Source: Ferrovum sp. (GTDB lineage: Bacteria; Pseudomonadota; Gammaproteobacteria; Burkholderiales; Ferrovaceae). Taken from it: a stretch of DNA of 52,680 bases. The DNA lies in NCBI GenBank assembly GCA_010435995.1, contig JAAGNR010000016.1:1-52680 (forward strand). The letters are read 5' to 3'. The translations under genes and the position numbers were made by a program. Under the pieces are notes generated by a model. It was not told the DNA's origin, ran no database searches, and saw only the letters and a program-made list of their open reading frames with translations. This document shows, one piece after another, positions 1-52,680 of this stretch (positions within the stretch are counted from its first letter, which is position 1; each line of letters begins with the position of its first letter).

Positions 1-2
1 TG

Positions 3-209
3 ATTCACGGAGCACGAGCCGTTACCCGGTTTGCAGAAACCAAGGCAAAACCGGACAGTTGGTTGAGGCAACTGATGGGCAGGCGCAACAAAAATGTGGT
101 GGCGGTTGCCTTGGCAAACAAGAATGCCCGGATCGCTTGGGCGATTCTGGCGAAGGGCGGAATATTCCACCCTGATTACACCCCGGCTGCCGTTGTTGCC
201 GGTGCATAA
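3..209 (+). CDS. IS110/IS1111-family transposase, C-terminal end (partial)
   Basis: The frame is open from the window edge and ends at TAA 207-209, giving 68 residues. The text WLRQLMGRRNKNVVAVALAN followed by KNARIAWAILAKG is the C-terminal signature of the IS110/IS1111 transposase family (Transposase_20 domain), DEDD recombinases that use a noncoding RNA to choose their target. The N-terminal catalytic half lies outside the window, so intactness cannot be judged. About 220 nt of noncoding sequence separates the stop from the neighbouring broken gene. That long 3' tail fits the IS1111 branch, whose RNA lies downstream of the transposase, rather than the IS110 branch, whose RNA lies upstream. 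Family assignment is from recognised motif text only. Confidence 0.8.
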   Translation: MHGARAVTRFAETKAKPDSWLRQLMGRRNKNVVAVALANKNARIAWAILAKGGIFHPDYTPAAVVAGA

Positions 210-299
210 TCAGGGCGGTCGAGTACACCCGGTATCAACGAACGAGTAAAGGAGTGACACCACCGATTGCACAGGCAATCATGAAATGATGGCGAGACA

Positions 300-415
300 G
301 GTCAGACCGTGAGTGGCAAAACCTGCAGAGGTCCACAGTGCGTGAAGCACGCTATAGTGATCAGGAGCTACTCAGCGTATTCCATCAGGGATAGAAGCCT
401 TGTGCTTCACAGAAA
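300..415 (+). ncRNA. Candidate IS1111-type guide (seek/bridge) RNA
   Basis: Downstream of the transposase stop, GTGAAGCAC (342-350) and its exact reverse complement GTGCTTCAC (402-410) can form a 9-bp stem. The stem can extend inward: GCTAT at 351-355 can pair with ATAG...GC near 391-398 through a small bulge. The enclosed ~50 nt holds further short self-complementary segments such as GAGCTACTC (365-373). A structured RNA between transposase and right end is known for the IS1111 group. RNA ends, strand of transcription and guide loops were not determined, and no match to the target flank was recognised by eye. Confidence 0.4.
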
Positions 416-511
416 ATCCGGATGTATGGCTGCAATCTTTACCTTCTCAAAATCATTAATTGAAAGCTTGGCAAAAAAGTGGGCGTCATCCTCCATCAGT
501 AAGATGCGCAT
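407..511 (-). pseudogene. Truncated response-regulator gene (first ~25 codons), interrupted by the IS element
   Basis: Reading leftward from ATG at 511, the translation begins MRILLMEDDAHFFAKLS, the typical start of an OmpR-type receiver domain: a hydrophobic beta-1 strand followed by the acidic pair E-D-D. After about residue 24-26 (FEKVKI) the text no longer resembles a receiver, and the frame stops at TGA 409-407 after 34 residues, inside sequence I assign to the IS end. The ATG lies one base after the TAG of the upstream RND gene, so it was evidently the fourth gene of the TolC-MFP-RND operon and translationally coupled to it. No histidine kinase is visible; one could lie left of the window. 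What remains lacks the phospho-acceptor Asp and any DNA-binding domain, so it should be non-functional. Confidence 0.6.
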
Positions 512-512
512 G

Positions 513-3500
513 CTAGTCACCTTTCCCCCGTTTGGCAGACCAACGCTTATGCAACGTATCATAAATAACTGGCATGACGAGGAGAACTAGGGGTAGCTGG
601 ACGATCAACCCAGAAATGATTGCTATGGCAAGGGGTTGTTGCATTTGAGACCCTTGGCCGATGGCAAAAGCAAGGGGTAATAGCGTCAGAATAGCTGCCA
701 TGGTTGTCATCGCGATCGGACGCATGCGATTTTTTCCCGCCGCAATCAGTGCGTCTTTCCTATCCATACCCTGCGCGATGCTCTGGTACTCGGAAAAATA
801 GAAGATAGCCACTTCGGTAACGATACCGACGATCATAGTCATGCCCATCATGGCGGAAATATTAAGTTCCACACCAGTGATCCAGAGTCCTATAAACATT
901 GCCGATATCGACATCAGAGGGATCACCATGATGGATGCCGCGATCCGGAAACGTTCGTACAGAAAAAGAAGGAGTAGAAACACCAGAGCCACCGCAGCAA
1001 TAAATACCTGAATCAATCCCTTGAAAGCAATTTGTTGCTGTTTGTATAAGCCACCCAACTCATAATACGCATCTGTCGGGAGGAGGTTCGGTTTATCCAC
1101 CACTTGACGTATATCTCCAATGGTAGACCCCATATCTCGCCCACTAATGCGTGCCGTTACCGCAATCATACGCTTTAGGTTTTCCCGGTTGATCTCTGGC
1201 TGTCCGCTCACCGTAGTTATGTCAGCGATCCGGCCAAGGGGGAGAAAATGTCCGTCAGGTGCCCGCAGCATCAAGTTTCCGATATCCGATTGCGTCCTAT
1301 GGACAGAATCCGGCACCCAAACCCTGATCCCAATCATTTTTACGTTGTTTTGGATCTGGGTGGCCACGATTCCAGCCATGTAGTCATTGAGCATGGCGGT
1401 GACGCTGCCCGGATCAAGCCCTTCAAGCGCGGCTTTTTCCCGATCAACATGGATTTCAAGCGCATCACCAGCAGGATTGATCCCGTTTTTCACGTCAACG
1501 ACGCCAGGAATGTGTCCAATCAACGGCGCTATTTTCTTGGCAGCTGCTTCCAACGCGGCCTGATCATCGGAATAAATTTTGATCTCAATCGGCTCAGGCA
1601 CAGAAGTCAAATCGCCAATCATGTCTTCCATGAGCTGAGCAAATTCGACATCAAGACCAGGAACCTGGCTCTCGACCTGAGTTCTGATGTCGTCCATGAC
1701 ATCCTCGATGGGTTGCCGGGGCATGGATTTCAACTTGACGAAAAAATCTCCCTGATTTGCCTCCGTAATCCCTCCACCAAGTTGCGCCCCAGTTCTACGC
1801 GAATAAGTGTCAACATTCGGATTGGCTTTGATGATCGCTTCGACCTGCTTGAGCAGCCTGTCCGTCTCTGTGAGGGAAGTTCCGGGCTTAGAACGATAAT
1901 CGAAGGTGAACCCACCTTCATCCATGGAGGGCATGAATCCGGTACCCGTCAGAGTATAGGCAAACCACCCTAATCCAAGTAAAGGTACGATAAGAACCAA
2001 AGTCAAAAGGGGACGATGAAGGAATTTCTGAAGCAGAGCGCCGTATCGATCGTGCAACCATGCCGTCGGTCGTCCACCTTCCTCCTGCGAGGCATCCTTT
2101 GCCTGAAGAAGATGGTCGGCAAGAATGGGCACAGCAAACCATGTGATCAAAAACGAAATCAAGAGGCTTGCAGCCATCGTCAGAGAAAGCGCTTTGAAGA
2201 AGGCGCCAGTCACGCCACTGAGAAATGCGAGAGGGATGAATATCACCAGAGTGGCAGCTGAAGAACCCGCGAGGGGCTTGGTGAATTCGATGGCGGCAGC
2301 CATTACTCGTCCATGATGATCCTCAGGGGACTCTCGCAGGCGTCTTACAATGTGTTCCAGCATCACGATGGCATCGTCGATGATCAATCCGACTGCTGCG
2401 GCCATGCCGCCAAGGGTCATGATATTGAAGCTCATTCCCAACGCGTACAGGACCACGACGGTCGATGAGAGGACAGCCGGAACCACGATAATGGCAATCA
2501 AAGTGATTTTGATATTACGCAGGAAAAGCAGTAGCACCCCTGCTGAGAGCGCAATCCCAATGAGAATGGCATCTCTGACGCTTGCCGCCGAATCCACCAC
2601 AAGTTGACTCTGGTCGTACCATTTGGAGATCTTTACCCCAGCAGGCATTTTGTAATCGTGCAGCTTGGCATCGATATCATGCGCAATGCGCACGCTGTTC
2701 CCGCCAGGCTGCTGATAGACGTTGAGCAGTACCGCATCATGCCCATCCGCATTTACCTTGATCCATTGCGGAACAGTACCGTCGCTCACTTGAGCCACAT
2801 CCTTGAGTTGCACAAATCCGTCCAGTCCCGACCGAAGGACTGTATTGCGAATATCATCAAGGTTCTCAAGACGGTTATCCGAAATACCCAGATACAGTTT
2901 GTAATGGTCCTCGATTCGTCCGACAGCCTTCACGACATTTGACTTATTCAGAACCCCAGCCACATCCGCGAGTGTCATGCCGTATGCCTGCAATTTGTCT
3001 GGGTCGACGGTTACGCGATATTCCTCAAGTGCTCCGCCAATGGGTTGGATTCGTGCAACACCTTCAACCGAGGAGAGCAGTGGTGTAAGTTGGTATTGGG
3101 CCAAGTCACGAAGGGGCGTCAAGGAAACGGTGTCGGAGGTCATACTGTACGCAATGATCGGAAATACTGTCGGATCCATGCGGCGGGTAAGCATATTGGT
3201 TCCCGCAGGCAACGAGGACAAGATCTGTGCAATTTCCGCATTGACTTGCAGCGTCGCAGTAGCCATATCCGTCCCCCATGGGAAATTCACGGATATTTCT
3301 GCCGATCCGCGGCTCGTCGTGGAGCGCACATTGATCACGCCAGGCACTCTTCTCACCACTTCTTCGACTGGAATCGTCACTTCAAGTGTCATTTGTTCTG
3401 CGGTTCTATCTCCTGCATCGAGGGTCACCTCGACTCGCGGAAAATCAACATGAGGGAAAAGCGTCACCGGCAACTTGAACGCTGAAAATGCGCCCGCTAG

Positions 3501-3566
3501 GGCAAGCAGGAGCAAAAAGAACAAAATGGAACGTCGGTGCAACTGCATCCATGCGCCAAAATTCAT
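513..3566 (-). CDS. RND-family efflux transporter, inner-membrane pump subunit
   Basis: The 1017-residue protein has full RND length (AcrB/CusA superfamily): a first membrane helix at about 13-31, a large periplasmic loop, a helix block at about 335-540, a second periplasmic loop and a C-terminal helix block. The proton-relay aspartates are D397-D398 in GLIIDDAIVMLEH. At the site of the AcrB relay lysine (TM10) it has Glu: GIVTEVAIF, E918. That resembles the metal-exporting (HME/CusA) branch more than drug exporters, but substrate cannot be read from this alone. It is the third gene of a minus-strand operon, overlapping the adaptor gene by 4 bp (ATGA) and followed after one base by a broken response-regulator gene. 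It is unrelated in detail to the MdtB/MdtC-like pumps elsewhere in the window. Confidence 0.9.
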   Translation of the reverse strand: MNFGAWMQLHRRSILFFLLLLALAGAFSAFKLPVTLFPHVDFPRVEVTLDAGDRTAEQMTLEVTIPVEEVVRRVPGVINVRSTTSRGSAEISVNFPWGTDMATATLQVNAEIAQILSSLPAGTNMLTRRMDPTVFPIIAYSMTSDTVSLTPLRDLAQYQLTPLLSSVEGVARIQPIGGALEEYRVTVDPDKLQAYGMTLADVAGVLNKSNVVKAVGRIEDHYKLYLGISDNRLENLDDIRNTVLRSGLDGFVQLKDVAQVSDGTVPQWIKVNADGHDAVLLNVYQQPGGNSVRIAHDIDAKLHDYKMPAGVKISKWYDQSQLVVDSAASVRDAILIGIALSAGVLLLFLRNIKITLIAIIVVPAVLSSTVVVLYALGMSFNIMTLGGMAAAVGLIIDDAIVMLEHIVRRLRESPEDHHGRVMAAAIEFTKPLAGSSAATLVIFIPLAFLSGVTGAFFKALSLTMAASLLISFLITWFAVPILADHLLQAKDASQEEGGRPTAWLHDRYGALLQKFLHRPLLTLVLIVPLLGLGWFAYTLTGTGFMPSMDEGGFTFDYRSKPGTSLTETDRLLKQVEAIIKANPNVDTYSRRTGAQLGGGITEANQGDFFVKLKSMPRQPIEDVMDDIRTQVESQVPGLDVEFAQLMEDMIGDLTSVPEPIEIKIYSDDQAALEAAAKKIAPLIGHIPGVVDVKNGINPAGDALEIHVDREKAALEGLDPGSVTAMLNDYMAGIVATQIQNNVKMIGIRVWVPDSVHRTQSDIGNLMLRAPDGHFLPLGRIADITTVSGQPEINRENLKRMIAVTARISGRDMGSTIGDIRQVVDKPNLLPTDAYYELGGLYKQQQIAFKGLIQVFIAAVALVFLLLLFLYERFRIAASIMVIPLMSISAMFIGLWITGVELNISAMMGMTMIVGIVTEVAIFYFSEYQSIAQGMDRKDALIAAGKNRMRPIAMTTMAAILTLLPLAFAIGQGSQMQQPLAIAIISGLIVQLPLVLLVMPVIYDTLHKRWSAKRGKGD

Positions 3567-4585
3567 CGATTGCTCTCCCTCAACCTCATGCCATCCTGTA
3601 ATTCATAGTTACCAAGCACGACGACAGGAAGATGTGGATCGAACTGACCCTGAATCACCGTCATTTCGCCATTTTCTATCGCGTTGACAGTGACACGTCT
3701 GGCACGACCTCTATCGTCCTGAAAGAGGTAGGTGCCTTTCTCATCGGTCAATACTGCGGATCTTGGAACGACCCACCCATTGCCGCCCGAAATTTTGATC
3801 TCGCCGCGCAGATTCATACCAGGAACGAGACCATAGCTCGTCGCCTTATCGATCGTCACAATCACATCAACCAAGTGAGTTTGTGAATCGATGGTGCCCT
3901 GAACTTCACAAACCTCGCCGTGCAGTTTGCGGGATTTGTCGAAGACAGGAGAAAGCAGGACCTTCATGCCTGGTCGAATTCTGACAACATCTTCCGGCTG
4001 AACTCCGATTCGTAGGAGCAATGCATCGCGCATAGCAATCTGGAGCACCGTTTTTTCAGCTTGAACGCGATCGCCTGGTGAAGCAAAAATGCCGCTCACA
4101 ATGGCATCGTATGGCGCTTTTACGTATTCAAGAGCTATTTCGGAGCCCAGTGCCTTCTGGGCTTGAAGGGCGCTTTTCGCATCCGTCAAAGCCTTCTCCG
4201 CCACCGCAAGCTGAGCATTTGTCGTCAACTGTTGGGCATTTAACCGCTTTACGCTGTCAAACTGACTTTGCGCCATATGTAGAGCCGAGTCAGCCTGAGT
4301 ATAACCGCTCGTCACATTCGGATCGGTAGCAAACTCAAATAGCGTCGTACCACGTTTTACGATTTGTCCAGCAGTGACGTTTAATCGGGTAATTTGCCCG
4401 GAACGGGGCTGATTGACATTCATGGTGTTGACAGGGTTTGAATAGACTGTGCCATACCCGGATATACTGAATGTCAAGGCCTCCTTATGAGTTATGGGCT
4501 CAGTCTTGACCAGCACGCTTTGCTGATCTTCCGCATAGACGGCAACGGAGCACATCAACAAGAACACTCCTATCCGGTTTCTCAT
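3563..4585 (-). CDS. RND efflux periplasmic adaptor (membrane fusion) protein
   Basis: The 340-residue HlyD/AcrA-family adaptor joins the RND pump to the outer-membrane channel in the periplasm. A Sec signal peptide is visible at residues 1-18 (hydrophobic GVFLLMCSVAVYA, cleavage near YAED). The lipoyl half-motifs flank an alpha-helical hairpin at roughly 85-140 rich in Ala, Gln and Lys, followed by a beta-barrel domain and a membrane-proximal domain. The text PRSGQITRLNVTAGQIVKRG is the first lipoyl half. It overlaps both neighbours by 4 bp (ATGA), so the three pump genes are translationally coupled. There is no run of Met or His suggesting metal binding, so the pump's substrate stays open. 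Confidence 0.88.
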   Translation of the reverse strand: MRNRIGVFLLMCSVAVYAEDQQSVLVKTEPITHKEALTFSISGYGTVYSNPVNTMNVNQPRSGQITRLNVTAGQIVKRGTTLFEFATDPNVTSGYTQADSALHMAQSQFDSVKRLNAQQLTTNAQLAVAEKALTDAKSALQAQKALGSEIALEYVKAPYDAIVSGIFASPGDRVQAEKTVLQIAMRDALLLRIGVQPEDVVRIRPGMKVLLSPVFDKSRKLHGEVCEVQGTIDSQTHLVDVIVTIDKATSYGLVPGMNLRGEIKISGGNGWVVPRSAVLTDEKGTYLFQDDRGRARRVTVNAIENGEMTVIQGQFDPHLPVVVLGNYELQDGMRLRESNR

Positions 4586-5940
4586 TCCGACTCCCTAACT
4601 GGTAATTGACCTCCGAGTAACGTAGCCAAGGCAATGCGTTCCTCGAGAATAGATTCTTCGACTGCGTTTCTTTCCACTTTCTTAGAAATTTCGACGTCTT
4701 TCAGGATGGAATAGCCCGATAGGTCCATATCTCCTACGTTGTAGGCTGCTTCGGAGCGGCCTGAAATAAGAGCAAGCGTGACAAGTTCATTGTTCAACTG
4801 CACCAGTTGTGCCTGCAGTAAATCCTGATCCGGCAAGATCTGTTCGACGTCGCTGTAAGCCTGATTCAACCTGATCTGAAATTCGTCGTGCATACGCTTT
4901 CTCGTCGCCTGAGCGACCGCGATATTGCCTTGATTTCTGTTGAAAATAGGAAGGCTCAGACTGAGGGAAAAACCTTGATAATTGATCCCGGTATTGTCTC
5001 TGGCTATGACGAAGCCGGCATTGATCGCCGGGAACTGGGAAAGAATGGCCTGCCTCAGGCGCATGTCCTGAGCTTCGTATCCAGCCTGCAATGCCATGAG
5101 ATCAGGGCGTATCTTGGCAAGGTTGGATAACCTATGTGCAATTTCCTGCTTGTTGAGATCAGAAAAATCCGCATCTCCGACGAGGTTAAGCTGGGTACTC
5201 GGAGCAAGCCCAAGTAAGTCATTGAGAGCAAAGCGATCTTTCTCCAGCAATCGCATCGTTTCGTTGATTTGCTTATCGATGGTTTGAAGGGTGTTTTCAT
5301 CAACGGCGGCGGCGGTTAGGGGCAGGTCTTCCCTAGCCAAGGCGGCTTTATCCCTTGCATAACGCAGTTCTGCAAGATCACGGTTCTCTTTCAGAATACT
5401 CAGCAAATTCTTCCTTGAGCATATCCGGGAAAAAAGCAGACGCGACTGCCCAACGACCTGCCATTCTTGCCACAACAATGCCAGATCCGCGTTGCGGCGA
5501 TCGGACCTGGCTTCCGCATTCCGCAAGGAATGAGTCATGATCGCGCCAAAGTCATAGGTGAGACCCAAATCAAAGGCAGTCACGTTTTGTCCAGCAATCG
5601 CATTTTGGGGAAACTGGGGAGAAAATCCAAATTGCGGATCGGGAAGCAGTCCAGCAGAAAACGCCTGGGCTCCGGCAATACCCGTGTCGTCCCGCGCAAG
5701 CATCAATGCAGGATTGTTTGCCACCGCAATCATGGCGACTTCTGTCATGTCGAGGCCATCGTTCGGGTCAAACTTGTGGGAGGGGAGTGCGGAGAGCGGT
5801 ATCTTAGATGAATCAATTTCAAGACGAGATATTTCCGTAGGCCATGATGGCATCAAGGATAGTGGTTGACTCTGATAGGAGGCACAACCTGTTTCCAGCA
5901 TGGCCACAACCAAAACCAAAAAGATTGAGATAGGTTTCAT
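4582..5940 (-). CDS. TolC-family outer-membrane efflux channel
   Basis: The outer-membrane factor of the tripartite pump; 452 residues from the chosen ATG at 5940. An in-frame GTG at 5958 would add six residues (MNKENP), but the signal sequence begins naturally at MKPISIFLVLVV. A Cys follows at ETGC; the lipobox is imperfect because Glu sits at -3, so lipidation is uncertain. Two TolC-type (OEP) repeats are indicated by long Ala/Gln/Leu-rich amphipathic helices at about 150-260 and 330-430. It is the first gene of the operon, and its ATGA stop overlap starts the adaptor gene. The upstream region carries direct and inverted repeats listed separately. Confidence 0.85.
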   Translation of the reverse strand: MKPISIFLVLVVAMLETGCASYQSQPLSLMPSWPTEISRLEIDSSKIPLSALPSHKFDPNDGLDMTEVAMIAVANNPALMLARDDTGIAGAQAFSAGLLPDPQFGFSPQFPQNAIAGQNVTAFDLGLTYDFGAIMTHSLRNAEARSDRRNADLALLWQEWQVVGQSRLLFSRICSRKNLLSILKENRDLAELRYARDKAALAREDLPLTAAAVDENTLQTIDKQINETMRLLEKDRFALNDLLGLAPSTQLNLVGDADFSDLNKQEIAHRLSNLAKIRPDLMALQAGYEAQDMRLRQAILSQFPAINAGFVIARDNTGINYQGFSLSLSLPIFNRNQGNIAVAQATRKRMHDEFQIRLNQAYSDVEQILPDQDLLQAQLVQLNNELVTLALISGRSEAAYNVGDMDLSGYSILKDVEISKKVERNAVEESILEERIALATLLGGQLPVRESE

Positions 5941-5975
5941 AGGGTTTTCTTTATTCACTACCGAAGCAATATATC

Positions 5976-6027
5976 AACTAAAAATTAGATAAGAATTAAG
6001 ATAACCTGGTAACAAGTTTTAACTTGT
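5976..6027 (-). promoter_or_regulatory. Candidate operator/promoter region of the efflux operon
   Basis: Read on the minus strand, CTTAATTCTTA and TCTAATTTTTA stand directly in tandem at 11-bp period, matching at 8 of 11 positions (plus-strand 5979-6000). Tandem repeats one helical turn apart are the usual layout of OmpR-family binding sites, which would suit the broken regulator of this operon. Just upstream lies the perfect inverted repeat ACAAGTT-tt-AACTTGT (6012-6027). No convincing -35/-10 pair could be fixed. Function is inferred from layout only. Confidence 0.35.
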
Positions 6028-6033
6028 CTGCCC

Positions 6034-6254
6034 CTAACGCCTTTGGACATTCGACAATGTGGCACTGCCTCCGGCAGCAACAAGCGAATGGTGCGCGAAG
6101 GCAGCATCCCTGATGGACGCGGCAGTTCGACACCGTTCACCTATGAAAAATGGTAATAGATTCGATAGTTCCCAGTTCAGCACACGACCATGCTCTGCAG
6201 TACCATCAGCAGTCATCGATGTCGATTGCCTAGGATCAGCAGAAGCTCTAGCCT
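6034..6254. other. Segment without a recognisable gene (efflux operon to orphan gene)
   Basis: About 220 bp lie between the efflux promoter region and the stop of the orphan gene at 6255. The central part (about 6050-6135) looks more GC-rich than its flanks. Short frames are open on both strands (about 60-70 codons), but none has a good ribosome-binding site or recognisable motif. It could be the remnant of a gene or mobile element; I cannot tell which. Confidence 0.4.
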
Positions 6255-6572
6255 CTATACTGTTGGTGCGATGACTTCGCCATATTCATCTTCAAGGTAA
6301 TATACGACCTTAAACTGACCCTGTCGAATGGAAATCCAGTCATCTTCCACTTCAACCTCATAATCAGCATGGTTGATTAACTGCAGTAAATCAAACCATA
6401 TTTTCGGATCACTGGGTGCTACTTCTGGGAATTCGGACAGCCTCTCCTGCGCATGCCCTGAGAGCAGGTGGCGAAAATGTTCCCATTTTTCCTGATCTAA
6501 AGTGTCGAATTCCTCAATATAGGTCTTAATTACCGTATGGTATTCCTGTCGGGTTACTTGAAAAGTCGGCAT
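6255..6572 (-). CDS. Hypothetical acidic protein, 105 residues
   Basis: I do not recognise this family. The start chosen is ATG 6572 because AAGGA stands seven bases upstream; a longer frame reaches 6611 but lacks such a site. The protein (MPTFQVTRQEYHTVIKTYIE...) is rich in Glu and Asp. It is probably helical in its first two thirds (regular heptad-like Leu/Phe spacing up to about residue 70), then ends in a likely beta-rich tail (DDWISIRQGQFKVVYYLEDE). There is no signal peptide, membrane helix, Cys pair or nucleotide-binding motif, so a small cytoplasmic protein is likely. It stands alone between the efflux operon and yceI-like gene, each separated by over 200 bp, with no operon partner to hint at function. 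Confidence 0.6.
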   Translation of the reverse strand: MPTFQVTRQEYHTVIKTYIEEFDTLDQEKWEHFRHLLSGHAQERLSEFPEVAPSDPKIWFDLLQLINHADYEVEVEDDWISIRQGQFKVVYYLEDEYGEVIAPTV

Positions 6573-6738
6573 ATCAAATCCTTGTAGAAGCGCGATTCTG
6601 GTGATAGACACCCTATTCTAGGCGGAATTCTTTCCTGCCATGGAATTTTCCATCTATCGTACCAGCCCTCCGTTCCCTGTCGCCACCTCGCCAGACAAAC
6701 ATGGTTAAAGGGGAAACTTGAACTTGTAACCTAATTTC

Positions 6739-6767
6739 TTGGCAATAACCCATTAACGTTATAGAAT
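6739..6767 (+). promoter_or_regulatory. Sigma-70-type promoter of the YceI-family gene
   Basis: TTGGCA (6739-6744) and TAGAAT (6762-6767) are spaced by 17 bp, close to the sigma-70 consensus, and lie about 35 bp before the yceI-like ATG. The ribosome-binding site AAGGAG (6785-6790) follows. Confidence 0.5.
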
Positions 6768-6800
6768 CACCTAGCCATTTTAACCAAGGAGATTAGAAAA

Positions 6801-7388
6801 ATGATGAAATTAAAAGAAATAAGCTTGATTTCGGGGTTTGTTTCTGCACTATTGATGAGTCCGGCATTTGCCCAATGGAATTTGACCAACGATCAGTCAA
6901 ATCTGAATTTTATCAGCATTAAAAAGAATAATATTGCCGAAGTTCATCAATTCAAAAAAATGGCAGGGGAGGTGAGCGATCAAGGAAAAATCCATTTGAC
7001 AATAGATTTAGCCAGTGTAAACACCAATATCGACATTCGAAATGAGCGATTAAAAACCCTGCTGTTTAATGTGGCGCAGTTTCCACAGGCAGAATTTACC
7101 GGCACTCTTGACATGTCATCCATCGCCGATATGAAGGCGGGAGATCACAAGACAATCGCTGTACAAGGTCAACTTGAACTTCATGGAGTCACACAGCCTG
7201 TCAAAACGGACTTAGACATTGTGCGGTTGAATAATGATCAAATTCAAGTCACCACACATATGCCACTGATTGTGAATGCTGATCGGTATGGTATGGCTGA
7301 TGGAATTGGGAAACTGATGGAAGTCGCTGGTCTGCCAATGATTTCCTCGGCAGTCCCAGTCACCTTTGATTTGGTATTTTCGCGTTAA
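6801..7388 (+). CDS. YceI-family periplasmic lipid-binding-type protein
   Basis: The 195-residue protein has a Sec signal peptide (about 1-24, ending MSPAFA before QWNL) and the YceI beta-barrel. Family marks are WNLTNDQSNLNFISIKK near the mature N-terminus, the central IDIRNERLKTLLFNVAQFP (the family's R-x-L-x-F...FP core) and GQLELHGVTQPV. YceI proteins bind polyisoprenoid or similar amphiphilic lipids in a lipocalin-like barrel and are often linked to stress or acid response; the ligand here is unknown. A strong site AAGGAG stands about 10 bases before ATGATG. It is a single-gene unit with a good promoter and a 200-bp gap to the next gene. Confidence 0.88.
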   Translation: MMKLKEISLISGFVSALLMSPAFAQWNLTNDQSNLNFISIKKNNIAEVHQFKKMAGEVSDQGKIHLTIDLASVNTNIDIRNERLKTLLFNVAQFPQAEFTGTLDMSSIADMKAGDHKTIAVQGQLELHGVTQPVKTDLDIVRLNNDQIQVTTHMPLIVNADRYGMADGIGKLMEVAGLPMISSAVPVTFDLVFSR

Positions 7389-7430
7389 CAACCGAGGGTT
7401 CGTAGGTTTTCTCTAGGGGGTGACCAAAAT

Positions 7431-7446
7431 GCATGAATTATCATGC
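7431..7446. promoter_or_regulatory. Perfect 16-bp palindrome upstream of the orphan response regulator
   Basis: GCATGAATTATCATGC reads as two 6-bp arms around ATTA. It lies about 150 bp before the regulator's start, upstream of a possible -10 element TATAGT (7468-7473) that lacks a good -35. It may be an operator site, but no binding protein can be named. Confidence 0.3.
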
Positions 7447-7596
7447 GTGGATGGCTCACCTCTCCAGTATAGTGGCTAGGTGAAGGATCCTAACCCATTG
7501 AAAAACATTTGCTTCAACACCAAAGGTTCACTAGAATATCATCGATTCGTAAAGGTAAATAATCCCACACTCAAAAAAACAGGGGGGCTTATCACA

Positions 7597-8304
7597 ATGT
7601 CGGCTCAAATTCTTCTTCTTGATAAAGATTTTCGTCATGCTCAATTCATAAGATCGGGGCTGGAGAAGGAGGGGTTCACCGTCATGCAAACCAGTCATGT
7701 TATTGATGCAAAGGCACATTTGCGTGACTACCCCATAAAATTGGCGATCGTGGATCCTGACTTTGGCAACCAGGAGAATGGTATGGATTTCATTCGCTAT
7801 ACCCGTGACTATTATCCAGACACCCGAATGATCATCCTCAGTGAAAAAGCAACCGTGGTGGATCGTGTCCTTGGCATCGAAATGGGTGCCGATGACTATC
7901 TGACCAAACCGGCCGATGTACGTGAGATAACGGCCCGATTGAGACGATTACTCAGTCGTATGAACTCATATTTTAGGCATCAGGACAATAATCGTATTAA
8001 GTTTTCGGGATTTATGCTGGATCGATCCCATCGTCACCTGGTGTGGGAAATCACCCAAGAGCGTGTGACACTGACCAGTCGCGAGTATGATTTACTGCTG
8101 TGCCTGATTGAGCATGGCAATCGGGTGGTGGATCGAAATTCCATATCCTCTGTAGTCTGTGGACGACCGATCCAGGCCCTGGATCGGTCGGTGGATGTGG
8201 CCATTTCAAACTTGCGCAAAAAGCTTCGGTGCTATAACACCGCAGACAATCTTATTCGCTCAGTCCGTGGCAGTGGCTATTGCTTTTCCATACGCTACGA
8301 ATAA
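7597..8304 (+). CDS. OmpR/PhoB-type DNA-binding response regulator (orphan)
   Basis: 235 residues from ATG 7597, which follows a G-rich site (AGGGGGG) about 10 bases upstream; a longer frame from GTG 7480 would add an unlikely 39-residue leader. The receiver domain (about 1-120) has the phospho-acceptor at D53 (AIVDPDF), the switch Ser at S82 (IILSEKA) and the conserved Lys at K104 (DYLTKPAD). The acidic pocket is written D9-K-D11 rather than an adjacent acidic pair. The C-terminal winged helix (about 135-233) shows LTSREYDLLLCL and the closing RGSGYCF. It binds DNA as a transcription regulator in the cytoplasm. No histidine kinase gene is adjacent, so its partner is encoded elsewhere or absent. 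Its gene is monocistronic and ends before a strong terminator. Confidence 0.88.
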   Translation: MSAQILLLDKDFRHAQFIRSGLEKEGFTVMQTSHVIDAKAHLRDYPIKLAIVDPDFGNQENGMDFIRYTRDYYPDTRMIILSEKATVVDRVLGIEMGADDYLTKPADVREITARLRRLLSRMNSYFRHQDNNRIKFSGFMLDRSHRHLVWEITQERVTLTSREYDLLLCLIEHGNRVVDRNSISSVVCGRPIQALDRSVDVAISNLRKKLRCYNTADNLIRSVRGSGYCFSIRYE

Positions 8305-8380
8305 CCAATCGAGGACCACTCCCGAGCAATTTATTGATTGCGTATAATTTGTATTATGTTAAATGATGAACGTTAAAAAT

Positions 8381-8403
8381 CCCCGTGAGCTCACGGGGTT
8401 TTC
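8381..8403. terminator. Bidirectional intrinsic terminator
   Basis: CCCCGTGA-GC-TCACGGGG (8381-8398) is a perfect self-complementary stem, followed on the plus strand by TTTTCG and on the minus strand by ATTTTTAACG. It lies between the convergent response-regulator and lipoprotein genes and should serve both. Confidence 0.85.
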
Positions 8404-8410
8404 GTCTCAC

Positions 8411-9049
8411 CTATCGGACTACTTTCATCCATGGCGACCGACAACTGGGGACCGCAGGATAATACGCATTACTATCGGGACAGTAATAATGAATTTGTTG
8501 TCCACCTGCAGTACTCTGACCCTCAGGAGCCATACCATTTCCCTGAGGACGCGGACTTCCCGCAGCATTCAGTGAGGAATTGGGATCCAGACGGGTCACG
8601 CGAGTGGCACCTCCTCCTCCGAGAACCTGAACCCGGTCACCAACCCGTAACGCTTCGTCCATGCCCTGGGTGACCGCTATCACATAGCCACTATCCAGAC
8701 GAACGGTGATTTCAAGCCCATCCTGAGTGGACAAGGCACTTTGCGCCGCTTCACCCGCAGCGCCCGCCGCCAATGCACCCAAGACCGTTGCGGCTGCGTT
8801 GCCATTTCCCCCACCAATGGTACTCCCCAGAGCAGCTCCGGCGACACCGCCTCCCAATGCTCCAAGAATTCCTGGCTGATCGTTTTGAATGCGAACTTTC
8901 CTCACGCTTTCGATGGTGCCCAAACGTACGGACTGTTCCCCACGAACTTGACTGACCGTATAGTCACTGCCACCGACTCCCATTTCGCTACACCCAGCCA
9001 AAAAGGTCACTGCCAGCAAACCCACTGCGATACCTTTTATGTTCATCAT
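8411..9049 (-). CDS. SlyB/PcP-like outer-membrane lipoprotein with glycine-zipper domain
   Basis: The 212-residue lipoprotein precursor has signal peptide MMNIKGIAVGLLAVTF and a textbook lipobox LAGC, with Cys at residue 20. After a short beta segment (GTIESVRKVRI) comes a Gly/Ala-rich glycine-zipper helix pair at about 60-100 (GALGGGVAGAALGSTIGG...), then a small beta domain ending in GDRVQVLGGGGATRVTRL. That is the SlyB/Pal cross-reacting lipoprotein layout. The last ~60 residues (Pro/Gly/Gln-rich linker, then YYCPDSNAYYPAVPSC) are an extra tail with two Cys that the usual ~150-residue SlyB lacks. These proteins sit in the outer membrane and are tied to envelope integrity. GAGAGGA precedes the start. 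It is divergent from ettA. Confidence 0.8.
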   Translation of the reverse strand: MMNIKGIAVGLLAVTFLAGCSEMGVGGSDYTVSQVRGEQSVRLGTIESVRKVRIQNDQPGILGALGGGVAGAALGSTIGGGNGNAAATVLGALAAGAAGEAAQSALSTQDGLEITVRLDSGYVIAVTQGMDEALRVGDRVQVLGGGGATRVTRLDPNSSLNAAGSPRPQGNGMAPEGQSTAGGQQIHYYCPDSNAYYPAVPSCRSPWMKVVR

Positions 9050-9199
9050 TTGCTCTATCCTCTCGTAACACCCTCTTGGGTACGATATTGTAACGAATAC
9101 TCCGGATTGTGAGTTTACATTCTAAAAATGGTTCCGTAGATATCGCCACTCTGGTAATCTGCTATTCTTTTCAGTTTTCTAGAAGGTATATCCGTCATC

Positions 9200-10867
9200 A
9201 TGGCCCAGTATGTTTTCAGTATGAATCGGGTTGGCAAGATTGTCCCTCCGAAGCGCCAAATTCTCAAGGATATTTCGCTCAGTTTCTTCCCCGGCGCCAA
9301 AATTGGGGTTCTTGGTCTGAATGGTTCGGGAAAATCTACGCTGCTTAAAATCATGGCGGGTATTGACAAGGATATTGAAGGAGAGGCCATTCCTCAGGCC
9401 AACCTGCAGATCGGTTACTTATCCCAGGAACCTCAACTCGATCCAGCTTTGACCGTTCGTCAGGCAGTAGAACAAGGTCTCGGCCCGGTGATTGAAGCCC
9501 GTGCTGCTCTTGAAGCGGTATACGCGGCGTATGCCGAACCCGATGCGGATTTTGATCACCTGGCCTCTGAACAAGCTCGTCTGGAAGCGATTCTCAGTGC
9601 TGCTGATGGGCATAGTACGGATTTGCAGATGGAGATTGCTGCCGATGCTTTGCGTTTGCCTCCCTGGGATGCCGTGATCGGTCATTTGTCTGGCGGAGAA
9701 AAACGCCGGGTTGCCTTATGTCAGTTGCTCATTTCCAAACCCGATATGCTGTTGCTGGATGAACCCACCAATCACTTGGATGCCGAGAGCGTAGATTGGC
9801 TGGAGCAGTTTCTTCAACGTTTTCCTGGAACTGTGGTGGCCGTAACCCACGATCGCTATTTTTTAGACAATGCAGCGGAATGGATTCTTGAACTGGATCG
9901 GGGGCATGGCATTCCCTGGAAGGGAAACTACAGTACCTGGCTGAGTCAAAAGCAGGATCGCCTGAAGCAGGAGGAATCCCAGGAGTCGGCTCGTCAAAAG
10001 GCGATTCAAAAGGAATTGGAGTGGGTGCGCCAGAACCCCAAGGGGCGTCAAGCCAAATCCAAGGCACGGTTGGCCCGCTTCGATGAACTGAGTTCCCAGG
10101 AATATCAAAAGCGCAATGAAACCCAGGAAATCTTTATTCCAGTGGGCGAACGTCTGGGAGCCACTGTCATAGAATTCGATGGGGTGACCAAGTCTTTTGG
10201 TGACCGTCTGTTACTCGACCAAGTCAGTTTTTCCATTCCTCCAGGCGCCATTGTGGGCATTATTGGGCCCAATGGTGCGGGGAAATCCACCCTTTTCCGT
10301 ATGATCGTGGGGCACGACACACCAGACTCTGGTACTATTAACATTGGCTCCACCGTACACCTGTCTTTTGTAGACCAGTCGCGGGACAAACTGGAAAATG
10401 ACAAGACGGTATGGGAAGCGGTGTCCGGAGGCGCAGATATTCTTACGGTGGGTAAATATGAGACCCCATCGCGCGCTTATATTGGTCGCTTCAACTTCAA
10501 GGGATCCGATCAGCAAAAAATTGTCGGAAATTTGTCGGGTGGAGAGCGGGGTCGCCTTCATCTGGCCCAAACCTTGATTCGTGGCGGGAACGTACTACTT
10601 CTGGATGAACCTTCCAACGATCTGGATGTGGAAACGTTGCGCGCCTTGGAAGATGCCTTACTGGAATTCGCCGGTGCAGTAATGGTCATTTCCCATGACC
10701 GCTGGTTTCTAGACAGAATCGCCACTCATATACTGGCTTTTGAAGGAGATTCCCAGGTCAATTTCTTTGCCGGAAATTATCAGGAATATGAAGCCGACAA
10801 GAAAAAACGTTTGGGTGAGGATGGCGCACGGCCCCACCGTCTGCGTTACAAACCGCTTCACGGTTGA
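9200..10867 (+). CDS. ettA: Energy-dependent translational throttle protein EttA (ABC-F ATPase)
   Basis: The 555-residue protein has the usual EttA length and two soluble ABC domains and no membrane helices. Domain 1 has [17 protein letters not shown] and [11 protein letters not shown]; domain 2 has [17 protein letters not shown] and [11 protein letters not shown]. Start [13 protein letters not shown] and the linker ending [14 protein letters not shown] match EttA. EttA binds the ribosomal E site and gates the first elongation step according to ATP/ADP. The ribosome-binding site is weak (AAGG about 12 bases before ATG). The last 10 bp overlap the 3' end of the convergent helicase gene. Confidence 0.93.
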
Positions 10868-13800
10868 TATTGCAGCAGGCCTAAGAGTTCTTCTGTGCTT
10901 AGGGTGGTGGCTTCCCCTGCCCCCTCGAGCAGGCTGTCGGCCAGATTGCGCTTGCGCTCATGCAATGCCACGATTTTTTCTTCGATGGAATTTTTAATGA
11001 TCAGACGATAGACCGTCACTGGTCGGGTTTGACCGATGCGATGGGCGCGGTCTGAGGCTTGATCTTCGACAGCAGGATTCCACCAGGGATCCATGTGAAT
11101 AACATAGTCAGCCGCCGTGAGATTCAGACCCACCCCGCCCGCTTTGAGACTGATCAGAAACAGATCGTCTGTCCCTTCCTGAAATACTTTGACCCGCTTG
11201 GACCGCTCGATCACCGGGGTCGAGCCATCCAGATATTGGTAGGTGATGCGCGATTCATCTAAAGATTTCCTGATCAATGTCAGGTAATCTACGAATTGAC
11301 TGAATACCAGCGCACGGTGGCCACTGTCTTTGAGTTCTTCGACAATTTCCATGAGGGCGTGAATTTTGGTGGATATCCATTCCCGCTCAGGGAGAATCAA
11401 GGCTCCGTGGCAACAAGCGCGACGGAGCTTCATGATTCCTGCCAAGACGCGAATGCGGTTCGGTTGAGCCTCTCCTTCTGGAGTGACTTTTTCCAGGGCC
11501 TCGAGGCGTACGGCTTCGTACATGGCGCACTCATCCGTGCTCGCCTCCAATCGCAGAGTAACTTCAGTGCGTTGTGGCAGTTCGGTCAGCACTTGGGATT
11601 TGGTTCGCCGCAGAATAAAAGGCTGAATCAGCTTGCGCAGACGTTCACGCGCGTCAGGATCGCCGTTGCGTTCGATGGGGTGGGCGAACTTTTCTGTAAA
11701 AGAATCCAAGGAGCCCAATAAACCCGGATTGATGAAGCGGAACAAATTCCACAACTCACCCAGATGGTTCTCGATGGGAGTCCCAGTGGTGATCAGACGA
11801 AAGCCTGCCTTCAGTTTCATGGCCGCTTGAGAACGTTTGGTTCCGGAATTCTTGATGGCCTGTGCCTCATCCAGAACAAAGGTGGCCCAAGGGTGCTGAT
11901 TCAAGTGGTCTGCTTCTTGTTGGAATAGCGTATAACTCATGACCACCAAATCTTCTGGGCCCAAAATTTTAGGCAATTGGTCCCGCCCGCCGGTAGAGAG
12001 CCAGTGCAATTTCAGGGAGGGAGCAAACCGTTGCGCTTCCATAATCCAGTTACCACAGACCGATGTTGGGGCCACGACGAGGGCGGGGCCCAGAGGAGCA
12101 CGGTACAGCAACAATGTTAGGGTTTGCAGGGTTTTACCCAAACCCATGTCATCGGCCAGACAGGCACCGGCGCCAGCTTCCGCATGACGCACCATCCAGA
12201 CGAACCCCGTATACTGGTAGTCACGAAGTTCCGCGTTGATTCCGCTGGGAATTTGCGGTTCCCACTGGGTGAGGGAAGCATGACGGGTCAGAATGCGCGT
12301 CCAGTGTTCATCCGTAGTGGTCTCCCCGCCATCTTTGATCAATTCTGCCAGACGCGGTGCCGCCAGTGCTGGAATCTGCAGGTTCTCTCCATGATTCTGG
12401 GTCAGGCTCGCTAGGCTTTGAATCCGTGTCATCAGTTTGGCACTCAAGGCCAGATATTGACCATCACTTAACGCAACGAAGCGTCGGTCAGGATGTTTGG
12501 CCGCTTCCAGCAACGTTTTCATTTCGAGAACGGTATGCTCATCCACCTTGATACCACCAGAGACCTGCAGCCATTCTCCCTGGGCAGTCACATTGAGCTG
12601 AATGTGATCGTTTTGTGCTTCTCCTCGGATTTTTAACGTTTCACCCACAGGCCAACGCAAGCGGATCTGTTCTTCGCCCATGGATTTGAGCAAAGCCAAT
12701 ATCTCACACGCGGCCGCTGGGTGAAGGGTAGTCCCGACGAAGGTATCATCAAGGGTCTTCAGCCATGGGCGGCAGTCGTTAAAAATCGCCTTGGCTGCAC
12801 TGTGTTCCGCGCTCAGATTACGCCACACCCCCTGGACTTGCTCTCCCTCACTGTCCTCCATCAAATGGATGGGATGACCGGCTCCAGGGGTGAACGAAGG
12901 CTGATTCTCCCCCATAGGGTAAGTCACCACTGCAATCTGGAGCCCCAGAGGATGGGGTGATAGCAATGCGTAGAGACCTTCCTGCGCCGGACTCAAGGAA
13001 AGGTTACCGCCTCCATCAGGGGCATGTATCAAACAGTGGGTGCTGAGATGTTGTTGCAATGCTTGCAAACGTGATTCGATGGACAGGGGGAAATTCTGCC
13101 CTTCATCGCCGAGTATATCGCGCAGTTTTATCTCCTGTTCCGTGAGGGTATAGATCCGAACTCGGTAACAGGATTCCTGCTGAATCACCAATGTTGCCGT
13201 AGTTGCTACGGGAGGCAACAGGCTGAGATGCCATTGGTGGCGTGCACGTTCGATCTGCAGCACAAAGCGTCCGGGGCATAACTCAATGGGGTGATGGGTG
13301 TCATGGGGCCAAAACACTTGGGGATGCCCCACCAGGAGAGGAAGTACTTCCGCCGCATCGAATCGTTTTTCCAGAGGCTTTTTGTCTGCCAATGCGCTAC
13401 GTAACCAGGCAATCACCTCCAGGTCCTGATGTGTCAGGCCCTCCATTTCTTGTTGAGCGGCAATCATCCGTTGAAGAGTGACGCCTTTACTGCTACTCCA
13501 CTGGCCTTGACTATTGCGTTTCTGTTCGCGTCCTTCAATCAGCCACTCCTGGGTTTCGGAAGAGCGATATAGAATCCAATAAAAGCGGTGTTGTTTTAGG
13601 GGCGCTGCGTGTTCCGAGACCTCTTCACCGAGACGCTCCAACGCGCCCAGTGCGCGTTCCCACAAAGGCTGGCGGCGGATGGCGTCAACCAAGGAACGGG
13701 ATCCGAGTTCCTGGTGAAGATGGGCGGCATGATGGGCTCCACCCATGAGATTCATGCGTCCCAACAGTTCCCATGCTTCTGCCGCAATCCAGCGATAGCC

Positions 13801-14994
13801 ATGATTGTCTGCGCGTCGTGCCAGTTCCTGAAGCTTGACTCCATCGATTCTTTCACCATCACCATCTACCCACCAACAAGCCAATGCACGAAACAACAGC
13901 CCCAATGACTCCTTGTCGGAAATTTCTGCTCGTTCATCCACCGCATCGGGAAGAACGGTTTGGGTCGCGCGAGCCACCTGGCCCAAGCAGGCAAAAATCG
14001 GACTGAGATTTGCGCCATTCTTGATGACTTGGGCGATATGTTGGGAAGCGCGTTCCAGCGCCTTCATTTCGCCACCAGCGATCAACGTGATGACATAGAG
14101 AATTCCGCCCAATCCGCTCATCCCGCTTTTGCGTAAATCCTGGGGCTTACGACATTCCTTCAGAACCCCATCAAACATCGGTAGGGCAGTTTCCCATTGT
14201 CCCTTGAGTGCCGTAATCAGGGCTTCCACGGTAAGCGCTTGGGGAAAAGAACGCTGTCGAACCAGTGCCAAAGCCTCTTCCAGATGACCCCGCAGAATCA
14301 TGGGTTCACACAGCACGCTGGCAAACCATGCTCGCTGTTCCTCTGGAGCATGACGTGCACGTTCCCGCAACCACGACAGCGGACCCTTGCACAACTCCAG
14401 ACGGGCCGTCCTCAGGGTCAGAATGGTCGCAGCTACGGTGAGAGCGGTCTCGTAAGGCAAGGAATCAAATTGATCAGCAGAGAATGGGGCATCAAACAGC
14501 GCAAGAAAGGGATTTTTGGAGCGCCATTCCGCAGAGAAATAGTTTTGCAATGTTTGCGCCAGACGGGAAAAGTCCTCAAACTTTCGGCCATAGAGGGCCA
14601 AGCGCAAATCGCGCACACCTTCATTGAACTGACGCACAAAATAACCATAGCGGTAATCTGCGGTCTTAAAGATCAGACGTACCGTGTCGATGTATCGCGC
14701 GCCATCGGTGTCGTTGGCCAGGGAACGCAAAATGACTTCGCTCAAATTGGAGTGACAGGTCAATCGCCCATTGTGGACCAGCAAATCACCGCGCTCGAGA
14801 AGATGATCGATAAGTGACGCGCTGTCGTCCAGTGGACCTTCTTCAGCGGCGCCAAAATGCTCCCACAACTGACCCGCCTGGGTTCGTGTGAGCGGAAGGT
14901 AAGCTAATGAAATCAATCGCAAAAGCTTCCCGGCAGAATCCGGGGCCTCCTGCACGATGACCGCGTGATCAGGCGCGTGAAGGATGGTATCCAA
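10858..14994 (-). CDS. Large SNF2-family DEAD/DEAH-box helicase-like ATPase
   Basis: 1378 residues from a TTG start (14994). No ATG or GTG suits better, and the frame is open only to about 15030, so the start is uncertain by a few codons. The C-terminal ~460 residues are a complete SNF2/RapA motor: [12 protein letters not shown], Walker A DDMGLGKT, Walker [22 protein letters not shown], then the helicase C lobe with [19 protein letters not shown] and [12 protein letters not shown]. The N-terminal ~900 residues have no motif I recognise; they look mostly helical up to about 600 and more beta-rich after. Such motors move on duplex DNA to remodel protein-DNA complexes; the task here is unknown. 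It is a single gene convergent with ettA and divergent from the MlaF-like gene; no restriction, methylase or nuclease neighbours point to defence. Confidence 0.88.
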
Positions 14995-15157
14995 AGAAGA
15001 GATGTCCTGAAGGAATCGTGGCTGTCCGCGTTAGGTGTTTCATCTTGTGATTCTATGATGAAAATAGGGGTTCTGCCAAGACTTCTTAAGCATCGTGGTT
15101 CCACAGTCACCTACAATGTTCTGGTAGGATAGCCTGGATTAGCGGGGACCAATAACT

Positions 15158-15964
15158 ATGACAGACGCTTTGATAGAAACCGATGACCTCCATTTCGGGT
15201 ATCCGGGTCGACCTCTTTTAAAGGGCGTCAATCTGTCTTTACACGAAGGGCGTATTACCGCCATTCTGGGAACCAGTGGCGTGGGGAAAACCACCTTATT
15301 ACGCCTCATTGGCGGACAGTTGCGGCCCACTCGGGGCGCTGTGCGTTATCGTGGCAAAGTGGTTCACGAAATGTCCACTGCTGAACTCTACCGAATGCGC
15401 CGGGACATGGGGATGATGTTTCAGATGGGAGGATTGTTCAGCGATCTGTCCGTCTTCGACAATATTGCTTTTCCCTTGCGCGAGCATACCGCACTCCCCC
15501 CCCGTTTGATTTGCGATCTGGTATTGATGAAACTCCAGGCAGTGGGGTTAAGGGGGGCTCGCGATCTTATGCCCACCGAACTGTCTGGAGGAATGAACCG
15601 TCGCGTTTGTCTGGCTCGGGCAATTGCGTTGGATCCGGGGTTGGCAATTTATGATGAACCTTTCGCGGGTTTAGATCCCATTTCATTAAATGCTGTGGCC
15701 AAATTGATTCGGGAACTAAATGACAGTATTGGTATCACATCCATCGTTGTGACTTACGATGTCAGTGAATCCCTCAAGGTGGTGGACGATATCTATCTGT
15801 TATCAGAAGGAATTGTTGTTAGCCACGGGGCCCCTGCCGAACTTAGCCTTAATTCCAATGATGCCTATGCACACCAATTCATTAATGCCGAAGCCGACGG
15901 ACCTGTGCCATTCCAATGGCCCGCTCCCACCCTGGATGAAGACTTTCGCATGCTTCAGCCCTGA
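15158..15964 (+). CDS. MlaF-like ABC transporter ATP-binding protein (orphan)
   Basis: The 268-residue ATPase is closest to MlaF, the cytoplasmic ATPase of the phospholipid-trafficking MlaFEDB complex: Walker A GTSGVGKTT (38-46), FQMGGLFSDLSVFDNIAFPLREH (Mla-type Q-loop region), signature LSGGMNRR (142-149) and Walker B LAIYDE (162-167). The H-loop residue that is His in most ABC ATPases is Tyr here (VVTYDV, Y200). No mlaE permease, mlaD or mlaC lies beside it; the next genes, 64 bp on, encode an RND pump. Either its partners are elsewhere or it serves another permease. Its coding sense and spacing allow co-transcription with the pump operon. Confidence 0.75.
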   Translation: MTDALIETDDLHFGYPGRPLLKGVNLSLHEGRITAILGTSGVGKTTLLRLIGGQLRPTRGAVRYRGKVVHEMSTAELYRMRRDMGMMFQMGGLFSDLSVFDNIAFPLREHTALPPRLICDLVLMKLQAVGLRGARDLMPTELSGGMNRRVCLARAIALDPGLAIYDEPFAGLDPISLNAVAKLIRELNDSIGITSIVVTYDVSESLKVVDDIYLLSEGIVVSHGAPAELSLNSNDAYAHQFINAEADGPVPFQWPAPTLDEDFRMLQP

Positions 15965-16028
15965 GGGCAATGGCTTTCGCTTTTTTGGGTTGTTTGTTTT
16001 CTTACCATGACCGTCGAGTAAACACTCC

Positions 16029-17198
16029 ATGAATGATACTCAATCAGGAGCGGGCACCCTGCCCCGTTCCCGCAAAAAAACTATTGTCATCCTGGCCTGT
16101 GTGGTCATTGGTGGAATTGCCATCGCCCGACATTTTCGGAGCGCAGATCACGACACTGCCGGACACCATGGAGCAGCGCACCCCCTCGCCCCCGTGGCCA
16201 TGGCCACGGCTAAAAAAGAGAATTTCCCGGTTTGGTTGACGGGCTTGGGTACCGTGACCCCAGTGTATACCGTGACCATCAAAAGCCGAGTTGACGGCGA
16301 GTTGGTCAAAGTTTATTTCAAAGAAGGAGACCGGGTTCACCGGGGTGATCCCTTGGTTGACATTGATCCTCGTCCCTATGAAGTACAGCGGGATCAAGCT
16401 TTGGGCCAGTTAACCCATGACCAAGCATTGCTGGATAACGCCCGGATCGATTTACAGCGCTATCAAACGCTGGTAAAAACTGGCGCCATTCCGGAGCAGC
16501 AATTGGTGACCCAGCAAGCTTTGGTAACCCAGTATGAGGGGACAGTACTCACGGACAAATCTCAAGTGGACAATGCCAAGCTGCAATTGATCTATAGCCA
16601 CATCACCGCTCCGGTAGACGGCCGTCTGGGAATTCGTATGGTGGATCAGGGAAACATGATCTTGGCCGCAGCCAGTTTGGGTTTGGTTGTCTTGACGCAA
16701 TTGTCCCCTATCACGGTGATTTTCCCTTTGCCCCAGGATTATCTGCCGCAAATTCAACAAGCCATGAAGGGACCAGAACCCCTGCGGGTAGAGGCGTGGG
16801 ATCGCACCAATCAATTCAGGCTGGCCACAGGCGTGCTTCAAACCTTGGACAATCAGGTGGACACCACAACGGGCATGGTGAAGTTGAGAGCCCAATTCGA
16901 CAATAAGCAAGATGAGCTTTTCCCCAACCTGTTTGTCAATGCGCGCTTGCGCGTCACCACGTTGCCTGATGCCACGGTGATTCCTGTGGCGGGGGTTCAG
17001 CAGGGGAATCAAGGCCCTTTTGTCTTTATCGTGGATGACAAGATGCGTATCTCCTTGCGCAAAATCAAACCTGGGCCAACGGAAGGAGATCAGATTGCCA
17101 TTGTCGAAGGATTGGCTCCCGGAGAGCGGGTGGTTACCGATGGGGTAGACAATTTGCGTGAAGGGATGACGGTGACTCTGGCATCCAAGGCACACTGA
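16029..17198 (+). CDS. mdtA: RND efflux periplasmic adaptor, MdtA/MuxA type
   Basis: The 389-residue adaptor has an N-terminal membrane anchor/signal (KKTIVILACVVIGGIAIA, about 17-34), then an HlyD lipoyl/hairpin core: VKSRV-type text at TIKSRVDGELVKVYFKEGD, Asp-rich DIDPRPYEVQ, a helical hairpin at about 120-180 and a beta-barrel (LRVEAWDR onwards), ending in GEQVVTDG-like GERVVTDGVDNLREG. This is the MdtA pattern of the MdtABC/MuxABC pumps, which use two different RND subunits. No clear ribosome-binding site precedes ATG 16029. The stop lies two bases before the GTG start of the first pump gene. Confidence 0.87.
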   Translation: MNDTQSGAGTLPRSRKKTIVILACVVIGGIAIARHFRSADHDTAGHHGAAHPLAPVAMATAKKENFPVWLTGLGTVTPVYTVTIKSRVDGELVKVYFKEGDRVHRGDPLVDIDPRPYEVQRDQALGQLTHDQALLDNARIDLQRYQTLVKTGAIPEQQLVTQQALVTQYEGTVLTDKSQVDNAKLQLIYSHITAPVDGRLGIRMVDQGNMILAAASLGLVVLTQLSPITVIFPLPQDYLPQIQQAMKGPEPLRVEAWDRTNQFRLATGVLQTLDNQVDTTTGMVKLRAQFDNKQDELFPNLFVNARLRVTTLPDATVIPVAGVQQGNQGPFVFIVDDKMRISLRKIKPGPTEGDQIAIVEGLAPGERVVTDGVDNLREGMTVTLASKAH

Positions 17199-17200
17199 CC

Positions 17201-20200
17201 GTGAATTTTTCTCGCCCGTTCATCGATCGACCGATCGCGACTTCCCTGTTGATGGTGGCTATCCTTCTGTTGGGCCTGATTGCCTGGCGCCAGTTGCCCC
17301 TGTCGGCTTTACCCGAAGTGGATTACCCCACCATTCAAGTCACTACCCTGTATCCTGGGGCTGGCCCCGAGGTCATGGCGTCATCCGTTACCGCGCCGTT
17401 GGAACGGCAATTTGGACAGATGGCAGGATTGACACAAATGGCTTCCACCAGTTCCGGGGGAGCCTCCGTCATCACCCTGCAATTCGCCCTGACCCTGTCC
17501 CTCGATGTGGCTGAACAACAGGTACAGGAAGCCATCAATGCGGCGGGTACCTATTTGCCCACCGATTTGCCAATGCCGCCGCTGTATAACAAGGTCAACC
17601 CTGCCGATGCGCCCATCGTCACTCTGGCGGTGACCTCGCCGCAAATGTCTTTACCGCACCTGCAAGATTGGGTGGAAACCCGGTTGGTGGGAAAAATCTC
17701 CCAACTGTCGGGAGTGGGTATGGTCAGTCTGGGGGGCGGGTTGCGTCCAGCCGTGCGCATTCGCGCCAATCCCACCGCCCTGGCCTACCGCCATTTGGGA
17801 TTTGAAGACTTGCGTACCGCCATCATCAACAACAATGTCAATATCCCGAAGGGAGGGTTTGACGGCCCTGCCCGCTCAGTGACCGTGGATGCCAATGACC
17901 AACTCCATGATGCTGCAGCCTATCGTCAGATCGTAATCACATTTCTCAACGGGGCTCCGGTACGGGTGGGAGATGTGGCAGAAGTGGTCGATGGCGCGGA
18001 AGACATTCATCTGGCCGCCTGGAAAAACAATACAGCGGCCATCATCGTCAATATTCAACGCCAACCCGGAGCTAATGTCATCCAGGTGGCAGACCGGGTC
18101 AAAGCCTTGCTGCCTCAACTCCAGGATTCATTGCCTCAGAGTGTCAAGGTGGAACTGCTCACCGACCGGACCACCACCATCCGGGCCTCGGTCCATGAAA
18201 TTCAATTTGAATTGATGCTGGCCATCGCCTTGGTTGTGATGGTGATATTTTTATTCCTGCGCAATCTTCCAGCCACTCTGATCCCCACCTTCGCCGTACC
18301 CGTCTCACTCATCGGTACCCTGGGCGTGATGTACCTGGCCCATTTCAGTCTCAACAACCTGACCTTGATGGCCCTGACCATCGCCACCGGGTTTGTGGTG
18401 GATGACGCCATCGTCATGATCGAAAATATTGCCCGTTACCGTGAACAGGGGCTGGATGCGCGGGAAGCGGCGTTGCGAGGCTCACGGCAAATCGGCTTCA
18501 CCATTTTGTCCCTGACCTTTTCCCTGATCGCCGTACTGATTCCGTTGTTGTTCATGTCCGATGTTATCGGTCGCCTGTTTCGTGAATTCGCCATCAGTCT
18601 GGCAGTCACCATCCTGATTTCCGCGTTTGTTTCCCTGACACTGACACCGATGCTCTGCGCGCGGATTCTGGGGGATCACAATGCTCCCGAGACTGGCTGG
18701 AGAATCCACTGGAAACAATGGCTGGATAGGCTCATTGCCCAGTATGCCCGAGCGCTGGATGTGGCCCTGGCGCACCAATTCGCCGTGTTGGTGATCGCGG
18801 TGGCAACCCTAGCCTGCACCGCAGGGTTGTACCTGTACCTGCCCAAGGGATTTTTTCCAATGCAGGATACGGGCGTTTTACAAGTCATCACCCAAGGCCC
18901 ACAGACCTTTTCCTTTCGTGCCATGCGCCGGGAACAGGCCGCCTTGGCCCAAACTTTGTTGACTGACACAGCCGTGGAGAGCCTGTCCTCATTCATCGGG
19001 GTGGATGGCCTGAATACCACTGTGAACACGGGGCGCATGATGGTCAACCTGAAGCCCCTGGAGAAACGTGGGGCCAATGGGTCCATTGGTGCGGTGATGA
19101 GGCGTCTGGAGGAGGACGTGCAGGCCACCCATTCTCCCCTTCAGGCCTTTTTCCAACCCGTACAGGATATGACCCTGGAAGATACCCTGAGTCGCACCCA
19201 GTACCAGTTGACCCTGGAAAGCCCAAAGGCTGAAGAAATCGCTCTTTGGGGCCCACGATTGGTTGAAAAAATGCGCCAGGATCCTGCGTTGCGTGACGTA
19301 GCCAGTGATCAACAGAATCAGGGAAAGCGCGTCTATCTCGATATCGACCGCGATAATGCCCTGCGTCTTGGGGTGACGGTGGCCGCCCTCGATAACCTGC
19401 TGTACGATGCCTTCGCCCAGCGCATCATTTCCACCATTTTCACCCAATCCAACCAGTATCGTGTCATTCTTGAAACTGGGACTGAATTCAGTCAGAACCC
19501 CCATGCCCTTGACCAGTTTTATGTCCCTGGGGTCAATGGGGTGCAAGTGCCACTGAACCAGTTGGTGCATGTGCGCGAGCAATATGGTCCTCTGGCGATT
19601 CATCATCTGGGGCAATTCCCGGCGACTACCTTATCCTTCAATTTGGCACCCCACCAGTCTTTGGGTCAGGCCGTAGAAGCCATCGATCGCATGGTTCAGG
19701 ACTTGCAAATGCCTCCCAGTGTCGAGATGCGTTTTCAAGGAGCTGCACGCGCTTACCAAAAATCCCTGTCTTCTACGCTATTACTTTTGCTGGCGGCAGT
19801 GGTTACCATGTATATCGTGTTGGGCGTTTTGTATGAGAGCTATATTCACCCCATCACCATTCTCTCCACCTTGCCTTCGGCAGCCGTAGGTGCCTTACTG
19901 GCCCTGATGTTGGCGGGACATGATCTGGATATTCTGGGTATCATCGGCATTGTTTTGCTGATTGGTATCGTCAAGAAAAATGCCATCATGATGATCGATT
20001 TTGCTCTGGAAGCGCAGCGACATGAAGGGCGTACTCCGTTAGAAGCCATTCGTGAAGCCTGTCTGCTCCGTTTCAGACCCATTTTGATGACTACCCTAGC
20101 AGCATTCTTTGCGGCACTGCCCTTTCTTTTCGGTACCGGCATCGGAGCAGAATTGCGTCAACCTCTGGGACTCACCCTGGTGGGGGGGTTGATGTTAAGC

Positions 20201-20293
20201 CAATTCCTGACCCTGTTTACCACCCCAGTGATTTACCTAGCCATGGAACGGTTGGTGCAGCGGTTTCGTTCGGGGGCCCCTTCCGCACCATGA
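17201..20293 (+). CDS. mdtB: RND multidrug pump subunit, MdtB/MuxB type
   Basis: 1030 residues from a GTG start two bases after mdtA. It begins FSRPFIDRPIATSLLMVAIL, typical of MdtB, and has the full RND fold. The proton relay is of the drug-exporter (HAE1) kind: Asp pair in GFVVDDAIVMIEN (about 405) and Lys in LLIGIVKKNAIMMIDF (about 925). MdtB and MdtC form a mixed B2C trimer in the inner membrane in E. coli, exporting bile salts, novobiocin and related compounds; natural substrates here are unknown. The final ATGA overlap couples it to mdtC. Confidence 0.9.
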   Translation: MNFSRPFIDRPIATSLLMVAILLLGLIAWRQLPLSALPEVDYPTIQVTTLYPGAGPEVMASSVTAPLERQFGQMAGLTQMASTSSGGASVITLQFALTLSLDVAEQQVQEAINAAGTYLPTDLPMPPLYNKVNPADAPIVTLAVTSPQMSLPHLQDWVETRLVGKISQLSGVGMVSLGGGLRPAVRIRANPTALAYRHLGFEDLRTAIINNNVNIPKGGFDGPARSVTVDANDQLHDAAAYRQIVITFLNGAPVRVGDVAEVVDGAEDIHLAAWKNNTAAIIVNIQRQPGANVIQVADRVKALLPQLQDSLPQSVKVELLTDRTTTIRASVHEIQFELMLAIALVVMVIFLFLRNLPATLIPTFAVPVSLIGTLGVMYLAHFSLNNLTLMALTIATGFVVDDAIVMIENIARYREQGLDAREAALRGSRQIGFTILSLTFSLIAVLIPLLFMSDVIGRLFREFAISLAVTILISAFVSLTLTPMLCARILGDHNAPETGWRIHWKQWLDRLIAQYARALDVALAHQFAVLVIAVATLACTAGLYLYLPKGFFPMQDTGVLQVITQGPQTFSFRAMRREQAALAQTLLTDTAVESLSSFIGVDGLNTTVNTGRMMVNLKPLEKRGANGSIGAVMRRLEEDVQATHSPLQAFFQPVQDMTLEDTLSRTQYQLTLESPKAEEIALWGPRLVEKMRQDPALRDVASDQQNQGKRVYLDIDRDNALRLGVTVAALDNLLYDAFAQRIISTIFTQSNQYRVILETGTEFSQNPHALDQFYVPGVNGVQVPLNQLVHVREQYGPLAIHHLGQFPATTLSFNLAPHQSLGQAVEAIDRMVQDLQMPPSVEMRFQGAARAYQKSLSSTLLLLLAAVVTMYIVLGVLYESYIHPITILSTLPSAAVGALLALMLAGHDLDILGIIGIVLLIGIVKKNAIMMIDFALEAQRHEGRTPLEAIREACLLRFRPILMTTLAAFFAALPFLFGTGIGAELRQPLGLTLVGGLMLSQFLTLFTTPVIYLAMERLVQRFRSGAPSAP

Positions 20294-23200
20294 AACTGAC
20301 TGAAATTTTCATTTACCGTCCCATCGCCACCACCCTGCTCACAGCGGCGATAACCCTGGCGGGCTGGGTTGGCTTCGGTTTGATGCCTGTGGCCCCCCTC
20401 CCCCAAATCGATTTCCCGGCAGTAAATGTGCAGGTGATGCTCCCTGGAGCCAGTCCCGAAACCATGGCAGCCATCATGGTGACCCCTCTGGAAAGAACCG
20501 TTGGCCGCATTGCCGGACTGGAAGAAATGACATCCACCAGCGCCACCGGCGTGGCGTCCCTCAGCTTGTTGTTCGATATTGATCGGGACATCAACGGGGC
20601 AGCCCGGGATGTCATGGCAGCGTTGGATGCGGCGCGCAGCCTACTGCCGCCAGCCTTGCCCTTCAATCCGGTGTACCGCAAGATCAACCCTGCCGATGCG
20701 CCCATTCTGGTCATGTCCATGACTTCAGACAGCAAGACGCCGGGGGAAATCTACGATGCCGCCTCCACCATTGTGGCTCAACGATTGTCCCAGGTGGAGG
20801 GGGTGGGTCAGGTGTTGGTCGGAGGCAGTTCCCTGCCTGCCGTACGGGTAGAACTGTCTCAGCCTTCACTGCAGCGCTATGGTCTTGCCGTGGACAATGT
20901 GCGCACTGCCATATCCAACACAAATATCAATAGTCCCAAGGGGTTGCTGGAGGATGATCAACAACGGTGGCAGGTGGATAACAATGATCAGGCCAAAACT
21001 GCCAAGGAATATCGCCCCCTGATTCTGGCGTACCGCAACGGGGCTCCCGTTCGTCTGGCCGATGTAGGATCGGTAGAAGACAGTGTTCAGGATTTACGCA
21101 ATCTGGGTCTGGCCAATGGTCATCGAGCCGTTTTGCTCATCGTCAGTCGCCAGCCCAGTGCCAATATCATTGAAACCGTGGACCGGATACGTGCCGTCGT
21201 CCCGCGCTTACAAGCATCGATTCCGCAATCCATCGATCTGAAGGTGGTCATGGATCGTACCCCCTCCATCCGTGCATCCTTAAACGACGTGGAACGCTCC
21301 TTGGTGATTGCCACAGCGCTGGTCATTTTGGTCGTATTTTTATTCCTGGGAGAAGTGCGAGCTGCCTTGATTCCCAGTATTGCCATTCCAGTTTCCTTGA
21401 TCGCCACCTTTGGGGTGCTGTATCTGGGACATTACAGTATCGACAATCTGTCACTGATGGCCTTGACCGTTGCCACAGGATTTGTCGTGGACGATGCCAT
21501 TGTCATGCTGGAAAACATTACCCGACACATTGAACGTGGATTGCCACCCTTGCAAGCAGCTGTGGCAGGGGCACGGGAAGTGGCCTTCACTGTTGTCTCC
21601 ATGAGTTTGTCCCTGGTGGCGGTATTTTTGCCGCTATTGTTGATGGGCGGATTGGTGGGACGGATGTTTCGCGAATTTGCTGTCGTGCTATCCACGGCGG
21701 TATTGGTGTCACTCCTGGTCTCCCTCTCCACTACGCCCATGCTCTGTGCCCGCTGGTTACGCTCGGAGCGCCCCGCATCCGACCCAGAAGCGAATAGTGT
21801 ATGGACGCGACGTTTACACACGGGGAAATACTTGTTCGATGCGTTACAGGACCGCTATCGCCGCTCTTTGGATGCTGCTATCCACCATCGGCGTTGGGTT
21901 CTTGCGCTGCTTTTTGTCACCATTGGTCTGAACTTTTATCTGTTTACCATTGTTCCTAAAGGATTTATGCCGCAACAAGATACGGGCCGCCTGATTGGAC
22001 GCGTGCAAGCAGACCAAAGTATTTCCTTTCAGGCCATGGAAGACAAGCTGACTCGATTCATCCGGATTTGTAAAAGTGACCCGGCAGCCCAGGATGTGAT
22101 CGGCTTCACTGGGGGAGAAGCCCGCAATGCAGCGAATGTTTTCGTGGTGCTGAAACCTCCCTCTGAACGTCATGCCACCTCAGATGAAGTCATTGCCCGT
22201 TTGCGCAAGCAGTTGAAGCAGGTATCTGGAGCCAATTTATACTTTCAGCCGATCCAGGATTTGCGCTTTGGCGGACGCATGGGGAATGCTCAATATCAGT
22301 ACACCCTTCAGGGAAATGATCTGGAAGAGTTGCGCACCTGGTCCCGCCGTATCCGCACAGCATTGGCCAAACGGCCAGAACTGGCCGATGTCAACAGCGA
22401 TCAGCAGGAACTGGGATTGGAAACCTGGATCACCATTGATCGAGATTCGGCCGCGCGTATGGGAGTCAACCCCCGGTCCCTTGATCAAGCACTGAATGAC
22501 TATTACGGTCAACGCATCATTTCCACCATCTACAACCCACTGAATCAGTATCGGGTGGTGATGGAAGCCGCTCCGGCCTACTGGCAATCCCCTTCCATGC
22601 TGGATCAAACCTATGTGGCGGGGACCAACGGGGCCATGGTTCCACTATCGGCCATCGCCTCATTCAAACCGGGAAATGCTTCTCTCACGGTCAATCATCA
22701 AGGTCAATTCCCTGCGACCACCATCACTTTCAACCTTCCCCTGGGAGTCTCCCTAAGCCAGGCGACGGATGCCATCCACCAAACATTCATGGAATTGGGG
22801 GTGCCACCGTCGATTCAAGGCAGCTTTGAAGGGACCGCCAAAGTTTTTAAATCCTCCCTGGCCAGCGAACCCCTGCTGATTTTTGCCGCCCTGCTGGTGG
22901 TCTACATTGTACTGGGCATTCTCTACGAAAGCCTGATTCACCCCCTCACCATTTTGTCCACCCTGCCCTCGGCTGGAGTGGGAGTGATCTTGGCCTTATT
23001 GATCAGTGGGCAAGAATTCAATCTGATGACTCTGATCGGGATTATTTTACTCATCGGCATCGTCAAGAAAAATGCCATTTTGATGATTGATTTCGCCCTG
23101 CAGGCGGAGCGTCAGGACAACCTGTCTCCGGAGGAAGCCATTCTGAAAGCATGCGTCAAACGCTTCCGTCCCATTCTCATGACGACCATGGCCGCGATGT

Positions 23201-23418
23201 TTGGTGCTCTTCCCCTGGCTCTGGATTGGGGTGAAGGGGGCGAACTGCGTCGCCCTTTGGGCATAGCGATTTTGGGGGGGTTGGCCGTCAGCCAGTTATT
23301 AACCTTGTACACCACCCCAGTGGTTTATATCTATCTGGACCGCTTTCGCGGCAAACTGTCACAGCGCTGGTTTCGTCGGGCACCTGCGGCAGCTCCTCTG
23401 GCGAGTGACTTGAAATGA
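20290..23418 (+). CDS. mdtC: RND multidrug pump subunit, MdtC/MuxC type
   Basis: The 1042-residue paralogue of the preceding gene begins MKLTEIFIYRPIATTLLTAA. It has the same relay residues: DD in GFVVDDAIVMLEN and KK in LLIGIVKKNAILMIDF. The periplasmic text QQDTGRLIGRVQADQSISFQ is typical of MdtC. Its ATG overlaps the mdtB stop and its own stop overlaps the next start, both by ATGA, giving a tightly coupled pump operon. The B subunit drives proton flow and the C subunit carries substrate in the E. coli pair; this division is assumed here. Confidence 0.9.
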   Translation: MKLTEIFIYRPIATTLLTAAITLAGWVGFGLMPVAPLPQIDFPAVNVQVMLPGASPETMAAIMVTPLERTVGRIAGLEEMTSTSATGVASLSLLFDIDRDINGAARDVMAALDAARSLLPPALPFNPVYRKINPADAPILVMSMTSDSKTPGEIYDAASTIVAQRLSQVEGVGQVLVGGSSLPAVRVELSQPSLQRYGLAVDNVRTAISNTNINSPKGLLEDDQQRWQVDNNDQAKTAKEYRPLILAYRNGAPVRLADVGSVEDSVQDLRNLGLANGHRAVLLIVSRQPSANIIETVDRIRAVVPRLQASIPQSIDLKVVMDRTPSIRASLNDVERSLVIATALVILVVFLFLGEVRAALIPSIAIPVSLIATFGVLYLGHYSIDNLSLMALTVATGFVVDDAIVMLENITRHIERGLPPLQAAVAGAREVAFTVVSMSLSLVAVFLPLLLMGGLVGRMFREFAVVLSTAVLVSLLVSLSTTPMLCARWLRSERPASDPEANSVWTRRLHTGKYLFDALQDRYRRSLDAAIHHRRWVLALLFVTIGLNFYLFTIVPKGFMPQQDTGRLIGRVQADQSISFQAMEDKLTRFIRICKSDPAAQDVIGFTGGEARNAANVFVVLKPPSERHATSDEVIARLRKQLKQVSGANLYFQPIQDLRFGGRMGNAQYQYTLQGNDLEELRTWSRRIRTALAKRPELADVNSDQQELGLETWITIDRDSAARMGVNPRSLDQALNDYYGQRIISTIYNPLNQYRVVMEAAPAYWQSPSMLDQTYVAGTNGAMVPLSAIASFKPGNASLTVNHQGQFPATTITFNLPLGVSLSQATDAIHQTFMELGVPPSIQGSFEGTAKVFKSSLASEPLLIFAALLVVYIVLGILYESLIHPLTILSTLPSAGVGVILALLISGQEFNLMTLIGIILLIGIVKKNAILMIDFALQAERQDNLSPEEAILKACVKRFRPILMTTMAAMFGALPLALDWGEGGELRRPLGIAILGGLAVSQLLTLYTTPVVYIYLDRFRGKLSQRWFRRAPAAAPLASDLK

Positions 23419-24863
23419 CATTCTTTATGACAAACAAACGATCTCCAGTGAGACTGTGGGCGATTCTGGGCATGATTGGGTTGGGCGGCTGTGCCGTGGG
23501 TCCGGATTACGTCAAACCCTCCACCGTACTTCCTGCCAGCTTTCGGATACCTCCCGGGTGGAAGGTGGCTACCCCACAAGATCCTACTATTCCTGCCCAA
23601 TGGTGGCAAATGTTTCAGGACCCCACTTTGGACCAACTGGAGGTACAGGTGGCCCAGGCCAACCAGACACTGGCCCAGCAGGAGGCCGCATGGCGTCAGT
23701 CCCAAGCGTTGGTACAAAGTACTCAGGCGGGTCTTTTCCCCACCCTGAATGCCGCCGCAGGAGAATCGCGTACGCGGGCCTCGGCGGGGGCCATTGGTTT
23801 GGCCCAGGGCTTGATCTACAACAATGATCAGGCCGCCTTACAAGCCAACTGGGTTCCCGATCTGTGGGGATCAGTGCGCCGCAGCATCGAAGCCAATCAG
23901 GCCACATCCCTGGCGGATGCCAACCAGATCGCGGCGACATTACTGACTTTGCAAAGCCAGCTGGCAGTGGATTATTTTCAGCTGCGCGCCGATGATGCGC
24001 AACGGGCGCTACTTCGAGAAACCGTTAAGTCATACCAGCAGTCTCTTGATTTAACGGTAGAAAGAAAAAGCTCTGGGGTGGCCGCCGACACCGATGTATT
24101 ATTGGCGGAAAACCTCCTGGAATCTGCTAAGGCACAACTCATCGATGTGGAGGTCCAACGCAGTCAGATGGAACACGCCATTGCCGTTTTGATCGGCAAA
24201 GCCCCCTCTGATTTTGAGCTGCCCGAATCGCCCCTGGGTTCCGGATATCCCCAACTGCCCGTAAGTCTGCCTTCCGCTTTGCTGGAACGACGTCCGGACA
24301 TCGCCGTAGCCGAACGCCAAGCCGCCGCTGCCAGTGCTCAGATCGGCGTGGCCCAAGCTGCTTTCTACCCCACCATTACCCTGACGGGATCCTACGGTTA
24401 CCAGAACAAGGCCTACAGCAATCTGTTTTCCGTGCCCAACCACGATTGGTCTTTGAGTCCACAAATCTTGCAACCCCTATTTGATGCAGGATTGCGTGAA
24501 GCCAATCTTAACCAGGCGCGCGCCGGGTTTGACCAGGCAGTGGCCAATTATCGGGAAGTGGTTCTGGTGGCCTTCCAGAATGTAGAAGACAACTTGTCCG
24601 CAGAGGAGATTCTGACGCGAGAGATTGGCGTCCAGCAAAAAGCGGTGCATGCGGCAGCCCGCACCGTAGATCTGACGGACCAGCAATATCGCGCGGGGAC
24701 GGTGGGTTACCTCAATGTCATTACCGCGGAAACCGCCTTGTTGACCGGTCAGGTGACAGAAGTTTCCCTGCGTGGTCGGGCATTTATTGCCGCCGTTCAA
24801 TTGATTACTGCTCTGGGTGGGGGCTGGCAAGTGCAACAACCTCCTGCGGATGGGGTACACTAA
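23415..24863 (+). CDS. OprM/NodT-family outer-membrane efflux lipoprotein (OpmB-like)
   Basis: The 482-residue outer-membrane factor of the MdtABC-like pump has a signal peptide with lipobox LGGC (Cys about residue 26), followed by AVGPDYVKP, the standard start of mature NodT/OprM-family channels. It carries two OEP repeats with the ERRPDI...A motif (LLERRPDIAVAERQAAAASAQIG) and QPLFDAGLREANL. Position as fourth gene after mdtABC matches the MuxABC-OpmB layout rather than the E. coli operon, which lacks a channel gene. Start overlaps the mdtC stop by 4 bp. The next gene, nadE, begins five bases after its stop and may be read from the same message. Confidence 0.9.
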   Translation: MTFFMTNKRSPVRLWAILGMIGLGGCAVGPDYVKPSTVLPASFRIPPGWKVATPQDPTIPAQWWQMFQDPTLDQLEVQVAQANQTLAQQEAAWRQSQALVQSTQAGLFPTLNAAAGESRTRASAGAIGLAQGLIYNNDQAALQANWVPDLWGSVRRSIEANQATSLADANQIAATLLTLQSQLAVDYFQLRADDAQRALLRETVKSYQQSLDLTVERKSSGVAADTDVLLAENLLESAKAQLIDVEVQRSQMEHAIAVLIGKAPSDFELPESPLGSGYPQLPVSLPSALLERRPDIAVAERQAAAASAQIGVAQAAFYPTITLTGSYGYQNKAYSNLFSVPNHDWSLSPQILQPLFDAGLREANLNQARAGFDQAVANYREVVLVAFQNVEDNLSAEEILTREIGVQQKAVHAAARTVDLTDQQYRAGTVGYLNVITAETALLTGQVTEVSLRGRAFIAAVQLITALGGGWQVQQPPADGVH

Positions 24864-24868
24864 CGACC

Positions 24869-26905
24869 ATGTCCAGCGCGTTTTTTCACCCTCATTCCCA
24901 CGATTTTCTCCGCGTTGCGGTGGCCGTTCCCATGGTGGCTCTGGCTCAGCCCCAAATCAACGCGCAGCGCACCGTCGCACTCATGGCTCAGGCCGTGGTG
25001 GCAGGGGCTCGGGTAGTGGTTTTCCCGGAATTGGGGCTGACCGGCTATTCCTGTGACGATTTGTTTCATCAGGAAGCGCTGCTCGATGCTGCCCGCGTCG
25101 CCCTTGATGTGGTCGTACAGGCCAGCGCAGGGTTATCCGTGCTGACCATCGTGGGCTTGCCCGTGCGTCATCAGGGTCGTCTTTTCAACTGCGCGGCCGT
25201 GGTCGCTGGCGGTAAAATTCATGGCCTCATTCCCAAAACCTATCTACCCAATTACCGTGAGTTTTATGAAGGGCGGCAATTCACGCCAGCCACGGGCATG
25301 GACCCCGTTGAATGGCCCCATCACCCCCCCATTCCCTTTGGCACCCATCTCCTGTTTCACCTGGAAGATCAACCCTTAGCAACCTTTTCCATAGAAATCT
25401 GTGAAGATCTTTGGGTACCTATTCCGCCTTCCAGTATGGCAGCATTGGCTGGCGCCACGATAATTCTCAATCCTTCCGCATCCAATGCCACCGTGGGCAA
25501 GGCTGATTATCGCCGACAACTGGTCGCCAATCAGTCGGGGCGTTGTCTCGCCGCTTATCTATACAGTGCCGCCGGCGTCGGAGAATCCACCACGGATGTG
25601 GCGTGGGATGGCCATGGGTTGATCGCTGACTACGGTGAAATCAAGGCGGAAAGTCAGCGCTATGCCATCGAGGACCAACTGGTTCTGGCCGATATCGATC
25701 TGGCACGCCGCCATCAGGAGCGCATGCGCCAAAATACGTTTGCCCGCTCAACGGAATTGCATCGATCCCTACTCCAGGATTATCAAAGTCATAAGATTTC
25801 GCTCCTCCCCGTGCCTCAGCCACCCCAAGCCCTGTTAACCCCTCCTGCCCGCTTTCCTTATGTTCCCGAGTTGACAGATCGGCGTCAGGATCGCTGTGCT
25901 GAGGTTTTTCATATTCAAGTACAGGGATTGGCCAGCCGCCTTCGGGCCACGGGACTGCAGACTTTGATTTTAGGGGTATCCGGTGGACTTGATTCTGCCC
26001 ATGCCCTGTTGGTGAGCTGTGCTGTACTGGATCAACTCAAACTGCCGCGACAAGCATTGCGCGCCTATACCATGCCGGGGTTTGCCACCGCCAAGCAGTC
26101 CCTCACCCTAGCGCACCAATTGATGCAGGTATTGGGTGTCACAGCAGAAGAAATTGATATTCGCCCCAGTTGCCTGCAGATGTTCAAAGATATCAATCAT
26201 CCCTATGGCCGTGGCGAGCATCTGTATGACATCACTTTCGAGAATGTCCAAGCCGGGGAACGTACCAGCCATTTATTCCGTCTGGCCAACCGCTATCAGG
26301 GGCTGGTGGTAGGAACCAGCGATTTGAGTGAGTTGGCATTGGGATGGTCCACCTACGGAGTGGGGGACCATATGGCTCATTACCATGTGAACTCCAGCGT
26401 GCCGAAAACCCTGATCCAGCATTTATTGCGCTGGATTCAAACCACCGATATTTTCACTCCTGGGCTGCGGCCTTTGCTGGATCAAGTCTTGGCTGTGGAT
26501 ATTTCCCCCGAATTGGTTCCCGGCTCGGCAGAGGCTCCAGTACAACGCAGCGAAGACACCGTCGGTCCTTATGCACTGCAGGATTTTTTCCTCTATCACA
26601 CCCTGCGCTTTGGTTATCGTCCGCAGCGTATTGCCTACATGGCTTGGTGTGCCTGGGGAAATAGCCGTAGCCCATCGCCCCACGAATTGACTTATGGGTT
26701 CGATGAAATTCGTCACTGGCTGGGGGTTTTCACCCAACGGTTCTTTCAGGGCAGTCAGTTCAAACGCTCATGTATCGCCAATGGACCCAAGGTGGGTTCG
26801 GGTGGCTCCTTGTCGCCCCGAGGAGACTGGCGCGCGCCCAGTGATAATTCTGCTGCGGTGTGGTGGCAAGCCGTGCAAAGCTTGCCCCTGAAGGAGCCCC
26901 AGTGA
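24869..26905 (+). CDS. nadE: Glutamine-dependent NAD+ synthetase
   Basis: The 678-residue, two-domain enzyme converts nicotinic acid adenine dinucleotide, ATP and glutamine to NAD+. The N-terminal nitrilase-type glutaminase shows its triad: E54 (FPELGLTGY), K123 (IPKTYLPNYREF) and C178 (SIEICEDLW). The C-terminal synthetase has the PP-loop ILGVSGGLDSAH (about 366-377), GTSDLSELALGW and a C-terminal FKRSCIANGPKVGSGGSLSP. The length and long synthetase domain are of the ~680-residue (M. tuberculosis-like) class rather than the ~540-residue one. It follows the efflux channel gene by five bases, a neighbourhood that does not suggest function. Its stop overlaps the next gene's GTG. Confidence 0.92.
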   Translation: MSSAFFHPHSHDFLRVAVAVPMVALAQPQINAQRTVALMAQAVVAGARVVVFPELGLTGYSCDDLFHQEALLDAARVALDVVVQASAGLSVLTIVGLPVRHQGRLFNCAAVVAGGKIHGLIPKTYLPNYREFYEGRQFTPATGMDPVEWPHHPPIPFGTHLLFHLEDQPLATFSIEICEDLWVPIPPSSMAALAGATIILNPSASNATVGKADYRRQLVANQSGRCLAAYLYSAAGVGESTTDVAWDGHGLIADYGEIKAESQRYAIEDQLVLADIDLARRHQERMRQNTFARSTELHRSLLQDYQSHKISLLPVPQPPQALLTPPARFPYVPELTDRRQDRCAEVFHIQVQGLASRLRATGLQTLILGVSGGLDSAHALLVSCAVLDQLKLPRQALRAYTMPGFATAKQSLTLAHQLMQVLGVTAEEIDIRPSCLQMFKDINHPYGRGEHLYDITFENVQAGERTSHLFRLANRYQGLVVGTSDLSELALGWSTYGVGDHMAHYHVNSSVPKTLIQHLLRWIQTTDIFTPGLRPLLDQVLAVDISPELVPGSAEAPVQRSEDTVGPYALQDFFLYHTLRFGYRPQRIAYMAWCAWGNSRSPSPHELTYGFDEIRHWLGVFTQRFFQGSQFKRSCIANGPKVGSGGSLSPRGDWRAPSDNSAAVWWQAVQSLPLKEPQ

Positions 26906-28350
26906 CTTCTTTGGCGCACAAGGACTCCCTGGATTCATTGCGATTGAAGGTCCTGTCGATTGTCGGTACCTCTGGATTGGTTGACGATCCTCTATCGGTG
27001 TCCGCACACAATACCGACTGGCGCGGTCGTTACCATGGATCAGCCCCGTGGGGGGTGCAACCCGCTACTACTGAAGAAGTGATTCGGGTGGTCAAAGCCT
27101 GTGCCGCGGCCGGGGTTCATATCGTACCCCAAGGGGGAAATACCAGCCAATGCGGCGCAGCCACCCCTCGGTCTACGGGAGAAATTTTTTTGAGTCTGTC
27201 CCGAATGAACCGGATTCATGACATCGATCACGCCAATGCAACCCTGACCTGTGATTCTGGTGTCATTCTGGCAAACATTCAGAGCGCGGCCAAAGCCGCC
27301 GGATTTTTATTTCCCTTGAGCCTGGCTTCCGAGGGAACTGCGCAAATTGGTGGTGTCATTTCCACCAATGCCGGGGGAACTGCCGTTTTGCGCTATGGCA
27401 ACATGCGCGCGTTGGTCCTGGGTATGGAAGTGGTTCTGGCGGATGGTCGCTGCTGGAATGGCTTGCACGGTTTGCGCAAGGATAATACGGGCTATGATCT
27501 CAAACAGTGGTTCATCGGTGCAGAGGGCACTCTGGGGATCATTACCCGTGCCGTGTTGCGATTGTTTCCCTTGCCGCGTCAGCGGGTGACAGCCTGGCTG
27601 GAGGTGACTGACCCCGCCGCCGCCGTCGCCCTGCTGCGCCACTTATATCGTGATTGCGGTGACCGGATCAGCGGCTTCGAACTCGTCTCCCAGACCGCTT
27701 TGGCCCTTGTGGTTCAACATCTGCCCCAGTGTCGCCCTCCCCTTGGAAAAATTTCACCCTGGTCGATTTTGCTGGAACTGGAAGAATCTGAGGCTCAGGC
27801 CCCCCTACAGGTTATGGTGGAAAACTCCCTGCACAAGGCCAGTGCCGAATCCTGGGTGACGGATGGCGTGATTGCTCATAACGAACAACAGGCCAGTGAA
27901 TTTTGGGGATTGCGCGAATTGATTTCAGAAGCGCAAAAACGGGAAGGCATCAGCATCAAACATGACATCAGCGTCCCTGTGAGCCGTATCCCGGAATTCA
28001 TTGAACGGGCAAGCGCGCAGTTGGAGCAGGCTTTCCCTGGGCTACGGATCGTGTGCTTTGGACATGTAGGTGATGGCAATCTGCACTATAACCTGTCTTA
28101 TGCCAACTCCCTCAAAAATGCTGAATTCATTCCCCAAACGGCTTTGGTCAATCGAATCGTTCACGATGTCGTGGCCCAACTGCAGGGCAGTATCAGCGCC
28201 GAACACGGCATCGGTCAACTCAAGGTCAAAGAATTGCAACGCTATAAGGATCCCGTGGGATTGGCATTGATGAGACAAATCAAGCAAACCCTGGACCCCA
28301 CTGGCCTATTCAATCCAGGCAAGGTTCTCGACCCGGACTACCTAACCTAG
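26902..28350 (+). CDS. FAD-binding oxidoreductase (GlcD / D-lactate / D-2-hydroxyglutarate dehydrogenase-like)
   Basis: 482 residues from GTG 26902, preferred because AAGGAG stands five bases upstream and GTGA overlaps the nadE stop; the frame could extend to 26860. The FAD_binding_4 (PCMH) domain at about 40-215 carries [15 protein letters not shown] and [20 protein letters not shown]. The C-terminal FAD-linked oxidase domain carries [11 protein letters not shown], the metal-binding [11 protein letters not shown] and EHGIGQLK, and ends with [13 protein letters not shown]. Family members oxidise D-2-hydroxy acids (D-lactate, glycolate, D-2-hydroxyglutarate) with FAD; which one is not decidable. 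No separate Fe-S partner (GlcF) follows. The last 9 bp overlap the 3' end of uvrB. Confidence 0.85.
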
Positions 28351-30357
28351 GGCCAACCAACGCATTTGTAGCCCCTTGATCTGGTCACGTAGCCCAGCCG
28401 CACGCTCAAACTCCAGTTGGCGCGCAGCCTCACGCATGTCTTTTTCCAACTTCTGCAGCAAGGCTTCCCGTTGCTTGGTGGACATATGGGCAGTGTCGGG
28501 TTCAGCCACCTTCAGAAATGCTTTGCCCGAGGGCTCGGGAGCATAGATTCCTTCCAGGATGTCGACGATGGGCTTGGACACCCCCCGAGGCTGAATGCCA
28601 TGGGCCAGGTTATGGGCCATCTGCAGCGTCCGACGACGTTCGCATTCGCCGAGGGCAGAACGCATGGAATCGGTGAGACGATCGGCGTAAAGTATAGCCC
28701 TACCCTCTAGGTGGCGCGCGGCCCGTCCAATGGTCTGAATCAGCGAACGTTCGGACCGCAGAAAGCCCTCTTTGTCGGCATCCAGAATGGCCACCAGGGC
28801 AACCTCAGGGATATCCAACCCTTCGCGCAACAGATTGATCCCCACCAGCACATCGAAGGTGCCGTGACGGAGGTCACGAATGATTTCCACCCGTTCCACC
28901 GTGTCGATGTCCGAGTGCAGATAACGCACCTTGATCCCTTGCTCGGACAGAAAGTCGGTTAAATCCTCGGCCATTCGCTTCGTCAGGGTGGTCACCAGAA
29001 CCCGTTGATGCAAGGTCACACACAGATGAATTTCACCGAGAAGGTCATCCACCTGAGTGCGCGCGGGTCGCACGTCCACCGGTGGATCCACCAGACCTGT
29101 GGGTCGAATGATCTGCTCCACCACCTGCCCCGCATGATTTTTCTCATAGGTGGACGGCGTTGCCGAAACAAAAATGGTTTGCGGCATGAGTCGCTCAAAT
29201 TCATCAAAACGCAAAGGACGATTGTCCAAAGCAGAAGGCAGACGAAAACCATAGTTGACGAGGTTTTCCTTGCGCGCCCGATCTCCCTTATACATCCCTC
29301 CAATTTGGGGGACCGTGGCATGGGACTCATCGATGAACATGAGGGCATCAGCGGGGAGATATTCGATTAAGGTCGGCGGGGGGTTCCCTGCCTCACGCGC
29401 CGACAGATGGCGCGAATAGTTTTCAATCCCTTTACAAAAACCGATGGTTTGCAACAATTCCAGGTCGTAACGAGTGCGTTGTTCGATGCGTTGTAATTCC
29501 ACCAGTCGCTGTTCCTGGGAATAGTAAGCGATTCGTTGAGTCAACTCAACTTTGATGGACTCGATGGCGCGCAATACGGTTTCGCGCGGGGTCACATAAT
29601 GGCTTGAGGGAAATACTGTGAAACGCCCCAGGCGTTGTTGTACCCTCCCTGTCAACGGATCAAACAGTGCCAGATGTTCCACCGTATCATCGAACAAGGT
29701 CACCCGCAGAGCGGAATCACTGTTTTCGGCCGGAAAAATGTCAATCACATCACCACGAACGCGAAACACCCCACGTTTGAACTCTAACTCATTGCGGGTA
29801 TATTGCATGGTCGTCAAACGTGTCACTATGGCTCGTTGATCCAATGCCTCACCTTCCCGCAAATGCAGAATCATCTGGTGATAATCGGCCAACTCGCCGA
29901 TCCCGTAGATGGCGGAGACCGTAGCCACAATGATGCAGTCCCGTCGTTCCAGCAAGGATTTGGTGGCCGACAGGCGCATCTGCTCGATGGTTTCGTTGAT
30001 GCTCGAATCTTTCTCGATATACAGATCCCGGGAAGGCACATAGGCTTCCGGTTGGTAATAATCATAATAGGAAACAAAATATTCCACGGCATTTTCTGGG
30101 AAAAAGCCGCGAAACTCGGCATACAATTGGGCTGCGAGGGTTTTATTATGGGCCATGACAATGGCTGGTCGCCCCAAGCGAGCGATTACTTGAGCCATGG
30201 TGAAAGTCTTCCCAGAGCCCGTCACTCCCAGCAAAGTCTGGTACTGCAAGCCATTTTCCACCCCTTCCACTAGGCTCTCTAGCGCTTGGGGTTGATCCCC
30301 CGCCGGTTCAAATGGTTGGTCAAGACGATAAGGACTGTTTGGAAATGTGATAATCAC
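28342..30357 (-). CDS. uvrB: Excinuclease ABC subunit B
   Basis: The 671-residue protein is full length for UvrB, the damage-verifying helicase-like subunit of nucleotide excision repair. Visible marks: Walker [15 protein letters not shown], beta-hairpin [19 protein letters not shown]-type text at [47 protein letters not shown], and a C-terminal UVR motif ([24 protein letters not shown]). The start is GTG 30357 with no good ribosome-binding site, so translation initiation may be weak or the start slightly different. It is divergent from the aminotransferase gene across 56 bp; I saw no CTGT-N8-ACAG LexA box there. Confidence 0.95.
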
Positions 30358-30413
30358 TGTTAAAATACCCGTTTGATCTTACAAAAGTAACGCTGAACCT
30401 AAGGCAACCTACA

Positions 30414-31655
30414 ATGGACACTTTACACTCTCCCACCCCGACCATGAAAGAATCCTCGTTCCTCCGGACGTTGCCCCTTGCCCCTAAAGACCCGATTTTG
30501 GGGGTCACGGAAGCATTTCAGGCCGATCCCAATGGGCGCAAGGTCAATCTGGGAGTGGGTGTCTATACCGATGGCCAGGGACGATTACCTCTGCTGCACT
30601 GCGTAGCTCAGGCCGAAGACCGACTCAATCAGTTGAAATCGGCGCGCGGGTATTTGCCCATCGATGGCCTGAACCGTTATAACCTTGCAGTTCAGAAATT
30701 GGTTTTCGGCAGCCACTCTCCAGCCCTGCAGTCCGGACGCCTAGTCACTGCCCAGTCCTTGGGAGGGACCGGAGGCCTCAAGTTGGGAGCAGACTTTTTA
30801 CGTCGTTTTCACCCCGAGAGCGAAGTCTGGATTTCCGATCCCAGTTGGGAAAATCATCGGGCGCTGTTCGAAGCTGCAGGTTTCACCGTTAAAACCTACC
30901 CCTATTACGATCCTGAAACCCATGGACTCGACTTTGCCGGCCTGTTACATACTTTAGAACAGGCCCCGAGCGGGACCATCGTGGTGTTACACGCTTGCTG
31001 TCATAACCCCAGTGGCGTCGATATGAGACCCGAACAGTGGGCCGATGTGCGAGAACTTGTCGCCGATCGGGGCCTTATCCCTTTTCTGGATCTGGCCTAT
31101 CAGGGTTTCGCCCAGGGAACCGAAGCCGATGCGGCAGCGGTACGCGAATTTGCTGAAATGGATATTCCCGTCCTGGTCGCCAATTCCTTCTCCAAATCCT
31201 TTTCCTTGTATGGCGAGCGCGTGGGGGCACTGACCGTGGTCTGTCATGATCGGGATGAGGCGCTACGGGTGCAATCTCAACTGCGCCGCGTGATCCGGAC
31301 CAATTATTCCAACCCACCCAGCCACGGAGCATTGATCGTCGCCACCGTCCTCGAGGACGAAACACTGACAGCGCTGTGGGAAGATGAACTGGGCGCCATG
31401 CGCCTGCGCATCAAAACCATGCGTCACGCTCTGGTGGAGCAGCTCAAATCACGTCTGCCCGAGGATGATTTCAGTTTTGTCGCGGAACAACAGGGAATGT
31501 TCTCGTTTTCCGGCCTCACGCTGGCACAAGTCCACCGGTTACGTCAGGAATTTTCCATATACGCCGTTGACTCCGGGAGAATTTGCGTTGCCGCTCTGAA
31601 TGATCAAAACCTTTCTGCTGTCGTCGAGGCCATTGCCTGCGTCGTGCGGACGTAG
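30414..31655 (+). CDS. Class I aspartate/aromatic amino-acid aminotransferase
   Basis: The 413-residue PLP enzyme is of the AspC/TyrB (AAT subgroup Ia) type. Start ATG 30414 follows TAAGG by nine bases; a second Met at 30444 opens the conserved part. Marks include DPILGVTEAFQADPNGRKVNLGVGVY near the N-terminus, the HNPSGVDMRPEQW motif, the PLP-Lys segment NSFSKSFSLYGERVGAL and the substrate-carboxylate Arg in ...TNYSNPPSHG and SGRICVA. It exchanges amino groups between 2-oxoglutarate and aspartate or aromatic amino acids in the cytoplasm; AspC and TyrB cannot be separated by eye. An MFS transporter gene starts two bases after its stop, so the two are likely co-transcribed. Confidence 0.88.
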   Translation: MDTLHSPTPTMKESSFLRTLPLAPKDPILGVTEAFQADPNGRKVNLGVGVYTDGQGRLPLLHCVAQAEDRLNQLKSARGYLPIDGLNRYNLAVQKLVFGSHSPALQSGRLVTAQSLGGTGGLKLGADFLRRFHPESEVWISDPSWENHRALFEAAGFTVKTYPYYDPETHGLDFAGLLHTLEQAPSGTIVVLHACCHNPSGVDMRPEQWADVRELVADRGLIPFLDLAYQGFAQGTEADAAAVREFAEMDIPVLVANSFSKSFSLYGERVGALTVVCHDRDEALRVQSQLRRVIRTNYSNPPSHGALIVATVLEDETLTALWEDELGAMRLRIKTMRHALVEQLKSRLPEDDFSFVAEQQGMFSFSGLTLAQVHRLRQEFSIYAVDSGRICVAALNDQNLSAVVEAIACVVRT

Positions 31656-31657
31656 TC

Positions 31658-32965
31658 ATGGGGACTTCTACAGCCGGAATTTCCGCGAACTCGTCGGTAC
31701 GGGTTCTGATTGCCAGTTTGGCGGGCACCACCATCGAGTTTTTTGATTTTTATATTTATGCCACAGCGGCGGTGCTGGTATTTCCCAAACTGTTTTTCCC
31801 GTCCTCAAATCCGACTTCAGCCATTCTGGAGTCATTTGCCACCTTTGCTCTGGCTTTTTTTGCCCGCCCTGTGGGTGCGGTCCTGTTCGGCCACTTTGGT
31901 GACCGGGTGGGGCGGAAGGCGACACTGGTGGCTTCTCTCATGACCATGGGGCCGTCTACCGTCGCCATCGGTCTCTTGCCCACCTATCAATCCATCGGTA
32001 TTGCCGCCCCACTCCTATTGGCATTGTTTCGCTTTGGTCAAGGTTTGGGACTGGGTGGCGAATGGGGAGGCGCCGTATTACTGGCGACAGAGAATGCCCC
32101 TGCTGGAAAAAAATCATGGTATGGCATGTTTCCTCAGTTGGGGGCACCCCTGGGGTTTTTGTTGTCGAGCAGCATCTTTCTGGCCCTTGGTAAGGGACTT
32201 CCTGAAGCCGATTTCCTCTCCTACGGCTGGCGTATTCCCTTCATTGCCAGTGCCCTCCTGGTATGGATCGGTTTGTACGTACGCTTAAAACTGACGGAAA
32301 CCCCTGCTTTTCTAGAGGTAATGAATAAGCAGGAACGTGTACCCCTGCCCATGATGACCGTGTTTACCGAACATGGCTGGGCCTTGTTTCTGGGAACGCT
32401 GATCGCTTTGACCACCTTTGTGCTATTTTATTTGATGACGGTGTTCACCCTCAGTTGGGGAACGACTGCTTTGCATTATCCCCGAGCCAGTTTTCTCTTG
32501 GCCCAGATGATTGCCATCTTCTTTTTTGCCTTGGGCATTCCCCTTTCCGCACGCCTGGCGGATCATTATGGTCGTTGGCCGATACTTCTTTTGGTGACTG
32601 CGGGAATATTTCTTTTCGGTCTGGTCTTTGCTCCCCTCTTCAGCGCCGGAAACTGGAACGCTACGGTGGGCTTTCTGGCACTGGGGTTGTTCTTCATGGG
32701 GCTCACCTACGGGCCCCTGGGCACTACCCTGGCGGAAATCTTTCCCGCACCCGTGCGCTATACGGGAGCCTCCCTGTCTTTTACGCTGGCAGGCATTCTG
32801 GGTGCGTCTCTGGCCCCCTACATTGCCACCACTCTAGCGAAAGGGTATGGCTTGCCTTTCGTGGGATATTATCTCTCCGGCGCTGCTGCCATTACTTTTC
32901 TAGCCCTTTTGGCCGCCCGCACTCTAATGCGGCGCGCACTCATAATCCATTATGATCATTCTTAA
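31658..32965 (+). CDS. MFS transporter, metabolite:H+ symporter (MHS) family
   Basis: The 435-residue inner-membrane protein has about 12 hydrophobic helices. The N-terminal VLIASLAGTTIEFFDFYIYATAA and the loop 2-3 motif GHFGDRVGRKATL are hallmarks of the MHS branch (KgtP, ShiA, ProP), as is RFGQGLGLGGEWGGAVLLATEN in helix 5. Members import dicarboxylates, shikimate, proline/betaine and similar small organic ions with protons. The preceding aminotransferase might suggest an amino-acid or keto-acid substrate, but that is guesswork. Its 3' end overlaps the ABC-F gene by 14 bp. Confidence 0.87.
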   Translation: MGTSTAGISANSSVRVLIASLAGTTIEFFDFYIYATAAVLVFPKLFFPSSNPTSAILESFATFALAFFARPVGAVLFGHFGDRVGRKATLVASLMTMGPSTVAIGLLPTYQSIGIAAPLLLALFRFGQGLGLGGEWGGAVLLATENAPAGKKSWYGMFPQLGAPLGFLLSSSIFLALGKGLPEADFLSYGWRIPFIASALLVWIGLYVRLKLTETPAFLEVMNKQERVPLPMMTVFTEHGWALFLGTLIALTTFVLFYLMTVFTLSWGTTALHYPRASFLLAQMIAIFFFALGIPLSARLADHYGRWPILLLVTAGIFLFGLVFAPLFSAGNWNATVGFLALGLFFMGLTYGPLGTTLAEIFPAPVRYTGASLSFTLAGILGASLAPYIATTLAKGYGLPFVGYYLSGAAAITFLALLAARTLMRRALIIHYDHS

Positions 32966-34604
32966 AAATCTTTCTCTGCGGCGTGGCGCCAAAGTCATCC
33001 TCGATAAAACCTCCGTTACCCTCAATCCTGGGGAACGGGTCGGTTTGGTGGGACGAAATGGAGCCGGTAAATCCACCTTATTTCGATTGCTCGATGGGTC
33101 CCTGAAGGAGGACGGAGGAGACTGGTCCATGCCGCGCAGTTGGCGTTTGGCCCAGGTAGCTCAGGACATGCCGGAAACAGATGAAACGGCAACCCGCTTT
33201 GTAGTCAATGGCGATACCCGACTGGTGGCCGCCCAGACTGAGGTGGATGACGCAGAAGCCAGTGGCGATGGTATGCGCATGGCCCACGCCTATATGGCGT
33301 TGCAAGAAGCGGATGCCCATACCGCCGACTCCCGCGCGCAAACACTGATCTTGGGATTGGGGTTTCGGGTCGAGGAGCTGGATGCCCCCGTGAACAGTTT
33401 TTCCGGGGGGTGGCGCATGCGTCTACAACTGGCCCGGGCCCTGATGTGTCCCTCTGATCTGTTGCTGCTCGATGAACCCACCAATCACCTGGATCTGGAT
33501 GCGCTGGTATGGCTTGAAGCCTGGCTCCAGCGTTATGATGGAACACTGCTGGTGATCAGCCATGACCGGGATTTTCTCGATGCCATCACCACTGTAACTC
33601 TGCACCTTTCGGGTATGCAGTTGACTCGATACGGCGGCAATTACAGTGCTTTTGAAGATATGCGCTCGGAAAAACTCTTGCTGCAAATGACGGCTCATCA
33701 AAAGCAGCAGGACAAGATTGAACACCTGCAGAAATTTATTGACCGTTTCAAGGCCAAAGCCAGTAAAGCCAAGCAGGCCCAAAGCCGAGTCAAGGCTCTG
33801 GAACGGATGGAACGTATCGCTCCCGTACTGACAGAAGCGGAATTTACCTTCGAGTTTCAGGAACCGGTCAATTTGCCCAATCCCATGCTCAGTTTGCGCA
33901 AGGTGACCATCGGATATCCGCCCCCTTCTGAGGCGCCACCCGGTACTCCCTCCCTCCCCATCGTGCGCAATATCAACCATTCGGTTCAGGCCGGACAGCG
34001 CATCGGGATTCTAGGCGCCAATGGCCAAGGAAAATCTACCCTGATCAAGACGTTGGTAGGCGTGCTGCCACCCCTGGGGGGTGAAATGACCCAGGGAAAG
34101 GGACTGACCTTAGGCTACTTTGCCCAGCAGGAACTGGACGTACTGAGCCCCGAGGATACGCCCCTGGAACACATGATTCGTCTGGCCAAGACGGCCATCG
34201 CCCAGGGTAAGGGGGGGTGGGTTCAAGGACGCGAACAGGATTTGCGCAGTTATCTGGGATACTTCAATTTCACCGGAGATATGATCAAACAATCCGTGGG
34301 CACCATGAGTGGCGGTGAAAAAGCCCGTCTGGTGTTGGCTATGATCGTCTGGCAACGGCCCAATCTGCTGTTGCTGGATGAGCCTACCAATCACTTGGAT
34401 TTGTCTACCCGTGAAGCCTTGAGCGTCGCCCTGAACGAATTTGAAGGCACTGTCCTGCTGGTCAGTCATGATCGCGCCCTGCTACGCGCTGTATGCGATG
34501 AATTCTGGCTGGTTTCTCGGGGAGGCGTGAGCGATTTCGAAGGCGATCTGGACGATTACCAGCGTTATTTGCTGGAAGAAGCGAAACGCAGTCGCAACAC
34601 CTGA
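32952..34604 (+). CDS. ABC-F family ATPase, YheS-like
   Basis: The 550-residue tandem ABC protein has no membrane helices. Domain 1: [32 protein letters not shown]. Domain 2: [32 protein letters not shown]. The FSGGWRMR signature and start MIILKNLSLRRGAKVIL are typical of YheS/Uup-type ABC-F factors that act on the ribosome. E. coli YheS is about 637 residues; this one ends soon after domain 2 (RYLLEEAKRSRNT) and so lacks the C-terminal extension. Between the ABC domains lies the arm/linker helix QQDKIEHLQKFIDRFKAK. It is the second ABC-F gene in the window and is followed after three bases by folA. Confidence 0.85.
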   Translation: MIILKNLSLRRGAKVILDKTSVTLNPGERVGLVGRNGAGKSTLFRLLDGSLKEDGGDWSMPRSWRLAQVAQDMPETDETATRFVVNGDTRLVAAQTEVDDAEASGDGMRMAHAYMALQEADAHTADSRAQTLILGLGFRVEELDAPVNSFSGGWRMRLQLARALMCPSDLLLLDEPTNHLDLDALVWLEAWLQRYDGTLLVISHDRDFLDAITTVTLHLSGMQLTRYGGNYSAFEDMRSEKLLLQMTAHQKQQDKIEHLQKFIDRFKAKASKAKQAQSRVKALERMERIAPVLTEAEFTFEFQEPVNLPNPMLSLRKVTIGYPPPSEAPPGTPSLPIVRNINHSVQAGQRIGILGANGQGKSTLIKTLVGVLPPLGGEMTQGKGLTLGYFAQQELDVLSPEDTPLEHMIRLAKTAIAQGKGGWVQGREQDLRSYLGYFNFTGDMIKQSVGTMSGGEKARLVLAMIVWQRPNLLLLDEPTNHLDLSTREALSVALNEFEGTVLLVSHDRALLRAVCDEFWLVSRGGVSDFEGDLDDYQRYLLEEAKRSRNT

Positions 34605-34607
34605 CCC

Positions 34608-35147
34608 ATGTTCCCGCGTCTTTCATTCGTCGTGGCTCATACGGTTCCGGATCGGGTGATCGGTCATCAGGGAGTCATGCCCTGGCATCTCCCCGCCGAT
34701 CTGGCCCACTTTCGCCGCATCACCTGGGGACATCCGGTACTCATGGGTCGACGCACTCAGGAATCCATCGGGCGTCCGCTCCCAGGGCGCACCAATCTGG
34801 TGATCAGCCGTAACCCTGATTACGCGCCTGAAGGGGTAGTAGTGTGTTCCTCTCTGGAAGAAATCTGGCGTCAGGTGCCCGATGCCAGTGAAATCTTTGT
34901 CATCGGTGGCGGAACGGTATACGAGATGCTACTGACCCAGGCGACCCGCCTGTATCTCACCTGGATACACGCCACCGTGGAAGGGGACACCTTTTTTCCG
35001 CCCATCGATATGAGCGACTGGCAAGAAGTCTCGCGACAGGAACACCCTGCCGACGAGAAAAACCTCTATGCCCTGACTTTTCTCACCCTCGACAGAATTT
35101 CAGGGTTGGAAAGGGGGGAGCTTCCGGCTCACCAGACGGTTCTGTAA
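34608..35147 (+). CDS. folA: Dihydrofolate reductase
   Basis: The 179-residue enzyme reduces dihydrofolate to tetrahydrofolate with NADPH. Conserved features: IGHQGVMPWHLPADLAHFR with the catalytic Asp (about residue 31), GHPVLMGRRTQESIGRPLPGR for NADPH, FVIGGGTVYEMLL, and the Thr/His-containing WIHATVEGDTFFP. The chromosomal position and full set of motifs suggest the housekeeping enzyme, not a plasmid Dfr. The final 48 bp overlap the 3' end of the convergent phosphofructokinase gene. The C-terminal tail (about 20 residues) beyond the usual 160-residue core is encoded by that overlap. Confidence 0.92.
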   Translation: MFPRLSFVVAHTVPDRVIGHQGVMPWHLPADLAHFRRITWGHPVLMGRRTQESIGRPLPGRTNLVISRNPDYAPEGVVVCSSLEEIWRQVPDASEIFVIGGGTVYEMLLTQATRLYLTWIHATVEGDTFFPPIDMSDWQEVSRQEHPADEKNLYALTFLTLDRISGLERGELPAHQTVL

Positions 35148-36359
35148 AGTCACGTAGTCGGGCAAACCATCACGATAGGGCGGAGTATCCTCTCCCGCGA
35201 TCAGCGGAGCAAGATAGCGACGACAGGCCGGGGTAATCCCATAGCCATCTTCGCGAATAAACTCTCGCGGCACCTTTTTTTCCTGATTCGCCACCGCTTC
35301 CAACGGCACATGACCCACCTTCCATTTGTAAGGCTCATCGCTCACGCGCACGATGACCGGCATCACCGAGTTCTGTCCTTTCAGGGCCAATTGTACCGCC
35401 GCTTTCCCCATGGCATAAGCTTGCTTCACATCGGTTTTCGAAGCAACATGGCGTGCCGCCCGCTGCAGGTAATCGGCCACGGCCCAGTGATATTTGAGCC
35501 CCAACTGGTCGCGCACCAATTGCGCCAGACGTGGGGCAACTCCCCCCAATTGGGCATGACCAAAAGCATCACGCAAGCCACTTTCCGCCAGAAACTTGCC
35601 ATCGGCGGTGCGAATCCCTTCCGACACAGCGACCACACAGTGGCCATGCTGTTCCACGGTGGCTTTCACCCGCGCCAGAAAATCCGCCTCATCAAAGGGA
35701 ATTTCTGGAAACAATAATATATGGGGCGCATCGCCGGTTTTTTCTCCTGCCAAACCGCAGGCGGCCGTTAACCATCCGGCATGGCGTCCCATGACTTCAA
35801 GAATAAATACCTTGGTGGAAGTCTTGGCCATGGATGCTACGTCCAAGGCAGCCTCGCGCACGGAGGTGGCCAGATACTTGGCAGCCGATCCAAAACCTGG
35901 ACAGCAATCCGTCAGGGGCAAATCATTGTCTACGGTTTTCGGAATCCCGATGCAAATCAGGGGATACCCCATCTGCTCCCCCATCTGAGCGACTTTATGG
36001 GCCGTATCCTGGGAATCCCCTCCCCCATTGTAAAAAAAATAGCCGATGTCATGGGCGCGAAAGACTTCAATCAAACGCTGATATTCAGCGCGGTTTTCCG
36101 CCAACCCTTTGAGCTTGTAACGGGCCGAACCGAAGGCCCCCGCTGGGGTATGGCGCAGGGCGCGCAAATTCTCCAGTGGTTCCTGCGCGGTATCGATCAA
36201 GTCTTCATGCAGGGCCCCGAGAATCCCATTGAGCCCGGCATAGACCGTGCCGATTCTCTCGGGATAACGGCGCGCAGTATCGATCACACCCCAAGCACTG
36301 GCATTAATGACCGCAGTCACCCCACCGGATTGAGCATAGAAAGCATTGACTCTGGTCAT
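35100..36359 (-). CDS. Pyrophosphate-dependent 6-phosphofructokinase
   Basis: The 419-residue PfkA-superfamily enzyme interconverts fructose 6-phosphate and fructose 1,6-bisphosphate. Two positions mark donor use: GGGDS at 112-116, where ATP enzymes have GGDGS, and K141 in IPKTVDND, a Lys that goes with pyrophosphate use. Other marks are MGRHAGWL (substrate binding), SEGI and the length near 420. A PPi enzyme is reversible and can serve both glycolysis and gluconeogenesis, suiting an autotroph or C1 organism. A strong site GAGGAG precedes ATG by six bases. It is the last gene of the exbB-to-pfk run, 33 bp after adk; its 3' end overlaps folA. Confidence 0.85.
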   Translation of the reverse strand: MTRVNAFYAQSGGVTAVINASAWGVIDTARRYPERIGTVYAGLNGILGALHEDLIDTAQEPLENLRALRHTPAGAFGSARYKLKGLAENRAEYQRLIEVFRAHDIGYFFYNGGGDSQDTAHKVAQMGEQMGYPLICIGIPKTVDNDLPLTDCCPGFGSAAKYLATSVREAALDVASMAKTSTKVFILEVMGRHAGWLTAACGLAGEKTGDAPHILLFPEIPFDEADFLARVKATVEQHGHCVVAVSEGIRTADGKFLAESGLRDAFGHAQLGGVAPRLAQLVRDQLGLKYHWAVADYLQRAARHVASKTDVKQAYAMGKAAVQLALKGQNSVMPVIVRVSDEPYKWKVGHVPLEAVANQEKKVPREFIREDGYGITPACRRYLAPLIAGEDTPPYRDGLPDYVTLQNRLVSRKLPPFQP

Positions 36360-36392
36360 ATTGTTCTCCTCACGGGATGAGCAGGGGGCTCA

Positions 36393-37046
36393 TCAACCCA
36401 AAACTTGCTGCAATTGCTGGCGTACGGCATCCACAGATTGGGTGCCATCCACCTGTATCAAACGTGGGGCTCCCGTCTCGCCAGAACGGCTCCAAGCCTC
36501 ATAATAAGCCACCAAGGGACGGGTTTGGGCGTGATATACGTCAAGCCGGTTGCGGATAATGGCCTCACGATCATCATCCCGCTGAACCAGGGATTCGCCG
36601 GTGATATCATCCCGGTCCGATACACGGGGAGGACTGTGGCGTACATGGTACACCCTTCCCGATGGCTGATGAATACGGCGCCCCGACAGTCGTTCGATGA
36701 TGTCTTCATCCGGCACCTGAATGTCGATCACCACATCCAGATAAATTTGTGCCTGTTTCAAGGCATCTGCCTGGGGCAAGGTGCGGGGAAATCCATCAAA
36801 AAGAAACCCCCGTTGACAGTCTGCTTCGACAATACGTGCTTGCACCAAGCCGAGGATGATGTCATCAGAAACCAGGCCACCGGATTCCATCACTTTGCGC
36901 GCCGCCATACCGAGAGCGCTGCCCGCCTGTACCGCTGCGCGCAACATGTCACCAGTGGATATCTGGGGAATACCATAATGGTCTCGAATAAACGAGGCTT
37001 GTGTCCCTTTCCCGGCGCCGGGAGCGCCCAATAGCATTATCCGCAT
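36393..37046 (-). CDS. adk: Adenylate kinase
   Basis: The 217-residue enzyme catalyses ATP + AMP = 2 ADP. P-loop [10 protein letters not shown] (residues 7-16), AMP-binding STGDMLRAA and [14 protein letters not shown], and a long LID domain (about 122-160: [14 protein letters not shown]...) without zinc-binding Cys. The final Arg pair stands in [15 protein letters not shown]. Weak site AGGTAG precedes ATG. It lies 16 bp after kdsB and 33 bp before the PPi-phosphofructokinase, in the same direction; adk next to a PPi-dependent kinase is a sensible pairing for phosphate-energy balance. Confidence 0.95.
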
Positions 37047-37062
37047 AAATTTCTACCTATCG

Positions 37063-37854
37063 TTATTGTGGAGTGAATGAGGAGGTTTTCCAGAGTGATT
37101 GTACTTGGACGAGATCTTCGGGAGTATCTACCCCCAAGGCTGGGGCAGATTCCAACCGTACCACCGCGATACGATAGCCGTGCCATAGGGCGCGCAATTG
37201 CTCGAGGGCTTCAAAACGTTCCAGTGGTGCTGGGGACAACTGGGAAAACTCTCCCAAAAATGCGGCGCGGTAAGCATACAACCCCACATGATGCCACGCT
37301 GGCAGTTCCGCCGGGCAAGCATCCCCCCCCTCCGCTCCAGACCAGGCATCCCGAGCCCAAGGAATCGGTGCGCGACTGAAGTAAAGCGCCTCGTCCCGGC
37401 GATCCAGAACCACTTTGACGGCACTGCGGCGTTCCAGATGTGCACGGCTGGTAATCGGGTAGCAGGCGGTGGCCATGGCGCAGTGGGGGCTTTCATGCAA
37501 GCGTTGCACTACGGCACGGATACTTGCTGGTTCGATCAGTGGCTCGTCTCCTTGGACATTGACCACCAGCGTTTCTGGGGTCAGTTCCAAATGGCTCACG
37601 GCCTCAGCCAAACGGTCAGTACCCGTTTCATGGTGGCTGCCCGTCATGACCACCGCTACCCCCGCACGTTCTGCCGCAGCCCGAACTTCTTCATGGTCGG
37701 TGGCCACCACCACCTGGTGGGCACCACTGGCCAAAGCACGTCGAGCGCAGTGGATTACCATGGGAACTCCGTCGATTTCCGCCAGTACCTTGCGCGGAAA
37801 ACGGGTAGACGCCAGGCGTGCGGGAACAATGGCGACGAAAGGGGGGGCAGTCAC
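37063..37854 (-). CDS. kdsB: 3-deoxy-manno-octulosonate cytidylyltransferase (CMP-Kdo synthetase)
   Basis: The 263-residue enzyme activates Kdo with CTP for lipid A/LPS core synthesis in the cytoplasm. Marks: [23 protein letters not shown] at the nucleotide-binding N-terminus, [28 protein letters not shown] and [12 protein letters not shown]. Start is GTG 37854, overlapping the stop of the Trm112-like gene (GTGA), with AGAGGA about nine bases upstream. It belongs with lpxK two genes upstream in the envelope-lipid part of this operon. Confidence 0.94.
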
Positions 37855-38030
37855 GGAGTTTCATCCTCTTCGAGGCGCCTGGCTTCGCCCTGAAGCATGA
37901 CAGGGATGCCATCACGCACGGGAAAAGCCAGGCGGCAGGGAGAGCATACCAACTCCTGACGACTGGCACGGTGTAATAGAGGGCCCTTGCACAGGGGGCA
38001 CACGAGTATTTCCAGCAGACGACTATCCAT
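37851..38030 (-). CDS. Trm112/YcaR-family small zinc-binding protein (UPF0434)
   Basis: The 59-residue protein ([19 protein letters not shown]...) fills the gap between lpxK and kdsB. It has two CxxC pairs, C11-x2-C14 and C29-x2-C32 (CSPC), and the family ending [13 protein letters not shown] followed by an acidic tail. Homologues lie between lpxK and kdsB in many proteobacteria. In eukaryotes and archaea Trm112 activates several methyltransferases; the bacterial role is less clear. The ATG lies within the last codons of lpxK (8-bp overlap), and its TGA overlaps the kdsB GTG, so translation is coupled on both sides. Confidence 0.92.
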
Positions 38031-39057
38031 GGGAGTCCTTGGTTCGCAACAGGGTATCTACCCGCTGTATCAATGCGGGCTCGAGATGAGCATCCACAGG
38101 CAGGTACCACCCCTGTGTCAGCCCCAATCGACGCCATTTTATCGCATCTTTCTCGGTCATCAGTACGGGTTTATCCAAATGGGCGGGCAAATCTTCCCGA
38201 CGATAGGGATGATGATCCGGAAAAGGCCGCCGCTCCACGACAATTCCCCAGCGCTCCAATTGCCCGAAGAAGCGTTCGGGGTGACCAATTCCCGCCAACA
38301 CCAGACAGGATTGCCCGTAAAAGTGGTCCCGTGGCAGCGTTTGATTCGGGTCCTGGAGAGATATCCAGCTGCTGGACTCAAGGGACATCACGCTTCCTGC
38401 CATGCCACTGAACAACGACATCGGTGGCGTTTCGCTGGCGCAGTTGACCACGACGGCGTCTACGGTAGCCAAACGTGACAGAGACTCTCGCAGGGGGCCG
38501 GCCGGCAATAGCGCACCATTACCCCAACCGCGCGCGCCATCGACCACGACACATTCCACCTGGCGCGGCAAAGCCCTGTGTTGCAAACCGTCATCGCTGA
38601 GGAGCACATCCACTTCGGGATGAGCCCGGAGGAGAGCCTGAGCGACCTGGACGCGGCGTCTCCCCACCCATACTGGGGCCAGATTGCGTCCTGCCATCAA
38701 TACGGGTTCATCCCCCAACTGCGCCGGGTCACTCGCGGGGAGGACAGCAGCAGGAACGCGCTGGTATCCCCCGTATCCCCTGCTGATGATTCCAGGATGC
38801 CAGCCCAATTCACGCAAAGCCGCGGTCAAGGCCAAAGTACAGGGTGTCTTCCCCGTACCGCCCACCGTCAGGTTTCCTACCACCACCACTGGAACCGGCA
38901 GAGTATCCACGGAAGTCCGGGAACACCGGCTTGAGAAAAAGCCATAGAGCCCACTCAGGGGTAACAGAAAAAAATACGCCCAGCGATGGTGTCCCTCGAA
39001 CCACAGGGCCTGAAACCAGCGTTCAAAATAAGATCGCACTGGGTCAGGGCTGCCCAC
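38023..39057 (-). CDS. lpxK: Tetraacyldisaccharide 4'-kinase (lipid A)
   Basis: The 344-residue inner-membrane-associated kinase phosphorylates the lipid A disaccharide precursor. An N-terminal hydrophobic segment ([14 protein letters not shown], about 28-41) precedes [16 protein letters not shown], the LpxK P-loop, then [28 protein letters not shown] and a C-terminal MTEKDAIKW. The start is GTG 39057 inside exbD (14-bp overlap) with no good ribosome-binding site, so translation likely depends on exbD. The 3' end overlaps the Trm112-like gene by 8 bp. Confidence 0.94.
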
Positions 39058-39469
39058 TACGGGTACGCATCACCAAGTGATGGTAGCCTGTACTGCGTAA
39101 GGCTTCCATCAATGCCATCACCTGTCCATGGGGCACCCGCGCATCTGCCCCGATGATCACGCTTTGCCTGTCAGCGCCCGATAATCGTTGGGATGTGAGT
39201 AGTGCTCTGAATTGGACAGAACCCGGGTCCATTCCTTTGGACTGACCATTGATGCGCAGTTCTCCATGGGCATCGAGGTCAATTTCCAAGGGAGACCCCG
39301 TGGCTGGAGAACGCAGGGCGCCGCCGACGGGCAACTGCAGATCGATGCCGCGCTCCCGACCAAAGTGCGATGAAATCATCAAAAATATCAGAATCACCAA
39401 TAACACATCGATCATGGGCAGGAGATTGATGTCCGGTTCCTCAACCCTCCAGCCGCGCCGAAAATTCAT
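39044..39469 (-). CDS. exbD: ExbD/TolR-family biopolymer transport protein
   Basis: The 141-residue inner-membrane protein has a short cytoplasmic N-terminus, one helix containing the proton-path Asp (INLLPMIDVLLVILIFLMISS, Asp about 19) and a periplasmic domain with GSVQFRALL and VIIGADARVPHGQVMALME. It works with ExbB to use proton flow for TonB-type transport or Tol-like tasks. No tonB is adjacent. Its ATG overlaps the exbB stop by 4 bp. ExbBD placed before lpxK is common in betaproteobacteria. Confidence 0.9.
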   Translation of the reverse strand: MNFRRGWRVEEPDINLLPMIDVLLVILIFLMISSHFGRERGIDLQLPVGGALRSPATGSPLEIDLDAHGELRINGQSKGMDPGSVQFRALLTSQRLSGADRQSVIIGADARVPHGQVMALMEALRSTGYHHLVMRTRSGQP

Positions 39470-40068
39470 GGTTGACGATCGCCATGGAGAACCTCGACCA
39501 GTTTGATGGCCTGCTGTTCCATATCGCTGCCCAGACGCTCCAGACGCCCCCGAAACAGACGATAGAAAATCAAGGCGGGGATCGCCACCACCAATCCGAA
39601 TGCGGTGTTGTAGAGTGCCATGGCAATTCCTTGCGCCAAGGTTTCCGGCGAATTGCTCCCGCCGCCCTGAAACAGCAGGATCATGCCCACCACCGTCCCC
39701 AATAAACCCAACAGCGGACTGACAGAGGCCAGAGTGCCGAGGAGACCCACCCTTCCTTCCAGTTCTACCATCACTGCGCGTCCGGATTCCTCAATGGCCT
39801 CTTTCATCACTTCCCGGGTATGACGCTCATTGCGCAATCCGGCAGCCAACACCCGCCCCAGAGGGGTGCCTTGATCCAGACGTTGTACCAGAGCCGGACT
39901 CACCCCTTGGCGCGCGATCTCTGCCAACACTTCCTCGAGTAACCCTGGCGGAATCACCCGTCGAGGACGCAGCACCAGTGCGCGCTCGACGATAATCGCC
40001 AAAGCCCCCACAGAAACCAGCAGTAACAAAATGCTGGGCCAACCGGCCGCTGCTATGCCCATTCCCAC
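39466..40068 (-). CDS. exbB: ExbB/TolQ-family proton channel protein
   Basis: The 200-residue MotA/TolQ/ExbB-domain protein has three membrane helices (about 8-25, 100-125, 140-165) and the family text GRVGLLGTLASVSPLLGLLGTVVGMI and ALYNTAFGLVVAIPALIFY. A GTG start at 40068 has AGAGG five bases upstream; ATG 40062 is the alternative. It is the first gene of a seven-gene minus-strand run (exbB-exbD-lpxK-Trm112-kdsB-adk-pfk) whose promoter should lie in the intergenic region before xseA; TACAAT (40105-40100) is a possible -10. Confidence 0.9.
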   Translation of the reverse strand: MGMGIAAAGWPSILLLLVSVGALAIIVERALVLRPRRVIPPGLLEEVLAEIARQGVSPALVQRLDQGTPLGRVLAAGLRNERHTREVMKEAIEESGRAVMVELEGRVGLLGTLASVSPLLGLLGTVVGMILLFQGGGSNSPETLAQGIAMALYNTAFGLVVAIPALIFYRLFRGRLERLGSDMEQQAIKLVEVLHGDRQP

Positions 40069-40193
40069 GATTTCCTCTCAACTTCAGATAAACTGGTCCA
40101 TTGTAAAGGATCGCCGGGCATCTTGGCGATGGCGTTGAGAAGGTTTTATGGATACGCTACGCTTCCCTGTCCCCTCTCTCAAAGCAGACAGGA

Positions 40194-40216
40194 TTGTCCA
40201 CATTCTCTGTGGATAA
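40194..40216. promoter_or_regulatory. Pair of inverted DnaA-box sequences
   Basis: TGTGGATAA (40208-40216) is the exact reverse complement of the DnaA consensus TTATCCACA. TTGTCCACA (40194-40202), one mismatch from it, faces it across five bases. An AT-rich stretch (about 40230-40290) follows. The pair lies in the 295-bp gap between the divergent exbB and xseA genes. It could tie transcription to DnaA or be chance. No dnaA, dnaN or mnmG gene is near, so an origin is not supported by gene content. Confidence 0.45.
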
Positions 40217-40288
40217 GTATGTGAACAGTGTCGTTGTTACTGCATCAACCTTTTAACTTTGTTACACTTTTCTTGCATCGTCTAGTTT

Positions 40289-40317
40289 TTGTACAACCCC
40301 GGATTGGCAATTAAAAT
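40289..40317 (+). promoter_or_regulatory. Candidate sigma-70 promoter of xseA
   Basis: TTGTAC (40289-40294) and TAAAAT (40312-40317) with 17-bp spacing lie about 45 bp before the xseA ATG. A second TTGACA at 40319-40324 lacks a good -10 partner. The rest of the 40069-40363 gap holds the DnaA-box pair and no gene. Confidence 0.4.
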
Positions 40318-40363
40318 CCTTGACAAACGACAATATTCCCGCAATCCATGACTGGCTTGACCC

Positions 40364-41689
40364 ATGAACCTTCCCACCCATATCCATAGCTCTTTGTCGG
40401 AACTTTCCGCAGATTCTCCCCGTCCTGTCGAGGATGCGCTCAGCGTAACCGAGTTCACAACCAAGCTTCAACGGGTGTTGGAACAAGGTGTACCGGCGTG
40501 CTGGATTCATGGGGAAATTTCCAATTTTACTGAAGCGACGTCAGGTCACTGGTACTTCAATCTCAAAGAGGCGCAAGCCCAAATTCGCTGCGTCATGTTT
40601 CGTTCGCGCCAAATTCCTGGAGCGTTGCGCCCCAAAAACGGGCTGGCTGTCAAAATTCACGGGAGTGTTTCCTACTATGCCCCCAATGGATCTTGTCAAA
40701 TTCTGGTAGATTTTCTGCTCCCTGCAGGCCAAGGTGTTCTCTATGAGGCCTTCAACCGTCTCAAAACCCAACTGACGGCTCAAGGGCTTTTTGAAGCAAG
40801 CCGCAAGCGTCCCCTTCCTTTCTTACCGCGCAACTTAGGTGTCCTCACGTCCCCCGCTGCCGCCGCATGGCGCGATGTCCTGACGACGCTGCAGCGGCGC
40901 GCGCCATTTTTGTCCATCATTCTTTATCCCATACCGGTACAGGGGGAAGGAGCCGCCCCTGTCATCGCTCAACGTCTCGAACAGGCAGGAATCAGGAATG
41001 AATGCGACGTGCTCCTGATATGTCGGGGTGGAGGAAGCATGGAAGATCTCTGGGCCTTCAATGAAGAAGTGGTGGTTCGCGCCATCGCCGCCTGCCCCCT
41101 CCCAGTGGTCACGGGTATCGGTCATGAAACCGATTTCACCCTAGCAGATTTTGTGGCCGATCAACGGGCCCCGACTCCCACGGCGGCGGCCGAGATGGTC
41201 TGCCCGGAACTGGCCGCATTGAACCATCACCTGCTGCGCAGTGCCCAGAGAATGTCTACGGCATGGCGCCGGCGCGTGGAGCTGCATACACTGCATCTCG
41301 ACCAGCGACGCCAACGCTGGGAAGCGTTATATCGACGCTACTGGGAACAGCAACATCATCATTTACGCTTGTTGGGCCAACGCCTCATCCATCCCGGACA
41401 GCAACTGGAGCAGCGCCGGCAAAACCTCAGAGCCCTGGAATCGCGTTGGCAACAGTCCACCCAACGCTGGCTGGAACGACAGCGCCATCGACTCGAAGCA
41501 CACCAGCGGGCATTGGCTCACCTGAACCCTCGCGGAATTTTACAGCGGGGTTATGCCCTCGTTCTCGATGCTCAAGGACGGATCGTGGAAGATGCGGATC
41601 AACTGGAGAGCGGGCAACAGGTTCGCTTGACTCTGGCCCGAGGCCAGCGCGATGCCTGTATTCTGCCGCAAACGGGTGATAACGCTTAA
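40364..41689 (+). CDS. xseA: Exodeoxyribonuclease VII large subunit
   Basis: The 441-residue nuclease subunit degrades single-stranded DNA with XseB. The N-terminal OB fold carries CWIHGEISNFTEATSGHWYFN and LKEAQAQIRCVMF. The catalytic core carries LGVLTSPAAAAWRDVL, LICRGGGSMEDLWAFNEE, GIGHETDFTLADFVADQRAPTPTAAAE. The C-terminal part is a long Arg/Gln/His-rich coiled coil (about 285-400) ending NPRGILQRGYALV. No clear ribosome-binding site precedes ATG 40364. The small subunit gene xseB is not adjacent. The last 4 bp overlap the 3' end of miaA. Confidence 0.94.
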   Translation: MNLPTHIHSSLSELSADSPRPVEDALSVTEFTTKLQRVLEQGVPACWIHGEISNFTEATSGHWYFNLKEAQAQIRCVMFRSRQIPGALRPKNGLAVKIHGSVSYYAPNGSCQILVDFLLPAGQGVLYEAFNRLKTQLTAQGLFEASRKRPLPFLPRNLGVLTSPAAAAWRDVLTTLQRRAPFLSIILYPIPVQGEGAAPVIAQRLEQAGIRNECDVLLICRGGGSMEDLWAFNEEVVVRAIAACPLPVVTGIGHETDFTLADFVADQRAPTPTAAAEMVCPELAALNHHLLRSAQRMSTAWRRRVELHTLHLDQRRQRWEALYRRYWEQQHHHLRLLGQRLIHPGQQLEQRRQNLRALESRWQQSTQRWLERQRHRLEAHQRALAHLNPRGILQRGYALVLDAQGRIVEDADQLESGQQVRLTLARGQRDACILPQTGDNA

Positions 41690-42621
41690 AGCGGGGCGAG
41701 AAAACGCCGGACCAGATCCTGGGCACGCATTGCGCAGTTTTGCGCCAGGGCATCGATGGATTGCAGATCGGCCCAGGAGCGCAGCCAAGTCAATTGTCGC
41801 TTGGCCAATTGCCGGGTGGCGATGATACCGCGTTCCACCCACTCGGAGGGACCCAGTTCTCCTTCCAACAATTGCCATGCCTGACGGTATCCCACGGCAC
41901 GCATGGCAGGTAAGTCGCCATGGAGGGAATAACGCTGGCGCAAATCCATCACTTCCTGCTCAAGACCCGCTGCCACCATGGCATGAAAACGCGCCGCAAT
42001 CCGTTCGTGCAGGATCGTTCTGTCCCCAGGGACCAACCCCAACGTCAGGACCGGTCCGGGTAATCCCTGTTTTGAGTCTTCGGCATGCCAGGAGGACAGG
42101 GGGCGAGCCGTCACCATCCAGACTTCCAGAGCACGCTGAATGCGTTGCCGATCCAACGGCGCCAGACGGGCTGCAGTCAGCGGGTCCACTTCCTGCAAGC
42201 GCTGGTGCAGGGCTGGCCATCCCACCACGCGCGCTTCCTCCTCGAGCTGTGCGCGCACATCCGGCGCTGCTGCAGGTAAAGTCGACAAGCCCCGTTGCAA
42301 TGCCTGAAAATACAGGGGCGTCCCCCCGACCAGTAAAGGGATCCGTCCCCGTGCCCGGATCTCCGGCAAGAGGAGTTGAACATCAGCGACAAAACGGGCC
42401 GCCGAGTAGGGGTCGTCAGGATCAACCCAATCCATCAGATGATGTGGGTGGCGTGCCCGAGTCTGGGCATCGGGTTTGGCGGTTCCAATGTCGAGACCGC
42501 GATAGACGCTGGCAGAATCTACATTGATCAGTTCTAGAGGAAAATGCTCGGCCAAATCGCAGGCAAGATTGGTTTTACCACTGGCCGTGGGACCCAACAG
42601 GAAAATCACCGGAGCATTCAT
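41686..42621 (-). CDS. miaA: tRNA dimethylallyltransferase
   Basis: 311 residues from ATG 42621, the normal MiaA length; the frame could extend upstream into mutL, but the conserved start is MNAPVIFLLGPTASGKTNLA. It transfers dimethylallyl to A37 of tRNAs reading UNN codons. Marks: P-loop GPTASGKT, DSASVYRGLDIGTAKP, HHLMDWVDPDDPYSAARF, LVGGTPLYFQAL and AVGYRQAW. The start lies one base after the mutL stop, giving the common mutL-miaA pair. It is convergent with xseA, with a 4-bp overlap at the stops. Confidence 0.95.
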   Translation of the reverse strand: MNAPVIFLLGPTASGKTNLACDLAEHFPLELINVDSASVYRGLDIGTAKPDAQTRARHPHHLMDWVDPDDPYSAARFVADVQLLLPEIRARGRIPLLVGGTPLYFQALQRGLSTLPAAAPDVRAQLEEEARVVGWPALHQRLQEVDPLTAARLAPLDRQRIQRALEVWMVTARPLSSWHAEDSKQGLPGPVLTLGLVPGDRTILHERIAARFHAMVAAGLEQEVMDLRQRYSLHGDLPAMRAVGYRQAWQLLEGELGPSEWVERGIIATRQLAKRQLTWLRSWADLQSIDALAQNCAMRAQDLVRRFLAPL

Positions 42622-42622
42622 A

Positions 42623-44428
42623 TCAACGGCCACGTAAAAACCATTGATCCAGTTCTGCGAGGGGTATCTGACGCCAGGTGGGGCGGCCATGGTTGCATTG
42701 ATCCGCGCGTTCCAAGGATTCCATATCGCGCAATAAGGCATTCATTTCCATGAGGGAAAGATAACGCTGAGCGCGCACCGCACTGTGGCAGGCCATGGTA
42801 GCCAGCAACTCATTGCGCGCTTGTTCCAGACGTCCGCTGTGACCATAGTCATCCATGTCACGCAGGACCTGTCGTACCACCGGCAACGGATCTACGCCTG
42901 ACAACAACACCGGCCAAGAGCGGAGCGCCACCTGATGGGGTCCCCGCACCGCCAGTTCCAGACCCAGACTGAGGAGCACCGCTCCATGCTGCTCGATGAC
43001 CGCCATTTCGCGGCTGTCCACCGTCAATACGGGAGGGGTGAGATAGGGTTGCATGACCAATCCCTGGTCGTGAGCAATTTTGAGGCGCTCGTAGAGGATT
43101 CTCTCATGCGCGGCATGCATATCCACCACAATGAGTCCCTGCCTATTCTGGGCCAGAATATAGACCCCATGGAGCTGAGCCAGAGCATAACCCAAGGGGG
43201 GGGCAACACTCACCACCGCCTCTGGCTGTGGGCTGCCTGGATGAACCGAATTGACCTCCACGGGGTGCTGTAGCGCAGCCGTAGTGATCTCTGGGGAGGT
43301 GGAATGCCCAAATAACGCCGCATGAAAGCGGTCAGGTTCTTCCAGAAACAGCGCGGTCTGTCGAGTGCCCACGGGAATTTCTGGGCGCTCCAGTTCGGCC
43401 ATGGACGCATGTCCTTCAACCGAATCATTGAGGTGTGCCGCCGGATGGGTCCGACTCAAGGTTTTATGTAAGGATTGCATCACAAAACGAAAAATAGCCG
43501 AAGATTCCTGAAAGCGGACTTCCGTTTTGGCCGGATGAACATTGACATCCACGCGCTCTGGATCGACCGTCAGGAATAACACCACCCCCGCTTGGGATTG
43601 TCCGTGAAGAACATCCTGATACGCCTGACGCACTGCCTGAGTCAGAAGTCGGTCTCGGACAAATCGCCCATTGACAAAAAAATACTGGTTTTCCCGTCCC
43701 TGGTTCGCGGTCGGGTGGCGAATCCACCCGTGCAAAGACACCAGGGGGGAGCCTTCCTCAACCGCCAGCGCCTGCTGAAGAAATTCCTCCCCCAAGACGG
43801 CCCGTACTCGTGCCTCCAGGGTCACCACCGGCCAGTCACGCAGCAATCGCCCCTGATGAGTCAAACGAAAGGCCGTATGGGGGTGAGCCAAAGCCAAGCG
43901 GCGCAAGAGTTCATCACAATGGCCGAACTCTGTTGCCACTGACTTGAGAAATTTACGTCGTGCTGGCGTCTGACTGAAGAGATCTTCGACGATAACACTG
44001 CACCCCACGGTGCGCGCAGCTGGCATGGGTGCTTCGAGAACACCGCCAGTGGCCGTCACCGTGGTGGCATGGGGGGCTTCCTCTGTACGCGCCGTCAGCG
44101 TGACCCGGGCGATGGCTGCCATACTTGCCAAGGCTTCCCCGCGAAAACCCAGACTGTGGATGCACCCCAATTGTTCCAGGGAAGTCAGTTTGCTGGTGGC
44201 ATGGGCCTGAAGCGCTAATGCAATGTCGTCGGCATGAATCCCCTGACCATCATCTTCCACTCGAATGCGACGCATCCCACCATCTTCAAGAGTCACTGCG
44301 ATGTCCGTCGCTCCGGCATCCAAAGCATTTTCCACCAACTCCTTGAGGGCCGATGCTGGTCGCTCGATCACCTCCCCCGCGGCAATCTGGCTGATCAGCA
44401 GCGGGTCAAGGGGCCGAATACGGCTCAT
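42623..44428 (-). CDS. mutL: DNA mismatch repair protein MutL
   Basis: 601 residues from ATG 44428, which overlaps the amiC stop (ATGA); a longer upstream frame is not needed. The N-terminal GHKL ATPase shows ISQIAAGEVIERPASALKELVENALDAGA, DDGQGI and SLGFRGEALASM. The C-terminal dimerisation domain carries D436-MHA-x2-E-x4-E (the endonuclease motif with Met for Gln), ACHSAVRA (546) and CNHGRP (578). These are features of MutL proteins that nick DNA themselves and occur where MutH is absent, unlike E. coli MutL. It couples mismatch recognition by MutS to strand removal. Confidence 0.95.
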   Translation of the reverse strand: MSRIRPLDPLLISQIAAGEVIERPASALKELVENALDAGATDIAVTLEDGGMRRIRVEDDGQGIHADDIALALQAHATSKLTSLEQLGCIHSLGFRGEALASMAAIARVTLTARTEEAPHATTVTATGGVLEAPMPAARTVGCSVIVEDLFSQTPARRKFLKSVATEFGHCDELLRRLALAHPHTAFRLTHQGRLLRDWPVVTLEARVRAVLGEEFLQQALAVEEGSPLVSLHGWIRHPTANQGRENQYFFVNGRFVRDRLLTQAVRQAYQDVLHGQSQAGVVLFLTVDPERVDVNVHPAKTEVRFQESSAIFRFVMQSLHKTLSRTHPAAHLNDSVEGHASMAELERPEIPVGTRQTALFLEEPDRFHAALFGHSTSPEITTAALQHPVEVNSVHPGSPQPEAVVSVAPPLGYALAQLHGVYILAQNRQGLIVVDMHAAHERILYERLKIAHDQGLVMQPYLTPPVLTVDSREMAVIEQHGAVLLSLGLELAVRGPHQVALRSWPVLLSGVDPLPVVRQVLRDMDDYGHSGRLEQARNELLATMACHSAVRAQRYLSLMEMNALLRDMESLERADQCNHGRPTWRQIPLAELDQWFLRGR

Positions 44429-45756
44429 GGGGTGGCTGCCACAGTGGCCGCAGTGGTTCCTGACAAATGGGTCCAAGCAGAGCTTTTCCGCAGATAGTCC
44501 TGCAACCCGTGAGTAATCGCCTGGGCCAGTTTCTCCTGATAGGCTGGATCATTCAGATGCCGTTCTTCTTCGGGATTGGTAATGAAAGCGGTTTCCACCA
44601 GAATGGAAGGGATGTCGGGAGACTTGAGCACGGCAAATCCGGCTTGTTCAACAAAACCCCGGTGGAGCACATTGATTTGATCCAGTTGACCCAGAACCGA
44701 ACGCGCCATTTTAAGGCTGTCATTGATGGTCGCTGTCTGCGATAAATCAAACAGCGTCTGAGCCAGATAAGCCTGATGCGGCTGAATGGTCACCCCGCCG
44801 ATCAAATCGGCATCGTTTTCATGTCGGGCGATCCATCGTGCCGCCACTGAGGTCGCGCCCTTTTCCGACAAGGCAAAGACCGAGGAGCCGCGAGCGTCCT
44901 GATTGATGTACGCATCGGCGTGGACCGATACGAACAGGTCCGCATGCAAGTGATGGGCCTTAGCCGTCCGCTCCTGCAACGGAATGAAATAGTCACCATC
45001 GCGAATCAATACGGCAGACAGTCCGGGTTGAGCATCGATGGCGGCTTTGAGGCGTCGGGCTATGGCCAGAGTGACATTTTTTTCGTGGGTGCCTCCCTCC
45101 CCATGGGCTCCCGGATCTTCCCCGCCATGACCGGCATCCACCGCAATCAGCAGAGGTCTCCTGGACCCGGACGATGCCATGGAAACCGGTGCTTGGGGGG
45201 GGCTGGCAGAGGATTCAGCAGGAGGCGGGACAGCCGTTTCTGCTGCCACAGTGGCCGGGGGAGCTGCTGGAACCGGCGCTTGATTGTCGACTTGCAGTCG
45301 TGCTTTGTCGAGTAACGGCGCCAGTGGATCGGGAGTGGCGACGGCAGGATAGATATCGAGTATCAGACGATAGCCATACTCTCCCACGGGTTCTAGCAAA
45401 GCGGTACTGGCTTTCACGGGGACCTTGAGATCAAACACCACCCGTACTACCCCAGGTTTGAAGCGTCCGACGCGGATACGACGCAAGTAGGGATCATCGG
45501 GACTAAGGCTGGCCGCCATCTGTTCCAGGGGTTGCGTTGCCGTCACCCCGTCCAGATCCAATACCAGGCGATCAGGATTGGGCACAGAAAACAGGCTGCT
45601 TTGAATCGTCTCGTGCGCTTCAAAGGTGACCCGAGTGTATTCGCTGGCGGGCCATAGACGCACCGCCCGGATACGGGTTTCAGCAGCCTGCACGACCGCC
45701 ACCACCGACCACAGGGTCAGGGCGACGAGTAAAAATCGAGCATGGATTCGAGACAT
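44425..45756 (-). CDS. amiC: N-acetylmuramoyl-L-alanine amidase
   Basis: 443 residues from ATG 45756, chosen because GAGGA stands five bases upstream and a Sec signal peptide follows (LLVALTLWSVVAVVQA, cleavage near QAAET). Domains: AMIN (about 26-130, IRAVRLWPASEYTRVTFE), an Ala/Pro-rich linker (about 150-200), and Amidase_3 with zinc ligands in IAVDAGHGGEDPGAHG (His), the downstream Glu, FVSVHADAY (His) and catalytic ILVETAFITNPEEE (Glu). It splits septal peptidoglycan during cell separation. There is no LysM domain. The start lies inside the tsaE 3' end (40-bp overlap) and the stop overlaps mutL. Confidence 0.93.
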   Translation of the reverse strand: MSRIHARFLLVALTLWSVVAVVQAAETRIRAVRLWPASEYTRVTFEAHETIQSSLFSVPNPDRLVLDLDGVTATQPLEQMAASLSPDDPYLRRIRVGRFKPGVVRVVFDLKVPVKASTALLEPVGEYGYRLILDIYPAVATPDPLAPLLDKARLQVDNQAPVPAAPPATVAAETAVPPPAESSASPPQAPVSMASSGSRRPLLIAVDAGHGGEDPGAHGEGGTHEKNVTLAIARRLKAAIDAQPGLSAVLIRDGDYFIPLQERTAKAHHLHADLFVSVHADAYINQDARGSSVFALSEKGATSVAARWIARHENDADLIGGVTIQPHQAYLAQTLFDLSQTATINDSLKMARSVLGQLDQINVLHRGFVEQAGFAVLKSPDIPSILVETAFITNPEEERHLNDPAYQEKLAQAITHGLQDYLRKSSAWTHLSGTTAATVAATP

Positions 45757-46211
45757 TTCATTCCTCGTGGAGAAGCCTCCAAGACGCGCAGGATGCGACC
45801 TGATCCCTGAATTTCCAGCCCCCAAGCCACATCCACCGGAGGTAGCCAAGAGACCACTTTTTCAGGCCATTCGATGAGACACAGGCTATCCTCTCGAAAG
45901 CATTCTCTGAATTCTCCTTCTTCCGCAGTGTAAGAATTGCTGATCCGATAGAAATCAAAGTGATAACAGTATAACCTGGAAAGCAAATAAGTTTCAAGCA
46001 AAGCATAAGTCGGACTTTTAATGGAGCCGGTCACGCCAAGACCACGCAAAATCCCGCGAATCAGCGAAGTTTTACCGGCACCCAAGGTTCCTGCAAAGGA
46101 AATCACCATTCCCGGTTCCAGAAAGGGCGCCCAGCGCCGTCCCCATTGCTCCGTAGATTCGGCATCAGGCAATGCCCACTGTGTCCGCTGCCGCGTTTCT
46201 CCCTGACTCAC
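45717..46211 (-). CDS. tsaE: tRNA threonylcarbamoyladenosine biosynthesis ATPase TsaE
   Basis: 164 residues from a GTG start. It is the ATPase partner of TsaB-TsaD in making t6A at position 37 of ANN-reading tRNAs. Marks: GTLGAGKTSLIRGIL (P-loop), KSPTYALLETY, HFDFYRI and LCLIEWPEKV. It heads the tsaE-amiC-mutL-miaA run and overlaps amiC by 40 bp. It is divergent from queG over 66 bp. The C-terminal tail (MKCLESMLDFYSSP) is encoded in the amiC overlap and is longer than usual. Confidence 0.93.
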   Translation of the reverse strand: MSQGETRQRTQWALPDAESTEQWGRRWAPFLEPGMVISFAGTLGAGKTSLIRGILRGLGVTGSIKSPTYALLETYLLSRLYCYHFDFYRISNSYTAEEGEFRECFREDSLCLIEWPEKVVSWLPPVDVAWGLEIQGSGRILRVLEASPRGMKCLESMLDFYSSP

Positions 46212-46277
46212 AAACTTCCCCTACCCTCTGACCAATTCTCGGATAATAATCCATTACTCACTACCGCGCCGTTCTCC

Positions 46278-47366
46278 ATGACCTGTTCCGATCCTGTTGC
46301 CCTGCGCTCTCTGCTGACCCGGGAAGCTGCTGACTTGGGGTTTTCTGCCCTCAGTGTCAGCCGCCCCCAACTGGCACAAGCCAGTGCCCAGCTGGCCCGT
46401 TGGGTTGCTGCCGGCCACCATGGAGAGATGGACTATTTGGCCAAGAACACCGCATTACGCGCTGATCCCGCACAACTGTGGCCCGGTACCACCTGCCTCA
46501 TCAGTGTAAGCCTGCCCTACTTGCCCCAATCCCTGCTGCATATGGAAGCGAATTTGGCGAATCCGGCGCGTGGCTATGTGGCACGCTACGCCCTGGGCCA
46601 GGATTATCATCGCCTGATGCGCCGTCGCCTCGAAGCATTGGCACAGCGTACCAGCCTCCTATGGGGACCTTTTAGTTACCGCCCCTTCAGTGACAGTGCC
46701 CCTCTGTTTGAAGTGGAAATTGCCGCACAAGGAGGGTTGGGATGGCGCGGGAAACATACTCTATTGCTCCAGCGCCAGGGATCATTCTTCTTTTTGGGGG
46801 AACTGTGCTGTGATTTGCCGCTCCCTGCGGACTCTCCCGTCACTGCCCATTGCGGCCGTTGTCAGGCGTGCCTCGACATTTGTCCCACCGCCGCTATTAT
46901 TGCCCCCTACGAACTGGATGCCCGTCGCTGCATCGCCTATCTGACCATCGAGCATTTCGGCCCAATTCCTGAACCCCTGAGACCCCTCATGGGCAACCGA
47001 ATATATGGATGCGATGACTGCCAACTGGTGTGCCCCTGGAACCGCTTTGCCTCCCCTGCCGTCAGCGCCCTGGCTTTTGCTCCCAGAAAAACACTGCAGG
47101 AAGATGCACTGGCGCAATTGATGACTTGGACTTCGGCTGATTTTTCCGAACGACTTGCCGGTTCCCCCATACGTCGACTTGGCCATGAACGCTGGTTGCG
47201 CAATCTGGCCGTAGCCCTCGGCAATGGCCCACCCACAGCCGCCGCCTGGTCCGCTCTGGCCCATCACCGGGAACATTCTTCGGCATTGGTGCGCGAACAT
47301 GTCAACTGGGCTTGGCAACGTTTGCTATTGTCGGGGAACTCCCCATCCCCCAACGAGTCGGAGTAG
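46278..47366 (+). CDS. queG: Epoxyqueuosine reductase
   Basis: 362 residues from ATG 46278, the start matching family length; an upstream in-frame ATG at 46146 lies within tsaE and gives an unlike leader. It performs the last step of queuosine synthesis, reducing epoxyqueuosine on tRNA with cobalamin and two 4Fe-4S clusters. The clusters are held by CGRCQACLDICP and a second set in YGCDDCQLVCPWN. The N-terminal DUF1730 region has HHGEMDYLAKN and GTTCLISVSLPY; the cobalamin/active-site region has ARYALGQDYHRLMRRRL. The C-terminal HEAT-like helices follow (SPIRRLGHERWLRNLAVALGN). Confidence 0.94.
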   Translation: MTCSDPVALRSLLTREAADLGFSALSVSRPQLAQASAQLARWVAAGHHGEMDYLAKNTALRADPAQLWPGTTCLISVSLPYLPQSLLHMEANLANPARGYVARYALGQDYHRLMRRRLEALAQRTSLLWGPFSYRPFSDSAPLFEVEIAAQGGLGWRGKHTLLLQRQGSFFFLGELCCDLPLPADSPVTAHCGRCQACLDICPTAAIIAPYELDARRCIAYLTIEHFGPIPEPLRPLMGNRIYGCDDCQLVCPWNRFASPAVSALAFAPRKTLQEDALAQLMTWTSADFSERLAGSPIRRLGHERWLRNLAVALGNGPPTAAAWSALAHHREHSSALVREHVNWAWQRLLLSGNSPSPNESE

Positions 47367-47398
47367 AATTACTGTCCTTTGACCGAGACCAATTGACC

Positions 47399-49051
47399 AT
47401 GTTCCGTGTTTTAGCCTTCAGTCGGCCATCGAACCAGTTCGTCCGCCTCGTGATTCTCCTGCTATCGCTCCATGGGGGGCAAGCGCTGGCCATTGACGGG
47501 CTTCCTGACCATCCCCCTGTCCTGCCCGCAGCGGTCACGCCTGAGACGGAACCACGCACCTTTCTTATGCCTGACCAAGCCTTCAAGGTCGCGGTAGATA
47601 CGGCGGCTGATTCCGGCTCCCTGATCCTCTCTTTCACTCCCGCCCCAGGATATTACCTGTATCGCGATCGCATTCGCGTTCAGTTGCCTTCCGGGTCACC
47701 CACCCCTATTCTGAAATTTCCCAGCGCTGAAGCCAAGGAGGACCCCAGCTTTGGCCAGGTATGGGTCTACCGCCATCCATTCCAGGTCGAACTCAAGGGA
47801 ACCGGCCCCACCATTCCTTCGCGTCTGTCGATCAGCTACCAAGGCTGTGCCGATCATGGCATCTGCTACCCTCCTACCACCCAGGACTTTCGACTCGACG
47901 GCGAACGCTATTCCGCCCTTTCCTCCGGGGGTGACATGTCCTCCACCCCACCGGCTGCCGACTCTGGGCGGCCTGAAGACTTTGCCAGTTACCTGAAGGG
48001 CGCCAAACCCCTGCTGGTTCTGGCCAGCTTCTTCAGTTTTGGTCTGTTGCTGGCGCTGACGCCCTGTGTATTTCCCATGATCCCCATTCTTTCGGGCATT
48101 ATCGCGGGACAAGGGGCCTCCGTCACCAAAACCCGCGCCTTCACCCTATCCCTGACCTACGTCATGGGTATGGCCCTAACCTATGCCGTGGTCGGCGTAC
48201 TGGCGGGTTTGACGGGGACTTTACTGTCCAATGCCCTGCAAACGCCCCCGGTCCAGATCGCCACTGCGGTAATTTTTGTCCTTCTTGCCCTATCCATGTT
48301 CGACGTTTATCAACTGCAACTTCCCCTCGCCCTGCAAAACCGCCTTACCCTCACCTCCAACCGCTTGCCCGGTGGACATTACTGGGGAGTGGGGTTTATG
48401 GGCATGCTGTCATCCCTAGTCATGGGTCCCTGCGTAGCGGCACCCTTGGCGGGGGGGTTACTCTACATCGCGCAGACCCATGATGTGGTTTTAGGGGGCA
48501 GCGCGCTCTTTACCATGGCCTTGGGCATGGGAATGCCACTCCTGGTCATTGGAACCTCGGCCGGAGCCCTGTTGCCACGAGCCGGTCGCTGGATGAACTG
48601 GGTCAAGCGTTCCTTTGGGGTCGTTTTGATCCTGGTGGCTTTGTTCATCATTTTACCCCTAGTCCGGTCTCCGGTTGCCACGGATATTCCACCCTTTACC
48701 CCGGTGGATTCTGTTGTTAGCCTCGATCACCAGTTACGCCAGGCGGCGGCCGAACACCGCCCGGTGCTGGTAGATTTCTATGCCGACTGGTGTGCTTCCT
48801 GCGTGGAAATGGATCGCACCGTGTTGGCCCGTCCTGCGGTGAAAAAAGCCTTGGGGGATTTTGTGCGGCTCCGTATCGATGTCACCCACAACACCGCTGC
48901 TGACCACGATCTTCTGGCTCATTTCAGCCTTTTTGGGCCTCCGGGAACGCTGTTCTTCGACCGTGAGGGCCATGAAAAAGAAGATATGCGTTTGGCTGGG
49001 TACATCCCTGAGGACCAGTTTTTAGGCTATCTCGATTCGGCGCGACGTTGA
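47399..49051 (+). CDS. dsbD: Thiol:disulfide interchange protein DsbD
   Basis: 550 residues from ATG 47399. A signal peptide (about 1-36) leads to the periplasmic alpha domain with YQGCADHGICYPP. Eight membrane helices (about 190-450) follow, with the Cys pair in LTPCVFPMIPILSG and MGPCVAAPLAGGLLY, then a C-terminal thioredoxin-like gamma domain with DWCASCVEMD. It passes electrons from cytoplasmic thioredoxin to periplasmic DsbC and cytochrome-c maturation proteins. It lies 32 bp after queG in the same direction and six bases from the convergent orn. Confidence 0.93.
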   Translation: MFRVLAFSRPSNQFVRLVILLLSLHGGQALAIDGLPDHPPVLPAAVTPETEPRTFLMPDQAFKVAVDTAADSGSLILSFTPAPGYYLYRDRIRVQLPSGSPTPILKFPSAEAKEDPSFGQVWVYRHPFQVELKGTGPTIPSRLSISYQGCADHGICYPPTTQDFRLDGERYSALSSGGDMSSTPPAADSGRPEDFASYLKGAKPLLVLASFFSFGLLLALTPCVFPMIPILSGIIAGQGASVTKTRAFTLSLTYVMGMALTYAVVGVLAGLTGTLLSNALQTPPVQIATAVIFVLLALSMFDVYQLQLPLALQNRLTLTSNRLPGGHYWGVGFMGMLSSLVMGPCVAAPLAGGLLYIAQTHDVVLGGSALFTMALGMGMPLLVIGTSAGALLPRAGRWMNWVKRSFGVVLILVALFIILPLVRSPVATDIPPFTPVDSVVSLDHQLRQAAAEHRPVLVDFYADWCASCVEMDRTVLARPAVKKALGDFVRLRIDVTHNTAADHDLLAHFSLFGPPGTLFFDREGHEKEDMRLAGYIPEDQFLGYLDSARR

Positions 49052-49057
49052 GCGCCA

Positions 49058-49606
49058 TTACTCGAGACGCAAGAAATGCTCGCGGTAATGACGCAATTCA
49101 GCGATGGATTCCAGAATATCCGCCAGAGCTTCGTGGCGGCCAGACTTTTTGAATGCGCCGTAAACGCTCGGACGCCAGCGTTTTGACAGTTCTTTCAAGG
49201 TACTCACATCCAGATTCCGATAATGAAAATACTGCTCCAACTGCGGCATGTAGTTGGCCATGAAACGTCGGTCCTGGCACACGGAATTACCACACATGGG
49301 AGATTCACCTGCCGGTATATGGCGCCGTAAAAATTCCAGCAGTTCCCGCTCCACCCACGCTTCATCGTAGGTAGAGGCACGCACCCGATCGATCAAACCG
49401 GATTTGCCATGGGTGCCTTTATTCCAGGCATCCATGCCATCGAGCACAGCATCGTCCTGATGTACCGCCCAAACCGGTCCCTCTTCCACGATATCGAGGG
49501 TGTTACTGGTCACGACTACCGCGACCTCGATGATGCGATCCCGTGCGGGATCGAGTCCAGTCATTTCCATATCCACCCATATCAGGTGAGTCTTGTCCTG
49601 TGCCAT
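49058..49606 (-). CDS. orn: Oligoribonuclease
   Basis: 182 residues from ATG 49606, with AAAGGA about six bases upstream; the frame could run further but the family start is [21 protein letters not shown] DEDDh 3'-5' exonuclease that degrades 2-5 nt RNAs, and pGpG from c-di-GMP turnover, to mononucleotides. Acidic motifs: [21 protein letters not shown] (Asp) and [10 protein letters not shown] (His and Asp). It is divergent from rsgA across about 105 bp. The lone-gene layout is usual. Confidence 0.95.
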
Positions 49607-49710
49607 AATGATCCTTTTTGAGTCCCGATGACCTGTTTCATACCGCTTTCTGCCCTGCACCATATTTCCTTTCTTCGGCGCATGATACACGCTCCTCTGG
49701 GGAAGAGCCA

Positions 49711-50667
49711 ATGAGCATTGCCCTGCGTTCGGGACAGGTTATGGGCGTTTTCGGTCAACATACGGAAGTGCTGGATGACCACGGCGCACTCTGGTCCTGC
49801 GTACAGCGCGGCAAACGCCATGACGTGGCCTGTGGTGATGTGGTGGGTTTTACCCCCAGCAGTTCGAATCAGGGCGTCATTGAACACATCGCGCCACGGG
49901 ACACCTTGTTTTATCGTGCTGATGCCCGCCGTGAAAAATTCCTGGCGGCCAATGTGGATCAAGTCGTGATCGTCACTGCCGGAGAGCCGACGCCCAGCCA
50001 GGATCTGCTCTCCCGTTGCCTGGTGGCGGCCGAAGCCAGTCGCGTTGCCGTGCTGGTAATCCACAACAAGGCAGATCTTGTGCAGGCGAGTTCTCTCTGG
50101 CGCCCGACTCTGGCCTATTATCAGTCCTTAGGCTATCGCGTCATCGAACTCAGCGCCGTCACCGATACGACCCCTCTGCTCCCTTATCTGAGTCAGCATC
50201 GCAGTTTATTGGTCGGCCAATCGGGGATGGGGAAATCCACTTTGCTGAATGCCTTGATTCCGGAAGCGCGGGCCACGACTCAGGCCATTTCCCTGGCCCT
50301 CGATTCAGGGTGCCATACCACCACCGCCACCCGGGCATATGCCCTGCCAGAAGGGGGACAAATATTCGATAGTCCGGGCGTACAGGCATTCGGTCTGAGC
50401 TATTTATCCAGCACCGATTTGCCGGCATTTTTTCCAGAGTTTTCAGCACTGCAAGGCCACTGCCGATTCCCGGACTGTCACCATCTCAAAGAACCTGGCT
50501 GTGCGTTCAAGGCCTTTGCTGGCGATCATCCGCAACGCTTGCAACGCCTGGCCACATTGCTGGATGTGGCACAGGAGAACGCCCGTACCCGTCTCCCCTC
50601 AGCGCAGCCAGGTCGCCGTCGTCAACAAACCAAACACCACGACCCAGAGGACGAGGGTGCGCCATAA
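49711..50667 (+). CDS. rsgA: Ribosome small-subunit GTPase A
   Basis: 318 residues from ATG 49711 (GGGGAAGAG upstream). A circularly permuted GTPase that matures the 30S subunit. An N-terminal OB fold (about 5-65) is followed by G4 VIHNKADL, G1 [16 protein letters not shown], the switch text [10 protein letters not shown] and G3 [10 protein letters not shown]. The C-terminal zinc knuckle is [19 protein letters not shown] (Cys-His-Cys pattern). The last 69 bp, encoding a basic tail (RPG-type [10 protein letters not shown]), overlap the 3' end of the convergent CbiB-like gene. Confidence 0.94.
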
Positions 50668-51408
50668 CAACCCTTCTGTGCTGAGCAAATCCGCTTCATC
50701 CATGAGAACTTCTTCGTCCTCATCACTGTCGGTATGGCTCCCCAGAGTGATTCCCAGAGCGCCGCCTGCCACGGCAATCAGCAGGTGACTGCTATGGCGC
50801 GGCACCAACCCACGCCACACGAACAAAGCCTCTTCAAAATCTCCCACCACGGCAAAGGATAATGCCGTGAGCCGGAGAGGAATCCAGTCGAGCAATCCCA
50901 CAAACCGCCACGCCATTCCCTCTTCCTTATCTTCTGAACTCAACCACTGAGCTACCTTCCAGGCACAGAGGTAGAGTAAGGCACCGCTGGCACCCGGCAG
51001 GACAAAAAACCACCAAAGGGGAGCAAAGAACCATCGATAGGCGTGATTCAGTGCGACTTCAATGGCCTCCCTCAGTCCCTGGGATTCCCCTGCGGAACTG
51101 CCTACTCCTTGCTCGTGACGCATCGTCAACCCATTGACAGCCTGATGAAAATCAAGACAGAACCAGAGAACCATCCCTTCCACGATATATTCCAGCCCCA
51201 GGTAGGTGCTCCCTTTCTGAATCAGCCAGAGCATCAGGAGTGGCACAACCACTCCCAAACCCCACCGCCCCGGATCGCTCGTATTCATATTCAGTCGCCG
51301 TGCCCATACTTCCAGCCAATGGGCATATTGACGCCACAGACTTGCCTGCCAAAGCACAGGACGCCACGACTGGACCACCAGAACCACGATCAACACAATC
51401 CACTTCAT
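50599..51408 (-). CDS. CobD/CbiB-family (AmpE-like) integral membrane protein
   Basis: The 269-residue inner-membrane protein has about five hydrophobic helices: 2-12, 50-66, 75-88, 125-150 and 248-262. Marks resembling the CobD/CbiB family are VALNHAYRWFFAPLWWFFVLPGASGALLY and LLDWIPLRLTALSFAVVGDFEEALFVWRG. True CbiB joins aminopropanol to cobyric acid; this shorter protein has no cobalamin genes nearby, and homologues next to rsgA in betaproteobacteria are annotated only as family members. Function is uncertain; AmpE-like signalling is another possibility. An acidic stretch (TDSDEDEEVLMDEAD) precedes the last helix. It overlaps the rsgA 3' end by 69 bp. Confidence 0.7.
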   Translation of the reverse strand: MKWIVLIVVLVVQSWRPVLWQASLWRQYAHWLEVWARRLNMNTSDPGRWGLGVVVPLLMLWLIQKGSTYLGLEYIVEGMVLWFCLDFHQAVNGLTMRHEQGVGSSAGESQGLREAIEVALNHAYRWFFAPLWWFFVLPGASGALLYLCAWKVAQWLSSEDKEEGMAWRFVGLLDWIPLRLTALSFAVVGDFEEALFVWRGLVPRHSSHLLIAVAGGALGITLGSHTDSDEDEEVLMDEADLLSTEGLLWRTLVLWVVVFGLLTTATWLR

Positions 51409-51464
51409 GAAATACCCTTACGATTTTTACCAGAGGGGAGCAGATGGTAGCAGATATTGCACAA

Positions 51465-51489
51465 ACAAAACCCCTCTGCAGGAGGGGTT
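51465..51489 (-). terminator. Intrinsic terminator of the right-edge gene
   Basis: AACCCCTC (51469-51476) and GAGGGGTT (51482-51489) form an 8-bp stem with a 5-nt loop. On the minus strand the stem is followed by TTGTTTGTGC. It lies about 35 bp past the stop of the minus-strand gene ending at 51524 and separates it from the CbiB-like gene. Confidence 0.7.
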
Positions 51490-51523
51490 AAAATTGTAGC
51501 AGTTTCCGTAGGAACTGCACCGT

Positions 51524-52552
51524 TCAGCTGACTTTGCGGGCGCTCCAGATTTTCTTTTTATATTTTCCGGAACCCATAGGTACGAGTCCGATGGCAAAAA
51601 TCTCCACCGTATCTCCTGCCACGATCTGCTCTCGCAGCAATGCTCGTTGCAAATCGGATCCGGTATGCCGAATCCTCTGAACCTCATCCCGAACCTCTGC
51701 AAAGAAGGTGCGAGACTTGCGTCCGGATGGATCCGTGCGCTCCACAAATCCCGTGCTTTCAAGTACCCCACGAAAGGTACGCACGGCGGGTGCTTGGATG
51801 AGCGTAGGATACGACTTGTTGGTACTTGCCAAGGGGCTTTTTCGTTTGGCATCCTTGGCTCGCACTTCTTCCATGCTCATTTCAATCACCTTACGGCGTT
51901 TCTGCACGTCAGAAAGATCGTGTTCAGGGGCGGGACAGGGGGGCAAAATATGCCAAGGACGCTTGTGTAGCAATCCATCCGGCACTTCCGCCTCAATCAG
52001 GGTCTGACACTCCTCGACGGTTTTATCCATCAATTTTAACAAACCCTGATCCTGCAGCGAGGGAAAGACATGATGGACTTCTGTCAACGCTATCCTCCCC
52101 CAGGGGCGAGTGGGATGCTTTGCCTGATGGGGCAAAGCCTGCATCTCCTGAACTCCTTCCCCGGCGCGCAAGCGCAAGCGCCGCTCCACCATGGCCCCAT
52201 AACGACGCCGCAATTTGCCATAATCCAGCCACAAGGACCGGACTACCCTGCCTTCACCCGGGTAACAGCGACACACCACGCTGAACCCATCTCCATAGCG
52301 AATCAAGGGCTGACCCGTGGAAGAAAATGCCCCCCCCGGTTCCATCGCTGAAGCCCCTTCTGCAGACACGGGTGGAGAAATCACGCGATCTTCAGATGAT
52401 TTTTGCGCGACCACCACACCGTCGATTTCCCGCATCAAAGCTGCCACACCTTGCCCTCGCCGCCACTGCTGATTCCACCCTCTCATCAAGGACAAACCTC
52501 CCCAATACCCTGCACGCAACAATCCTGCCATGAGACGAATCGCCAAAGTCAT
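51524..52552 (-). CDS. Hypothetical protein with a C-terminal domain like those of plasmid/ICE relaxase-primase proteins
   Basis: I do not recognise the whole protein (342 residues). The start ATG 52552 has GGAGG seven bases upstream. Residues 1-45 form an amphipathic, Trp/Gly-rich segment (AIRLMAGLLRAGYWGGLSLM); 95-140 are Arg-rich; 215-240 are highly charged and helical. The last ~75 residues begin FRGVLESTGF and run through SRTFFAEVRDEVQRIRHTGS to DLQRALLREQIVAGDTVEIF. This matches the pattern F-x-V-x-L...G-x-DL-x-RA-x9-GD-x-V seen at the ends of many TraI-like relaxase, LPD7 and plasmid primase proteins. I infer a mobile-element origin. It ends before a strong terminator, apart from the core genes to its left. 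Confidence 0.65.
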   Translation of the reverse strand: MTLAIRLMAGLLRAGYWGGLSLMRGWNQQWRRGQGVAALMREIDGVVVAQKSSEDRVISPPVSAEGASAMEPGGAFSSTGQPLIRYGDGFSVVCRCYPGEGRVVRSLWLDYGKLRRRYGAMVERRLRLRAGEGVQEMQALPHQAKHPTRPWGRIALTEVHHVFPSLQDQGLLKLMDKTVEECQTLIEAEVPDGLLHKRPWHILPPCPAPEHDLSDVQKRRKVIEMSMEEVRAKDAKRKSPLASTNKSYPTLIQAPAVRTFRGVLESTGFVERTDPSGRKSRTFFAEVRDEVQRIRHTGSDLQRALLREQIVAGDTVEIFAIGLVPMGSGKYKKKIWSARKVS

Positions 52553-52558
52553 GATGAA

Positions 52559-52580
52559 ACCTCCAAAAAAAACCGGAGGT
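52559..52580 (-). promoter_or_regulatory. Hairpin sequestering the Shine-Dalgarno sequence
   Basis: On the minus strand ACCTCC (52580-52575) can pair exactly with GGAGGT (52564-52559), which is the ribosome-binding site of the gene starting at 52552; the loop is GGTTTTTTTT. In the folded form the site is masked. This may limit translation, or the U-rich loop may bind a factor such as Hfq. Confidence 0.4.
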
Positions 52581-52582
52581 AC

Positions 52583-52680
52583 TCACCTGCCTGACGGCAA
52601 GAGAATGCACCGTCCGGTGGTTGAGTCAAACATGAGTCGGTGCGTAGCGACCGAACCCATGGCACCCCGTAAGAGTTCAA
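52583..52680 (-). CDS. C-terminal end of an upstream gene (partial, unknown)
   Basis: Reading leftward from 52678, a frame encodes 31 residues (ELLRGAMGSVATHRLMFDST...) and stops at TGA 52585-52583, 30 bp before the next ATG. Its composition looks protein-like. A second open minus-strand frame runs to a TGA overlapping the next ATG (52551-52549), but its text (Ser/Pro/Cys-rich) is less convincing. Too short for family assignment; the gene body lies right of the window. Confidence 0.35.
   Translation of the reverse strand, partial: ELLRGAMGSVATHRLMFDSTTGRCILLPSGR

What the first reader, a model, noticed from the sequence alone, without database searches (positions are those of the whole stretch)
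210..435. Structured 3' tail of an IS1111-type element: candidate target-choosing RNA
The transposase end is of the IS110/IS1111 type. About 220 nt of noncoding sequence follows, with an exact 9-bp inverted repeat (342-350 / 402-410) that extends with a small bulge and encloses ~50 nt. RNA-guided target choice is known for this superfamily, with the RNA downstream in the IS1111 branch. Here the RNA sits directly next to a filled target site, so guide and target can in principle be compared.
Basis: partly seen in the sequence, partly recalled or inferred. Interest (0 to 1): 0.6.

Follow-up and report, generated by a model that had tools for sequence, protein, structure and literature searches.

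The report
Jumping-gene tail encoding target-choosing guide RNA
The start of this DNA window is the tail of a known kind of bacterial jumping gene that carries its own guide RNA for choosing landing sites; the RNA looks intact and its relatives' guides spell out where they landed, but this copy's end is cut off and its neighbour is not the site its RNA would choose.

Summary
The window opens in the last 68 codons of an IS110/IS1111-type transposase. The noncoding tail holds a seekRNA (bridge RNA) of the published IS1111 kind, with strong covariation in 12 sequences (window and 11 relatives). In relatives, two short guides beside a small hairpin match the two target flanks, and a third segment matches the element's right end plus target core. 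Held-out test of the right-flank guide: 66 element/flank pairs, mean 7.27 of 9 matches against 4.48 with flanks swapped.

The 9-bp inverted repeat is real but accidental: it joins pieces of two separate conserved hairpins and pairs no better than shuffled columns. The element runs past 435, to 484-487. The flank is not a usable target: the right end lacks 3 bases of the subterminal repeat and the 3-base extension, is fused through CGTC to the start of a response-regulator gene, and matches the guides only at chance level.

Probably a right-end-truncated remnant with an intact guide RNA, predicted target CTATAG|TGGACCTCT. A contig misjoin cannot be excluded. The mechanism is published; this is a new, damaged member of a known kind.

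The parts
3..209 (+). C-terminal 68 codons and stop of an IS110/IS1111-type transposase; the rest is outside the contig
   Evidence: NCBIfam NF033542; 58% identical to residues 279-340 of a complete relative, L025; dN 0.12-0.15 against dS 0.86-1.4 over 62 codons versus four chosen relatives
284..437 (+). seekRNA/bridge-RNA region (covariance model R1, 158.2 bits; the window is one of the 12 model sequences)
   Evidence: pair counts
287..292 (+). outer stem TGATGG, pairs with 382-387 CCATCA
310..317 (+). stem closing the target loop (with 367-374), 6 of 8 pairs with changes on both sides among 12 rows
327..335 (+). predicted right-flank guide AGAGGTCCA (predicts flank TGGACCTCT); register set by comparison with L101, one base 3' of the commonest offset
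   Evidence: register from relatives and from close relative L101; coordinates
352..357 (+). predicted left-flank guide CTATAG, followed by core TG (358-359)
   Evidence: register from relatives; window position
418..429 (+). donor guide CCGGATGTATGG; in relatives this segment copies the right-end extension and core
   Evidence: 75 of 102 rows identical in 5 of 5 bases
479..487 (+). truncated right subterminal inverted repeat GTGGGCGTC (9 of 12 bases; CAT and the 3-bp extension GTA are missing)
   Evidence: complete repeats in L025, L033 and others
484..511 (-). start of a response-regulator gene (MRILLMEDD...) fused to the element; CGTC 484-487 is shared by element and gene
   Evidence: the same kind of gene follows the RND gene in six genus relatives

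Best explanation
Window 1 to 484-487 is the 3' part of an IS1111-family insertion sequence whose noncoding tail encodes an intact-looking seekRNA (bridge RNA). By the published mechanism, the transposase-bound RNA reads the right target flank with one guide (327-335), the left flank with a second (352-357), and the element's own right end plus core with a third (418-429). Shown here: the conserved structure, and the guide/flank and guide/end matches in relatives. Inferred: transcription, binding to the transposase and activity. This copy is most likely a right-end-truncated remnant: the last 6 element bases are gone, and the stump is joined through 4 shared bases to the first codons of a response-regulator gene that in genus relatives follows the RND pump gene. 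By inference it could not be cut out at its right end, and it does not sit at its guided target.
For: Conserved RNA: 52 of 399 order genomes, the own one included, match model R1. Covariation on 12 sequences: 96.1% of cells paired, 16 of 32 pairs with two-sided changes; no shuffle of 500 as high on four of five measures, 21 of 500 on the fifth, further pair types; 98.4% and 25 of 32 on 80 distinct rows fitted to the model, 0 of 500 on all five. Right-flank guide: 48 pairs, 7.23 of 9 against 5.40 swapped, highest of 500 swaps 5.79; held-out 66 pairs, 7.27 against 4.48, highest of 1000 swaps 4.94; 61 distinct guides, 7.26 against 4.50, 46 of 61 with at least 7. Left-flank guide: held-out 49 rows, 4.98 of 6 against 3.96, highest 4.24. 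Donor guide: 75 of 102 identical over 5 bases. Truncation: relatives such as L033 and L034 read GTGGGCGTCCAT and then a 3-base extension at the right end, the window GTGGGCGTC-ATCC; GAGGATGACG of the response regulator is present in 5 of 6 genus relatives. Flank against guide: 4 to 6 of 9 in free register at junction starts 481-492, against a swap mean of about 4.5.
Against: The left end and left target flank lie outside the contig, and the own genome holds no other transposase piece, so the truncation rests on one junction in one draft genome. The window was one of the 12 model sequences. No RNA or activity data. Not every relative fits: held-out L173, L181, L185, L232 and L236 match only 5 of 9. 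L181, whose left guide is the same as the window's, is one of these misses.
Confidence: 0.75

Rival explanations
1. The junction at 484-487 is a misjoin or collapsed repeat in the draft assembly; in the cell the element is whole and sits elsewhere.
For: The contig starts inside the element; the genome is a 96-contig draft, 86.8% complete; only 4 bases overlap at the junction; repeats are common break points.
Against: The junction lies inside the repeat, not at the element's true end, where a repeat-caused break would be expected (inference). By eye, other relatives also have damaged right ends near this place: L099/L100, L112, L233 and L240.
Confidence: 0.2
2. One reading: a complete element ending near 435, an RNA built on the 9-bp stem, and a filled target beside it.
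For: The stem exists exactly as described.
Against: The stem pairs at shuffle level in 12 sequences; conserved element sequence and the subterminal repeat reach 487; the flank does not match the guides.
Confidence: 0.03
3. The tail is conserved only as DNA (ends, or a transcription terminator), not as a guide RNA.
For: Part of the conservation (440-487) is the element end itself.
Against: Two-sided compensatory changes, and variable loops that track each element's own flanks in a held-out set, which end sequences or a terminator do not predict.
Confidence: 0.02

Closest known systems
IS1111-family insertion sequences with seekRNA (ISEc11, ISKpn4, ISPst6, ISPa11; Siddiquee et al. 2024, PMC11187229; abstract, introduction, first Results parts and sections 8-10 and 13 read)
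   Same: Transposase followed by a long noncoding region; subterminal inverted repeats with 7-bp left and 3-bp right extensions in relatives; top-strand guide before bottom-strand guide; guides differ between related elements.
   Different: This copy lacks the end of its right repeat and the extension; its left end is not in the contig; no RNA has been measured. It was not compared letter by letter with the named elements, because ISfinder is not on hand.
IS110-group bridge RNA (IS621; Durrant et al. 2024, PMC11208160, passages on IS1111 read)
   Same: Guides for target and donor plus a shared core in one RNA.
   Different: In the IS110 group the RNA is mostly in the left end, upstream of the recombinase gene; here it is downstream, as that paper reports for the IS1111 group.
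Unnamed IS110 family element on E. coli plasmid NZ_CP021538.1 (L159)
   Same: RNA of the same family (127.7 bits); both ends recognised; right guide 8 of 9 and left guide 6 of 6.
   Different: Different guides; sits beside an IS903B transposase gene.

Membership tests
IS1111 family of insertion sequences | DEDD transposase of the IS110/IS1111 type | tested here: inconclusive
   Only the last 68 codons are in the window (NF033542, 38.8 bits; no Pfam hit). A complete relative (L025) has PF01548 and PF02371.
IS1111 family of insertion sequences | Long noncoding region downstream of the transposase gene | tested here: met
   About 275 nt from the stop at 209 to 484-487.
IS1111 family of insertion sequences | Subterminal inverted repeats of 11-13 bp with 7-bp left and 3-bp right extensions | tested here: not met
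   Complete relatives have them. In this copy the right repeat keeps 9 of 12 bases and the extension is missing; the left end is absent. So this copy is filed as a remnant of such an element, not as a complete member.
seekRNA / bridge RNA | Conserved structured RNA from the noncoding region | tested here: met
   (structure and covariation; transcription not tested).
seekRNA / bridge RNA | Two short stretches matching both strands of the element's own target, top-strand guide first | tested here: inconclusive
   Met in relatives. For this copy the guide positions are present, but the flank beside it does not match.
seekRNA / bridge RNA | RNA of about 70-100 nt co-purifies with the transposase and is needed for movement | not testable with these tools
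   Needs RNA sequencing and a transposition assay.

The most novel reading that the evidence does not exclude
The guide of this lineage aims at the ends of other insertion sequences: its predicted target CTATAG|TGGACCTCT resembles (14 of 15 letters at best) a repeated motif found in 6 of 8 genomes of the genus, beside an IS21-like IstA-type reading frame in one of them. The resemblance itself is at chance level. A copy that has lost its right end but keeps its RNA could still supply guide RNA in trans to other copies.
Probability: 0.1. Interest if true: 0.45.

Novelty: new member of a known kind. Interest (0 to 1): 0.28.

Why it matters
The mechanism is published, so the find itself is ordinary. 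What it adds is a sequence-only, held-out check (66 right flanks, 49 left flanks) that target guides track each element's own flanks, with the same for the donor guide and the element's end, and a covariance model that finds the RNA in 52 of 399 genomes of the order. It also shows that a conspicuous inverted repeat can be an accident between two true hairpins.

Tried and rejected

First target guess TATAGTGTGGACCTC used the wrong register (13 places with up to 3 mismatches, against 28 for the reversed control). Corrected to CTATAGTGGACCTCT: 4 places in 4 of 8 genus genomes with up to 2 mismatches (best 1 mismatch, G004), against 17 places in 8 of 8 genomes for the reversed control, so no more than chance. 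A pattern drawn from the G004 and G000 places matches 11 of 100 relatives with up to 2 mismatches, control 0; an IS21-like frame beside the G004 copy was recognised by eye, and Pfam gave nothing for it. No element was found sitting at the predicted target: the 4 places in 1 of 399 genomes (G216) carry other target letters, and 1 viral contig match is a chance match without the RNA.

Exact guide pattern in genome contigs: 0. Rfam on the whole window: 0 at gathering scores. A name was looked for through annotation in plasmids and E. coli genomes; the rows shown (20 of 483 records, 12 of 70, 25 of 66) and four stretches give only 'IS110 family transposase' or no feature. Papers: four searches; no claim is made that anything here is absent from print.

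Choices and rows dropped before counts. First set: 73 of 76 model matches processed (two cut-off matches, L157 and L158, and a second weak match in L139 left out); 20 of 73 had no right end by my patterns; duplicates collapsed to 48. Second set: 15 of 85 had no right end by my patterns (L207, L172 and L214, and less clearly L258, L254 and L255, show a variant end by eye); L170 and L194 dropped as copies of set 1; duplicates collapsed to 66. Right-end patterns were widened a little between the sets, and the part of the RNA searched for the right guide was narrowed from 50 to 18 positions on the strength of set 1. The first set includes rows in which I first saw the pattern by eye, so only the second is a held-out test. 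Left-guide counts used only rows with a recognised left repeat (23 and 49). The donor count used the 102 rows with a recognisable right end and the CCGGAT-type motif; how many rows were dropped there was not printed. For the window, the commonest offset would read CAGAGGTCC; I moved the right guide by one base on comparison with L101. With the commonest offset the flank matches at most 5 of 9 at starts 475-500.

Full report
What is there. The contig begins inside a transposase gene; 68 codons remain (3-209) and match the end of the IS110 transposase model. The own genome (96 contigs, 86.8% complete) has no second copy of this DNA and no other piece of the transposase. In the first DNA search of relatives, 15 of 200 genomes, the own one included, had a match.

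The inverted repeat. No perfect inverted repeat in 210-435 is longer, and 19 of 300 shuffles do as well. Across 12 aligned sequences (the window and 11 relatives) the pairing sits at shuffle level, 51.9% against 51.2%, although it beats versions slid by 1 to 3 columns, 20.4 to 39.8%. The left arm overlaps the 3' half of one conserved local hairpin (338-341 with 347-350), the right arm the 3' half of another (394-397 with 405-408). Both hairpins carry two-sided changes. The match between them is an accident of this copy.

The RNA. The consensus structure on the 12 sequences has 32 pairs, 96.1% of cells paired and 16 pairs with changes on both sides; no shuffle of 500 is as high on four of the five measures, and 21 of 500 are on the fifth, further pair types. 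Sliding the partners brings pairing down to 31-47%. Model R1 built from this alignment finds the RNA in 52 of 399 genomes of the order, the own one included, and at 81 of 91 loci found by a separate transposase search (80 genome contigs, a capped list; 11 viral contigs), plus 4 of 4 plasmid stretches. On those 85 matches (80 distinct rows, two of them copies of model sequences) the structure keeps 98.4% of cells and 25 of 32 pairs change on both sides (that alignment was fitted to the model, so it leans toward it).

The ends. Complete relatives carry subterminal inverted repeats, for example ATGGACGCTCCC with GGGAGCGTCCAT in L025 and TATGGACGCCCACT with AGTGGGCGTCCATA in L033, with a 7-base left extension such as TAATGGA and a 3-base right extension such as GTA, as published for the IS1111 family (PMC11187229, introduction read). 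In the window the right repeat stops at 487 after 9 of 12 bases; CAT and GTA are missing. What follows, read on the minus strand, is the start of a response-regulator gene. In the six genus genomes with an RND match apart from the own one (L054-L059) the same kind of gene follows the RND gene, and in five of the six its start contains GAGGATGACG, which the window also has up to the junction. Two more distant genomes with an RND match (L060, L061) showed no such gene. Element and gene share CGTC (484-487). The gene's remainder was not recognised in the own genome: the best of 21 response-regulator matches is 54% identical, on another contig, with other sequence in the 300 bases before it.

Guides against targets. 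I first saw by eye that the stretch 5' of the small hairpin is the reverse complement of the right flank in several relatives. Systematic test: 48 distinct RNA/flank pairs, mean best match 7.23 of 9 against 5.40 with swapped flanks, highest of 500 swaps 5.79. Held-out set: 66 pairs, 7.27 against 4.48, highest of 1000 swaps 4.94, 28 of 66 with at least 8 of 9; none of the 66 RNAs is identical to one of the first set, and with 61 distinct guides the result is 7.26 against 4.50, 46 of 61 with at least 7. The left flank matches the stretch 3' of the hairpin: held-out 49 rows, 4.98 of 6 against 3.96, highest swap 4.24, 37 of 49 with at least 5; first set 23 rows, 4.70 against 4.05, highest swap 4.52, 15 of 23 with at least 5. 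The segment after the second hairpin copies the right-end extension and the first two flank bases: 75 of 102 rows identical in all five positions, 4.60 against 3.51 swapped, highest 3.73. Misses exist: L173, L181, L185, L232 and L236 have only 5 of 9 for the right guide.

This copy. By comparison with L101, whose neighbouring letters are alike, the window's guides are AGAGGTCCA (327-335) and CTATAG (352-357), so the predicted target is CTATAG|TGGACCTCT (the register is my reading, one base off the commonest offset). The flank beyond the junction gives 4 to 6 of 9 in free register, the level of swapped flanks. So the neighbour is not a guided target, or the end that would show it has been lost. 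The likeliest history is an element whose right end was lost in a rearrangement joined at four shared bases; a contig misjoin remains possible. By eye, other relatives also have damaged right ends near the same place (L099/L100 and L112; L233 and L240).

Compared with what is known. Position downstream of the transposase gene, top-strand guide before bottom-strand guide, and changeable guides are those of IS1111 seekRNAs (PMC11187229: abstract, introduction, first Results parts and sections 8-10 and 13 read). The donor guide and core fit the bridge-RNA account, which also reports the RNA in the right end of IS1111 elements (PMC11208160, passages read). The kind is known. I could not compare with ISfinder, so whether this lineage has a name is open.

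Noticed in passing
L159 (NZ_CP021538.1), L106, L162, L227: Flanks of L159, L106 and L162 spell GGCTTTGTTG(A/C)(A/G)TAAAT-type letters (L159 beside an IS903B transposase gene), and L227 shares TGTTGCATAAATC. These look like ends of IS5-type elements (end sequences recalled, not looked up). Target choice at ends of other insertion sequences may be common in this group.
   Followed up: partly
L103-L105, L193: Flanks of the TTTTGCAA|AGGT(C/T)T or TGCAA|AGGTCTC type, also like an insertion-sequence end (recalled).
   Followed up: no
L031 and L032 (genome G036): Two RNAs in one genome whose right guides differ at two bases (TTTTGGACA, CTTTGGGCA); one of these tracks the single base by which the flanks differ (TGTCCAAAA, TGCCCAAAA). 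L032 shares only about 240 bases with L031, so it is a partial copy.
   Followed up: partly
L042, about 2515-2600: An orphan right-end piece of this element type without the RNA or a transposase, beside another gene.
   Followed up: no
L107, L108 (genome G210): RNA of this family followed, after NN letters, by a transposase start; probably a scaffold gap rather than an upstream RNA.
   Followed up: partly
G000:C36:10641-10664, L169 and other genus loci: A repeated motif like TCTTGACA-AGGGGTCCACTTTAG in 6 of 8 genus genomes (11 of 100 relatives, up to 2 mismatches), beside an IS21-like frame in L169; probably an insertion-sequence end.
   Followed up: partly
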